The notes beneath the pieces were generated by a model that worked only from the letters and a program-made list of their open reading frames with translations, was not told where the DNA came from and searched no databases. DNA of 44,316 nt from Verrucomicrobiales bacterium. Its GTDB lineage: Bacteria; Verrucomicrobiota; Verrucomicrobiia; Limisphaerales; JAQGOV01. Below are positions 1-44,316 of the stretch, piece by piece. The DNA lies in contig JAQGOV010000392.1 in assembly GCA_028293425.1 (NCBI GenBank), forward strand, positions 1 through 44,316. The letters are read 5' to 3'. How positions within the stretch are numbered: the first letter of the stretch is position 1; every line of letters begins with the position of its first letter. The translations under genes were made by a program, and so were the position numbers.

Positions 1-3000
1 GCATCGTCGGCGGGCAAAGCTAATTGGTAATCGCAATTCGTGCCGATTGGTGAATCAAAGAGTTTGGCGTGCGCCGGGCTGCCTGCATAATGGCTGGCGG
101 CATTATACATTACTCGATAATTTCCCAACACAAAAGTTCCCTTGTAATCCTCGCTGCTAAACTTCTCGTGTTGTAACCAGTCATTGAGCGTGGCTTGCGT
201 CATCCAGAATCGGTAGGTTCCAAAAGTGGAAATAGGCTGTTCCTCCCCAATATGGATAAGGCACTCCCGGGTTGGAGCGTCATTTGGAAACCTGGTGGTC
301 AGCCCGGGAGATGCGCCATCCGTTGCCTGAACATAAAAAGCCAACATCTTATCGTTCGCCTGCCCTGGTATCGTTCCAGTGTAAATTCCGTCCCCGGCTA
401 CCGCGTCTCCCCCTGTACCATTGTCAAACATGGTCACAGTGTTCACTGGCGAGCCAATGGAATCGACTCTCCAAATCACTTGCACGGAGGCCACGCCATC
501 CGGGTCATGAATCCGAGCCGATACCACAATCGGCTGGTTTGCCGCTGGCAAAACCGGAGTATGTTGAATTTCCGTAATAGCCGGCCCAACATTCGCAGCG
601 AACCGGCTATTCCGAGCTCCAGGGGTTCCCAAATTCTTTGGAACGTTCAACACCGCGGGAATTTCGAGGTGGTTCCCGCGCAGCCGGAACACCATATAGG
701 GCGTTCCACGCAGCCACTTGGCCTGCGCGGAAACGGTGCCCGACATTCCGTTCGTGGTGTACTGCTGGGTTAACACCGTGTGAATACGGTTAGCCCCCAC
801 ATCGCCACGTCCGGTGGACACAACGTGCAGTGATTTTGTTCCGGCAAAACCTGTATTCTCGATGAATGAATTGCGCTGGTCTCCGATTGCGGTCCAGAAG
901 CTCATCCCTGCTTCAAAACCCGAGTTCGTCACGATATTGCCAGAGAGAAACGGCTGGGTAATCGAAACATTCACCTGGTCCACTAGGCATTCTCCGGCAT
1001 CCAGCATATAGAATTGCAACTCATTCCAGTCGCCTGCCGATCCACCGGCATTGTCAAACGCGCCTGAGATTGAGAGCGATGTCCACGTGCTCTTCGCGCT
1101 ATCATCGCTGTCCGCCCAGTTCGATGGCAGCCGATTGTCACTCCGGGGATCGATCAACTCCAAACTGCTGCCGCCGGCATCGCTCCAGTTCCCCCATTTG
1201 CCACCCGTGCCGTACAGCACCTCGTCGACTGGGATGTAAATCCAGTTAGTGGTGATGACTCCGGTCAGGTTTGTTGAAGTAATTGAGTCTGGCATTGACA
1301 ATGCAATCCGTTCCCCGGAATTGGCCAATGTGCCAGAATAGTTGCCTACGGTATTGTTGGTATTGAGGTTTGCATAATTTGTCAGCAGCCGGCCGATATT
1401 TTTCGCCACCACCAGATACCCGTTGCTTGCCACGATGGTGTTCGTCGGAAAGGTGAAATCGATTCCATCGGTTAAACGCCACCCGCTCAGGTTCACCGAA
1501 CCCGGTCCCCTATTGTATAGCTCGATGAATTCATCGTTGTCATCATCAGTAATGGGATGATACATGATTTCGTTAATCACCAGGCTCTTGCTTCGGATGG
1601 GCGCGTTCGTACCCCCAGGGGTCTTCGCTGCAAGGCGCGAAAATTTCGGTGCGCCATCCGGGAATCGGCCATAGGCTACCCCGTTCTCCTGCGCTTCGAA
1701 CGAAAGGCAATCCAATACTCGCGTCAAGTTCGAATTGACCAGATAGATAGCCTCGCCTGCCGCTGAGAGCCCGAAGCCCATTGTCGTCTCCGTGAAATAC
1801 AAAAAGCCACCTGGGGCTATCGTCGTGCCGTTCGGGATCCGGAATTTGTTGGTCGCTGGATCATCCGTCAACCAACAGCCGGACAAATCGACTAACACCT
1901 TGCTGTGATTGTAAAGCTCGATGTAATCAACATCCGGAAAGTCCGTGTGTGCCAGCAGTTCGTTAATCATCACATTCCGGGCAGGCTCCCAGCCATAGCC
2001 ATCCACTTTCCCCGGCGATCCTCCGAAACGATCGCTTTGCGCCCACGCTTCCGGGTGATCCTCCCCAACGGAAGGACGCGCCAGAACGAGTGAGTGTCCA
2101 GTCCCATCCGGACCAGGGGGCCATGGCGCTTTGCTGTCGTAATTAACCTCGAGCAGAATTGCATCCTGCCGGTTGCGTAAACGCACCGTTCCTTTTTTAT
2201 TTGAAAGACTTTTCGCGTAAGGACCCATGACGCTGGGAATCCCGTAGATCGTCTGGATGTCCGCCGGGTTTTTCGCAATAACCAGAAAGCCGCCCCCGGG
2301 AATGATGGTCCCGGGGGCAAAGGTATAATCCACATCTCCCGATATACGGAAGCCGCTGATGTCTTCGATCGTCGGATTTGAATTATAAAGTTCGATGAAC
2401 TCCTGCCTCTTGGCATCTGTTCTAGGCGCCGGATGATACATGATTTCGGTGAATACCAATCCCGTCCGCCGGCTGGAAGGACCAAGCGGCTCGACCTGTG
2501 GCGAGAAATTCCCCACTACGTCATTGTCTCCTGCCTCCGCAAAGTCGCGAAATTCGGCGATGGTGCTTCGAGCCGGGTTCCTGCTGGAAACAGCTAATCC
2601 CACATACATGGTTGCCGGGTTCGTTTCGGTCACCGATCCCAATTTAATCCAGGTGAGGCCGTCGTAGCTGGCGAAACCGTTGTAGGTTTGTCCGTTCAAC
2701 CGTTGCAACCGCAACCAAGTATATGGATAATTAGCCGGAAAGGAGCCGGTGATTTGTGGCCCTCCGCCATTTGTTCGGTATTCAAAGAACGTCCCATTGA
2801 TGCTAGGGGTGCTGAACACGCCGGCGAACTGGCAGTTGGTGGTGAGATCTTCCCTCGCCACCAGTCCCGCGAACGTCCAGGTGTCCGCAAAATCCAGCCG
2901 CTGGAGCCGCACTTTGACGTCGAAATCTCCGCGCCTTTGCTGGTAGCCGAAAGTCATCTGGTCACCAGCGGCACTCAGACCCGAGCCACTGGCGGTAATA

Positions 3001-5330
3001 TCCAGGCCGTTTCCGTTTTGAACGAAGCTCCCAGGCAAGGACGGTCCTCCGATGTCCTGAGGATAAAAGTCCGATGCTTGCAGAACCCATTGTGAGTTTG
3101 GCACGATAATGTTGGGAGTCGTTGCTCGGTCCCTCACCCCATTCACAGTGACCAAGTAGTTGCTGCCGGAGGAGATCTTGGAGGTGGCCAGGAATACAGA
3201 CCGGTTGTCACTCTGGAGGACAGCATTGGAGATAATGATTCCTCCAATGGAATAATTCAGCACATTGGTGGCGCTCAACGCCTCCACTGGCTCGGAATAA
3301 ATAATCACCACTCGATTGGAGCCCTGGTTGAAAACGTTCGCCAACCCGGGGGGCGTCACATCAGGAGTAACCGTCAGAAGGGCGGCGGGCGAGTTGGTTG
3401 TGGCAAAGCCGTTCGACACGACGCAACGGAGCGTGGCATTATTTTCAGCCAACTTCACCACTGTATCTATGTAGGTAGCATTGGTAGCTCCGGGGATGTT
3501 GATGCCATTTTGCTGCCATTGATAGGTGACCCTCTCCAGGTTGCTGGCTGAAACAGTAAAAGTCGCGGACGTTCCTTCCATTACGCTGATGTCGGTGGGA
3601 AATTGCACCAGGTTTACAGACGCCATTCCTTCGGGCGTGAAGCGCAGAGCGGGAATTGCCTCTTCGATTGTCCCATCCGGCATTTGCCACCTCAGCCCCA
3701 AGTGGTCCGCCGGGAATCCCTCGGAGATCCCGCCTTTCGTCCACGCCTCGATATAATACTGCTGCCCCGCGGTCAGGGTAATCGGTGCGGAGCGCTGGTT
3801 TGTCTGTACTTCCCATTGATGAGTCGAAACAGACATCAGTTCGTTCACGGAGGCTATCTGCCGGATGCTGGAGGGATTATTGTTCGTACCCAGGAACAAC
3901 AGCGCCGAATTACCGGCTGCTACCCAAAAAGTATAATTGCCGGTCACCGGCGGAAGAATTCTCGCGCGGACACGTTGTCCATAATGATTGAATTGGTAGC
4001 TCGCCGTCTCGAACGGGCCGGTCAGCATTTCGGCAAAGTTCGGACTGTTGGGGAAAGCAGGACTATTGGTCAGATCAGAAATAGCGCTTCCAGGAACATT
4101 CGTATAAACCTCGCGATAGATTCCCTTCAGCAAAACCGGAAACGTCAACTGCGTGTTTGCCAGAATTGTGTTTGGCGTGGCAGCCCGATCCTTCACGTTA
4201 TTTACAGTCAGGGTGTAATTGCTCCCAACGGCGAGCGGACCGGCACTCAGTTGGACCGCTCTGGTGGAGCCTGTAGCAAATTTGGCGAAGTTCACAATGG
4301 CTCCGCCACTCAAGCCATAATTAGCCACGTTCGTACCAGACGCCGCTTCGACCGGTTCACTAAAAAGGACTTCGACCGTCCCTAAGTCGATGTTGGCGAC
4401 ACCGGAGAGCGTTGGCCTCGCCAGATCCAGCGTCACAGTCAGAGTCGCTTGGAAGCTGGTGACGGATCCGAAGGTGTTGCTTACGAGGCACCGAAAGGTC
4501 GCCCCGCTGTCACCGCTCGTTACCGAGGGAAAATTTAAACTGGCTCCGAAACCAGATGACAGATTTATGCCGTTTCGTTGCCATTGATACGTGACCGCAT
4601 CCAAGTTGGTCGTTCCGACCAGGAAGGTGACCGGGGAATTTTCTGTCACCGTCACGTTGGTCGGTTGAACGCTGAAACCCGGAACCCCAACTGCCGGCGC
4701 GCCATAAGGCTTCAACCGAGAGGCAGGTATCGGTTGCTCCAAAGTTCCATCAGGAAGTTTCCATCCCACCGCGAGCGAATCATCACCTGTTCCTGCACTA
4801 TGCAACGCCTCAATGAAATATCGCTGCCCGGCTTGAAGAAAAATATTCGTGGATTCCTGGCTGGGGTAAACATACCACGCCCGGTAAAGCGCCGTCAGGG
4901 TATTGACTGCAATTTGCCGTTTGTTCCAGGGACTCTCGTCGGTGCTCAAGGAGAGAATCCCTGCATCATCACCTTGTACCCAGAATACATACGTGCCGCT
5001 GATCGGGGGGATGAGGAGCGCTCGGAATCGGTCCCCGAATTTGTCATCGTAATTATAAGGCCCCTCAAACGCATTCGTCAGAATCTCCACGAGATTTGCG
5101 GGGCTCTGCAAAGTGGGACCATTGGTAAAACTTAACAGCGAACTGCCAGTGAGGCCGGTCCAAACTTCGCGCCGAACGCCGAAGTCCTGCGCGAAAGAAT
5201 TTCCCGTCATCCCGAACAGCACTGCGAAGGCGCAAAGCCCCTTCAACAGGACTGCGAATTTTTTCACGGTATTTCGTAGTGACGAAATGTTAGGCATAGC
5301 TGATTGAGCGGACATTTTGAAAGGCATCAT
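1..5330 (-). CDS. Giant exported CotH-kinase/lamin-tail protein, C-terminus cut by window edge
   Basis: I translated the reverse strand by hand and found one uninterrupted frame from an ATG at 5330 to position 1 (1,776 codons plus two bases), with a TAA upstream near 5351. The 5330 start gives a long leader; the ATG at 5297 gives a cleaner signal peptide (MPNISSLRNTVKKF, hydrophobic core, SFA-Q cleavage). Rough domain order from 5330: PA14-like (47-210), Ig-like (214-300), SbsA-type Ig-like (302-395), then the same trio again (397-570, 572-653, 654-747), a LamG/DUF1349-like beta-sandwich (757-930), three lamin-tail domains (about 952, 1119 and 1252; each begins like INEIMYHP and then FIELYN), a carbohydrate-binding-like part, an Ig-like part, and the start of a CotH kinase domain (ASHYAGSPAHAKLFDSPIG). 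The role is inferred as an exported surface protein carrying an atypical secretory kinase. The catalytic part lies outside the window. Confidence 0.9.
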   Translation of the reverse strand, partial: MMPFKMSAQSAMPNISSLRNTVKKFAVLLKGLCAFAVLFGMTGNSFAQDFGVRREVWTGLTGSSLLSFTNGPTLQSPANLVEILTNAFEGPYNYDDKFGDRFRALLIPPISGTYVFWVQGDDAGILSLSTDESPWNKRQIAVNTLTALYRAWYVYPSQESTNIFLQAGQRYFIEALHSAGTGDDSLAVGWKLPDGTLEQPIPASRLKPYGAPAVGVPGFSVQPTNVTVTENSPVTFLVGTTNLDAVTYQWQRNGINLSSGFGASLNFPSVTSGDSGATFRCLVSNTFGSVTSFQATLTVTLDLARPTLSGVANIDLGTVEVLFSEPVEAASGTNVANYGLSGGAIVNFAKFATGSTRAVQLSAGPLAVGSNYTLTVNNVKDRAATPNTILANTQLTFPVLLKGIYREVYTNVPGSAISDLTNSPAFPNSPNFAEMLTGPFETASYQFNHYGQRVRARILPPVTGNYTFWVAAGNSALLFLGTNNNPSSIRQIASVNELMSVSTHQWEVQTNQRSAPITLTAGQQYYIEAWTKGGISEGFPADHLGLRWQMPDGTIEEAIPALRFTPEGMASVNLVQFPTDISVMEGTSATFTVSASNLERVTYQWQQNGINIPGATNATYIDTVVKLAENNATLRCVVSNGFATTNSPAALLTVTPDVTPPGLANVFNQGSNRVVIIYSEPVEALSATNVLNYSIGGIIISNAVLQSDNRSVFLATSKISSGSNYLVTVNGVRDRATTPNIIVPNSQWVLQASDFYPQDIGGPSLPGSFVQNGNGLDITASGSGLSAAGDQMTFGYQQRRGDFDVKVRLQRLDFADTWTFAGLVAREDLTTNCQFAGVFSTPSINGTFFEYRTNGGGPQITGSFPANYPYTWLRLQRLNGQTYNGFASYDGLTWIKLGSVTETNPATMYVGLAVSSRNPARSTIAEFRDFAEAGDNDVVGNFSPQVEPLGPSSRRTGLVFTEIMYHPAPRTDAKRQEFIELYNSNPTIEDISGFRISGDVDYTFAPGTIIPGGGFLVIAKNPADIQTIYGIPSVMGPYAKSLSNKKGTVRLRNRQDAILLEVNYDSKAPWPPGPDGTGHSLVLARPSVGEDHPEAWAQSDRFGGSPGKVDGYGWEPARNVMINELLAHTDFPDVDYIELYNHSKVLVDLSGCWLTDDPATNKFRIPNGTTIAPGGFLYFTETTMGFGLSAAGEAIYLVNSNLTRVLDCLSFEAQENGVAYGRFPDGAPKFSRLAAKTPGGTNAPIRSKSLVINEIMYHPITDDDNDEFIELYNRGPGSVNLSGWRLTDGIDFTFPTNTIVASNGYLVVAKNIGRLLTNYANLNTNNTVGNYSGTLANSGERIALSMPDSITSTNLTGVITTNWIYIPVDEVLYGTGGKWGNWSDAGGSSLELIDPRSDNRLPSNWADSDDSAKSTWTSLSISGAFDNAGGSAGDWNELQFYMLDAGECLVDQVNVSITQPFLSGNIVTNSGFEAGMSFWTAIGDQRNSFIENTGFAGTKSLHVVSTGRGDVGANRIHTVLTQQYTTNGMSGTVSAQAKWLRGTPYMVFRLRGNHLEIPAVLNVPKNLGTPGARNSRFAANVGPAITEIQHTPVLPAANQPIVVSARIHDPDGVASVQVIWRVDSIGSPVNTVTMFDNGTGGDAVAGDGIYTGTIPGQANDKMLAFYVQATDGASPGLTTRFPNDAPTRECLIHIGEEQPISTFGTYRFWMTQATLNDWLQHEKFSSEDYKGTFVLGNYRVMYNAASHYAGSPAHAKLFDSPIGTNCDYQLALPADD

Positions 5331-6032
5331 GCGTGAGGAAGTAAACTTTTAAGCGACACCCTCCACTGCGGTTCCATGCGAAACGCTGACCCACTGTTCC
5401 GGTGAATTTTCCGAGGATCGGGTTCAGAGTTTGTCGGGGCGCGAAAGCTCCGCGCGCTCACCATCCGAGAATGGCAATTCGCTTCGGCTTCCTTCTGATT
5501 AAACACAAACATACTTACTTATCGTCAGCTTTGGGAAAAACATCCTTGTTTTTGCGCCACGGTCTGGCGCGCACTTCCGTTCGTTCAAACGTATCGGCTG
5601 GGTAAACCCTCCAGGCGATGCACACTTCTTCCCACAACGGTTTTCTAGACGTGGAGTTCACCCCTCCATCTCTGCAATGACTGCTTCCAATGACAGAGTG
5701 GCGGCGATCATGGCCACTATTGTGGAACGGCCAAGCCAGGAGAATTCTTCCATTCCCGCTCAATTACCAATATCGGCAGAGTAACAAACCCCTTGAAGGG
5801 GTCACAATCCGGGTAAAGTGCGCACCATTTGACGCAGTCGAAAACCCCATGCCCAGAATGGGTATTATTACGTATCTGGATCGATGCAGCTTTTCCTCTG
5901 CTAAACGCAAAGATTTGCCTCAAAATCTGTAAAATGGTGGGGCTGTTGCGATACTTGGAGGCCGAAACCTGCGGTTGGAAGCACTATCCCGACAAAAAAG
6001 TTGTCCTTGAGCTGTTCGTGAGCCCGGCTCGA
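5331..6032. other. Gene-free stretch between CotH giant gene and response regulator
   Basis: About 700 bases hold no ORF I can support. Short frames on both strands have no recognisable product. The stretch should contain the promoter of the giant minus-strand gene, but I see no convincing -35/-10 pair. It has a 15-base perfect inverted repeat at 5788-5802 (ACCCCTT-G-AAGGGGT). A T-rich segment on the minus strand lies just after the response regulator stop (around 5991-6003, GACAACTTTTTTGTC). It could help end that transcript, but it is not a classic terminator. Confidence 0.5.
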
Positions 6033-6692
6033 TCAATTATTCAGGCTGACCAACCCCCGGGTGATCGCATACTTCACCAGCTCTGTCGCTTTATGGATGC
6101 CAAGCTTCTGCATGATCTTCTGGCGGTGCTTTTCCACAGTTCGCACGCTCAAGGTCAGCCGGTCAGCAATCTCCTTGTTCGCCAGGCCCGCAACAATCCA
6201 GGTTAACACCTCTGTTTCTCGGTCCGACAGTTCCCTGGTTTCTTCCATGCGCCCGCCGCTCAGCACATATTCTTCAAAGAAAGCCTGCGCCACATCCGGC
6301 ATGAAAAACGTTTCCCCCCGATGCAATTTTTCGATCGCTGAAACCAATTCCATCGGGGACGTATTTTTGCGAATGTAACCTCGCGCGCCGGACTGGATCA
6401 TCTCTCGCACGAACTCCTTCTTCTCATGAACCGTGAAAATTAATACCCGCGAATCTGGGCAGATCGCTCTCAGGCATTTGGTCGCTTCTAATCCATTCAT
6501 CCCGGGCATGGTTACATCCATCAGGATAATGTCCGGAGCGAACTCCTTGGCTCGGTCAATCGCTTCATGGCCACTGGCCGCTTCTCCCACGACTTCAACC
6601 TGCTCGTAATGACGCAGACAGGATCGAACGCCTTCCCGCACTACGGGATGATCATCGACTAAAAAAACCTTGATTTTCCGGTCTGATTTCAT
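6033..6692 (-). CDS. NarL/FixJ-family response regulator
   Basis: This 219-residue two-domain regulator has the usual length for the NarL family. The receiver domain (about 7-125) shows the acidic pair D13/D14, phospho-acceptor D59 ([10 protein letters not shown]), T87 and K109. The C-terminal LuxR-type helix-turn-helix (about 153-212) contains [20 protein letters not shown] and the recognition segment [16 protein letters not shown]. It should be phosphorylated by the kinase encoded just upstream, because the two genes overlap by four bases (ATGA) and are probably translationally coupled. Its targets are unknown. The kinase promoter region faces the porin gene at 8959, so that divergent gene is one possible target (inference only). 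Confidence 0.95.
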
Positions 6693-8404
6693 AATTCCTT
6701 TTCTTCCCTCAGCGCGTTCGCTTCAAGCGGGATCCTTACGCAAATAGTTGTCCCTTCGCCTTCCTTGGATTGAATGGAAAAAACGCCCCCGAGATGCGCG
6801 GTTCTTTCTCGCATGTTCAGCAAGCCCATGCCTGTTTTCTTCGAACTTTTCAAGCGGATGGAAGTAGACTCCAAACCTTTTCCATTGTCCCGGATGGTGA
6901 GTTGAAGGTCCTTGCCATCCGAGCCGAGGTAAACCGTCGCCCGGGTTGCGCCAGCGTGTTTTTCAATATTGGTCAAAGCTTCCTGGATAATCCGGTAAAC
7001 GGTAAGTTCCAGGTTATCGTCGAGCCTCCTCAGCCCAAGCTTCCCTTCGAATTTTAATTCCAACTTTGCCTTGGTTTCAAATTCCTCACAAAGGCTTCGA
7101 ATGGACGGAACTAGACCAAGAGCGTCCAGTTCACTGGGGCGTAGCGCGTCGGAGATCCGGTGAATTTCTTCCAGGCCACGGGTCAGGAGGCTCTTGGCTT
7201 GCGCCATCTCGTCTTTCAGGTCGGGACTCGATCCCACAATTTGCGCTTCGATCATTCCAAACCGAAAAATTACTGATGAAAGCATTTGGTTTACGCTGTC
7301 GTGCAACTCCCGGGCAATGCGCCGCCGCTCTGCCTCCTGAGCCTCGATAATCAACTCGGACAAATTGCGCAGCTCCTGGTTCATTCGCGCGCGTTCGATC
7401 GCGATAGCCGCGATGTCGCGGGCCTTTTCAAACAAGGGCACATCCAGCACCGCCGATTCCTCCTCCACGCTGAACAAACACAAGATGCCAACCAGGTCCC
7501 CCGAAGCTGACATCACCGCCTTCGAGCACTCCGGTGTCAGGCCAAACTTGCCCACGATATTCCGAAGCGGACTCCACTCCGCGGCCTTGACTAAATCCAA
7601 ATCCTGCTTCCCTCCATCGGTCATGATCGGGCCGCTGCCTGTGAAGAGCTGGTTTAGCGGCTTCTTGATAAATTCTTTATGCAGTTCCGCCGGGAAGCTA
7701 TGGGCGATGGCGCAAATAAATCGTTCTTTTTCTGCATCGAACTGAAATACCGCGCACACCAGTCCTTGATGCCACTCTTCAATTTTCCTGGTCAAGGCCT
7801 CCAGGATATCCGGCACTCTTTGGTCACACGCGATCCGTTCAAGGATCTCTTTCTCGTCCGCGTAAATCTTCTCCGTCCGCTTGCGCCTCTCCACCTCTTG
7901 CAACAGCCCCCACGCCTTTTCCGTCAGTTGCTCATTCAACTCTTTGCCCCGAGCCAGCAAAAAGCTGATCGCTGAGAAACCCACCAGGCGGGACAAACTC
8001 TTGTAATACGGCATCCATCCGCCACCGTAATCTTCCCCGCTCAAAACTTCGGCGAGGAACCAGGCTGCCGTGCAGGTGGCTGACGTGATGAGGCCGGCGG
8101 TCACCCCTCCGGCCCTGGCCGCATAGGTAATCGGGATAAAATAAAGGATGGCAAAATGAAAATGGATATCGACGCTGTAATCGATGATCCACAAGGCCAA
8201 AACCAGCACCTGCGCCAGCAGCGCTATCTTTCTTTCATTCGCGGAGATTTCCCGGGGCAGGGCCTGTTCGACTCCGGCAAGCACCTTGCCAAAAGCTTCA
8301 GGGAAGCGCCGAGCCAGGTACTGCCACCGGCTTTGCCACTTCGAGCTTTTTAAGAGTTCGACGTCCATTTCTATGTTTATAAAGTTTCCGGGCTGCTTCC
8401 GCAA
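6689..8404 (-). CDS. Membrane histidine kinase, HisKA_3 type with GAF domain
   Basis: This is a 571-residue sensor kinase of the NarX/DegS/LiaS class. Residues about 58-152 carry four hydrophobic segments (LLAQVLVLALWIIDYSV; ILYFIPITYAA; LITSATCTAAWFLAEV; LVGFSAISFLLA), followed by a charged linker and a GAF-like domain (about 185-340). The dimerisation/phospho-acceptor box is ERRRIARELHDSVNQ with H368. The HATPase domain shows N479 (QEALTNIEKHA), DNGKG at 506-510 and GMGLLNMRER around 525. It should autophosphorylate on H368 and pass phosphate to the overlapping response regulator. No signal is evident for the N-terminal sensor. An internal ATG at 8368 (MDVELLKSSK) is an alternative start. 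Confidence 0.95.
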   Translation of the reverse strand: MRKQPGNFINIEMDVELLKSSKWQSRWQYLARRFPEAFGKVLAGVEQALPREISANERKIALLAQVLVLALWIIDYSVDIHFHFAILYFIPITYAARAGGVTAGLITSATCTAAWFLAEVLSGEDYGGGWMPYYKSLSRLVGFSAISFLLARGKELNEQLTEKAWGLLQEVERRKRTEKIYADEKEILERIACDQRVPDILEALTRKIEEWHQGLVCAVFQFDAEKERFICAIAHSFPAELHKEFIKKPLNQLFTGSGPIMTDGGKQDLDLVKAAEWSPLRNIVGKFGLTPECSKAVMSASGDLVGILCLFSVEEESAVLDVPLFEKARDIAAIAIERARMNQELRNLSELIIEAQEAERRRIARELHDSVNQMLSSVIFRFGMIEAQIVGSSPDLKDEMAQAKSLLTRGLEEIHRISDALRPSELDALGLVPSIRSLCEEFETKAKLELKFEGKLGLRRLDDNLELTVYRIIQEALTNIEKHAGATRATVYLGSDGKDLQLTIRDNGKGLESTSIRLKSSKKTGMGLLNMRERTAHLGGVFSIQSKEGEGTTICVRIPLEANALREEKEL

Positions 8405-8740
8405 TCGGATGGCCTACGCAGATTTCCTACCGTATTTCAACGGTATAAAGTGTGTGGGATATCTGCCTTTGGCAGACAACTAACTGTCGCTCCTTCAGAA
8501 AGAATCTCAACTCCTTCCGGACACAGGGAAAGCGGGCCTCCCTCCGGAACGGAACTCCGATCATTACAATCGCCAAGGTGCTGCCTGGCCAAGCCGTAAT
8601 TCATCTTATATATTAGTGCAATTACAAGGAGTCCATCCCTAAACATCCCCTGCTCTTCCATGCAGACCCACCAGAAGGTTATGAACTCCCCTAAAATACC
8701 GCAATCTCTAAATCATAAAGATTCAACTTCCTCCTTTACC

Positions 8741-8778
8741 TTCAAGGTCGCTTCAAGGTCGCTTCAAGGTCGCTTCAA
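8741..8778. repeat. Three tandem 11-bp repeats (TTCAAGGTCGC) plus partial fourth
   Basis: Three exact copies of TTCAAGGTCGC occupy 8741-8773, followed by TTCAA of a fourth. The 11-bp period is about one helical turn. Direct repeats with this spacing are typical of binding sites for OmpR/PhoB-type regulators, so an operator about 180-220 bases before the porin start is possible. The function is inferred; the repeat itself is plain in the sequence. Confidence 0.85.
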
Positions 8779-8844
8779 CTTATCTTCCTTTGTTATCAAT
8801 GCTATGCCAAAAGTTTATTTCCGTTACTAATGCCAAACTTGCTA

Positions 8845-8865
8845 CCTTCGCTCGATGAGCGAAGG
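8845..8865. repeat. Perfect inverted repeat upstream of porin gene
   Basis: CCTTCGCTC and GAGCGAAGG form a perfect 9-bp stem around the loop GAT. No T-tract follows on either strand, so this is more likely a protein-binding dyad or a 5' leader hairpin than a terminator. It lies 94 bases before the porin ATG. Confidence 0.7.
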
Positions 8866-8958
8866 CCTCTCGGCACGAAACCTGGGCTGGGAGCTTGAAT
8901 TACAGCATATATATATGACGATCATATTCCTCAAACCACCACTGGCCATGGATGTTCC

Positions 8959-10437
8959 ATGATTAAAACCCTATTCTTTATAGTCAGCACCTTGGCATTG
9001 GGTCTGTGCCAAACATTTGCCGCCGACTTTTGGGATGACTTCAACCCGGTCACTCCCCTGCGCCCCACTGCTGGTTTGTTGAATGACTCGTTGCGCAGGG
9101 ATAATCCGTCCATGATCCCTTGGGACCTCGGAGCGCAGGTGCGGCTGCGTTATGAGATCCGTGATAACTTTGGAATAGCTGGCGCGGGCGCCTCCTCCGT
9201 GGACTTCAGCCAGCAACCCGGCGCGCGCGTCGACAACTCGTATTTTCTCCACCGGATCAGGCCACACGTCGGATACACCGCCGACTGGTTCAGCGTTTTC
9301 GTCGAAGGTCGCGCCAGCGGAAGCACCGGAGACAAACGCAATCCCAATGCGGAATCCGACGGTCCTCTTGATTTGCACCAGGCCTTCGTCACGATTGGCA
9401 ACCCGAAAGAATTCCCCCTCTCGCTCAAGGTCGGTCGCCAGGAATTGAGTTACGGGGACGAACGTATCATCGGCCCTTCCGAGTGGAGCAATGTGCCACG
9501 GGTTTTCGATACCGCGAAGCTCCGCTACGAGAACCCCATGTTTGCAGCGGACCTCTTTTCGGGTCGGGTGGTCATTCCTTTCGACAATCATTTTAACATG
9601 CCCAACGACTACGATTGGTTCTCTGGGCTGTATATGAGCACCAAGGTCGTCCCGAAGCAGGTCACGGAATTTTACCTCCTCTCGCGCAATACCTCGGCAA
9701 AATCTCCCAATGTGCTAATTAGCACACCCACGCCCACAATCTGGAAGGGAGCCTCCGCTCGTGACATTTATACGGCGGGTCTGCGCGCCAAATCCAACCC
9801 TGGCGCGTTCGGCAACTGGGATTACACCGCCGAGTTCATGGGTCAATATGGACATTATAACGACCCCGCCATCTCGCGCAACCTGGAACACCAGGCCTAT
9901 GCGTTTTACGTGAACGGCGGTTATACCTGGTCTCAAACCTTCGGCACTCCCCGGGTGGGTCTGGAATATGATTTCGCGTCTGGGGATAGCAATCCTCATG
10001 ACAACAAACATGAGACCTTCGAACAGTTGTTTCCCACGGGCCATAAATACTATGGACTGATGAATTTCTTCTCCCTTGAGAACATTCACGATCTGCGGTT
10101 GATGACTTCTCTCAAGCCTTACGCCCGCGTCACTCTCCAGGCGGAAGCACATGCATTTTGGCTGGCCGATACGCACGACAATTCCTACACGGTGAACGGT
10201 GCCCGGCGCGGCGGCGTGAATCCCACCCCAGGGACTGGTTACGGGATCAACCCTTCTTACAACAGCTATGTCGGTTCCGAAACCGACTTTATCGCCACCT
10301 ATGCCGTAGCCCCTTATGCGTCGCTCCAGGCAGGCTTCGGCCATTTCTTCCACGGAGATTACATCCGCCAATCCCTCTCCAAAGTCGGATCCGCTGACGC
10401 CAATTGGGCCTACGTCATGACCACCTTCAGCTTTTAA
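8959..10437 (+). CDS. Alginate-export-like outer-membrane barrel protein
   Basis: This 492-residue protein has a signal peptide (MIKTLFFIVSTLALGLCQTFA, cleavage before ADFW). The body has the alternating aromatic pattern of an outer-membrane barrel and ends in ...WAYVMTTFSF, with the terminal phenylalanine expected for BAM insertion. Segments such as LRYEIRDNFG, HRIRPHVGYT, SLKVGRQELSYGDERIIGPSEWSN and PRVFDTAKLRYE resemble the alginate-export (AlgE-like, PF13372) family, which is widespread in Verrucomicrobia and Planctomycetes. The role is inferred as a substrate-selective outer-membrane channel; the substrate is unknown. It converges with the haloperoxidase-like gene with only six bases between stops. 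The upstream 11-bp repeats and dyad suggest regulated expression. Confidence 0.88.
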   Translation: MIKTLFFIVSTLALGLCQTFAADFWDDFNPVTPLRPTAGLLNDSLRRDNPSMIPWDLGAQVRLRYEIRDNFGIAGAGASSVDFSQQPGARVDNSYFLHRIRPHVGYTADWFSVFVEGRASGSTGDKRNPNAESDGPLDLHQAFVTIGNPKEFPLSLKVGRQELSYGDERIIGPSEWSNVPRVFDTAKLRYENPMFAADLFSGRVVIPFDNHFNMPNDYDWFSGLYMSTKVVPKQVTEFYLLSRNTSAKSPNVLISTPTPTIWKGASARDIYTAGLRAKSNPGAFGNWDYTAEFMGQYGHYNDPAISRNLEHQAYAFYVNGGYTWSQTFGTPRVGLEYDFASGDSNPHDNKHETFEQLFPTGHKYYGLMNFFSLENIHDLRLMTSLKPYARVTLQAEAHAFWLADTHDNSYTVNGARRGGVNPTPGTGYGINPSYNSYVGSETDFIATYAVAPYASLQAGFGHFFHGDYIRQSLSKVGSADANWAYVMTTFSF

Positions 10438-10443
10438 AAGCTG

Positions 10444-11949
10444 CTACCGTCCATGGCCATGCAGCGGACGGAACGCATTGTTGAAAACATAATCCGCTAC
10501 CTGGTTACCCAGCGAGATCCCTCGGGTCTTATCGAAGGACCAGTGGATTCCCAGGTAAATTCTGCTTTGCCCGTTCTCCTCCTCCGCCTGCGAGAGCGAG
10601 GAAAAGCTGCGGGAAATCACCGGACGCACCGTCCCATCGTTCGCCCGCGTCACCCCGTTGAATTCATCTGAAACAAAGGTAAAAGCTATCCGATCCGTTC
10701 CATAAAATCGGCGTAGCATTTGGAACAGCGCCCCACCCATGCTGGCGTGGCCCGAGGGATACGCTGGAAACGGAGGGGTAAAATTGGGCCCCGTCAGGTT
10801 GCTGGCTGGCGCGCCCAGTGGCATCCAGCCCGGATCTCCAGCCGTTGCGGCATTGCCATCTCCAGTTCCACTGGGCCCAGTGCTCGCGTCCGCTTCTCGG
10901 ATGCCCGTAATCGGCCGCCACACGTCATAATGGTATTTGGATTCCCAGCACGTCAGAGTCGCGTCTGACATGGCAACATTTACCAGCACGAGCAGCCTCG
11001 CCAATTCTATCCCCTCGGTCCCCGCCTGGTCCGCAATCCGAACCGTGATTTGGTTGTACAGCCGGGGTGGTGCGCACAGGCTGGGTGTCCCATCGTAAGC
11101 CCAGAAAATCCCCGTTTGCGTCTGGTCGGCCGTCCTCTCCGTGGTTGTTGTCACCCCATCGCCGCCCACCCGTTTTACCTCGTTGAATGCCCTCGCGTAT
11201 TCCGGACTTGTCATGGCCGGGGGCGGTGGACAACGAAATTGACTGGAGGATTCCACGACAAAAGGAACGCATTCGCCCCAATGGGCCCCAAGGGCGAGCG
11301 GCACCAGGCTAATCGGATCTTGCCGCCAGTGCCCAGCCTGGTCGCTGGTCAGCCACTCCATTCCAACACGCGGTTCCGGATGCTCCGCGCCATCGTTCGC
11401 CCGCATGCTCAAAACCGCTGCCGCCACTTGCTGTCCCAGCAGAATGCCCCTGGTCTTTTCTTTGTGGTCTTTCACCTCTGCAAGATCTTCCGCCAAGAAG
11501 CTATCCAGCTTTGCTGTCTGGGCAGGAAACAGCGCCACGAGCGTATCATGCGCCGCCTGGCTGACCGCGCTCTCTGCTGACACTGCTCCCTTGGGTGCCT
11601 CAACCCCGCTGTAGCTTTCATACCCGCCAACCACCGCGTTCACCGCGTCAAAGATGGCGATATGAGCCATCGCCATTGCGCGGCTCGCCCGGCCGGGCCC
11701 CAGTTGCTCTCGGGCTCCCGCATGGTCGGCGCCCGTTGCATCAATCGACACCTGGTTCCACCGCCGGATCGCATCGACACGTTGCCGCCCCTTCTCTTGT
11801 GGTTTGGTGGCGTGCGGTGAGGGGCTATAGCGTGGCCCAAAACTTTCCCTCAAGCTATCGGGCGCCGCCCCCGCGAGCGTGCAGATCATGAGGCTGAGAA
11901 ACGGGACGATCGAGAGTCTTACCCAACTTGATATCCATGGCATTTTCAT
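10444..11949 (-). CDS. Exported vanadium-haloperoxidase-like PAP2 enzyme
   Basis: This 501-residue protein has a signal peptide (WVRLSIVPFLSLMICTLAGA). The vanadate/phosphate pocket of the PAP2/vanadium-haloperoxidase superfamily is complete: K338 and R345 in SKYHYDVWRP, S399-G400-H401 in YPSGHASMGG, and R463 and H469 in SRIYLGIHWSFD. The family either oxidises halides with hydrogen peroxide or acts as an acid phosphatase; the length and the WRP...PSGH layout fit the vanadium haloperoxidase class better. It should act in the periplasm or outside the cell. The substrate and the metal cannot be told from sequence. It is convergent with the porin and divergent from the FG-GAP gene. Confidence 0.9.
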   Translation of the reverse strand: MKMPWISSWVRLSIVPFLSLMICTLAGAAPDSLRESFGPRYSPSPHATKPQEKGRQRVDAIRRWNQVSIDATGADHAGAREQLGPGRASRAMAMAHIAIFDAVNAVVGGYESYSGVEAPKGAVSAESAVSQAAHDTLVALFPAQTAKLDSFLAEDLAEVKDHKEKTRGILLGQQVAAAVLSMRANDGAEHPEPRVGMEWLTSDQAGHWRQDPISLVPLALGAHWGECVPFVVESSSQFRCPPPPAMTSPEYARAFNEVKRVGGDGVTTTTERTADQTQTGIFWAYDGTPSLCAPPRLYNQITVRIADQAGTEGIELARLLVLVNVAMSDATLTCWESKYHYDVWRPITGIREADASTGPSGTGDGNAATAGDPGWMPLGAPASNLTGPNFTPPFPAYPSGHASMGGALFQMLRRFYGTDRIAFTFVSDEFNGVTRANDGTVRPVISRSFSSLSQAEEENGQSRIYLGIHWSFDKTRGISLGNQVADYVFNNAFRPLHGHGR

Positions 11950-12296
11950 ACGTTGCTAAATGGTGATTTGGTTGCTGCCTCCGTGCTTGTCCCCGACCCT
12001 AAACCAATCCCTCCTGCAATGTCCATATCGATTATTTGCTGCTCGGTCAGGATCTATGACAGCAGCTATGTCGCCCCAGTTGCCGCTGGTCGCAGCTCAG
12101 CACCGGGACCCGCTCACTTGCTCTATACCTCTCTCCGAAGAGGCAAATCGTGCATATAATCTTTGGTTTTGCGGCGAAGACCTGAACTCGTCATTTTTTG
12201 CACCTCAATAAATGTCTGGCTTCCCCTATTCGCGTGGCCATCATTGTAACCGCCCATGGGTTACTGGTGTCAAAACAGCGAACATATGGTGTTGAT
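11950..12296. other. Divergent intergenic region, haloperoxidase and FG-GAP genes
   Basis: About 350 bases without a gene. A TATAAT at 12155-12160 on the plus strand is the best -10 candidate for the FG-GAP gene, but no good -35 lies at the right distance. An in-frame upstream ATG at 12198 would add 33 residues that do not look like a leader, so I treat this segment as noncoding. Confidence 0.45.
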
Positions 12297-14207
12297 ATGA
12301 AAGACTATCTGAATTCAATCGCAATCGCGGCATGCCTCTCCTTGAGCTTGGCTTCAGCCCGCTCCCAGGGGGATCCGTCGAACACCAGGGAATGGCTGCA
12401 GCAACGTAAAGCAGAGCAAACCGAAGCAGCCGGCAAAACAAAGGTTTTCCATGACTTCACTTTTTCAGACGAAGTAGAAGCCAGCGGAATCACCTTTCAG
12501 CATCACGCTGTTGAAGACGCCAACAAATTGTATAAGGCCGTCCATTACGATCACGGCACCGGCCTGGCCGTTGCGGATGTGGATGGCGACGGCTTGCTGG
12601 ACATCTATTTTGTCAGCCAGCTCGGTGGCAATCAGCTCTGGCGAAATCTCGGCAACGGCCGCTTCGAGAATATCACGGCCAAGGCGGGAGTGGCGGTGGC
12701 TGATCGCGTGGGTGTGGCGGCGAGTTTTGCGGACATCGACAACGATGGCGACCCAGACTTGTTTGTGACCACTGTGCGAGGAGGCAACCTGCTTTTTGAA
12801 AACCTGGGCGGTGGCAAGTTTCGGGATATCACTCAACAATCTGGCCTTGGTTACGTCGGGCACTCGTCCGGCGCCGTATTCTTCGATTTCGATAACGATG
12901 GTCTGCTGGACCTCTTCGTGGTGAACGTTGGCAACTATACCACCGATGAAAAAGGAGTTGGAGGTTATTACGTGGGAAGGACGGATGCCTTCAAAGGCCA
13001 CCTTCACCCGGAGCGCGCCGAGGCGAGCATTCTTTACAAGAACATGGGGCACGGAGTTTTCAAGGATGTTTCCCGAAGTATGCACCTGGTGGACAAAGGC
13101 TGGAGCGGCGATGCCTCCTTCACGGACTTGAACGGCGACGGCTTCCCTGATCTATATGTGCTGAACATGCAGGGGGATGATCACTATTACGAAAACCAGG
13201 GAGGCAAGTCGTTTGCCGAAAAAACAGCGGCTTACTTTCCAAAGACCTCCTGGGGTGCCATGGGGATCAAGTTTTTCGATTTTAATCAGGACGGCAAGAT
13301 GGACCTGTTCGTGACTGATATGCACTCGGACATGACGGGCCTTCAATCCAAGGCGAGCCGGTTGAACGTGCGCTCGGATTTCGAGACCCAAAAAAGTGAA
13401 AAAATGTGCACCGCCGAATGGACTGAAAGCTTCATCCAGGGTTCATCGAACAAAATTTTTGGAAACTCTTTCTACCTGAACCAGGGTCAGGGCCCTTTGC
13501 TGGAAGTGTCCGATAAAATTGGAGCAGAAACTTTCTGGCCGTGGGGCTTCAGCGCAGGCGACATCAACGCTGACGGCTATGAAGATGTCTTTATCACCGC
13601 CGGCATGGGATTCGGCTTTCGGTATGCCATCAACTCACTGCTCCTGAACGAAAATGGAAACCGCTTTGCGCCCAGTGAATTTGTGCTGGGAGTCGAACCG
13701 CGCCGCAATGGCCGGACCCAGAAGACATCCTTCGCGCTGGATTGCAGCGGTGCGGACAAGGATAACCCTCTCTGCAATGGAAAAACCGGCCGGGTTCCAG
13801 TCTCCGAAAGCCTCAGCTCACGCTCTTCCGTCATGCTGGATTTGGACAATGATGGAGACTTGGATATCGTCACAAATGAGATGAATGATCGCCCTCAGGT
13901 CTTAATCAGTAACCTCGCGGAAAAGCGGAAGATCCATTTTCTCAAAGTTCAACTCCAGGGAACAAAATCCAACGCGGACGGACTGGGAGCCGTGGTCAAG
14001 GTGTTTGCCGGGGGCAAAGCCTGGACCCAGCAACACGACGGCAAATCCGGCTACCTGGGGCAAAGCAGCATGCCCTTGTATTTCGGCCTGGGTGAGGCGG
14101 CCGAGGCAACAAAATTGGAAATCAATTGGCCCTCCGGCGCCAAGCAGGTAGTGACCGGACCCATCACGGCAAATCAACTGCTCAAAATTAAAGAGCCCGC
14201 TAAGTAG
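12297..14207 (+). CDS. Exported FG-GAP/VCBS repeat protein with ASPIC/UnbV C-terminus
   Basis: From the ATG at 12297 this is 636 residues. That start places a signal peptide (MKDYLNSIAIAACLSLSLASARSQ) at the N-terminus; the longer frame from 12198 does not. At least seven FG-GAP/VCBS calcium-loop motifs follow (DVDGDGLLDIYF, DIDNDGDPDLFV, DFDNDGLLDLFV, DLNGDGFPDLYV, DFNQDGKMDLFV, DINADGYEDVFI, DLDNDGDLDIVT), enough for an integrin-alpha-like beta-propeller. The last 90 residues match the ASPIC/UnbV domain (GAVVKVFAGGKAWTQQHDGKSGYLGQ, then FGLGEA...INWPSG). Such proteins are exported and calcium-dependent and probably work in surface adhesion or polymer binding; no enzymatic role is shown. The gene stands alone on its strand. 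Confidence 0.92.
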   Translation: MKDYLNSIAIAACLSLSLASARSQGDPSNTREWLQQRKAEQTEAAGKTKVFHDFTFSDEVEASGITFQHHAVEDANKLYKAVHYDHGTGLAVADVDGDGLLDIYFVSQLGGNQLWRNLGNGRFENITAKAGVAVADRVGVAASFADIDNDGDPDLFVTTVRGGNLLFENLGGGKFRDITQQSGLGYVGHSSGAVFFDFDNDGLLDLFVVNVGNYTTDEKGVGGYYVGRTDAFKGHLHPERAEASILYKNMGHGVFKDVSRSMHLVDKGWSGDASFTDLNGDGFPDLYVLNMQGDDHYYENQGGKSFAEKTAAYFPKTSWGAMGIKFFDFNQDGKMDLFVTDMHSDMTGLQSKASRLNVRSDFETQKSEKMCTAEWTESFIQGSSNKIFGNSFYLNQGQGPLLEVSDKIGAETFWPWGFSAGDINADGYEDVFITAGMGFGFRYAINSLLLNENGNRFAPSEFVLGVEPRRNGRTQKTSFALDCSGADKDNPLCNGKTGRVPVSESLSSRSSVMLDLDNDGDLDIVTNEMNDRPQVLISNLAEKRKIHFLKVQLQGTKSNADGLGAVVKVFAGGKAWTQQHDGKSGYLGQSSMPLYFGLGEAAEATKLEINWPSGAKQVVTGPITANQLLKIKEPAK

Positions 14208-14412
14208 AGAATCGACTCTGCCACGCGAGCCAGCGGAACATTTATTGCCCCGCAGTGGTGATGTAAGAGACCTTGAAAGCGGTGAGCTTTTGCGCCCTTG
14301 CCCTGTGGAACAGCGTCCTGAGGTAGTTACATAGGGTGCATGATTTTTCGGACTCCTGCTGTTCTCGGTCTGACAGGGCAAAGGAACGACAGAGGCATCG
14401 GGACTGAATCCC

Positions 14413-15270
14413 CTAATTATTGCGGGTGGAGGTCTCAGCAAATAACAGTTTAGTATGAGCTTCCTGCAGCTTTTGCGTTATGACGGAGGTGGGCAAAGGA
14501 CTTCCATCGAGGTGCGACGCTTCGATGATCCCCCAGCTAGTCAGCGACACAAAAACGCCTTCCACCTGCTTTAAGGTTTCCGGGGTGGTCAACGATTCAC
14601 CTTTAGGAATGCTTGACCGTTCGCAAAGCTCAAAAATGAGTGACCGTGTAATCCCGGGTAGCACACCGCTTTCCAAGGGAGCGGTCAGCACAATTCCGTC
14701 CTCGATCCAGAAAATGTTCCCGCTAGTCGCCTCTGCGACCATCCCCTCCGGCGTCAGCAGCAATCCTTCATCAGCGCCAGCCTGCTCCGCTTCTGCTCTT
14801 GCGAGGATCTGAACAAGTTTGTTGCAGGTCTTGAATTGACTGAGGGGATCACCGGGATGAACCTGGTAGCTGGTGGTGTGCAGACGCCAGCGACGGATTT
14901 CAGTCAGCGGCGCTTGAGGCACCGGGTGTACCGAGAGGACCATCGTGGGCTGGTTCGCTCCCATCGGCGAATAACCCCGCTGCCCCACGCCTCGGCTCAA
15001 CACGATGCGCAAAACTCCCTCCCGCATGCCGTTCTCCGCGATAAGTCGCACAGCGAATTGCCGCATTTCTGCCGGTGAAAAGGAGAGCCGCAGTTTCAGG
15101 AATTCGGCTCCGCGCTGAAGTCGCTCCAGATGTTGCTCCCAACGAAAGATCCGGCCATTCCAAACCAAAATTGCTTCAAATAGCCCATCACCATACAAGA
15201 AACCACGGTCCAAAACCGAGACGACCGCTTGTTCCTCCGGAACGAATTTTCCATTTAAGCAGATATTCAT
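14413..15270 (-). CDS. Class IV PLP aminotransferase (BCAT/ADC-lyase/D-AAT fold)
   Basis: This 285-residue protein has the usual length for fold-type IV PLP enzymes. Landmarks are SVLDRGFLYGDGLFE near the start, the PLP lysine K147 in FKTCNKLVQIL, E180 in EGMVAEATSGNIFW, and the phosphate-binding segment SGVLPGITRSLI. The K-x-x-N-x-L context and short length fit aminodeoxychorismate lyase or D-amino-acid aminotransferase at least as well as branched-chain aminotransferase, so substrate and pathway stay open. The start codon directly follows the stop of the EamA transporter (zero-base gap). The pair is almost certainly co-transcribed, which suggests the transporter moves a related amino compound (inference). 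Confidence 0.9.
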   Translation of the reverse strand: MNICLNGKFVPEEQAVVSVLDRGFLYGDGLFEAILVWNGRIFRWEQHLERLQRGAEFLKLRLSFSPAEMRQFAVRLIAENGMREGVLRIVLSRGVGQRGYSPMGANQPTMVLSVHPVPQAPLTEIRRWRLHTTSYQVHPGDPLSQFKTCNKLVQILARAEAEQAGADEGLLLTPEGMVAEATSGNIFWIEDGIVLTAPLESGVLPGITRSLIFELCERSSIPKGESLTTPETLKQVEGVFVSLTSWGIIEASHLDGSPLPTSVITQKLQEAHTKLLFAETSTRNN

Positions 15271-16206
15271 TTAATGCCTCCCCACAAAAGCGAGCGCCAC
15301 TGCTCCAATCACGGCAATGGCACCTCCCAACAACGATCGCAACGTTGGGCGCTCTCCCTCTAAATAGGTTGAGAATGGGATGATAACCAAAGGGGTGATG
15401 GCCACGATTGGCAGCACCACACCCGTAGGATAATTTTTCAGAGCCCATTGGTAACAGGCTACACCGAGGGCTGGCCCCGCCAAACCATTCAACAATACCC
15501 AGGGCAAGGCTCTTCGCCACGCCTCTCGTTTTTCCAGGCCCATGGCCCGTCGCTCCCCTGCCTCGGCAAAGATGCTCTGGGCCAAGGCAGCTCGCTTTAC
15601 CACCAGGAACGCAGGAACAGTCACTGCCATTCCGCCCACAATGCGTTGATAGGCCGCAGTTATTCCATCGATATTCTCGTGTGCCTGCACAGCCACTGTG
15701 TAAGCTTTGCGACTGAGGACCGCACCGAATCCTTGCCCGGCGGCGGCCAATAACCCAAAGAAAATGCCCCAGCCCCATTGTCGTCTGCTAATGGATAGAT
15801 GGTGCCCGGGAGTCAATGCAATTGCCACTCCCGTTAAAATCGTAAAGCTGCACAGGAGTTGCGCCTGGGTGAGTTTCGTGCCAAGCCAAAGCCACTCGAT
15901 CAGAGCGGCGATGGGCGACGCCAGGCAGGATCCGAACATCACCGAAAGCCGTGAACCCAACCGCGGCAATGTTTGAAAGAGCGCCAGGTCACTAATTCCA
16001 AATCCCACACAGCCGCTGACAAACAGAATCGGAAAAGCCGCTCCGGCCAATGCGCCGCCGATGGTATGCGCGATTAATCCCAGCAAAAACGTCGCAAAAC
16101 AAAGTCGCCAAAAGTGCGCTTCCGTCCCTCCGAGCACCCGCGAAGAGCGGCTCCCCGAAACGGCGGATATCGAGAACAAGATCGTTGTAACGAATGCGGC
16201 CAGCAT
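15271..16206 (-). CDS. EamA/DMT-family membrane transporter
   Basis: This 311-residue protein has about ten hydrophobic helices in two halves, the layout of drug/metabolite transporters. The first half starts at residue 2 (LAAFVTTILFSISAVSG) and the second near 160 (WGWGIFFGLLAAAGQGFGAVLSRKA). It ends LLGGAIAVIGAVALAFVGRH, a typical last EamA helix. Family members export amino acids and other small metabolites across the inner membrane; the substrate is unknown here. It is the first gene of a two-gene operon with the aminotransferase. It is divergent from the thioredoxin-like gene 117 bases away. Confidence 0.9.
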   Translation of the reverse strand: MLAAFVTTILFSISAVSGSRSSRVLGGTEAHFWRLCFATFLLGLIAHTIGGALAGAAFPILFVSGCVGFGISDLALFQTLPRLGSRLSVMFGSCLASPIAALIEWLWLGTKLTQAQLLCSFTILTGVAIALTPGHHLSISRRQWGWGIFFGLLAAAGQGFGAVLSRKAYTVAVQAHENIDGITAAYQRIVGGMAVTVPAFLVVKRAALAQSIFAEAGERRAMGLEKREAWRRALPWVLLNGLAGPALGVACYQWALKNYPTGVVLPIVAITPLVIIPFSTYLEGERPTLRSLLGGAIAVIGAVALAFVGRH

Positions 16207-16323
16207 CTGGCGCGCCTTTGTTAAACGCTGGATGGGGTATTGTCACGGAGAGTTTTACGCTAAACCGATTACTGTCTTCACCCAATGACGCCAGTTAAGG
16301 CGATTTGGTCAAATTGAACCCTG

Positions 16324-17313
16324 ATGAAGCGCGCTTTAGGTTTGAAATGTCTGCTTCATGAAAATGAACCGGCAAGGTTTAAGAAAGGGCCCCTGTTGCC
16401 CGCACTGATCTGCTGCTTTCTGGCAGCAACCGGCTACGCTATCGAACTGGGAGATCCTGCTCCGCCACTCACGATCAATGCCTGGGTCAAAGGTGTTCCC
16501 GTGGATCTAAAGAACACCAATGCGATTTACGTTATCGAGTTCTGGGCGACCTGGTGCGCCCCGTGCAAGGAAACCATTCCCCACCTTTCTGAACTTCAGC
16601 AGAAGCTTAAAAGCAGGAATGTTACCTTCATCGGCATCAGCACCGAGCCAGCTCAAACAATTAAGCCCTTCGTTGAAAAGATGGGCCAAAAGATGGATTA
16701 TACAGTTGCCGCCGACAAAGCAGAAACAACTTCTGCCGCTTACATGAACGCTTTTGGCGTGGATGGAATCCCCGAAGCCTTTGTTGTGGACCGAAAAGGC
16801 CGCCTTGTCTGGCACGGCAGTCCTATAATCGGGCTGGATGAAGCGCTAGCACAAGTCATCAATAATACCTACGACATCGAAGCCGCTCGGAGCCTTGAGC
16901 GAGCGTCCAAGCTGCAGGATGAGTATTTCAAATTGGTGAGTGGAGCCGCTCAAAGCCCCCGCGCCGACACGCTCGGTAATCAAATCTTCACCAACCTGGT
17001 GAAAGCCCCACATGCGTTGAACGATTTCGCATGGCGCATTTTGACAGATCGGGCTATTCGGCAGCGGGACCTCACCTTGGCTCTTCGAGCGTCTAAAAGT
17101 GCATATGAAACCACCCAGGGAAAATCCGTTTCCGTTACCGAGACCTATGCCCGGGCGCTGTTCGAAACCGGGAACCTGGAAGAAGCTATCAAGTATCAAC
17201 AGCAGGCTGTGGACAATGCTGATAAGATTGAATACAAGGCCGAGTTCGACAATACGTTAAACAAGTATAAGCGTTTGCTGCGCGAGAAAAATAACCATGG
17301 TCCGAAACGTTAA
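16324..17313 (+). CDS. TlpA/ResA-like exported thioredoxin with TPR-like tail
   Basis: This 329-residue protein has a hydrophobic export segment at about 23-40 (LLPALICCFLAATGYA) after a basic leader. The redoxin domain (about 41-185) starts ELGDPAPPLTINAW and has the active site WATWCAPC with C78 and C81, and the cis-proline loop GIPEAFVVD. The remaining ~140 residues are helical and resemble TPR repeats (ALRASKSAYETT, YARALFETGNLEEAIKYQQQAV). It should be a periplasmic thiol-disulfide oxidoreductase with a C-terminal protein-binding part. Its partner is unknown; no cytochrome biogenesis genes are nearby. It is convergent with the PA14 gene, 19 bases between stops. Confidence 0.92.
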   Translation: MKRALGLKCLLHENEPARFKKGPLLPALICCFLAATGYAIELGDPAPPLTINAWVKGVPVDLKNTNAIYVIEFWATWCAPCKETIPHLSELQQKLKSRNVTFIGISTEPAQTIKPFVEKMGQKMDYTVAADKAETTSAAYMNAFGVDGIPEAFVVDRKGRLVWHGSPIIGLDEALAQVINNTYDIEAARSLERASKLQDEYFKLVSGAAQSPRADTLGNQIFTNLVKAPHALNDFAWRILTDRAIRQRDLTLALRASKSAYETTQGKSVSVTETYARALFETGNLEEAIKYQQQAVDNADKIEYKAEFDNTLNKYKRLLREKNNHGPKR

Positions 17314-17332
17314 TCGCATTTTCCCCGGCTGG

Positions 17333-19159
17333 TCAATGAGGCTTGTCGGTGGATTCGCTTCGGCTCGCAACTAAAGACCGTTTATTGCGGATCTCCACAA
17401 TCTCATCTTCAGGAATGTCCATTTGTCCCAGGGCTGAATCATTCACCAGCCACTTATTTCCGTTCTTGCGCAGAGATTTGGCCCTCAAAATCGAACCATT
17501 AAGCAAGGCGATTTCGGAAGTTGTATCATCAGGCATTGTTTTGTTAAGCACCAGCGCTAGCGGCTCAGGCTGGTCCAGGCTAAAGCTGCGTTGGCCAAAT
17601 AAAACGGAAGTCAGCCGCAATTTGCGTTCTTTGAGTCCCTCCAATTCACTTTCCAAGAAGTCCCCGTTCGAAAGCAGCAGGCCCGTTTTATTTCCAATTG
17701 CCTCCAGCGGCATTGCACGACGACAACTTCGAAAAAGCACGTAAGCAATCTTCTGGTTGAACACAGCCAACTCTTTTACATGGCCGAATTTTATCAACGA
17801 AGACGAGCCGTCGGAGGAAATCAAATCACCCGCCAGAAAGCTGCCGTTGCGCAGCCAAATGCCCTTGGGCACCAACGCGCTTGCGATGCTTTCCTCATTC
17901 GGCGACTTGCTTGAATAGGTGTAGGAAAGTTGGTGCGCCGGTATCCATTCAAAAGCCTGGCTGGCGCTGCTCCAGCCCAGTCGCATCGGCGAAGGTTTCT
18001 CCCCTTTTTTAAAGTCGATCCGGATATCATATTTGCGGCCGGCCTCGAAGGACACCTCATTTCCCGAAGCTTCCGCTGGTTTTGCAGTTCTTGAAACTCT
18101 CCTTAACTTTTCACCGTTTAACCAAATTTGAGTCTCCTCATTTCCATCCACGTAAATCCGGAACCGTTCGGAATACCTCGGTTCTACTTGCCCTGTCCAA
18201 CGCGCGGAAAAGCGTTCGGGCGAAATCTCGGGTGCCGGTGATTTGTGGTCCCAATTCATTTCCAGCTTGGTTTCAGCCCTTGTAAACTTCAGCTCCTTGA
18301 AATTGTCATCAGCGTAATATTCGCCCAGGAGGCCCTTGGCACTCACAACATAAGCACCGAATTTCGCGGTGGAGGAAAGTGCTTCACCGGGACCAGTCAC
18401 AGCCGTTCCCACGTAGAGCAGAGGCTTTTTATGCACAGCGCCTGGCGGCCACGGTTCGATTCGAGTGCTCAGTTTGGCCTGGCCGGCCCGCTGCCAGTGA
18501 ACGCCGTCCTCCGAACGCCAGCCGATGACGATTTTATCTTTGTCCTGGTTCCGTGCCAGTTTGAGCCACAGGGGAAATTCGGCGCGCCCAAACTCTTCCG
18601 CTTTCACGGTTGCGCCAGCCGTCTCCCGCCAGGTTAATTGTATTTTCTTATCCGCTGTCACCCCGAGCAGGACAAAGCCTCCCGATGGCTCAAGATTCTC
18701 GCGGAGCATCACGCCCGCCACGCTCTTCCCTTGATTATCCGCAGCATCCAGTTTACCCACAATGCCGCCATCACCACGAACAATTCTGAACGCATAATGA
18801 ACAGCCTGGGACTTGGAATCCTTCGCAGTCTTCCCGGAAACCTTTACTGAAAGCTGATTGTCCCATTCTGCAGTGCTTCCGCGAACCTCCCCAATGTCTT
18901 CCGCATGCCATCCCTTCGGCAGGGAATCGCTGTCGAACCGTGCGGTTTGGAGGCGAGCCACACTTACGGCATCCAAGGGGAATTGCTTTCGCTGGCCGTC
19001 CTCCATGGCAATGTCCAGGCGTCCGTCCTCCGTAAGGCTGACGGCTCCTTCAAATTTCTGGTGGTCGAGCGTCTCCAGTGTTCCAGCGTGACTGCAAAGA
19101 ACGCTTGTGCGGAGGACCACTGCGCATCCCCAACAGACCGCCATCTGCACTCGGTTCAT
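17333..19159 (-). CDS. Exported PA14-domain protein with repeated beta-hairpin modules
   Basis: The ATG at 19159 (MNRVQMAVCWGCAVVLRTSVLCSHA) gives a signal peptide; the frame also has an ATG two codons upstream. In a protein of about 608 residues, a LamG/DUF1349-like beta-sandwich sits at about 70-270. A PA14 domain follows at about 275-410 (KGLLGEYYADDNFKEL, then FSARWTGQVEPRYSERFRIYVDG). A short module of the type 'L-x-G-x...l.l......i....v..i' occurs at the N-terminus (LETLDHQKFEGAVSL) and three more times at the C-terminus (IWLRNGSFLAG, GLLLSNGDFLES, IALLNGSILRA). PA14 domains bind carbohydrate, so a surface carbohydrate-binding role is inferred. It lies 51 bases downstream of the Gfo/Idh/MocA gene, probably in the same transcript. 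Confidence 0.85.
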   Translation of the reverse strand: MNRVQMAVCWGCAVVLRTSVLCSHAGTLETLDHQKFEGAVSLTEDGRLDIAMEDGQRKQFPLDAVSVARLQTARFDSDSLPKGWHAEDIGEVRGSTAEWDNQLSVKVSGKTAKDSKSQAVHYAFRIVRGDGGIVGKLDAADNQGKSVAGVMLRENLEPSGGFVLLGVTADKKIQLTWRETAGATVKAEEFGRAEFPLWLKLARNQDKDKIVIGWRSEDGVHWQRAGQAKLSTRIEPWPPGAVHKKPLLYVGTAVTGPGEALSSTAKFGAYVVSAKGLLGEYYADDNFKELKFTRAETKLEMNWDHKSPAPEISPERFSARWTGQVEPRYSERFRIYVDGNEETQIWLNGEKLRRVSRTAKPAEASGNEVSFEAGRKYDIRIDFKKGEKPSPMRLGWSSASQAFEWIPAHQLSYTYSSKSPNEESIASALVPKGIWLRNGSFLAGDLISSDGSSSLIKFGHVKELAVFNQKIAYVLFRSCRRAMPLEAIGNKTGLLLSNGDFLESELEGLKERKLRLTSVLFGQRSFSLDQPEPLALVLNKTMPDDTTSEIALLNGSILRAKSLRKNGNKWLVNDSALGQMDIPEDEIVEIRNKRSLVASRSESTDKPH

Positions 19160-19210
19160 ACACAATCAGACGCTCACAGTGCCAATTCTCTTCTTCCTTT
19201 TTACAGTTGG

Positions 19211-20539
19211 TTACAGCCCAGCGACTTCCCACCCTTTTCGGTATTTTCGCCGGACATATTGATTAGCTTTTGAGATATTGGTGAATTGCAACTTTTTGGC
19301 ATTCCATTCCAAAGTTTCATTCGGGAACCGTGATGCGACGCTCCCCAAAAGCACCGCCTCGGTTAATGGTCCCGCATAATCAAAGTTCGCCATCGCCTTT
19401 CCTTTGCCCTGGATAGCATCCACAAACTGGTGCCAGTGGTTCGAACCGGTCACCTGGGGCATTTTGAAATCCTTGAAGTCTTCCACAGGCAGGAGGATCG
19501 GCCGCGCAATATGCGGCAACACCATCACGCCTTTTGTACCCAGAAAAATGGAGCCTTGTTCGGGCAGCTTCGGACCGGCCAGGGACGCCACCTCAGCCGG
19601 TGGACGACTGGACCCATCATACCAGGTCACTTTCACCGTTTTTCCTTCCGTGTACTCTGTTCCAGGAAAAACGTAATGAATAATCGCATCTGTTGCCCAT
19701 GAATGCTCGTTAGGCGCGGGTCCTTCACTCCGGACACTGATGGGTGCCGTGACGGCCAGCGCCTTGAACACAGGGTCATAAATATGGCACCCCATATCTC
19801 CAAAGGTGCCCGTGCCGAAATCCAGCCGCTTCCGCCAGTTGGCCGGATGATAATAACCGTTGCCGATGAAAGGTCTTTCCTCGCAGACCCCGAGCCACAT
19901 ATCCCAATTAAAACCGGCCGGGACCGGGTCTGTGCGCTCAGGCTTGGACGCCACGTCTCCCCACTTCTTATTGCTCCAGGTGTGAACCTCTTTAATTTTC
20001 CCAATCGCACCATCCTGCACTAATCGAACCGCTAGCCGATATTCCGCGCTCGAATGAATTTGAATGCCCATTTGCGTGACCAGCTTCTTGTCATGCGCTA
20101 CCTCGGTCAGACGGCGGGTCTCGTACAGGTCATGCGTGAGTGGCTTTTGACCGTAAACGTGCAGCCCCTTGCGCATGGCACTCATCCCGATGGGCGCGTG
20201 CATGTGGTCGGGCGTCGATACGTTTACCGACGTTAACTCCTTCTCTTTCTGGAGGAGTTCCCGCCAGTCTGCATAAATGCGCAAGTCTGGCCATTTCTTG
20301 AGAAGATCATTTGCCTTGGCGGGCTCCACATCGGCCACTGCGATTAATTCCACGCTTGGGTGGCTGGCAATGGATGTCAAATCTGCGCGAGCCATTCCCC
20401 CTGCCCCGAAGCTTGCATGCAAAACCTTTTGAGAGGGTGGCGCCGAGAGAAGGCGTGGCACGAAGAATGGAAATGCAAGTGAAGAAACCAGGGTGCTCTT
20501 AATGAATTTACGGCGGCTCGTAAGACTTGATGGATTCAT
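19211..20539 (-). CDS. Tat-exported Gfo/Idh/MocA-family oxidoreductase
   Basis: The ATG at 20539 (MNPSSLTSRRKFIKSTLVSS) puts a twin-arginine signal (SRRKFIK) at the N-terminus; the frame opens three codons earlier. The Rossmann domain follows (VLHASFGAGGMARADL, with a glycine motif, then IAVADVEPAKA). The usual EKP catalytic motif reads QKP here (YGQKPLTHDLYE). The C-terminal domain has DMGCHIYDPVFKAL, with the typical G-x-H. These enzymes use NAD(P) bound before Tat export to oxidise or reduce sugars or inositols; Verrucomicrobia have many exported copies. The substrate is unknown. The gene sits upstream of the PA14 protein on the same strand, suggesting a joint role in polysaccharide handling (inference). 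Confidence 0.92.
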   Translation of the reverse strand: MNPSSLTSRRKFIKSTLVSSLAFPFFVPRLLSAPPSQKVLHASFGAGGMARADLTSIASHPSVELIAVADVEPAKANDLLKKWPDLRIYADWRELLQKEKELTSVNVSTPDHMHAPIGMSAMRKGLHVYGQKPLTHDLYETRRLTEVAHDKKLVTQMGIQIHSSAEYRLAVRLVQDGAIGKIKEVHTWSNKKWGDVASKPERTDPVPAGFNWDMWLGVCEERPFIGNGYYHPANWRKRLDFGTGTFGDMGCHIYDPVFKALAVTAPISVRSEGPAPNEHSWATDAIIHYVFPGTEYTEGKTVKVTWYDGSSRPPAEVASLAGPKLPEQGSIFLGTKGVMVLPHIARPILLPVEDFKDFKMPQVTGSNHWHQFVDAIQGKGKAMANFDYAGPLTEAVLLGSVASRFPNETLEWNAKKLQFTNISKANQYVRRKYRKGWEVAGL

Positions 20540-20773
20540 TGCCCACATTTACTGGAAAGCAAAGGGAATGTCGATACCGGACCAGATATAAACGGCCGTC
20601 CTTTAATCCCTGTGATGCAGGCCCCGAGGGCCAGCAGGTCTCCCTTTTATGAGGATCGCTTTTCTCTGGCTGGCTTCATGATGGACATTGGATCAGGGCA
20701 GTCCGCTTCTGGAACAACAAGGCGTTTTATCTCAGGCAACCGAATCGATAGGTTTTCCGCAGTTTGAGCCTGC

Positions 20774-21082
20774 TTACCTCCGCCCAGCCAGAAAACCCAA
20801 CCCGATTCCAGTCAGAAAAACCAGTCCGAGGGAGGAATAAGGATGGTCACGAATCACTCGATCAGTAGCGCGGGCACCCGCGGCCGCCTGGGCTCGGAGT
20901 TTTGCCGAACAGGCCTTTACTTTCTCCAAATTCGTAAATAGTTGTTCACGCGACTCTTCGGCCAATGCCACGCCCGTCTCCCGCAGGAGGTTTTCTGTTT
21001 CTTCAACCAATCCGTACAAATCCTCCACCAGCCGGTCGGTGGCTATGCCTTCAGCAGTCAAGTTCTTGAAATAAACTTCCAT
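20774..21082 (-). CDS. DUF883/ElaB-YqjD-like membrane-anchored protein
   Basis: The frame is open from 21157, but the ATG at 21082 (MEVYFKNLTAEG) starts where family similarity begins, giving about 102 residues. The pattern is helical and charged (LVEDLYGLVEETENLLRE, then LFTNLEKVKACSAKLRAQ), followed by the short linker VIRDHPYSSLG. It ends in one membrane helix with an arginine end, LVFLTGIGLGFLAGRR, the hallmark of DUF883/ElaB. E. coli relatives are inner-membrane proteins that bind ribosomes in stationary phase. Whether this one does is not shown. It is separated from its neighbours by 120-230 bases and may have its own promoter. Confidence 0.85.
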   Translation of the reverse strand: MEVYFKNLTAEGIATDRLVEDLYGLVEETENLLRETGVALAEESREQLFTNLEKVKACSAKLRAQAAAGARATDRVIRDHPYSSLGLVFLTGIGLGFLAGRR

Positions 21083-21201
21083 AATGATGTCGGACGCGAT
21101 CCCTCTTCTACTGTTACAGCAGATGGCCGCAATCTGGATATTGGAAGAAACCCTCATTCACACGGTTTGTCCAGAAGCATTTTCCGAGAGCCGGCCACAG
21201 C

Positions 21202-22104
21202 TCAATCACGGTCCCGCGGGCGGGAGAACAGAACATTTTTCGCCTCCGGGAAAGTGAAACCGGGTTGTTGGGTTGCCAGCGCCAGACCAAAATTCAAGAT
21301 CGACTGATGCCCAATCGCCTCCACGGTCAAAGGTTTGATCAACATATTCGCGGCCACGCCCGTTACGTTCCCCACAAATTTCTGCCACAAACCGTTGCCT
21401 GCATCCTTGTGTTTTACGCTTCCGACGCTCACTTCCATCTTCGGCGGCCCGGCCGCTCTTTTGAATGTGAGACTCTCGACTTGCGCCACCAACTGGTTGT
21501 CATGCCGGACTTTGCCATCAACGGACCGCATGTCCTCCAAACCGATTGATACAGGGCTGGGCTGCCCAAAACCTTCAAATCGCAGCCGTACCAGGTTCAC
21601 AACCGGCACACGGTTGCTCATGGTTCCTTCTATTTCGATGGCGCCATGACCCGGACCCGAGATCTTAATATATTGAAGTTGTTTTTCGACGACGCCTCCT
21701 TCAGCCAGCTTCTTTTGGTTTCGACGAAAAATGCCGGAGAGGTCGAAAATGTTCTCCTGTATGCCGTTGCCGGTGATAACGAATTCGCAAGTGCTCGAGA
21801 ACGAATTCCCTTCCTGCCGGGTTTCCACCGGCAGCACGCGGGCTCTTTGCTGGTTATTGGTGCTCTCTACCATCGCCACCGGCTCCGGCGAGATCAATGG
21901 CACGAAATACATGAAATCCCCGATCCGGTTTCCTTTCACTTCAGGCCGGCCATAATCAAACGCGAGCGTAGGACCCGCCGCGCTTGGCACCGTCAATGGA
22001 CGAGCCAATCGCAGCCCGGAACCTGGCGCCTGCACATGCGGGGTGGAACATCCCCACAGCAACAACATTGACAGGAATACGAAAGGGAACGCACCCAATT
22101 TCAT
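21202..22104 (-). CDS. Predicted lipoprotein of unknown function
   Basis: The ATG at 22104 (MKLGAFPFVFLSMLLLWGC) gives a lipoprotein signal with lipobox LLWGC. A longer frame from 22140 adds twelve residues that would bury the signal. The mature part (about 280 residues) is beta-rich with no domain I recognise: FDYGRPEVKGNRIGDFMYFVP, then GHGAIEIEGTMSNRVPVVNLVRLRFEG. It should be membrane-anchored. The gene follows the CotH kinase gene after about 51 bases on the same strand, so the two may be co-expressed. I assign no function. Confidence 0.7.
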   Translation of the reverse strand: MKLGAFPFVFLSMLLLWGCSTPHVQAPGSGLRLARPLTVPSAAGPTLAFDYGRPEVKGNRIGDFMYFVPLISPEPVAMVESTNNQQRARVLPVETRQEGNSFSSTCEFVITGNGIQENIFDLSGIFRRNQKKLAEGGVVEKQLQYIKISGPGHGAIEIEGTMSNRVPVVNLVRLRFEGFGQPSPVSIGLEDMRSVDGKVRHDNQLVAQVESLTFKRAAGPPKMEVSVGSVKHKDAGNGLWQKFVGNVTGVAANMLIKPLTVEAIGHQSILNFGLALATQQPGFTFPEAKNVLFSRPRDRD

Positions 22105-22155
22105 CGGGCTAACCATCGAATGAATCCGGGGTCGGCACAACCAAATAATGCTGCG

Positions 22156-23934
22156 CTACTTCAACTTGCGTAAGGTGGCGGCATCAGGATCGAGGGACGC
22201 TTTGCCGCTGCTCGCGATCAGGTCAAAAATGATGTGAAGGTCCGCGATCGGTTGCCGCAGCTCGAACTCATACGTGAAGGGTGTCCAAACGGCATTTCCG
22301 GTGAGCCGCGAAGTTGCGGCCGTAGCCGGCAGAAGCCCCCGGCTTCGAAAATTGCGGGATTCACGAAAGGGAAACCAGTCCCACTCGACTCCTTCCGTTA
22401 GCTTCCGTTCGCTCCAAACCTTGAATCCTGCGCCCCCGCTATTTCCAGCGGCGCTCACGAAGTTTCGCACGACCCCGTTCACGACTCGACGCTCCGGCAT
22501 CACGGTTTGGTCCGGGTCGGTTCTCCCCACTACCCCCTGGGTCTTGATGCGCCCTTCCAATCGATATTTGCCTGCCTCGAGCCAAACCGTGCTTGCCCAA
22601 ACTTGGGTGGAATTTGCCTCCAGTTCGAGTTCTTTCCCGGCTGCCTTGGTACCAGGCTGATGAGGAGCCGATTCAGCGCGCTGCTGCCATCCGGTAACCT
22701 TAATCGGCTCGCTGCCCTCGAATTTTAGCACTTGCTTCACTCCTTCCATTTGCCTCTGAAGGCTCGCCAGCCTGATTTGGATCCGGCTCAAAAGAATTGC
22801 CAGGTCGGAGTCGTAGCTCTCAGCCTCTTCCCCACGGATTGCCTGGAGCGCAGGGCGCACTCGCCTGGCCAGCGAATGGACGCGGTTGGTGACAGTCTCC
22901 ACCTTCAGCTCGCCATGGAGCAGGTCCGAAACCCGAGCCAGATAGCGTTGGCGAACCTCAGGAATTTGCATCGCGGCCCTGGCGATCACGCCTTTCATGG
23001 CGGGCACAAGAGGTCCTTCGGGTTTCCAAAACATCTGGTCAAGGCCGTGTGGAAAGAAAACCATTTTGTCATGGTCCTTGTCGTGGTAGACGCGGTAATT
23101 ATTCCGGTTCATCGAATAACCGTCCCAGTTCCAGAAAATCGCATCCAGTGCCATCATGGTCACAAACTTCTCCATGTCCAGATGCTGCTCGAGCAGCGCC
23201 AGGCGTGTGCTTGTTTTTGGTTCCTTGGCCGCCAGCACAAGCGCCTGCAGGTCGGAACTATCCTCTGGATTTTCGCCCGAGTTCACCTGTTTGGCCACCG
23301 TGATATCCTTGGCAAACCCCCCATCGTACAAATTGCCTTTGGTGTTTTTGTAATTCCGTTTCAGGAAAGTTTTGTCCCATCCTTCCGTCAACACGTAAAG
23401 GCCAAGGTCCTTCCCATTTAACTGCACCCTCACATAATTTTCCCTCGGAGCCGGCACTCCAGCCTTTTCATACATTTCGCGGCAGAACTTGTCGGTGATG
23501 TAGGTGCGGTCTTGGCGGGAATTGTTCAGCGACACCTTCCCTAACCCGTGAAAGGTCTGGTCCTTGGCATACTTGTCCATGTGGAGCGTGAACCCGGGTT
23601 TTCGGTCGACTGGTTGAAAGCTCCCGGCGGAGCCTTTGAGATGTACCGCCACATTGGTATAAGCGGTGTCACCTTCGCGCAGGGTGGCTTTCACCACCGG
23701 CCGTTCTTGTTTTTGCCAGTTGGTATTCCGTAATTCATCAAGGCTGGCCCTGGGTATTTCCAGGCTCAGGATGGGGATGTTGGTCTGTGTGAAAAAGAGT
23801 TCCGCGGCATCGCGCTTGGGATGCTTCCCATCGGGTTTCTTCTCCCCTAAAGCAGATCCAGGCAGGACGACTCCCGCCCCCAAAACCAACAGGAGCGCAC
23901 CGCAACCTGCCACTTTCCTCCACCGTAATCTCAT
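22156..23934 (-). CDS. Exported CotH-family kinase
   Basis: This 592-residue protein has a signal peptide (GCGALLLVLGAGVVLPGSALG). The CotH domain (about 52-370) shows VHLKGSAGSFQPVDRKPGFTL, HGLGKVSLNNS, VQLNGKDLGLYVLTEG, NWDGYSMNRNNYRVYHD and FPHGLDQMFW. CotH proteins are atypical kinases; the Bacillus enzyme phosphorylates spore-coat proteins, so this one probably phosphorylates an exported protein. The C-terminal part (about 420-592) is beta-rich and looks like a carbohydrate-binding or DUF-type sandwich (EANSTQVWASTVWLEAGKY). It heads the same-strand run that continues to 17333. The start has no clear ribosome-binding site. Confidence 0.93.
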   Translation of the reverse strand: MRLRWRKVAGCGALLLVLGAGVVLPGSALGEKKPDGKHPKRDAAELFFTQTNIPILSLEIPRASLDELRNTNWQKQERPVVKATLREGDTAYTNVAVHLKGSAGSFQPVDRKPGFTLHMDKYAKDQTFHGLGKVSLNNSRQDRTYITDKFCREMYEKAGVPAPRENYVRVQLNGKDLGLYVLTEGWDKTFLKRNYKNTKGNLYDGGFAKDITVAKQVNSGENPEDSSDLQALVLAAKEPKTSTRLALLEQHLDMEKFVTMMALDAIFWNWDGYSMNRNNYRVYHDKDHDKMVFFPHGLDQMFWKPEGPLVPAMKGVIARAAMQIPEVRQRYLARVSDLLHGELKVETVTNRVHSLARRVRPALQAIRGEEAESYDSDLAILLSRIQIRLASLQRQMEGVKQVLKFEGSEPIKVTGWQQRAESAPHQPGTKAAGKELELEANSTQVWASTVWLEAGKYRLEGRIKTQGVVGRTDPDQTVMPERRVVNGVVRNFVSAAGNSGGAGFKVWSERKLTEGVEWDWFPFRESRNFRSRGLLPATAATSRLTGNAVWTPFTYEFELRQPIADLHIIFDLIASSGKASLDPDAATLRKLK

Positions 23935-24132
23935 ATATTAAGTTCGAGAGCTGTTTCGCCACTGGATTAGACGGCAATTCCGGATTTTTCCTCGAACATT
24001 TATCTCCCGCTTAGGCAAGACACCCCGTTTGCAACATTCTGAAGTTTCCGGTACTCTCCGGGCGTGTGCGAGGCACAAGGCTTCCCACTGACCGAAGTCC
24101 AAAACTGTTTTAATGCTGATCTGTCTTAATGT

Positions 24133-25755
24133 ATGCAACGCCGAAGTTTCCTGAAAGTGACGGCCCTTTCAGCCACCGCCGCTTTCGTATCCGCTGGCTG
24201 CAAAACCATCACTGAACCCTCCCCCAAATCCGGTTTATCCATCGCCCCGAAATCTTTTGAGCTGGAGGAAACCACTTTACCACAAATCCAACACAGCCTC
24301 GAAAAAGGCAAATACTCTTCGGTGAAGCTGGCAAAAATCTACCTGGAGCGGATCCAGGAAATCGACAAGCGTGGCCCAGCCCTGAACTCAGTGCTCGAAT
24401 TAAACCCCGATGCCATGGCCATTGCCACCGCATTGGACAAGGAAAGGCAAACCAAAGGCCCAAGGAGTCCTCTGCATGGCATCCCGGTATTGATCAAAGA
24501 CAACATCGATACCCGCGACCGGATGACCACCACCGCCGGATCTCTCGCGCTGGAAGGTTCTATCGCGCTCAAGGATTCAGGTGTGGCACGTCGCTTAAAA
24601 GAAGCAGGCATGGTCATCCTGGGAAAAACCAACTTGAGCGAGTGGGCCAACTTCCGCGGCACCCGTTCTACCAGTGGCTGGAGCGGGCGTGGTGGCCAAA
24701 CCCGCAATCCTTATGCGTTGGATCGGAATCCTTCCGGCTCGAGTTCCGGCTCGGCCGTGGCCGTATCGGCGAACCTCTGCCCCGTCGCAGTTGGCACTGA
24801 AACGGATGGATCTATCCTTTCACCTTCCTCCTTTAACGGCATTGTGGGAATCAAACCAACGGTTGGCCTGATCAGCCGCGCCGGCATCATTCCTATCTCG
24901 CATACTCAGGATACAGCTGGCCCGATGGCTCGGACGGTAGCCGACGCCGCGATGTTGCTCGGCATTTTGGCTGGGCCGGATCCTGCCGATCTCGCCACAA
25001 CGCCGGCGGCTCAAAACGCTCATCGAACCTACACTCAGTTTCTTGACCCAAACGGCTTAAAAGGCGCCCGAATCGGTGTGGCTCGGAAGCTTTTCGGAAC
25101 AAGCAAGCCGGTCGAAAAGATTCTCAACGAGCTACTCGAACAAATGAAAAAAGAGGGTGCCATCGTCGTGGATCCCGCGGATCTTCCAACCACCGGAAAG
25201 TTTGGGAATAACGAATTTCAGGTAATGCTCTACGAGTTTAAAGCCGGGCTGAACGCTTACCTAGCTTCACTGGGGCCCAATGCTCCTGTCAAAACTCTCA
25301 AGGATGTGATCGAATTTAACGAGCGGCAGCGCGACAAGGAGCTGCAATGGTTCGGGCAGGAAGACCTGACCATGGCAGAGGAAAAAGGGCCTTTGACCGA
25401 CGAACCCTATTTGAAAGCTTTGGAAACATGTGCTCGCCTTTCCCGAAAGGAAGGCATCGACGCTATCATGGACAAACATCAGCTCGACGCTTTGGTGGCT
25501 CCCACAACTGGGCCTGCTCATGTGACCGATTATCTCTATGGGGATCGCGGAAGCGGCGGGAGCACCTGGCCAGCCGCGGTTGCGGGCTACCCCAGCATCA
25601 CTGTGCCAGCGGGCTTTGTGCTCGGGTTGCCAGTAGGCATTTCGTTTTTTGGGCGGGCTTGGAGCGAACCCAAACTCGTGCAAATCGCCTACTCCTTCGA
25701 GCAGGCCACGCTTGTCCGCAAAAAGCCTGGGTTTCGATCAACGGTGCAGGCGTAA
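24133..25755 (+). CDS. Exported (Tat/lipoprotein-type) amidase-signature enzyme
   Basis: This 540-residue protein begins MQRRSFLKVTALSATAAFVSAGC, combining a twin-arginine motif (RRSFLK) with a lipobox ending at C23, so it is probably a Tat-exported lipoprotein. The amidase-signature triad is present: K122 in IPVLIKDNIDT, the cis-serine in NPSGSSSGSAVAVS (about S203), and the nucleophile S227 in GTETDGSI. The typical GIVGIKPTVGLISR...QDTAGPMARTVADAA segment follows. Members hydrolyse amide bonds in peptides, acyl-amides or aryl-amides. The exported form resembles peptide amidases more than GatA, but the substrate is not known. The gene converges with the DUF1549/DUF1553 gene with 14 bases between stops. 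Confidence 0.93.
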   Translation: MQRRSFLKVTALSATAAFVSAGCKTITEPSPKSGLSIAPKSFELEETTLPQIQHSLEKGKYSSVKLAKIYLERIQEIDKRGPALNSVLELNPDAMAIATALDKERQTKGPRSPLHGIPVLIKDNIDTRDRMTTTAGSLALEGSIALKDSGVARRLKEAGMVILGKTNLSEWANFRGTRSTSGWSGRGGQTRNPYALDRNPSGSSSGSAVAVSANLCPVAVGTETDGSILSPSSFNGIVGIKPTVGLISRAGIIPISHTQDTAGPMARTVADAAMLLGILAGPDPADLATTPAAQNAHRTYTQFLDPNGLKGARIGVARKLFGTSKPVEKILNELLEQMKKEGAIVVDPADLPTTGKFGNNEFQVMLYEFKAGLNAYLASLGPNAPVKTLKDVIEFNERQRDKELQWFGQEDLTMAEEKGPLTDEPYLKALETCARLSRKEGIDAIMDKHQLDALVAPTTGPAHVTDYLYGDRGSGGSTWPAAVAGYPSITVPAGFVLGLPVGISFFGRAWSEPKLVQIAYSFEQATLVRKKPGFRSTVQA

Positions 25756-25769
25756 CTCAAGCGAGCCGT

Positions 25770-28196
25770 TCAATCCACGAACATCAATTCGTTGCTCCCG
25801 AACACTGCCCGCACGAGGCTGGACCACGCCATCCTCTCTTGCTTGTCCTTGCTGATCTCGAGTTTGGCTGCCCTCTCGGAGAACCGCGCCAGATATTTTT
25901 GCACGTCATTGAGTTCCTCCCGGCGCGGTGGACGGCTGAAAGTCCATTCATAGAGTGCTCTCGTGCGCTCGGAAGGTCCCGGGTACTCGCGTAAGAGCCG
26001 CTCCGCAAATTGCTCGGCCTGCTCGTGGGCAAACCGGTCATTCATGAAAAAAAGAGCCTGCAACGGAGTGGTGCTGACTGGGCGCTCCGCGGTGCTCGCG
26101 TTCGGATCCGCGCCGTCGAACACGGCAAAGAAGGGATGCTTGCGGATCCGTTGCTGCATCACGTAGATGCTCCTTTGCCGCGTGTTATACAAGGCCGTGA
26201 AGGCGTTGTGCTGAGTGTAATTCCAAGTGCCTTCCTTGGGAAATGGATGAGGCCCGCCCTCGCTCAAGTCTAAATCATTTGCCAGTGCCAGCAGTGAATC
26301 GCGCAATGCTTCGGCGTCCAGCCGCTGGCGGCTGTATTTCCAAAGATATTCGTTCGCGGGGTCTGTGGCCAGGCCGGCCGGGTTGTCGCTGCTCCCCTGT
26401 TGGAAGGTATGGGAAAGCAATATTTGCTTGTGCAATGCTTTCATTGACCAGCCGCTCTGGATAAAACGCCCGGCCAAGTAATCCAGCAGTTCCGGATGGG
26501 TTGGCGGCCGTCCACGCAAACCAAAATCACTGGCGGTCTGAACCAGTCCCTTGCCAAAGTGATGTTGCCAAATGCGATTAACGGCCACTCGCGCGGTCAG
26601 CGGGTTTGTTGAAGCTACGAGCCAGTCTGCCAGCTCCAATCGTCCGCTTCCTTTGTTCCCCGCAGGCAGCGTTTGCCCTCCCAACACTGAGAGAAAATGC
26701 CGCGGCACCTCGGCGCCAAAGTTCCCTGGCTCTCCACGTTTCTGAATTCGAGCGTTGCCAGGCTTCCCCTCTGCCACCGCATAGGCCGAATCAAAGATAG
26801 GGGGATTTTCAATCAACCTGCTGCGTTGCTTTTTAGCCTGTCCAATCAGTTTTGCGAAGTCCTTCGCTGGCTTGCCTTTTTTGTTTGCGGGTCCTTTCCC
26901 CTGCTCTTCCAAACCTTCCAGCTTTTTCTCTTCTTCCTCCAACTGGCCGATCTGAGCGTCCGCTTGCAACAATTCGGTGGAGTATTTGAGGGTGATCTCC
27001 CTTGCCTGGTCATCTGGAATGAGTGGCACAAAATCTCGCTGCCGCTTCTTGTTTTCAGAACCTGGAAAAGGAAAACGCGTGCTCTGAAAAATTCCATACA
27101 GCGCGTAATAGTCACGTGTAGGGATTGGATCAAACTTGTGGTCGTGACATCGTGCGCAACTCATCGACAGCCCCATCACGCTCTTGCTCATCGTGTCGAT
27201 CGCATCTTCGATTGTCAGGTATTGCGCCGTGTCCGGGTCAACGCTGAACCGCCGTGCCATGGCCAAAAACCCCGTCGCTATGATATGTTCCCTTTTTTCC
27301 TGTTCCGATGAATGGGGAAGCAAATCGCCCGCAATCTGCTCTCGTATGAATCGGTCGTAAGGCTTGTCGCGGTTGAATGCCTCAATCACGTAGTTCCGAT
27401 ATTTATAGGCTTGCGGAATGGGGTAATCGGCGTTTTCGCCCGCCGTGTCGGAGTACCGGGCCAGGTCGAGCCAATACCGGCCCCACCGCTCCCCGTAGCG
27501 GGGTGATGCCAGCAGGCGCTCGACCACGGCTTCAAAAGCTGTCGGGGAACGATCGTGCAGAAATGCTTCTACTTCTCCTGGCGTGGGCGGAAGGCCGGTC
27601 AGGTCGTAAGTGACGCGCCGCAACAACGCCCTTTTCTCGGCGTCCGGGCTTGGGAGCAGATTCTTGGATTCCAGTCGCGCCAGCACAAAAGCGTCAATGT
27701 CATTCACCACCCAGCGTTTGTTTCGAGTTGCGGGCGGGTTGGCTGTTTTGAGGGGTTGAAAGGCCCAATGTTGCCCACCCGCTGAGGGCGGGGCCATGAT
27801 GCCTTTCGTCCCTGGGTCCGGCGCTCCCATGCGAATCCAGGCCTCCAGGTTTCCAACCTGTTCAGGTTCTAAACGATGTTTGGGAGGCATCTGCAAGTCT
27901 TTATCCTGGTACCGGATAGCCTTAATCAGCAGACTCTTCTCGGGATCCCCCGGGATCATTGCCGGACCAGAATCCCCTCCTTTGAGCAGCCCCTCATGCG
28001 TATCCAGCCGGAGACCCCCTTTCACCTTTTCACTGCCGTGACATTCAAAGCATCGGTCATTGAGCACAGGCCGGATTCTTCTTTCAAAGAATTCTACCCT
28101 GTCCTCGTCCGAGAGTGGTGCAGCCATGACGTGCAGCGCGGGTAAGAGGACCCAGGCTGCGCAAAAAAACGCGCGTATTCGGGTGTGCAACAACAT
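25770..28196 (-). CDS. PSCyt1-DUF1549-DUF1553 (PSD1) cytochrome-like exported protein
   Basis: This 808-residue protein has a signal peptide (FFCAAWVLLPALHVMA). The N-terminal Planctomycete cytochrome domain (about 33-125) contains the haem-type motif CFECHGSEK with C49, C52 and H53. The DUF1549 domain (about 165-375) contains a second CxxCH (SCARCHDHKFDPIPTRDYY). A coiled, charged insert (LLQADAQIGQLEEEEKKLEGLEEQ) separates it from DUF1553 (about 505-770: ARVAVNRIWQHHFGKGLV, SDFGLRGRPPTHPELLDYLA). Such proteins are abundant in Planctomycetes and Verrucomicrobia and usually sit beside a DUF1501 gene. No DUF1501 gene is present here. The biochemical role is not established. Confidence 0.93.
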   Translation of the reverse strand: MLLHTRIRAFFCAAWVLLPALHVMAAPLSDEDRVEFFERRIRPVLNDRCFECHGSEKVKGGLRLDTHEGLLKGGDSGPAMIPGDPEKSLLIKAIRYQDKDLQMPPKHRLEPEQVGNLEAWIRMGAPDPGTKGIMAPPSAGGQHWAFQPLKTANPPATRNKRWVVNDIDAFVLARLESKNLLPSPDAEKRALLRRVTYDLTGLPPTPGEVEAFLHDRSPTAFEAVVERLLASPRYGERWGRYWLDLARYSDTAGENADYPIPQAYKYRNYVIEAFNRDKPYDRFIREQIAGDLLPHSSEQEKREHIIATGFLAMARRFSVDPDTAQYLTIEDAIDTMSKSVMGLSMSCARCHDHKFDPIPTRDYYALYGIFQSTRFPFPGSENKKRQRDFVPLIPDDQAREITLKYSTELLQADAQIGQLEEEEKKLEGLEEQGKGPANKKGKPAKDFAKLIGQAKKQRSRLIENPPIFDSAYAVAEGKPGNARIQKRGEPGNFGAEVPRHFLSVLGGQTLPAGNKGSGRLELADWLVASTNPLTARVAVNRIWQHHFGKGLVQTASDFGLRGRPPTHPELLDYLAGRFIQSGWSMKALHKQILLSHTFQQGSSDNPAGLATDPANEYLWKYSRQRLDAEALRDSLLALANDLDLSEGGPHPFPKEGTWNYTQHNAFTALYNTRQRSIYVMQQRIRKHPFFAVFDGADPNASTAERPVSTTPLQALFFMNDRFAHEQAEQFAERLLREYPGPSERTRALYEWTFSRPPRREELNDVQKYLARFSERAAKLEISKDKQERMAWSSLVRAVFGSNELMFVD

Positions 28197-28485
28197 GACT
28201 CAACCAGGACGGATAGTAGCTCCAAACGTAATCAAAGAAGGCCTGCGGAACAAGGCCAAAGGACGGCCGCCGTTCAGTCCGTTCCGAGCGCAACCCGTTG
28301 CGTAAAAAGAGCTCTTTAGGGCTATTCCCTCACATTTTAGCCTCAGTTTAAACTTGAGCCCCGCGCAAACTGCTGTCAGTTTCGAATCGTTTGAAATCGT
28401 GGCAAGCTCCAGAAATGGAAACACCATGCTTTGGAGTCTCGGAATGAAATGCGAAATGAGACAGTTTGGTCTCTGAACATTCGGA

Positions 28486-28704
28486 ATGAGTACCGAAGAA
28501 CATATTGAACTGGAGGGCACTGTTTCCACAGTGCTGCCCGGAACACTTTTCCGGGTCAAATTGAACAATGAGCACGAGGTGCTCGCTCATATTTCCGGCA
28601 AAATGAGGAAAAACTTTGTGCGCCTTACCGTGGGCGACCGTGTCCGCATCGAAATGTCCCCTTACGACCTAAGCAAAGCACGGATTACCTACCGGCTGAA
28701 GTAA
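28486..28704 (+). CDS. infA: Translation initiation factor IF-1
   Basis: This 72-residue protein matches IF-1 over its whole length: the S1/OB fold with [39 protein letters not shown], then [24 protein letters not shown]. It binds the 30S A site during initiation in the cytoplasm. It stands alone here, not in a ribosomal-protein operon; a free-standing infA is common. No strong Shine-Dalgarno is visible (only TTCGGA just before the ATG). It is the only plain housekeeping gene in the window. Confidence 0.97.
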
Positions 28705-28757
28705 TTGCCCGTAGCGGTAAAAGTCAGGGGCCCCAGCTTGCGCTGAAGCCCCCGGCT

Positions 28758-28997
28758 TTAGGGTTGGCGGAAGGAAATGGGCGAAACAAAAAGAACTTTT
28801 ACCTTTTCCGTACCCTGCCTGTTCCGCAGGAGTTCAGCCTGACCCGGAGGCTCCTGCTTCAGATCGCGAAGAAATGCTCTCACCAGCGGGATTTGGCTGA
28901 GCTCGGGAACTCCCGCCCAGGCCTTTTTGGGCGCCCCTAGAAGCAGGAAAGCAGCTCCCGTCAGGACCCAAAGGCCCTGTTTTCCAAACGGCTTCAT
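28758..28997 (-). CDS. Small predicted exported protein, unknown function
   Basis: This 79-residue ORF has a convincing signal peptide: MKPFGKQGLWVLTGAAFLLLG, then APKKAWA with cleavage before GVPEL. The mature part (about 51 residues) is basic and helical (LVRAFLRDLKQE), with no domain I know. It is convergent with infA, 53 bases between stops. The signal peptide makes it likely real, but the ORF is short and could be chance. Confidence 0.5.
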   Translation of the reverse strand: MKPFGKQGLWVLTGAAFLLLGAPKKAWAGVPELSQIPLVRAFLRDLKQEPPGQAELLRNRQGTEKVKVLFVSPISFRQP

Positions 28998-29196
28998 AAA
29001 GTAACTTCCAAGTGCATGGTTGTTATTTGAGATAATGACACCCCTCGGCCTGGACGCCTATCGGGGTGCGTACGAGAGGTTGCCCGGGGAAACTTCCAAC
29101 CCTCTTGCCGTGCTTCTACTGACCGATCGTTTTTGTTCGTCCTTGATTTTTCCTCCATCTCACAGCGATCTTTACTGGAACTGACGGATTATTGAT

Positions 29197-30333
29197 ATGG
29201 ACGTAACACGCACAGCCTACGGAACCTGGAATGGTGGCCGTTTCATGCACTTTGGCGAACCCGTGGATGAAGAACGCTTTCTGCGGCTGATTCGCCTGGC
29301 CTACGAGAAAGGCATTCGGACCTTTATGACCGCGGATGTTTATGGCACCGGGGCCGCGGACGAGATGCTTGGCCGTGCCTTGGAAGGGATCCCGCGTGAT
29401 TCGTATTGCCTGGTCGGGGCCGTCGGCCACGACTTTTATACTGGCAAACGGGATGGCTCCAAGGGTTTCCCGCGCTTTACCCATCCGTCTCTGCGCGGGC
29501 CGGACCAGTATGCGGAATACCTCCAGATGGCTGCCGAGAAACTGCTCGCCCGCTGCAAAGCCAGCAAGCTGGACCTGCTTCTGTTACATAATCCAGACTC
29601 CATCGGCTATTCCAGCGAGGCGGTCTGGAAAGGAATGACTCGACTGCAGGATCTCGGCCTTGCCGAAATGGTGGGAATCGCCCCCGGCCCTGCCAATGGG
29701 TTTACTTTGGACATCATTTCCTGCATCGAAAAGTTTGGGGCCCTGATGGACTGGGCCATGGTTATCCTGAACCCGCTGGAACCGTGGCCGGGCAACCTGT
29801 GTCTTCCGGCCGCGGAAAAAAACAACGTGAAGGTAATCACCCGTGTGGTGGACTACGGCGGCATCTTTCATGACGACGTAAAACCCGGCCACAAGTTCGG
29901 GCACCAGGATCATCGCGCTTTCCGGCCCGCCGGCTGGGTTGAAGCGGGGCATGAGAAAATGGAAAAAATGCGCCCGATTGCGCAGGCGCACAGGCTCACC
30001 ATGCTGCAATTGGCTTGCGTCTGGGATCTCTCCCAGCCTGCCGTTCACAGCGTCATTCCAACGCTCATCCAGGAAACCGGGCCCGATGCCAAACCGATCG
30101 AGCAAAAAATCGAGGACCTCGCGAGCCTCCCCAGCGTCAAACTGACTGCCGAGGACTCGCAACGCATTTTAGAGATAGGCAACAACAAAGGCTGCATGAG
30201 CCTCAAGGGCGGCAGCCCGGAACATACCGGCGAGGCCCTACCCGATCGTTGGAGCCTCACTCCGGAACTCGAACAAACAGGCCAGCGCTGGGGGGTCGTG
30301 CCGGACCGGGACCTTGTGTATGCGCATGGTTGA
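29197..30333 (+). CDS. Aldo/keto-reductase-fold protein with incomplete catalytic tetrad
   Basis: This 378-residue protein has no signal peptide. The fold is recognisable from RLAYEKGIRTFMTADVYGTGAADEMLGRAL and LDLLLLHNPDSIGY. Of the AKR tetrad (Asp-Tyr-Lys-His), the tyrosine (Y49) and histidine (H131) are present. The aspartate position of the usual fDTA reads FMTA (M44), and the usual TK reads GA (A75). It may therefore bind substrate without normal reduction, or use another mechanism. It ends about 50 bases before the next gene on the same strand and may form an operon with it. It is cytoplasmic; the substrate is unknown. Confidence 0.8.
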   Translation: MDVTRTAYGTWNGGRFMHFGEPVDEERFLRLIRLAYEKGIRTFMTADVYGTGAADEMLGRALEGIPRDSYCLVGAVGHDFYTGKRDGSKGFPRFTHPSLRGPDQYAEYLQMAAEKLLARCKASKLDLLLLHNPDSIGYSSEAVWKGMTRLQDLGLAEMVGIAPGPANGFTLDIISCIEKFGALMDWAMVILNPLEPWPGNLCLPAAEKNNVKVITRVVDYGGIFHDDVKPGHKFGHQDHRAFRPAGWVEAGHEKMEKMRPIAQAHRLTMLQLACVWDLSQPAVHSVIPTLIQETGPDAKPIEQKIEDLASLPSVKLTAEDSQRILEIGNNKGCMSLKGGSPEHTGEALPDRWSLTPELEQTGQRWGVVPDRDLVYAHG

Positions 30334-30382
30334 ACCGGAACACTCGTTTTGACACAACACATTTGGACATAGGGGAATTTTT

Positions 30383-30880
30383 ATGAAGCTGGACGATACA
30401 CAGAAGAAAACAGTAGCTCAATGGATTGAGGAGGGGCTCAAGCTCGCCGAAATTCAAAAGCGGCTCGGAACCGAATTTGGAATCAGCATGACCTATATGG
30501 ATGTTCGCCTGCTGGTGGACGACCTGAAGCTCATGCCCAAGGATCCTGAACCGCCCAAGCAACCGGAGAAACCTGCGGCTCCGCCATCGCCCGCGGCGGC
30601 AGCCGGCCTGCCACCCCAACCTGGTGAAGCACCACTGCCCGATCTGGGAGCACCGGCAGGCGGGGGCAGTATTTCAGTCACCGTGGATGCTGTGACGCGG
30701 CCCGGCTCAATGGTCAGTGGCAACGTCACCTTCACGGATGGGGAGAGTGCGGTTTGGTATCTGGACCAGATGGGACGCCTCGGGCTGGCTGCTAAAACCC
30801 AGGGCTATCGGCCCTCGGCGGCTGATATCGAAAGCTTTCAACTCGCGCTTCAAAAGGAAATGGAAAAGCTGGGCCTATAA
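30383..30880 (+). CDS. Small Pro/Ala-rich linker protein, unknown function
   Basis: This 165-residue ORF has an ATG preceded by an AGGGGA-like ribosome-binding site six bases upstream, one of the few clear ones in the window. The N-terminal ~50 residues look helical and could be a small helix-turn-helix (KKTVAQWIEEGLKLAEIQKRL). Then comes a Pro/Ala-rich stretch (about 55-95). A C-terminal domain follows (SISVTVDAVTRPGSMVSGN, then AVWYLDQMGRLGLA and a final helix). I do not recognise the family. Its closeness to the AKR-fold gene suggests co-expression. Confidence 0.75.
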   Translation: MKLDDTQKKTVAQWIEEGLKLAEIQKRLGTEFGISMTYMDVRLLVDDLKLMPKDPEPPKQPEKPAAPPSPAAAAGLPPQPGEAPLPDLGAPAGGGSISVTVDAVTRPGSMVSGNVTFTDGESAVWYLDQMGRLGLAAKTQGYRPSAADIESFQLALQKEMEKLGL

Positions 30881-30900
30881 GCTAAAAGCCTCTGCTTGTC

Positions 30901-30934
30901 CACGCCAATCCCTTCGAGCGAAGGGATTGGCGTG
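30901..30934. terminator. Strong perfect hairpin after the AKR/Pro-Ala gene pair
   Basis: CACGCCAATCCCTTCG and CGAAGGGATTGGCGTG form a perfect 16-bp inverted repeat with AG between, starting 20 bases after the stop at 30880. No T-tract follows (AAGTCTTTG), so it is not a classic intrinsic terminator, but its strength and position fit transcript end-point protection or termination for the plus-strand pair. Confidence 0.6.
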
Positions 30935-30977
30935 AAGTCTTTGTTCAGGGCGAAAACACAAGCAAGTCCGCCCCTTT

Positions 30978-31017
30978 GCTCATCCCTGCTCATCCCTGCT
31001 CATCCCGGCTCATCCCC
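30978..31017. repeat. Four tandem 10-bp GCTCATCCC(T/G) units
   Basis: Units of GCTCATCCCT repeat four times with minor variation (the third ends in G and the fourth unit is cut short as CATCCC). The run lies in the short gap before the stop of the minus-strand gene at 31024. It is a simple tandem repeat with no CRISPR-like spacing. Confidence 0.8.
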
Positions 31018-31023
31018 TGGGGC

Positions 31024-31284
31024 TTACCTGGCGACCCACATCACGCCCTTGATCACTGCGGCCAGAATACCGAGCCCGCCGGCCATTAATGAGAGCACGC
31101 TAATCCCTCCACCACGAACCCTCGATGAGGAAGCCATCACCAGGCCGATAATCCCGCAAATAATCGCAATCACCGCCAGGATCAGGCCGAAAATGGCGCC
31201 TGTCGCAAAACTGAGCAATGCCGCGATGATCGCTATAACTGAGAAAATACTGAAAGTCGCTTTGGTTGTTGTTGGCTCATTCAT
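31024..31284 (-). CDS. Small multi-helix membrane protein (DUF4190-like)
   Basis: This 86-residue ORF has a short polar start (MNEPTTTKA), then three hydrophobic segments: FSIFSVIAIIAALLSFATGAI, FGLILAVIAIICGIIGLVMA and ISVLSLMAGGLGILAAVI, separated by a basic loop (SSRVRGGG). The arrangement resembles small DUF4190-type membrane proteins. It has no catalytic residues. It lies downstream of the exported protein at 31482 on the same strand, about 200 bases away, and may have its own promoter. No function assigned. Confidence 0.75.
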   Translation of the reverse strand: MNEPTTTKATFSIFSVIAIIAALLSFATGAIFGLILAVIAIICGIIGLVMASSSRVRGGGISVLSLMAGGLGILAAVIKGVMWVAR

Positions 31285-31481
31285 GGAGGAATGTGCCTGC
31301 GAACCAGCCCGAGAAAAAGGCGGGTAACTCCTCCATACTGAGGAAACTGTGGGATGTATTACACCGACATAACCACCTGGCGCGGCGGATGGGGCCGGGG
31401 TGAGGGGAAAGGGAGCGTGCGATTATACGTGACTGTAGCATCTTCAGCAGACTCAGCAGCCTCGGCAGAAGGACGACCCCA

Positions 31482-32321
31482 TCACGCTTCTCGCCGGTTC
31501 CTCATGAAGCGAATCGGCAGAAGCAAAAGCAACACTCCCGCCGTGGCATAGATCATTTTCTTTTTGTTCACCGCCACAAATTCCGCGGCCACCACGGTGG
31601 GTGCCAGCATTTTCTCCTCGCACTTTGCGATGATCCCATAAAGCCGATTGATTTCCACCATCTCCGCGTCCGTTAGCCGCTTTTTGGGCAGCGAGCGGTC
31701 CGTGTAGAAGTATTTGGTCATGCCATTGAACTCGATTTCCGAGCCCAGAAAAGCCACGCCTGGATTCAGATCGGACGTCACGTAGGTGTCCTTGCTATAA
31801 TGGGTGTCTTGGCTGGTGCGAATATCGACCGTCCCAAACTCGGGTTTCACCGCGCCGTCGTGGAACCAGCCTGGGCTGTAAGTTGATACCCTCATGGAGG
31901 GTGTGACCGGCAACGCCTGCACGGGTTGATTAACAATGGCGATAACTTTCGCGGTGGCTTCGTTCATCACTGCCTTGGCGTTTGCCCGGGTGATGTCGGG
32001 CTCCGTACCCGAGCTGCCTAAAAGCGGAGATGGAGCAGCGGTTGCCTGCTGTTTCGCCATGGCCGCGTCCGCCTTAGCCGCATCGAACTTGAAATGCCGT
32101 TGCATTTCTGGCTCCAAATTCTTCAACTTCGCATTCGCCACGCTCTTATTGAAAGTAAAATAAACGTCGGTGGCGGTGACAGCGGTGACGGTCACGTTAC
32201 TGTAAACCTGGGTCCCCACCTTAAGTACCGACAGCTTTTCGTCAGCTCGGCCAGCCACGGCTGCGCAAATCAAACAGCAACCAATGGCACCCGCGATCCG
32301 CGTTCTTAAGAAATTCTTCAT
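31482..32321 (-). CDS. Exported protein with C-terminal membrane anchor
   Basis: This 279-residue protein has a signal peptide (TRIAGAIGCCLICAAVAGRA, cleavage before DEKL). Residues about 27-75 form a short beta module (VLKVGTQVYSNVTVTAVTATDVYF, then AKLKNLEPEMQRHFKFD) that recurs in exported Verrucomicrobial proteins. An alanine-rich linker and a domain without assignment follow. A C-terminal hydrophobic helix (MIYATAGVLLLLLPIRFM) with a basic end (RNRREA) suggests it stays membrane-anchored with the body outside. No enzymatic motif is seen. Confidence 0.78.
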   Translation of the reverse strand: MKNFLRTRIAGAIGCCLICAAVAGRADEKLSVLKVGTQVYSNVTVTAVTATDVYFTFNKSVANAKLKNLEPEMQRHFKFDAAKADAAMAKQQATAAPSPLLGSSGTEPDITRANAKAVMNEATAKVIAIVNQPVQALPVTPSMRVSTYSPGWFHDGAVKPEFGTVDIRTSQDTHYSKDTYVTSDLNPGVAFLGSEIEFNGMTKYFYTDRSLPKKRLTDAEMVEINRLYGIIAKCEEKMLAPTVVAAEFVAVNKKKMIYATAGVLLLLLPIRFMRNRREA

Positions 32322-32663
32322 GCTTTATTCCGTGATATTCGATGCGCCATGCAAGCTGGTCATTTGGTTAATTAAGGCAGTCAATCGCCTCCTCCTCCTC
32401 CTCGCAATACATGGTCAGTCATCCAGTCGCCTTGCAGGCAGCATGAGCGGTGCCAAGCAGGATATGGGTTACGTTCTTCAGGCAGGAAGGACTCAAGACG
32501 AAGGCCACGCGGAATCACGGCCTCCCAACCCTTAAGGAGATCGGGGATCAGGAGGAGCTGCCGAACAGCGACGAGCGCCCGCCGGGGTCGATTCTCATTC
32601 GAGGTGACCCCGGGCCGATCAAATTCAAAAACCTGGCGCTGCTTCCAGCGAAGTAACAACCCG
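32322..32663. other. Intergenic stretch, mostly nondescript
   Basis: About 340 bases between two minus-strand genes. Apart from a possible degraded plus-strand fragment near its end (listed separately), I see no gene. It should hold the promoter of the minus-strand exported protein at 32321. Confidence 0.4.
32572..32656 (+). pseudogene. Possible remnant of a DUF1080 (GH16-like) gene 3' end
   Basis: The frame ending at 32656 reads ERPPGSILIRGDPGPIKF and then KNLALLPAK-stop. This resembles the usual last strand of exported DUF1080 proteins (pattern: G-x-I-x-L/I-Q-G-D-x-G-P-V-x-F-R-N-I). Only the last ~28 codons look related, and the upstream sequence in this frame is not recognisable. I infer a decayed end of a lost gene, but chance similarity is possible over so short a stretch. 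Confidence 0.35.
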
Positions 32664-35474
32664 TTAAGGCTTCTGCAAACGGAAGAATTTTTGGGGCGTA
32701 TTCACATCCACCGTTGCCGGGCTTTCCGCACTCACAAACCCCCAAGGGCCACTGACGTTATCTGCCTGCTGCAAGGAATAGCCACTGGCTCCCCAGGAGA
32801 GCACAAGCTGGTTGCCGAACCTGAGCGATGCGATCCTCGGGGTAGAAGCCGGATTGCCGGTTAAGGAAAAATCAAAGCTGATGTCCGAGCTCGTCAGATC
32901 GTATTGATGGATCTCCACTGCCACGACGTTGGTGCCGTTGACCAGCGTATTGGGCAGGGTAGCAGTGTCTATCGTGTTGTCCGCCGGTGCCGCGGTTATG
33001 TTAAAGTTCGCCAGGGTGGTATAAGTCGGATTCGGTGGCAAATTGCTGCTGCGAAAGACCTCGTTGCCATTAATATACACCACGCCTCCGTCGTCCCGAA
33101 GCAGCCACATCGCTAAATCCGGGTATGAGGATGCATTCGTCACTTCGAATGTGCGGCGGAAATAAAATGTCGCGATGACCGCTCCGGCCGAGTTTGTGCG
33201 CCGGAGTTTGGCCACCTCATCGCCGTCACCAAAGCCAAGCTGCGCCACCCCATTGGACCAGGTGCCATCGAAGAAATTGGGCGCGCGCCATGCCGTGCCC
33301 TGGTTGCTCCCGTCATCCATGTACTTCCATGCGGAACCGCTGGAAAGGAACGTGACCGGTTGCACTGTCGGAAGAGCATAAGCGGCCGGGCTCCCCGTTA
33401 TTTCGCCACCCACGGGGTTTCTCAAGGAAACCCTCCAGGAAGCCGTTCCTGTCACCAGGGCCGGATTTGCGAAAACATTCTTCACGGTTTCTCCGGGAAG
33501 GAAAGTAAGCGTGCCACTGGCCAGGGTGCTCGTGGGCGTCTCGATTGCATAATCAACAGACACAACATTGGTCGTGAAAGTACTGAGCCTGATGGGCACC
33601 CCATTGGTGAGTGAATTGGGGTTGATAGGAAACCAATTGGCTAACCCTATCCCCACGGAAGCGGCCGGGGGCGTATGCATGAAGGGGAGCAAGCGCGACG
33701 CATCCGCCAGCGGATTCCAGAGTGTGTTGCTCGGATGAAAACTGTAAGCGGTCGTGAGCAGGTTGCTCGTGATGTTCATGTCATTCGTCCGCCAGTTCCA
33801 CGTGTCATCCCAGGGCCGCCCGAGAATGTCGCGGTAGTTATAAAGCAAAAAGGAGTTGCTCACGGTTAAATGACCTGACTTCAGGCCCAGACCGGTGGTT
33901 CCGGAATAATTATCCCCGTATCGCGTCCCCACTGAATTGGCCGTGCTCAAAATGCGCTCACCGTAGCAAAGGGGACTGTTGGTCCCCGTGCTCCAGCCGC
34001 ATTCCAGGCCCTGCCCACAGTTGATCATGACCGTATCATAGGTGTGAGCAATGCGCCCGCCGCCGGACCAGGCATTGGCCTCATGCAAAGCCGCTTCAAT
34101 CCAGCAATTCGAAACCACTACCGTTCCAGCTCCGCCGGAGCCGGAGTCAATGGCGTCATCTTTGCAAAAGCCAATCAGGCTGTTTTGGATAATGTGGGTC
34201 CCCTCCGTGAAATAGATCGCATCGTAATCCGCATCCGAAATGGTGGCATTTTCGATACCGTCAATACTCGGAAACTCGATGAGGGCAGAATGATTGACGA
34301 TAATGGTGCCGGCCACCGATTCGCCTGAAGTGATGGCACGCTGCAGCAGGCAGTGATCGTATGTGATATCCGAGTTATAACCATTGGCGATTTGCCCCGC
34401 GTTGTTGATCAGGGCGCAATTGGTCAGGTAGGCATGGCCACCTGCTCCTGCCTGAACCAGTAACAGCGCTTGTGCGGACTTATGGCTCGAGCCCGGTGCA
34501 AAGTTCCAATTCGCCCCCCCGGATCCCGTCATGATCGCGCCGTTGGCGATCAATTCCGCGCCCGGTCCATTTTGAGTCATCACGAAACCACCCCACGCTC
34601 CCGCGGGCTTTTCGGGCGCAACCCGGTTGGTGGCCGTAAACACCACCGGTCGGTCCGTCGTGCCTTCGATCCAGATGCGGCCGAAGTTCGTGATGTTCAT
34701 ACCCGGCATGAGGCGCACAATCGTACCCTCCTGCACTCGCAACAAGGAATTCGCTGGAACGAACAGATGCCCTGTCACGCTGATCCGCGAGTTGGTGCTC
34801 CAAAGGTTGGTCCCGGCCAAGGTGCCAGATACGGACGTCCAGGAGGTGCTGCCATCGATTGTAATTTGCTTGTTCGAGTGCAGCACCGAAACTTGCGCGG
34901 CATATTGAATTCCGGCAGCGTTGGTCGCCGGGGGCAGAAAGCCATGCCCATGCCCGCGCACCAGCCGAAATGCATTGGCCTCAAAACCGGGTGCGCTCAC
35001 CCAGCCGTTCGCACGCCGTTCGTTGTCCGCATTATCGACCGCCCGGGCCACGACTGGAATTTCAAGTCCCTGGGGATAATCTTTGGGGGCGATGATTTCA
35101 AGATGGGCTCCGGCGAACTCGGCCGCCGTTGAACTCGTGGGCGGATAGGGGGTCCACTCGATAAGACCTTTCTCCGGGTCACCACGGTTGGACGACAAAA
35201 CAATAAATCGGACCAGGATGGAGCTGTTATCCGAGCGCTGCACCGCCAGGTCATAATAATCCATCCGGGTGATCCGGTTGGTCACACCCGCAGGCACAGG
35301 TGCCCCGTTGAGCGTGACCTGGTAAGTGAATCCGGCGTTCGTTTGGACACGGAAGAAAGCTGTGTCCATGTAGGTGCTACGGTCTGTTACCCCATCGATC
35401 GTGATGGTTTGAGCGTTCAGGCCTCCAGCAATGGACAGCAAAAGGCCTATGAGAAATGACGTCTTTCGGAACAT
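32664..35474 (-). CDS. Exported beta-helix protein with galactose-binding-like C-terminal part
   Basis: The ATG at 35474 (MFRKTSFLIGLLLSIAGGLNA) gives a signal peptide; an upstream ATG at 35525 would add 17 residues ahead of it. The protein is about 936 residues. About 225-570 is a right-handed beta-helix (ITNFGRIWIEGTTDRPVVFTA, TNCALINNAG, VVVSNCWIEAAL, LTVSNSFLLYN). About 690-870 is a jelly-roll domain often seen with CotH/lamin-tail proteins (WLLRDDGGVVYINGNEVFRS, then VVAVEIHQYDLTSSDISFDF). The end reads LVLSWGASGYSLQQADN...KFFRLQKP, a tail shared with the beta-helix genes at 40530 and 43328. A surface polysaccharide-binding or -degrading role is inferred. No catalytic residues identified. 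Confidence 0.88.
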   Translation of the reverse strand: MFRKTSFLIGLLLSIAGGLNAQTITIDGVTDRSTYMDTAFFRVQTNAGFTYQVTLNGAPVPAGVTNRITRMDYYDLAVQRSDNSSILVRFIVLSSNRGDPEKGLIEWTPYPPTSSTAAEFAGAHLEIIAPKDYPQGLEIPVVARAVDNADNERRANGWVSAPGFEANAFRLVRGHGHGFLPPATNAAGIQYAAQVSVLHSNKQITIDGSTSWTSVSGTLAGTNLWSTNSRISVTGHLFVPANSLLRVQEGTIVRLMPGMNITNFGRIWIEGTTDRPVVFTATNRVAPEKPAGAWGGFVMTQNGPGAELIANGAIMTGSGGANWNFAPGSSHKSAQALLLVQAGAGGHAYLTNCALINNAGQIANGYNSDITYDHCLLQRAITSGESVAGTIIVNHSALIEFPSIDGIENATISDADYDAIYFTEGTHIIQNSLIGFCKDDAIDSGSGGAGTVVVSNCWIEAALHEANAWSGGGRIAHTYDTVMINCGQGLECGWSTGTNSPLCYGERILSTANSVGTRYGDNYSGTTGLGLKSGHLTVSNSFLLYNYRDILGRPWDDTWNWRTNDMNITSNLLTTAYSFHPSNTLWNPLADASRLLPFMHTPPAASVGIGLANWFPINPNSLTNGVPIRLSTFTTNVVSVDYAIETPTSTLASGTLTFLPGETVKNVFANPALVTGTASWRVSLRNPVGGEITGSPAAYALPTVQPVTFLSSGSAWKYMDDGSNQGTAWRAPNFFDGTWSNGVAQLGFGDGDEVAKLRRTNSAGAVIATFYFRRTFEVTNASSYPDLAMWLLRDDGGVVYINGNEVFRSSNLPPNPTYTTLANFNITAAPADNTIDTATLPNTLVNGTNVVAVEIHQYDLTSSDISFDFSLTGNPASTPRIASLRFGNQLVLSWGASGYSLQQADNVSGPWGFVSAESPATVDVNTPQKFFRLQKP

Positions 35475-35696
35475 GGGCCGATAATATCCTATTGCGACGG
35501 GTGGGTCAATTGAGCAGTGGCTCAAAAACGACCCGCGCGAATGACCATTTTGTCATCTTTCGCGGGTGAATCGTGAGACGCTATACCGTATTTGCGGTCA
35601 CCTCGGCCAAAGCCATGCTAAAGGATAGGAGAGGTAATGGGCCTTTAGTCCCATTCGAGTTCGGGAACCGATTCCTCAATCGGGGCTCTTGCAGGC

Positions 35697-37137
35697 ATGC
35701 GCAAGTTGCCAATGCTCCTTTACGTCATTCAAACACTGGCCGTGACCAGCTTCATCGCCTCGGGCCTGGCCCCAGGAAGTCTCCATTCCCGATCCCGGCC
35801 TCAACACCGCCATTCGGCAGGCTTTGCAGAAGCCGGCTGGCCCATTGACCCAGCAGGACCTGCTCACCTTAACCCACCTGAGCGCCGGGAGCCGGCAGAT
35901 CACCAATGTTGAAGGATTGGAAGCCGCTCGCAACCTACGCAACCTCGACCTAGATTCCAACTCCATCACCAATTTCTCCATCGCGGAAGCGCTCACAAAC
36001 TTGACCAACCTCGACCTGCGTTCCAATCAACTCATCACCCTCACCCTGCCCTCAGGTATGACGAACCTCGCCACCCTGTTGCTCGATGCGAATCCGCTCA
36101 ACACCCTCGTTATGCCGGCTCCGTTGGCGGAAACCAGTTTGGCTGGCACGGTTGCCACGCTGCGAAATCAAGGTGTTTCCGTGTTCACCTATCGTTTGGC
36201 GGTTCAGCTCACCCGCCTGCAATCGCCCATCGGAGCCTTTCGCTTTTCTATCACCGGGCCGCCGGGTGTTTACGCCGTGTTCGCCTCCACCAATCTCCCG
36301 GATTGGACGGTCCTCGGCGCTGTGCCCAACCCGGTCGGCACCATTACTTTCACGGACACCGAGGCCCATCTCGCTCCGCGCAAGTTATACCGCGCCCTTC
36401 TCCTCGCCCCGCCCATCACGCCTCCGGACATAGTATTCATCTCGCCCAACACCTTCACTTTGGGCAGCCCCTCCACCGAAGTCGGCCATCAACCCGATGA
36501 AAGTCCACAAACTATCGTCAAGCTCACTCATGGATTCTGGATGGCCAGGTTCCTGGTCACTCAGCGGAATTACCTCGACGTCATGGGTTCCAACCCCAGC
36601 GGTTTCCCGGGCGATCTGGATCGCCCCGTCGAAAAAGTCCCCTGGCCGGATGCCACCAACTATTACGCCAAACTTACCGAACGCGACCTCCTCGCCGGAC
36701 GAATTCCGCCGGGCAGCCATTATCGCCTGCCCACCGAAGCGGAGTGGGAATGTGCCGCGCGGGCGGGAACTTCCACGCGGTTCTATTACGGCGACGATCC
36801 CAATGTCACCAGCTTGACCAACCATGCCTGGTACAGCGCCAACAGCGGCTTTACCCCGCGCCCCGTCGGCCAGAAGCTGCCCAATGCCTGGGGACTCTAC
36901 GACATGGCGGGAAACGTTTGGGAGTGGTGTCAGGATTGGTATGGCCCCTATCCCGGCGGAACCGCCACTGATCCGCAAGGCCCCGGCCCCAATGCCATTG
37001 GTTGGAAAGTCATCCGCGGGGGTGCCTGGGAATCATTCGATTTGGACTGCCGTTCCGCCCGCCGTTCCTTCCAGGCCGCAAGTCCGTTCATCAGCGACTT
37101 CATCATCGGATTCCGCGTCGTGCTCGAACTGCCGTAA
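35697..37137 (+). pseudogene. Exported LRR + SUMF1-domain protein, split by a +1 frameshift
   Basis: A signal peptide starts at the ATG at 35697 (MRKLPMLLYVIQTLAVTSFI, then ASGLA). The body continues in another frame as QEVSIPDPGLNTAIRQAL and on to 37137. Removing one C from the CCCC run at 35770-35773 joins them exactly at the expected cleavage site (GLA-QEV). The body has four or so leucine-rich repeats (ITNVEGLEAARNLRNLDLDS, LTNLTNLDLRSNQL), a short beta module ending KLYRALLLAP, and a SUMF1 domain (IVFISPNTFTLGS, YRLPTEAEWECAARAGTST, GLYDMAGNVWEWCQDWYG, IRGGAWESF, IGFRVVLELP). The formylglycine enzyme's paired cysteines are absent, so it is a SUMF1-fold protein, not a sulfatase activator. 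The frameshift could be a sequencing error; if real, the exported product is lost. Confidence 0.8.
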
Positions 37138-37247
37138 ACCACCAAAGGTAGAATGGTGGAAAGGTGGTGGAACAACGGTAGAAGCGGTTGCGCTGCGGCC
37201 ACTCCGCCCGCGTCCAGCGGGCGGTCTCCAATTCGTCCCGGACCCCT

Positions 37248-37287
37248 CATTCGTAATTCGTAATTCATCATTCCGATTTCGTCATTA
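37248..37287. repeat. Short intergenic repeat, copy 1
   Basis: This stretch contains ATTCGTAATTCGTAATTC followed by CATTCCGATTTCGTCATT. The second part recurs at about 38056-38077 as CATTCCGGTTTCGTCATT (one mismatch). Both copies are noncoding and in the same orientation. This may be a dispersed intergenic repeat. Confidence 0.55.
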
Positions 37288-37328
37288 GCCTCGTCTCAGA
37301 TCACAAATCTCACCCCTCTCTTTGGACC

Positions 37329-37892
37329 TTAGCCTGGAGCTGTGTTTGCCGCCTCAAGCGCAGGAAGACCATCGATGCTCTTCCGATTTTTGAGCGCGCG
37401 ATACTCTATTACCTTCTTCGGCCCCTGTTGGGCAGTCCAACGGTTCAGGGTTTCCCTGGGACCTTGAAAATCGTAGAACGGAACCGCATAGCCGCAAGAG
37501 TCAGACACGCGCGTTACTTGGATATGAATCAAAGCACGAGTGCCGGCATGGGCAGGAAACAGTGAAAGAAGAGGTTCGTACTTTGGATGTCCTGGCGTCA
37601 AGGCCGTGCCGCGCCCGTGCAGCCGCACAATTTGGGGCGCGCCCTCGAACGCGCAGAACATAATAATAATCCGTCCGTTTTCCCTCAGATGAGCCACCGT
37701 TTCAACCCCGCTCCCGGTGTAATCCTGATAAACTACCTCCATGGGCCCAAGCACCCGAAAACTATCCCCACCCTTCGGCGAGATGTTCATATGACCCGTG
37801 GCTGAAAGGGGTGCCGTGCCCACAAAGAAAACCTTCTGCTTGACAATCCATTCCGCCATCTCCGGGCCAATGTTCTCGTGTTGTTTACTCAT
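37329..37892 (-). CDS. PPOX-fold (pyridoxamine 5'-phosphate oxidase-like) flavoprotein
   Basis: This 187-residue protein has no signal peptide. Residues about 15-125 match the split-barrel flavin-binding family (WIVKQKVFFVGTAPLSATGHMNISPKGGDSFRVLG, then VYQDYTGSGVETVAHLRENGRI). The Ser/Lys-rich segment NISPKGG is where FMN phosphate usually binds. The C-terminal part is longer than the minimal fold. Family members act on flavins, haem or F420 and have varied substrates, so the reaction is open. It is probably cytoplasmic. It stands alone between two plus-strand genes. Confidence 0.88.
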   Translation of the reverse strand: MSKQHENIGPEMAEWIVKQKVFFVGTAPLSATGHMNISPKGGDSFRVLGPMEVVYQDYTGSGVETVAHLRENGRIIIMFCAFEGAPQIVRLHGRGTALTPGHPKYEPLLSLFPAHAGTRALIHIQVTRVSDSCGYAVPFYDFQGPRETLNRWTAQQGPKKVIEYRALKNRKSIDGLPALEAANTAPG

Positions 37893-38228
37893 AAGTGCGT
37901 CCGGGCTTCATCCCTTCTGTCACAAACTTATCGCTTTGCTTCCCGGTGTCGAGCCCTCGTAGACGGCACATCGATCCTTGGAACATGGAGACTTGAAACT
38001 ATTTTTTGCATCGCCCTCTGCCCTGTGTCATCGGTCCTCAAACTCGTCATTCCCTCATTCCGGTTTCGTCATTCATCTTTTTTGAAATCTGAAATTTCAG
38101 ATTTGGGATCACCCTCACTTCTCCCACTGCGCGACCGTTGCAGGCCAAAATATTATATCTCCTGTCCATGGCTACTTTTGTAAAAAAAGAATGTCCGATT
38201 TCCTTCCGGGCGCACATTAATAGAGCAG
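37893..38228. promoter_or_regulatory. Upstream region of sigma-RCC1 gene, with 20-bp perfect palindrome
   Basis: About 335 bases. It holds the second copy of the intergenic repeat (about 38056-38077) and a perfect 20-base palindrome at 38085-38104 (AAATCTGAAA/TTTCAGATTT) about 125 bases before the sigma start. The palindrome is a plausible dimer-binding site, including one for autoregulation, but it could equally be part of the dispersed repeat. No clear -35/-10 is visible. Confidence 0.45.
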
Positions 38229-40163
38229 ATGGCTGAAGCGGACGATTTTGAATTGCTGACCGACTATGCGAACCGGGGATCGGAGAGCGCATTCACCATT
38301 CTTACCAAACGTTATATCCATCTGGTTTATTCGGCCGCACTCCGGCAGGTCCACAACCCTCACCTTGCCGAGGAGGTCACTCAGGCAGTTTTTATTATCC
38401 TCGTCAAGAAGGCGCATACCTTTCGGCACGGGGTTATCCTCTCCGGTTGGCTCCTGCGCGCCACGCGTTTCACCGCCTCCAACCTCCTCACAAGTCAATC
38501 CCGTCGTCTCCAGCGCGAACAACAGGCTGCTCACATGGAACCTGCCGCTTCCGAATCCGCTTGGGAACAGATTGCTCCTTTTTTGGACGCCGCCATGGCT
38601 CAGCTGGGCGACAAGGATCGTGACGCGCTGGCGCTCCGTTTCTTTGACCAAAAACCGCTCAAAGAGGTCGGGCTGATCCTTGGTATTGACGAGGATACGG
38701 CCCGCAAACGCGTCTCCCGCGCGGTCGATAAATTGCGCCAGATCTTCCTCAAGCGGGGCGTGACCTTGTCGGCGCTAACCATCATGGGCGTGCTGGCGAC
38801 TAATGCCGTTCAGGCAGCTCCTGCGGCCATCGTCGGTTCGGTGGCCGCAGCCGGGTTTCTCAACGCTACAGTCTCCTCCTCAGCCCTGATCAAGACCACT
38901 GTCAAAATGATGGCATGGGCGAATTTTAAATGCTTAGTGCTGACCGCCTCCCTATCGCTTCTACTCACCATCACCGTCACCGCGACCGTTGCGGCGTTCC
39001 AGCTTTTTGGGCAGACCAGTGCCGCCACCATTCCTGGCGGCCGACTCCGGCTGCCCATCGGGACAAATACTCCCGCCATTGCCATGGGTTCAGCCCACGG
39101 GGTAATTCTGGCCTCGGACGGCAGCCTCTGGACTTGGGGACAGAACCTTCGAGGCTGGCCCGTGCTCGGGTTGGGAGAGATCAATACCCAGAGGTTCCTC
39201 CGCCGCATTGGCAACGAAAACGATTGGGTAGACGTAGCGAGTTCTCCTACTCACGTCATGGCTGTCAAATCCGACGGGACCTTATGGGGATGGGGAGCAA
39301 ACTCGGAGTATGAATTGGGTGACGGCACGGATTCACCACGCAAGCAGCCAGTCCCCTCTGAGCCAGGCAACGATTGGAAGCAGGTGGCGGCGGGTGGCAC
39401 CCACACGCTCGCGCTCACAAGATCGGGAACACTTTGGGCCTGGGGCAACAATTGGGCCGGGCAATTAGGGATCGGCACACGAAAATTGAGTCCAGAAGCG
39501 GTCCAGGTGGGATCCAACAGCAATTGGGTCAAAGTCTGGTCGCAGGGGATCCAAACGGTCGGCTTGCAGTCCGACGGCAGCCTTTGGTTCTGGGGCTCGC
39601 TCACAGGAGGAGCCAAAGATACCCATCGATTCTTCGTGCCGACACGTGTCTCACCGGATACCAACTGGGTGGATGCCTGTTTTGGTTATTTTTGTGTGCT
39701 GGCCATCAAGGCGGACGGCACGTTGTGGGCCTGGGGCCGCAACGCAGGAATATACACGGACGCACCGATCGAACTCGTGAACCCATCCCCGGTTCGCGTG
39801 GGAAACGAGAGCGACTGGAAAGCCTGTGCTTCCACGGAATACTTTTATCACTTACTGACGAAAAAGGATGGTTCCCTCTGGGCCTTGGACGCCTCGGACC
39901 ATTCCAAGGGACTTAAAACGCCTAAACCCGCCGAATTCAGGAAGATCAACTTGCGAAAGGAGATCGTTGCCTTTGGCACCACAGGCCGAGACGGCATGGG
40001 AGCCGCCCTGACACGGGACGGCGAAGTATGGACATGGGGAGCGGTTTTGGGGGAATACAAACCAGTTCGCCCCAATGCGAAGGACATCGTCTACGAACCC
40101 GTCCTTCGTAAGGAACCTTGGCTGCTCCCGAACATCCCTCCTTCTCAACCATCCCTTCAGTAA
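38229..40163 (+). CDS. ECF sigma factor fused to membrane segment and RCC1 propeller
   Basis: This 644-residue protein is about 3.5 times the length of an ordinary ECF sigma. Region 2 is at about 8-95 (SAFTILTKRYIHLVYSAALR, HLAEEVTQAVFIILVKKA, LSGWLLRATRFTASN). Region 4 is at about 115-172 (ALALRFFDQKPLKEVGLILG, IDEDTARKRVSRAVDKLR). Then comes a weak hydrophobic stretch (178-212), a strong membrane helix (about 233-258, FKCLVLTASLSLLLTITVTA), and seven repeats of the type DGxLWxWG (about 297, 349, 398, 449, 496, 547 and 597), enough for one complete RCC1 propeller. The sigma part must be cytoplasmic. With one membrane helix the propeller would be outside; with two it would be inside. No anti-sigma gene is adjacent. 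The propeller probably regulates the sigma domain (inference). Confidence 0.93.
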   Translation: MAEADDFELLTDYANRGSESAFTILTKRYIHLVYSAALRQVHNPHLAEEVTQAVFIILVKKAHTFRHGVILSGWLLRATRFTASNLLTSQSRRLQREQQAAHMEPAASESAWEQIAPFLDAAMAQLGDKDRDALALRFFDQKPLKEVGLILGIDEDTARKRVSRAVDKLRQIFLKRGVTLSALTIMGVLATNAVQAAPAAIVGSVAAAGFLNATVSSSALIKTTVKMMAWANFKCLVLTASLSLLLTITVTATVAAFQLFGQTSAATIPGGRLRLPIGTNTPAIAMGSAHGVILASDGSLWTWGQNLRGWPVLGLGEINTQRFLRRIGNENDWVDVASSPTHVMAVKSDGTLWGWGANSEYELGDGTDSPRKQPVPSEPGNDWKQVAAGGTHTLALTRSGTLWAWGNNWAGQLGIGTRKLSPEAVQVGSNSNWVKVWSQGIQTVGLQSDGSLWFWGSLTGGAKDTHRFFVPTRVSPDTNWVDACFGYFCVLAIKADGTLWAWGRNAGIYTDAPIELVNPSPVRVGNESDWKACASTEYFYHLLTKKDGSLWALDASDHSKGLKTPKPAEFRKINLRKEIVAFGTTGRDGMGAALTRDGEVWTWGAVLGEYKPVRPNAKDIVYEPVLRKEPWLLPNIPPSQPSLQ

Positions 40164-40411
40164 AGGCACCCTACTCTGGCGTGGCTTCGCAATGAGTTGT
40201 TTAACTGCCTCAACCGAGGCATCCCCCCAATAGGACCACGCGGGCGATTCCCAGAAAAGGAAAGGGTTGATTACAATCAAGCAAAACTTCCGCACCTCGT
40301 TGCGCCCGGATCAAAACGAGTCGAGGGCGCTCAAGAAGCGGTCCAAACCGTATCCCTTGCTCAATAAACCGAGACACCAGTTCGAGGAAACTCCACACCG
40401 GAACCACTACT

Positions 40412-40439
40412 GGAAAAACAAACCCCGCATTTTGCGGGG
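40412..40439 (-). terminator. Intrinsic terminator for minus-strand beta-helix gene
   Basis: On the minus strand, CCCCGCA-AAA-TGCGGGG (40439 to 40423) is followed by TTTGTTTTTCC (40422 to 40412). This is the classic GC stem plus T-tract. It lies about 90 bases after the stop at 40530. Confidence 0.6.
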
Positions 40440-40485
40440 GCTTAACGAAGGGCCATTCGGTGACCCCGTCACTGGAATAAAGAGA

Positions 40486-40522
40486 TGAAGGGGGCTCATC
40501 CTACTTTGAGCCTCGCCCTTCA
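40486..40522 (-). terminator. Second hairpin just after the beta-helix gene stop
   Basis: TGAAGGG-cga-GGCTCA pairs with TGAGCC-c-CCCTTCA on the minus strand, with an interior bulge, starting 8 bases after the stop at 40530. The following bases are only moderately T-rich (ATCTCTTTATT). It probably adds to the terminator at 40412-40439. Confidence 0.4.
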
Positions 40523-40529
40523 CTCACTC

Positions 40530-43208
40530 TTATTTTGCTAATCGATAAAATTTATTGCCGCTGGCTCCGCTGTTGGTCATGAAATGCTTACTTCCAATAA
40601 GGATGGGAGCTCCCAACACATTCGACCAGGCGATCGATGGAGTGAGGTTCGTTTTGAATTGCAGCGTGTAGCCGGTGTCACTCACGGGCCATGAAAGCAC
40701 CACCTGGTTCGCTGAGCGCGCGACATTTAATATAGGCAGGTTCAACTCAAAAGCCCCGATGTCGCTGCCATCACCACCCGCAGCATTGCCGATGCCCGCG
40801 AAGTCATACGGCCGCAGCCGCCCGCGCTGGTCGGTAACGAGCCCAAAGCGGTTGCCCTTGTCAATGGCCGGGCTGTTGGCTGACAAACTCATGGTCGGAG
40901 TTGGGCCGCCATTATCAGCCAGTGGAGCGAGCAATGGATCAATGGGCGAAGCTTGAATGCCTGCCTGATCATGATTGACCCCATTCGCAAAGCCGCTGCT
41001 GCCATCCTGAATCCCGATGAGGTTATACCCATGCGTGGTAAAGGATCCGCCGAGATCGGGTGAGACGCCTGCGGTATTGCCCGCCACAATGCTGTCGCCG
41101 AACGTGCCCACACTGGCGACGCCATAAATTCCGCCGCCCGCGCCCCCCGCGCCATTGCCGTCCAAGTTGGCGGTATTGCCGGAAATGGTGCAGCCGATGG
41201 CATCGAATGCCGCGACGCTATAATAGACTCCGCCTCCGTAGCCATTGGCTGTGTTGTTGGCCAACGTTGAAACGCTTTTTGAGACTGTGCCGGCGACAGA
41301 TGCCAGACCGCCGCCAAACCCGGTGCCAGTAAGTCCTTCGCCACCCGTCCCCGTGCCGTGCGCCCCGAAGCTGGCGGTGTTCGAACTGATCGTGCTGGCG
41401 ATAATTACCATGTTACTCTCATTGTAAATGCCACCACCCAAGCCATTGCCGCCGGTCCCGGGAACACCAGTGCCGCCATTACCACCAAGCCCCCCGTTAA
41501 CGGAGTTGTCGTGAATATAACAACTGCTCAGTGACAGCGTGTTGAAGTTGGCAAGGCCCCCGCCTGCACCCGAGCCGCCATGTCCAGCACTCGAACCACC
41601 TTTGCCCCCGAAAACGGTATTGTTGAAAACTTCACATGCGGAAAGGCTCAGCACGCCATAGTTGAGGATGCCAGCACCTGCATTGTCCCGGCCCCGCTGC
41701 CCGCTCGCAGCGGATCCACCACTCACAAGTCCATTGCGAATGCCAAGCCCGGAGATATGCACAGTGACATTGGTAATATTAAATACCCGGCTCGAAGTAT
41801 TGCCACTGATGGCGAGAACCGCTGCGCCGGGACCGATGATGCTTAGATCTTTGTTCAGCAGCAATTCACCGGTGGTCAGGATAATGGTGCCAGTGAGACC
41901 GGGAGCGAACGTGATCACATTTCCCGGCGCGGCGCTCAGCACAGCCTGACGCAGCGAGCCGGGGCCGCTGTCCGCCGTATTGAGCACGATAATCGGATTA
42001 ATTTCATAAGCGCCGATGTCCACATGAGCGCCAAATTTTCGCGCATACCCGCGTTGATCCGTGAGCAGGTTATATGGAGCGTTCGTCACTGCGTCATCGC
42101 CGGCATCAATCGCCGCGCTATTCGGCAACAATGCCATGGTGTAAGTTGGGCCGCCGTTGTTTTGCAAGGACCCGAGCAAGGGATCAAATGGGGCGGCAAT
42201 TGTGCCAGTGAGATCACTGCCGACCCAACCGCTGCTGCCATCGGTGTTGCCAATGAAATTGTGGCCTTGGCTGCTCACGGGTCCATTTACGTCCGGGCCA
42301 AGTACAGCACCTCTGATCCCGCTGGTGAGACTGTTATTCGCGATGATTACATTGCGGTAATTGCCACTGCCGGCGTCAAATACTCCACCACCTTGTGCAT
42401 TACCTCCATTGTACGAGTCAACGGCCACCCCACCAATGGCGGAGTTTTGGCTGAACGTGCAGTTGACGAGGTAGAGGGCGCTTTCATTTGCGATGGCACC
42501 ACCCATTCCGTTTCCTCCACCGCCCAAGGCGAGCCCCATGGACAGCCCTCCGAGCCCTCCGTTTGCAGTGTTATCGCTAAACGTGCAATTGGCGATATTC
42601 AGGGTGCCCTGATTCGCTATAGCGCCGCCCCGTCCATCGCCTCCAATCCACCCGGGGTCGGCGGAACGGGCGCTCGTTCCAGAGCGATCGTCGGGGCCAT
42701 CCCCGCCTGCCGCCGAATTGCTCCAGAGTGCACAACTATCCAGATTGAGTGTGCCTTGGTTGAGAATGCCTCCTCCTTGCCCATCGCCACTGGCCGCGTT
42801 TGGCGGAGCCCCCGTTGTGCCGACCACATGGCCATTGATGATGGTAAGCCTCGAAATATTGACTGTGCCAGCCGTTATGTTGAACACCCGGCTGGCATTG
42901 TTGCCGCTGACCGTGATGCCGCCTGCTGGACCTATAATCGTCAGGTTTCGTCCAATCCCAAGCTCGCCATTGGTTAGCGTGATGGTGCCAGTGACGGAGA
43001 AATTGATCGTGTCGCCGTTTGCAGAAGCATTGACAAACGTCCGCAACGTGCCCGCCCCGCCATCGTCAGCCGTACTGGTGACGGTGCGCGTTGTGGCAGC
43101 GTGTGCGTGGTCCGCGAACACCGCGAGGCAAAGCAGCGCCAGCGCGATCAAAAAAGAAAACGAAGCGGGCGCGAAAGCTCTCCCGATGCCTGTGCCTTGG
43201 CTTTCCAT
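40530..43208 (-). CDS. Exported beta-helix protein with two choice-of-anchor Q segments
   Basis: The ATG at 43208 (MESQGTGIGRAFAPASFSFLIALALLCLAVFADHAHA) gives a signal peptide at the N-terminus; the frame also has an ATG at 43295, which would add 29 residues. The protein is about 892 residues. It opens TVTSTADDGGAGTLRTFVNAS, then carries many polymorphic-membrane-protein-type repeats (GGGILNQGTLNLDSCALWSN, GGAIANQGTLNIANCTFSDN, GGGLANFNTLSLSSCYIHDN) that predict a right-handed beta-helix. Two choice-of-anchor Q-like segments end NGGPTYTMALLPNSAAIDAG and NGGPTPTMSLSANSPAIDKG. A tail NQVVLSWPVSDTGYTLQFKT...KFYRLAK closes it. A surface adhesin- or autotransporter-like role is inferred. Its last ~115 codons are nearly identical to the next gene's. 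Confidence 0.9.
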   Translation of the reverse strand: MESQGTGIGRAFAPASFSFLIALALLCLAVFADHAHAATTRTVTSTADDGGAGTLRTFVNASANGDTINFSVTGTITLTNGELGIGRNLTIIGPAGGITVSGNNASRVFNITAGTVNISRLTIINGHVVGTTGAPPNAASGDGQGGGILNQGTLNLDSCALWSNSAAGGDGPDDRSGTSARSADPGWIGGDGRGGAIANQGTLNIANCTFSDNTANGGLGGLSMGLALGGGGNGMGGAIANESALYLVNCTFSQNSAIGGVAVDSYNGGNAQGGGVFDAGSGNYRNVIIANNSLTSGIRGAVLGPDVNGPVSSQGHNFIGNTDGSSGWVGSDLTGTIAAPFDPLLGSLQNNGGPTYTMALLPNSAAIDAGDDAVTNAPYNLLTDQRGYARKFGAHVDIGAYEINPIIVLNTADSGPGSLRQAVLSAAPGNVITFAPGLTGTIILTTGELLLNKDLSIIGPGAAVLAISGNTSSRVFNITNVTVHISGLGIRNGLVSGGSAASGQRGRDNAGAGILNYGVLSLSACEVFNNTVFGGKGGSSAGHGGSGAGGGLANFNTLSLSSCYIHDNSVNGGLGGNGGTGVPGTGGNGLGGGIYNESNMVIIASTISSNTASFGAHGTGTGGEGLTGTGFGGGLASVAGTVSKSVSTLANNTANGYGGGVYYSVAAFDAIGCTISGNTANLDGNGAGGAGGGIYGVASVGTFGDSIVAGNTAGVSPDLGGSFTTHGYNLIGIQDGSSGFANGVNHDQAGIQASPIDPLLAPLADNGGPTPTMSLSANSPAIDKGNRFGLVTDQRGRLRPYDFAGIGNAAGGDGSDIGAFELNLPILNVARSANQVVLSWPVSDTGYTLQFKTNLTPSIAWSNVLGAPILIGSKHFMTNSGASGNKFYRLAK
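40531..40875 (-). repeat. 345-bp direct repeat, copy 1 (3' end of first beta-helix gene)
   Basis: This segment aligns without gaps to 43329-43673 (offset 2,798), with about 12 mismatches that I counted, roughly 96-97% identity. It encodes the last choice-of-anchor Q motif and the C-terminal tail. Similarity drops sharply upstream, where the two proteins are only family-level alike. Confidence 0.9.
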
Positions 43209-43327
43209 AGGGTTTTTGATTCGGATGGCCAAAGTAGTCCTGTCGGATCCCGCCAGGGCAAAGCGATGCCGCATTGGTATCACGCTGGCCTTCATTTCAC
43301 AAGCGAATTTGCCCAGTCAGGCATCTC

Positions 43328-44316
43328 CTATTTTGCCAGCCGATAAAATTTATTGCCGCTGGCTCCGCTGTTGGTCATGAAATGCTTACTCCCAATAAGG
43401 ATGGGAGCTCCCAACACATTCGACCAGGCGATCGATAAAGTGAGGTTCGTTTTGAATTGCAGCGTGTAGCCGGTGTCACTCACGGGCCATGAGAGCACCA
43501 CCTGGTTCGCTGAGCGCGCGACATTTAATATAGGCAGGTTCAACTCAAACGCTCCGATGTCGCTGCCATCACCACCCGCAGCATTGCCGATGCCCGCGAA
43601 ATCATACGGCCGCAGCTGCCCGCGCTGGTCGGTGACGAGCCCAAAGCGGTTGCCCTTGTCAATGGCCGGGCTGCCGGTCAGTAGCGCCATGGTCGGCGTG
43701 AGCCCGCCGTTGGAGGCGAGCGACCCGAGCAAGGGATTGAGCGGCGAAGCCTGGGTGCCCGCCTGGTCATGGTTCACGCCGTTGGCAAACCCGCTGCTGC
43801 CATCAATGGCGCCGATCAGGTTGTAACCCGCCGTGGTAAACGCGCCAGCCACATCCGGTGAGGCAAAGGCCGTATTGCCGGCGATGAGGGTGTCGCGGAT
43901 CTGGCCATTGCCGTTGACACCGCCACCGCTGGCGTCGCCGCTGTTGCCGGAGATGGTGGCGTTGTAAATCACCAGCGTGCCCTGGCTGAAGATGCCGCCA
44001 CCACCGCCGGTCGAGCCGTTGCCGTTGACAATGTTGTTGGCGATGGTGGAAGTGTAGAGGGTTGCGTTTCCCGTTGGATTTGCGAGACCGCCCCCGCTCG
44101 CAGCGCCGGGAATGCTCTCGCCCAAGCCGCCCGTGCCGCCCGAGCCATAGGTGGTGCTATTGGCGTCCAGCGTGCACGCGCTGAGCACCAGGCTGTTCAC
44201 GTTGTAAATACCACCGCCCGATCCCACACCACCCGGGCCCGAGGCTTGGTTGCCGCTCGCGTTCCCGCCGTGGCCGCCGACAACGAAATTACCCCGGACC
44301 GCGCAATTGGTCAGCG
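43328..44316 (-). CDS. Beta-helix protein paralogue, N-terminus cut by window edge
   Basis: The frame is open to the right edge (29 more codons beyond the internal GTG at 44227, with no stop), so the N-terminus is missing. The visible ~329 residues carry the same repeats as the neighbouring gene (GGGIYNVNSLVLSACTLDAN, GGGIFSQGTLVIYNATISGN), a choice-of-anchor Q segment (NPLLGSLASNGGLTPTMALL, SPAIDKGNRFG) and the tail ending KFYRLAK. It lies upstream of the first beta-helix gene in the same direction, with 32 bases to that gene's longest open frame, and is a tandem paralogue. Its last 345 bases are nearly the same as that gene's, suggesting recent duplication or gene conversion. Confidence 0.88.
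   Translation of the reverse strand, partial: LTNCAVRGNFVVGGHGGNASGNQASGPGGVGSGGGIYNVNSLVLSACTLDANSTTYGSGGTGGLGESIPGAASGGGLANPTGNATLYTSTIANNIVNGNGSTGGGGGIFSQGTLVIYNATISGNSGDASGGGVNGNGQIRDTLIAGNTAFASPDVAGAFTTAGYNLIGAIDGSSGFANGVNHDQAGTQASPLNPLLGSLASNGGLTPTMALLTGSPAIDKGNRFGLVTDQRGQLRPYDFAGIGNAAGGDGSDIGAFELNLPILNVARSANQVVLSWPVSDTGYTLQFKTNLTLSIAWSNVLGAPILIGSKHFMTNSGASGNKFYRLAK
43329..43673 (-). repeat. 345-bp direct repeat, copy 2 (3' end of second beta-helix gene)
   Basis: This copy pairs with 40531-40875. Mismatches are scattered and mostly silent (for example in SNVLGAPILIG the encoded residues are the same), as expected for protein-level selection or recent conversion. Confidence 0.9.

Follow-up and report, generated by a model that had tools for sequence, protein, structure and literature searches.

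The gene and its domains

The window, as we call the whole stretch of 44,316 nucleotides that was analysed, carries a gene in which an ECF sigma factor, a hydrophobic linker, a predicted membrane helix and an RCC1-type propeller follow one another in a single reading frame (Table 1). Both sigma regions were matched above the curated Pfam cut-offs (Sigma70_r2, E 2.6e-10; Sigma70_r4, E 4.6e-10), the TIGR02937 model for ECF sigma70 factors gave 67 bits against a cut-off of 42.9, and solved ECF sigmas were matched by phmmer, e.g. 6in7_B with E 4e-10. Only sigma2 and sigma4 were present and the helix-turn-helix was intact, as expected of a group 4 (ECF) sigma factor.

Table 1 Features of the sigma-RCC1 fusion gene and its promoter in the window
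Feature	Position	Strand	Details
-35-like element AATGTCCGATTTC	38190..38202	+	family-promoter PWM; score 24, best in the window
-10-like element CGGGCGCACATTA	38207..38219	+	9 nt before ATG; two-block model, PWM
Sigma-RCC1 fusion gene (ECF sigma - AAP linker - TM - RCC1 propeller)	38229..40163	+	644 aa from ATG
Sigma region 2	38307..38507	+	residues 27-93; Pfam; residues 78, 85 and 88 covary with -10 bases
Sigma region 4	38592..38741	+	residues 122-171; Pfam
R159-K160 in sigma4 recognition helix, -35 specificity residues of the family	38703..38708	+	covariation
Conserved hydrophobic linker ending in AAP	38757..38822	+	residues 177-198; family conservation
Predicted single TM helix, N-in/C-out	38931..38999	+	residues 235-257; dG, flank charges, sigma-less homologues
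Seven-bladed RCC1-type propeller	39075..40124	+	residues 283-632; AlphaFold, Foldseek

The C-terminal part matched the RCC1-like WD40_RLD model with E 7.4e-48, above the curated Pfam cut-off, and seven motifs started at residues 297, 349, 399, 449, 496, 547 and 597 with a spacing of 47-52 residues, the sixth being degenerate (DGSLWALD). In the AlphaFold model, which was built with nine homologues and had the sigma domains and the blades at good confidence, the propeller residues formed 28 strands, mostly at pLDDT 80-96. Foldseek returned UVR8 chains as the top matches (4dnv_B, E 3.7e-26, TM-score 0.80 on the target), followed by RPGR, HERC2 and RCC1. The seven four-stranded blades with DGxxWxWG-type repeats are those of the RCC1 propeller family. 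A preliminary description of this DNA had recognized sigma regions 2 and 4 and a complete seven-blade RCC1 propeller, and both held up, the former in Pfam, TIGR02937 and AlphaFold and the latter in the strand count and the likeness to UVR8.

The neighbours of the fusion gene encode a PNPOx-like protein, an FGE-sulfatase/LRR protein and one protein without a Pfam match. When the neighbouring ORFs were scanned with Pfam, no adjoining anti-sigma gene of the canonical ECF kind was found, as had been described earlier. At 35824-37134 (+) of the window, leucine-rich repeats are fused to an FGE-sulfatase-like domain, and two adjoining surface-type proteins at 40530-43295 and 43328-44314 (both -) have near-identical C-terminal stretches of more than 100 residues in their translations, which suggests a recent duplication or gene conversion.

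Orthologues of the fusion

Full-length orthologues were found in seven other Verrucomicrobia genomes, six of them (L031-L036) from named Verrucomicrobia records and the seventh (L059) from an order-wide search, in which the fusion was present in 5 of 245 genomes, one of them that of the window. An evenly sampled search of the whole phylum gave no further fused match at the strict cut-off, while the sampling of the order did give some. Compared with the window protein, the two parts of the sigma core were 45-58% identical and the two propeller halves 39-60%. The neighbour genes differed between genomes, conserved synteny among the orthologues was looked for and was absent, and no anti-sigma was found among the scanned neighbours. 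Because full-length orthologues exist in other genomes, the fusion is neither a chance product nor a misassembly. The preliminary description had placed sigma, membrane helix and propeller in one protein, had proposed to look for the same architecture in Verrucomicrobia genomes and had feared an in-frame misassembly, and the seven genomes settled these points in its favour.

It had also considered that the sigma and RCC1 parts might turn out to be separate genes in homologues, and here the outcome was mixed: the propeller does occur without a sigma factor, in other genomes as a membrane protein and in one copy in this genome, but true fused orthologues coexist with it. The sigma-less copy in this genome (L002/L052, G000:C403:2441-3739, -) retains a portion of the linker together with TM and propeller at 66% identity, has no family promoter (see below) and showed a dN/dS of about 0.15 against the window gene (dN 0.22, dS 1.47), that is, purifying selection on the propeller.

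A family with one linker and many C-termini

A model of sigma, AAP linker and TM gave 17 matches in the window's genome, which was the per-genome maximum, and two of the 17 were pieces of one frameshifted copy. This copy (L053, G000:C677, about 4259-5145, -) is a close and recently decayed paralogue of the window gene, with a 79% identical sigma, a frameshift after sigma residue 129, a truncated propeller and an almost identical promoter. Order-wide, the family was found in 31 of 58 genomes, and at a stricter cut-off in 18 of 195 genomes across the phylum, the window's own included. Besides the sigma core, the AAP of the linker was the best-conserved feature (P198 in 91, A197 in 85 and A196 in 79 of 93 members). 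All 41 full-length members that were scanned kept sigma2 and sigma4, and their C-termini varied between CarboxypepD_reg, DUF3738, HEAT, RCC1, TPR, AhpC/TSA, secretin-like and no known domain; several of these domain types are typically exported. The preliminary description was right about the fusion, but it overlooked the many paralogues, the exchangeable C-termini and the shared, apparently self-read promoter. Family members also stand side by side in tandem at L131 (G403:C202), L101 (G411:C47), L129 (G401:C3), L035 and L054 (G000:C665).

A promoter element upstream of the family genes

A dyad, TGTC-N13-GGCG, occurred in 23 of 92 upstream regions of the family, where shuffled regions gave at most 7 for any dyad. 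With a two-block model, 88 of 93 family genes had the element; its distance to the start was usually 7-18 nt, and the spacing was 4 or 5 in 86. When the model was refitted by EM from random starts, the median score rose up to 22 for the real upstream regions, against 8 for shuffles and 9 for further-upstream DNA. The promoter of the window gene reads AATGTCCGATTTC-CTTC-CGGGCGCACATTA at 38190-38219, and -35 elements of the TGTC type are known from ECF41 sigma factors (PMC3426412). The PWM did not find the element before the sigma-less propeller genes. At L075 and L099 (G411:C53, C42), some 130 nt separate the promoter from the inferred start of the family gene, and a short ORF (MTRIKMKI...) lies in this gap.

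Match between sigma and promoter

Among 72 sigma cores with less than 75% identity, the strongest covariation of -35 positions 5-8 was with residues 160 and 159, both in the sigma4 recognition helix; for -10 positions 6-9 it was with sigma2 residues 88, 85, 49 and 78. All 65 cases of K160 went with C, and all 18 of M160 or V160 with T, G or A; at residue 159, R went mostly with CGG, K mostly with ACC and Q mostly with GGA or CGA. With 35 representatives (60% identity cut) the covariation persisted; a cut at 55% preserved it in part, and with 13 representatives it faded. Seven genes of the phylum outside the model-building set had the element in place and obeyed the -35 code, 7 of 7. Since the promoter is physically linked to the sigma core, shared descent adds to this signal, but the position-specific match (-35 with sigma4, -10 with sigma2) and the held-out genes indicate that it is not shared descent alone.

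ECF (group 4) sigma factors read bipartite promoters, often their own. In this family a bipartite promoter before the own gene was seen statistically, in the element and its covariation, and the promoter in place, the covariation and the held-out genes together argue that each family sigma very probably reads its own promoter. As the promoter before the window gene fits its own sigma, positive autoregulation of this gene is strongly supported at the level of sequence.

Targets were sought genome-wide by pattern matching, in a genome that is 88% complete. The specific promoter pattern had one exact copy in the window's genome, before the window gene itself, and a one-mismatch copy before the decayed paralogue. 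Across 58 genomes, 33 of 108 matches lay just upstream of family genes, and the remaining 75 compared with 62 for a reversed-pattern control; as the non-family matches are near the control level, the pattern gave no downstream target beyond the family genes in these genomes and no visible output beyond the gene itself. Strong matches that did not precede intact family genes lay, at the loci examined, mostly within other genes or before broken family genes. At L184 (G402), a family-promoter-like site near 1499 (+, score 18.4) is followed after 21 nt by an ORF whose 491-aa product is apparently secreted, a possible non-family target.

Exchange of C-terminal domains

In the propeller tree, the six fused orthologues L031-L036 formed one clade with support 98/98, whereas in the sigma tree the same six were scattered among members with other C-termini, and forcing their sigma cores into a clade was rejected (dlnL 131, AU p 1.5e-80). 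Linker residues 199-232 tracked the propeller (95% between L036 and L031, for example), and the sigma core did not, that of L036 sharing 67-81% with L068 and L072 but only 52-62% with L035 or L031. Propellers that form a clade on sigma cores that do not mean that modules were exchanged near the AAP linker, and the behaviour of residues 199-232 puts the breakpoint near residues 177-198; the comparison of sequences thus strongly supports exchange of C-terminal domains between sigma cores at this point. The RCC1 fusion L035 and its tandem neighbour share 92% of linker residues 199-232 with sigma cores only about 50% identical, which fits recombination between neighbours.

Membrane topology and mechanism

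The best hydrophobic segment of the window protein was residues 235-257 with a dG of about -0.8 (-0.76; values are approximate, the coefficients having been checked on one known TM), in agreement with the strong helix described earlier at about 233-258. Some coiled-coil members of the family had a second hydrophobic segment that was only weakly hydrophobic. In 59 of 93 members the net positive charge was higher before the TM than after it; in 22 the two sides were equal, and 12 had the lower charge before it. AlphaFold gave the linker and TM region (200-272) pLDDT of only about 20-40, so the TM assignment rests on hydropathy and comparison; when the sigma, linker and TM part was modelled alone, helices appeared at 182-191, 199-212 and 220-260, which are only suggestive because pLDDT was about 30-40 from residue 200 on. 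Nine sigma-less relatives of the same propeller (L002, L060-L067, of which three loci also have named-record copies, L037-L039) have a short, mostly basic N-terminus and then one TM. Such stand-alone propellers would lie outside, which favours N-in/C-out for the fusion. The propeller is therefore probably outside the cell membrane on a single predicted span, a placement favoured by hydropathy, charge flanks and, above all, the sigma-less homologues, and the one that the preliminary description had put first.

We think it rather likely that the gene encodes a one-protein transmembrane ECF sigma, a self-amplifying switch that carries its propeller sensor outside and works without a separate anti-sigma. 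The cytoplasmic sigma2-sigma4 core would be joined through the AAP linker and one membrane helix to the extracytoplasmic propeller, which would most likely sense a ligand or partner outside, and the tether would keep the sigma scarce or inactive. Once the propeller receives a signal, regulated proteolysis may act on the exposed linker or TM, or the conformation may change, and the sigma set free in this way would transcribe its own gene and perhaps further genes. The window's genome contains an M50 (site-2 protease) gene, which is not specific evidence for proteolysis; to our knowledge, M50 genes are nearly universal.

The tethered sigma might instead act at the membrane uncut, by analogy with the membrane-bound regulators ToxR and CadC, with the propeller controlling it by dimerisation or conformation. 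This would suit a protein with a conserved linker and no evident protease site, and propeller ectodomains can work via partner binding, but a sigma has to engage core RNA polymerase and leave it after initiation, which a tether would hinder, and we regard this course as unlikely. To a similar degree we doubt that the gene serves to make its C-terminal domain, with a sigma that mainly expresses its own gene, in a self-promoting cassette whose regulon has a single member. The exact promoter copy only at the own gene and the near copy before a decayed paralogue would fit such a cassette, as would non-family matches near the control level, swapped C-terminal domains, and decayed and tandem copies; however, diverged targets would escape a strict pattern in a genome that is 88% complete, and the sigma2 and sigma4 of all 41 members were kept, although a cassette also permits that.

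The remaining readings concern the stretch before the TM. The preliminary description had allowed that a weak stretch at 178-212 also spans the membrane, which would leave the propeller inside the cell. The stretch at 173-194 has moderate hydrophobicity and basic residues in front of it, but its dG was about +1.2 (+1.16), the first segment fell below 0.5 in just 1 of 93 members, lysines between the segments would need translocation and a single TM precedes the propeller in the nine sigma-less relatives, most of which have a basic N-terminus, so a double span is disfavoured and appears quite improbable. The hardly more attractive idea that NAVQA|AP is an internal signal-peptidase site, at which the protein is always cut in two, starts from the resemblance of KRG, a hydrophobic stretch and AVQA-AP to the end of a signal peptide and from A or S at -1 in 82 of 93 members; against it, 11 of 93 have V, T or L there, the most conserved residue is the P at +2, unneeded by signal peptidase, and the TM after the cut would bring the propeller inside. 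Misassembly or a pseudogene, which the fragmented assembly (750 contigs) and the frameshifted relative on C677 might bring to mind, was rejected as having next to no chance in view of the full-length orthologues in seven other genomes, the purifying selection on the propeller and the intact promoter.

Relation to known systems and significance

CRINKLY4-family plant receptor kinases have an RCC1-like ectodomain. These kinases (PMC4617170) resemble the predicted layout of the window protein, by analogy only, in a propeller outside a single TM and a signalling domain inside, and differ in that this domain is a plant kinase and not a sigma.

Among ECF sigma factors, fused membrane domains are already known in a few groups. 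ECF48, ECF52 and ECF53 of Actinobacteria (e.g. SCO4117) likewise combine, within a single protein, a sigma2-sigma4 core with a C-terminal extension made up of TM and outer domain, and proteolysis was proposed for them, but they have an anti-sigma segment of zinc-finger (ZAS-like) type alongside the TM, and their outer domains are different (PMC8999054); no such segment is present in the window protein, where residues 172-232 are without Cys or His. ECF57, from the related phylum Planctomycetes, is also a sigma fused to propeller-type repeats, but these are WD40 with a conserved Cys pair, and regulation by protein interaction was proposed (PMC8999054), whereas Pfam repeats and the fold search made the extension of the window protein RCC1-type. 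IutY (ECF243) is a one-protein transmembrane sigma activated via Prc and RseP cleavage, but its outer part is anti-sigma-derived, belongs to a cell-surface signalling system and has no propeller (PMC8999054). ECF41 shares a C-terminal extension, a TGTC-type -35 element and few targets, but has a soluble SnoaL-like domain, no TM and the promoter TGTCACA-N16-CGTC (PMC3426412); neither that domain nor that promoter was found in the window gene. Of the systems described so far, ECF48/52/53, ECF57 and IutY come closest, and the fusion is set apart from them in that it has an RCC1 propeller and no zinc-finger anti-sigma segment. No RCC1 propeller was found among ECF sigmas in the literature searched, and the AAP family was not found there either, a search whose reach ended short of the main classification (10.1093/nar/gkaa1229).

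More tentatively than the switch itself, we propose a lineage-wide repertoire in which each unit combines a self-read promoter, a sigma and an interchangeable outer domain, the gene itself is the chief or sole target, and sensors are redistributed among sigma cores by recombination near the AAP linker, so that a single domain swap would create a new signal-to-promoter circuit. If this is true, Verrucomicrobia would have a sensor repertoire in which input domain, sigma specificity and promoter can all be read from the sequence, and the simple -35 code would make regulons predictable and provide candidate orthogonal sigma-promoter pairs.
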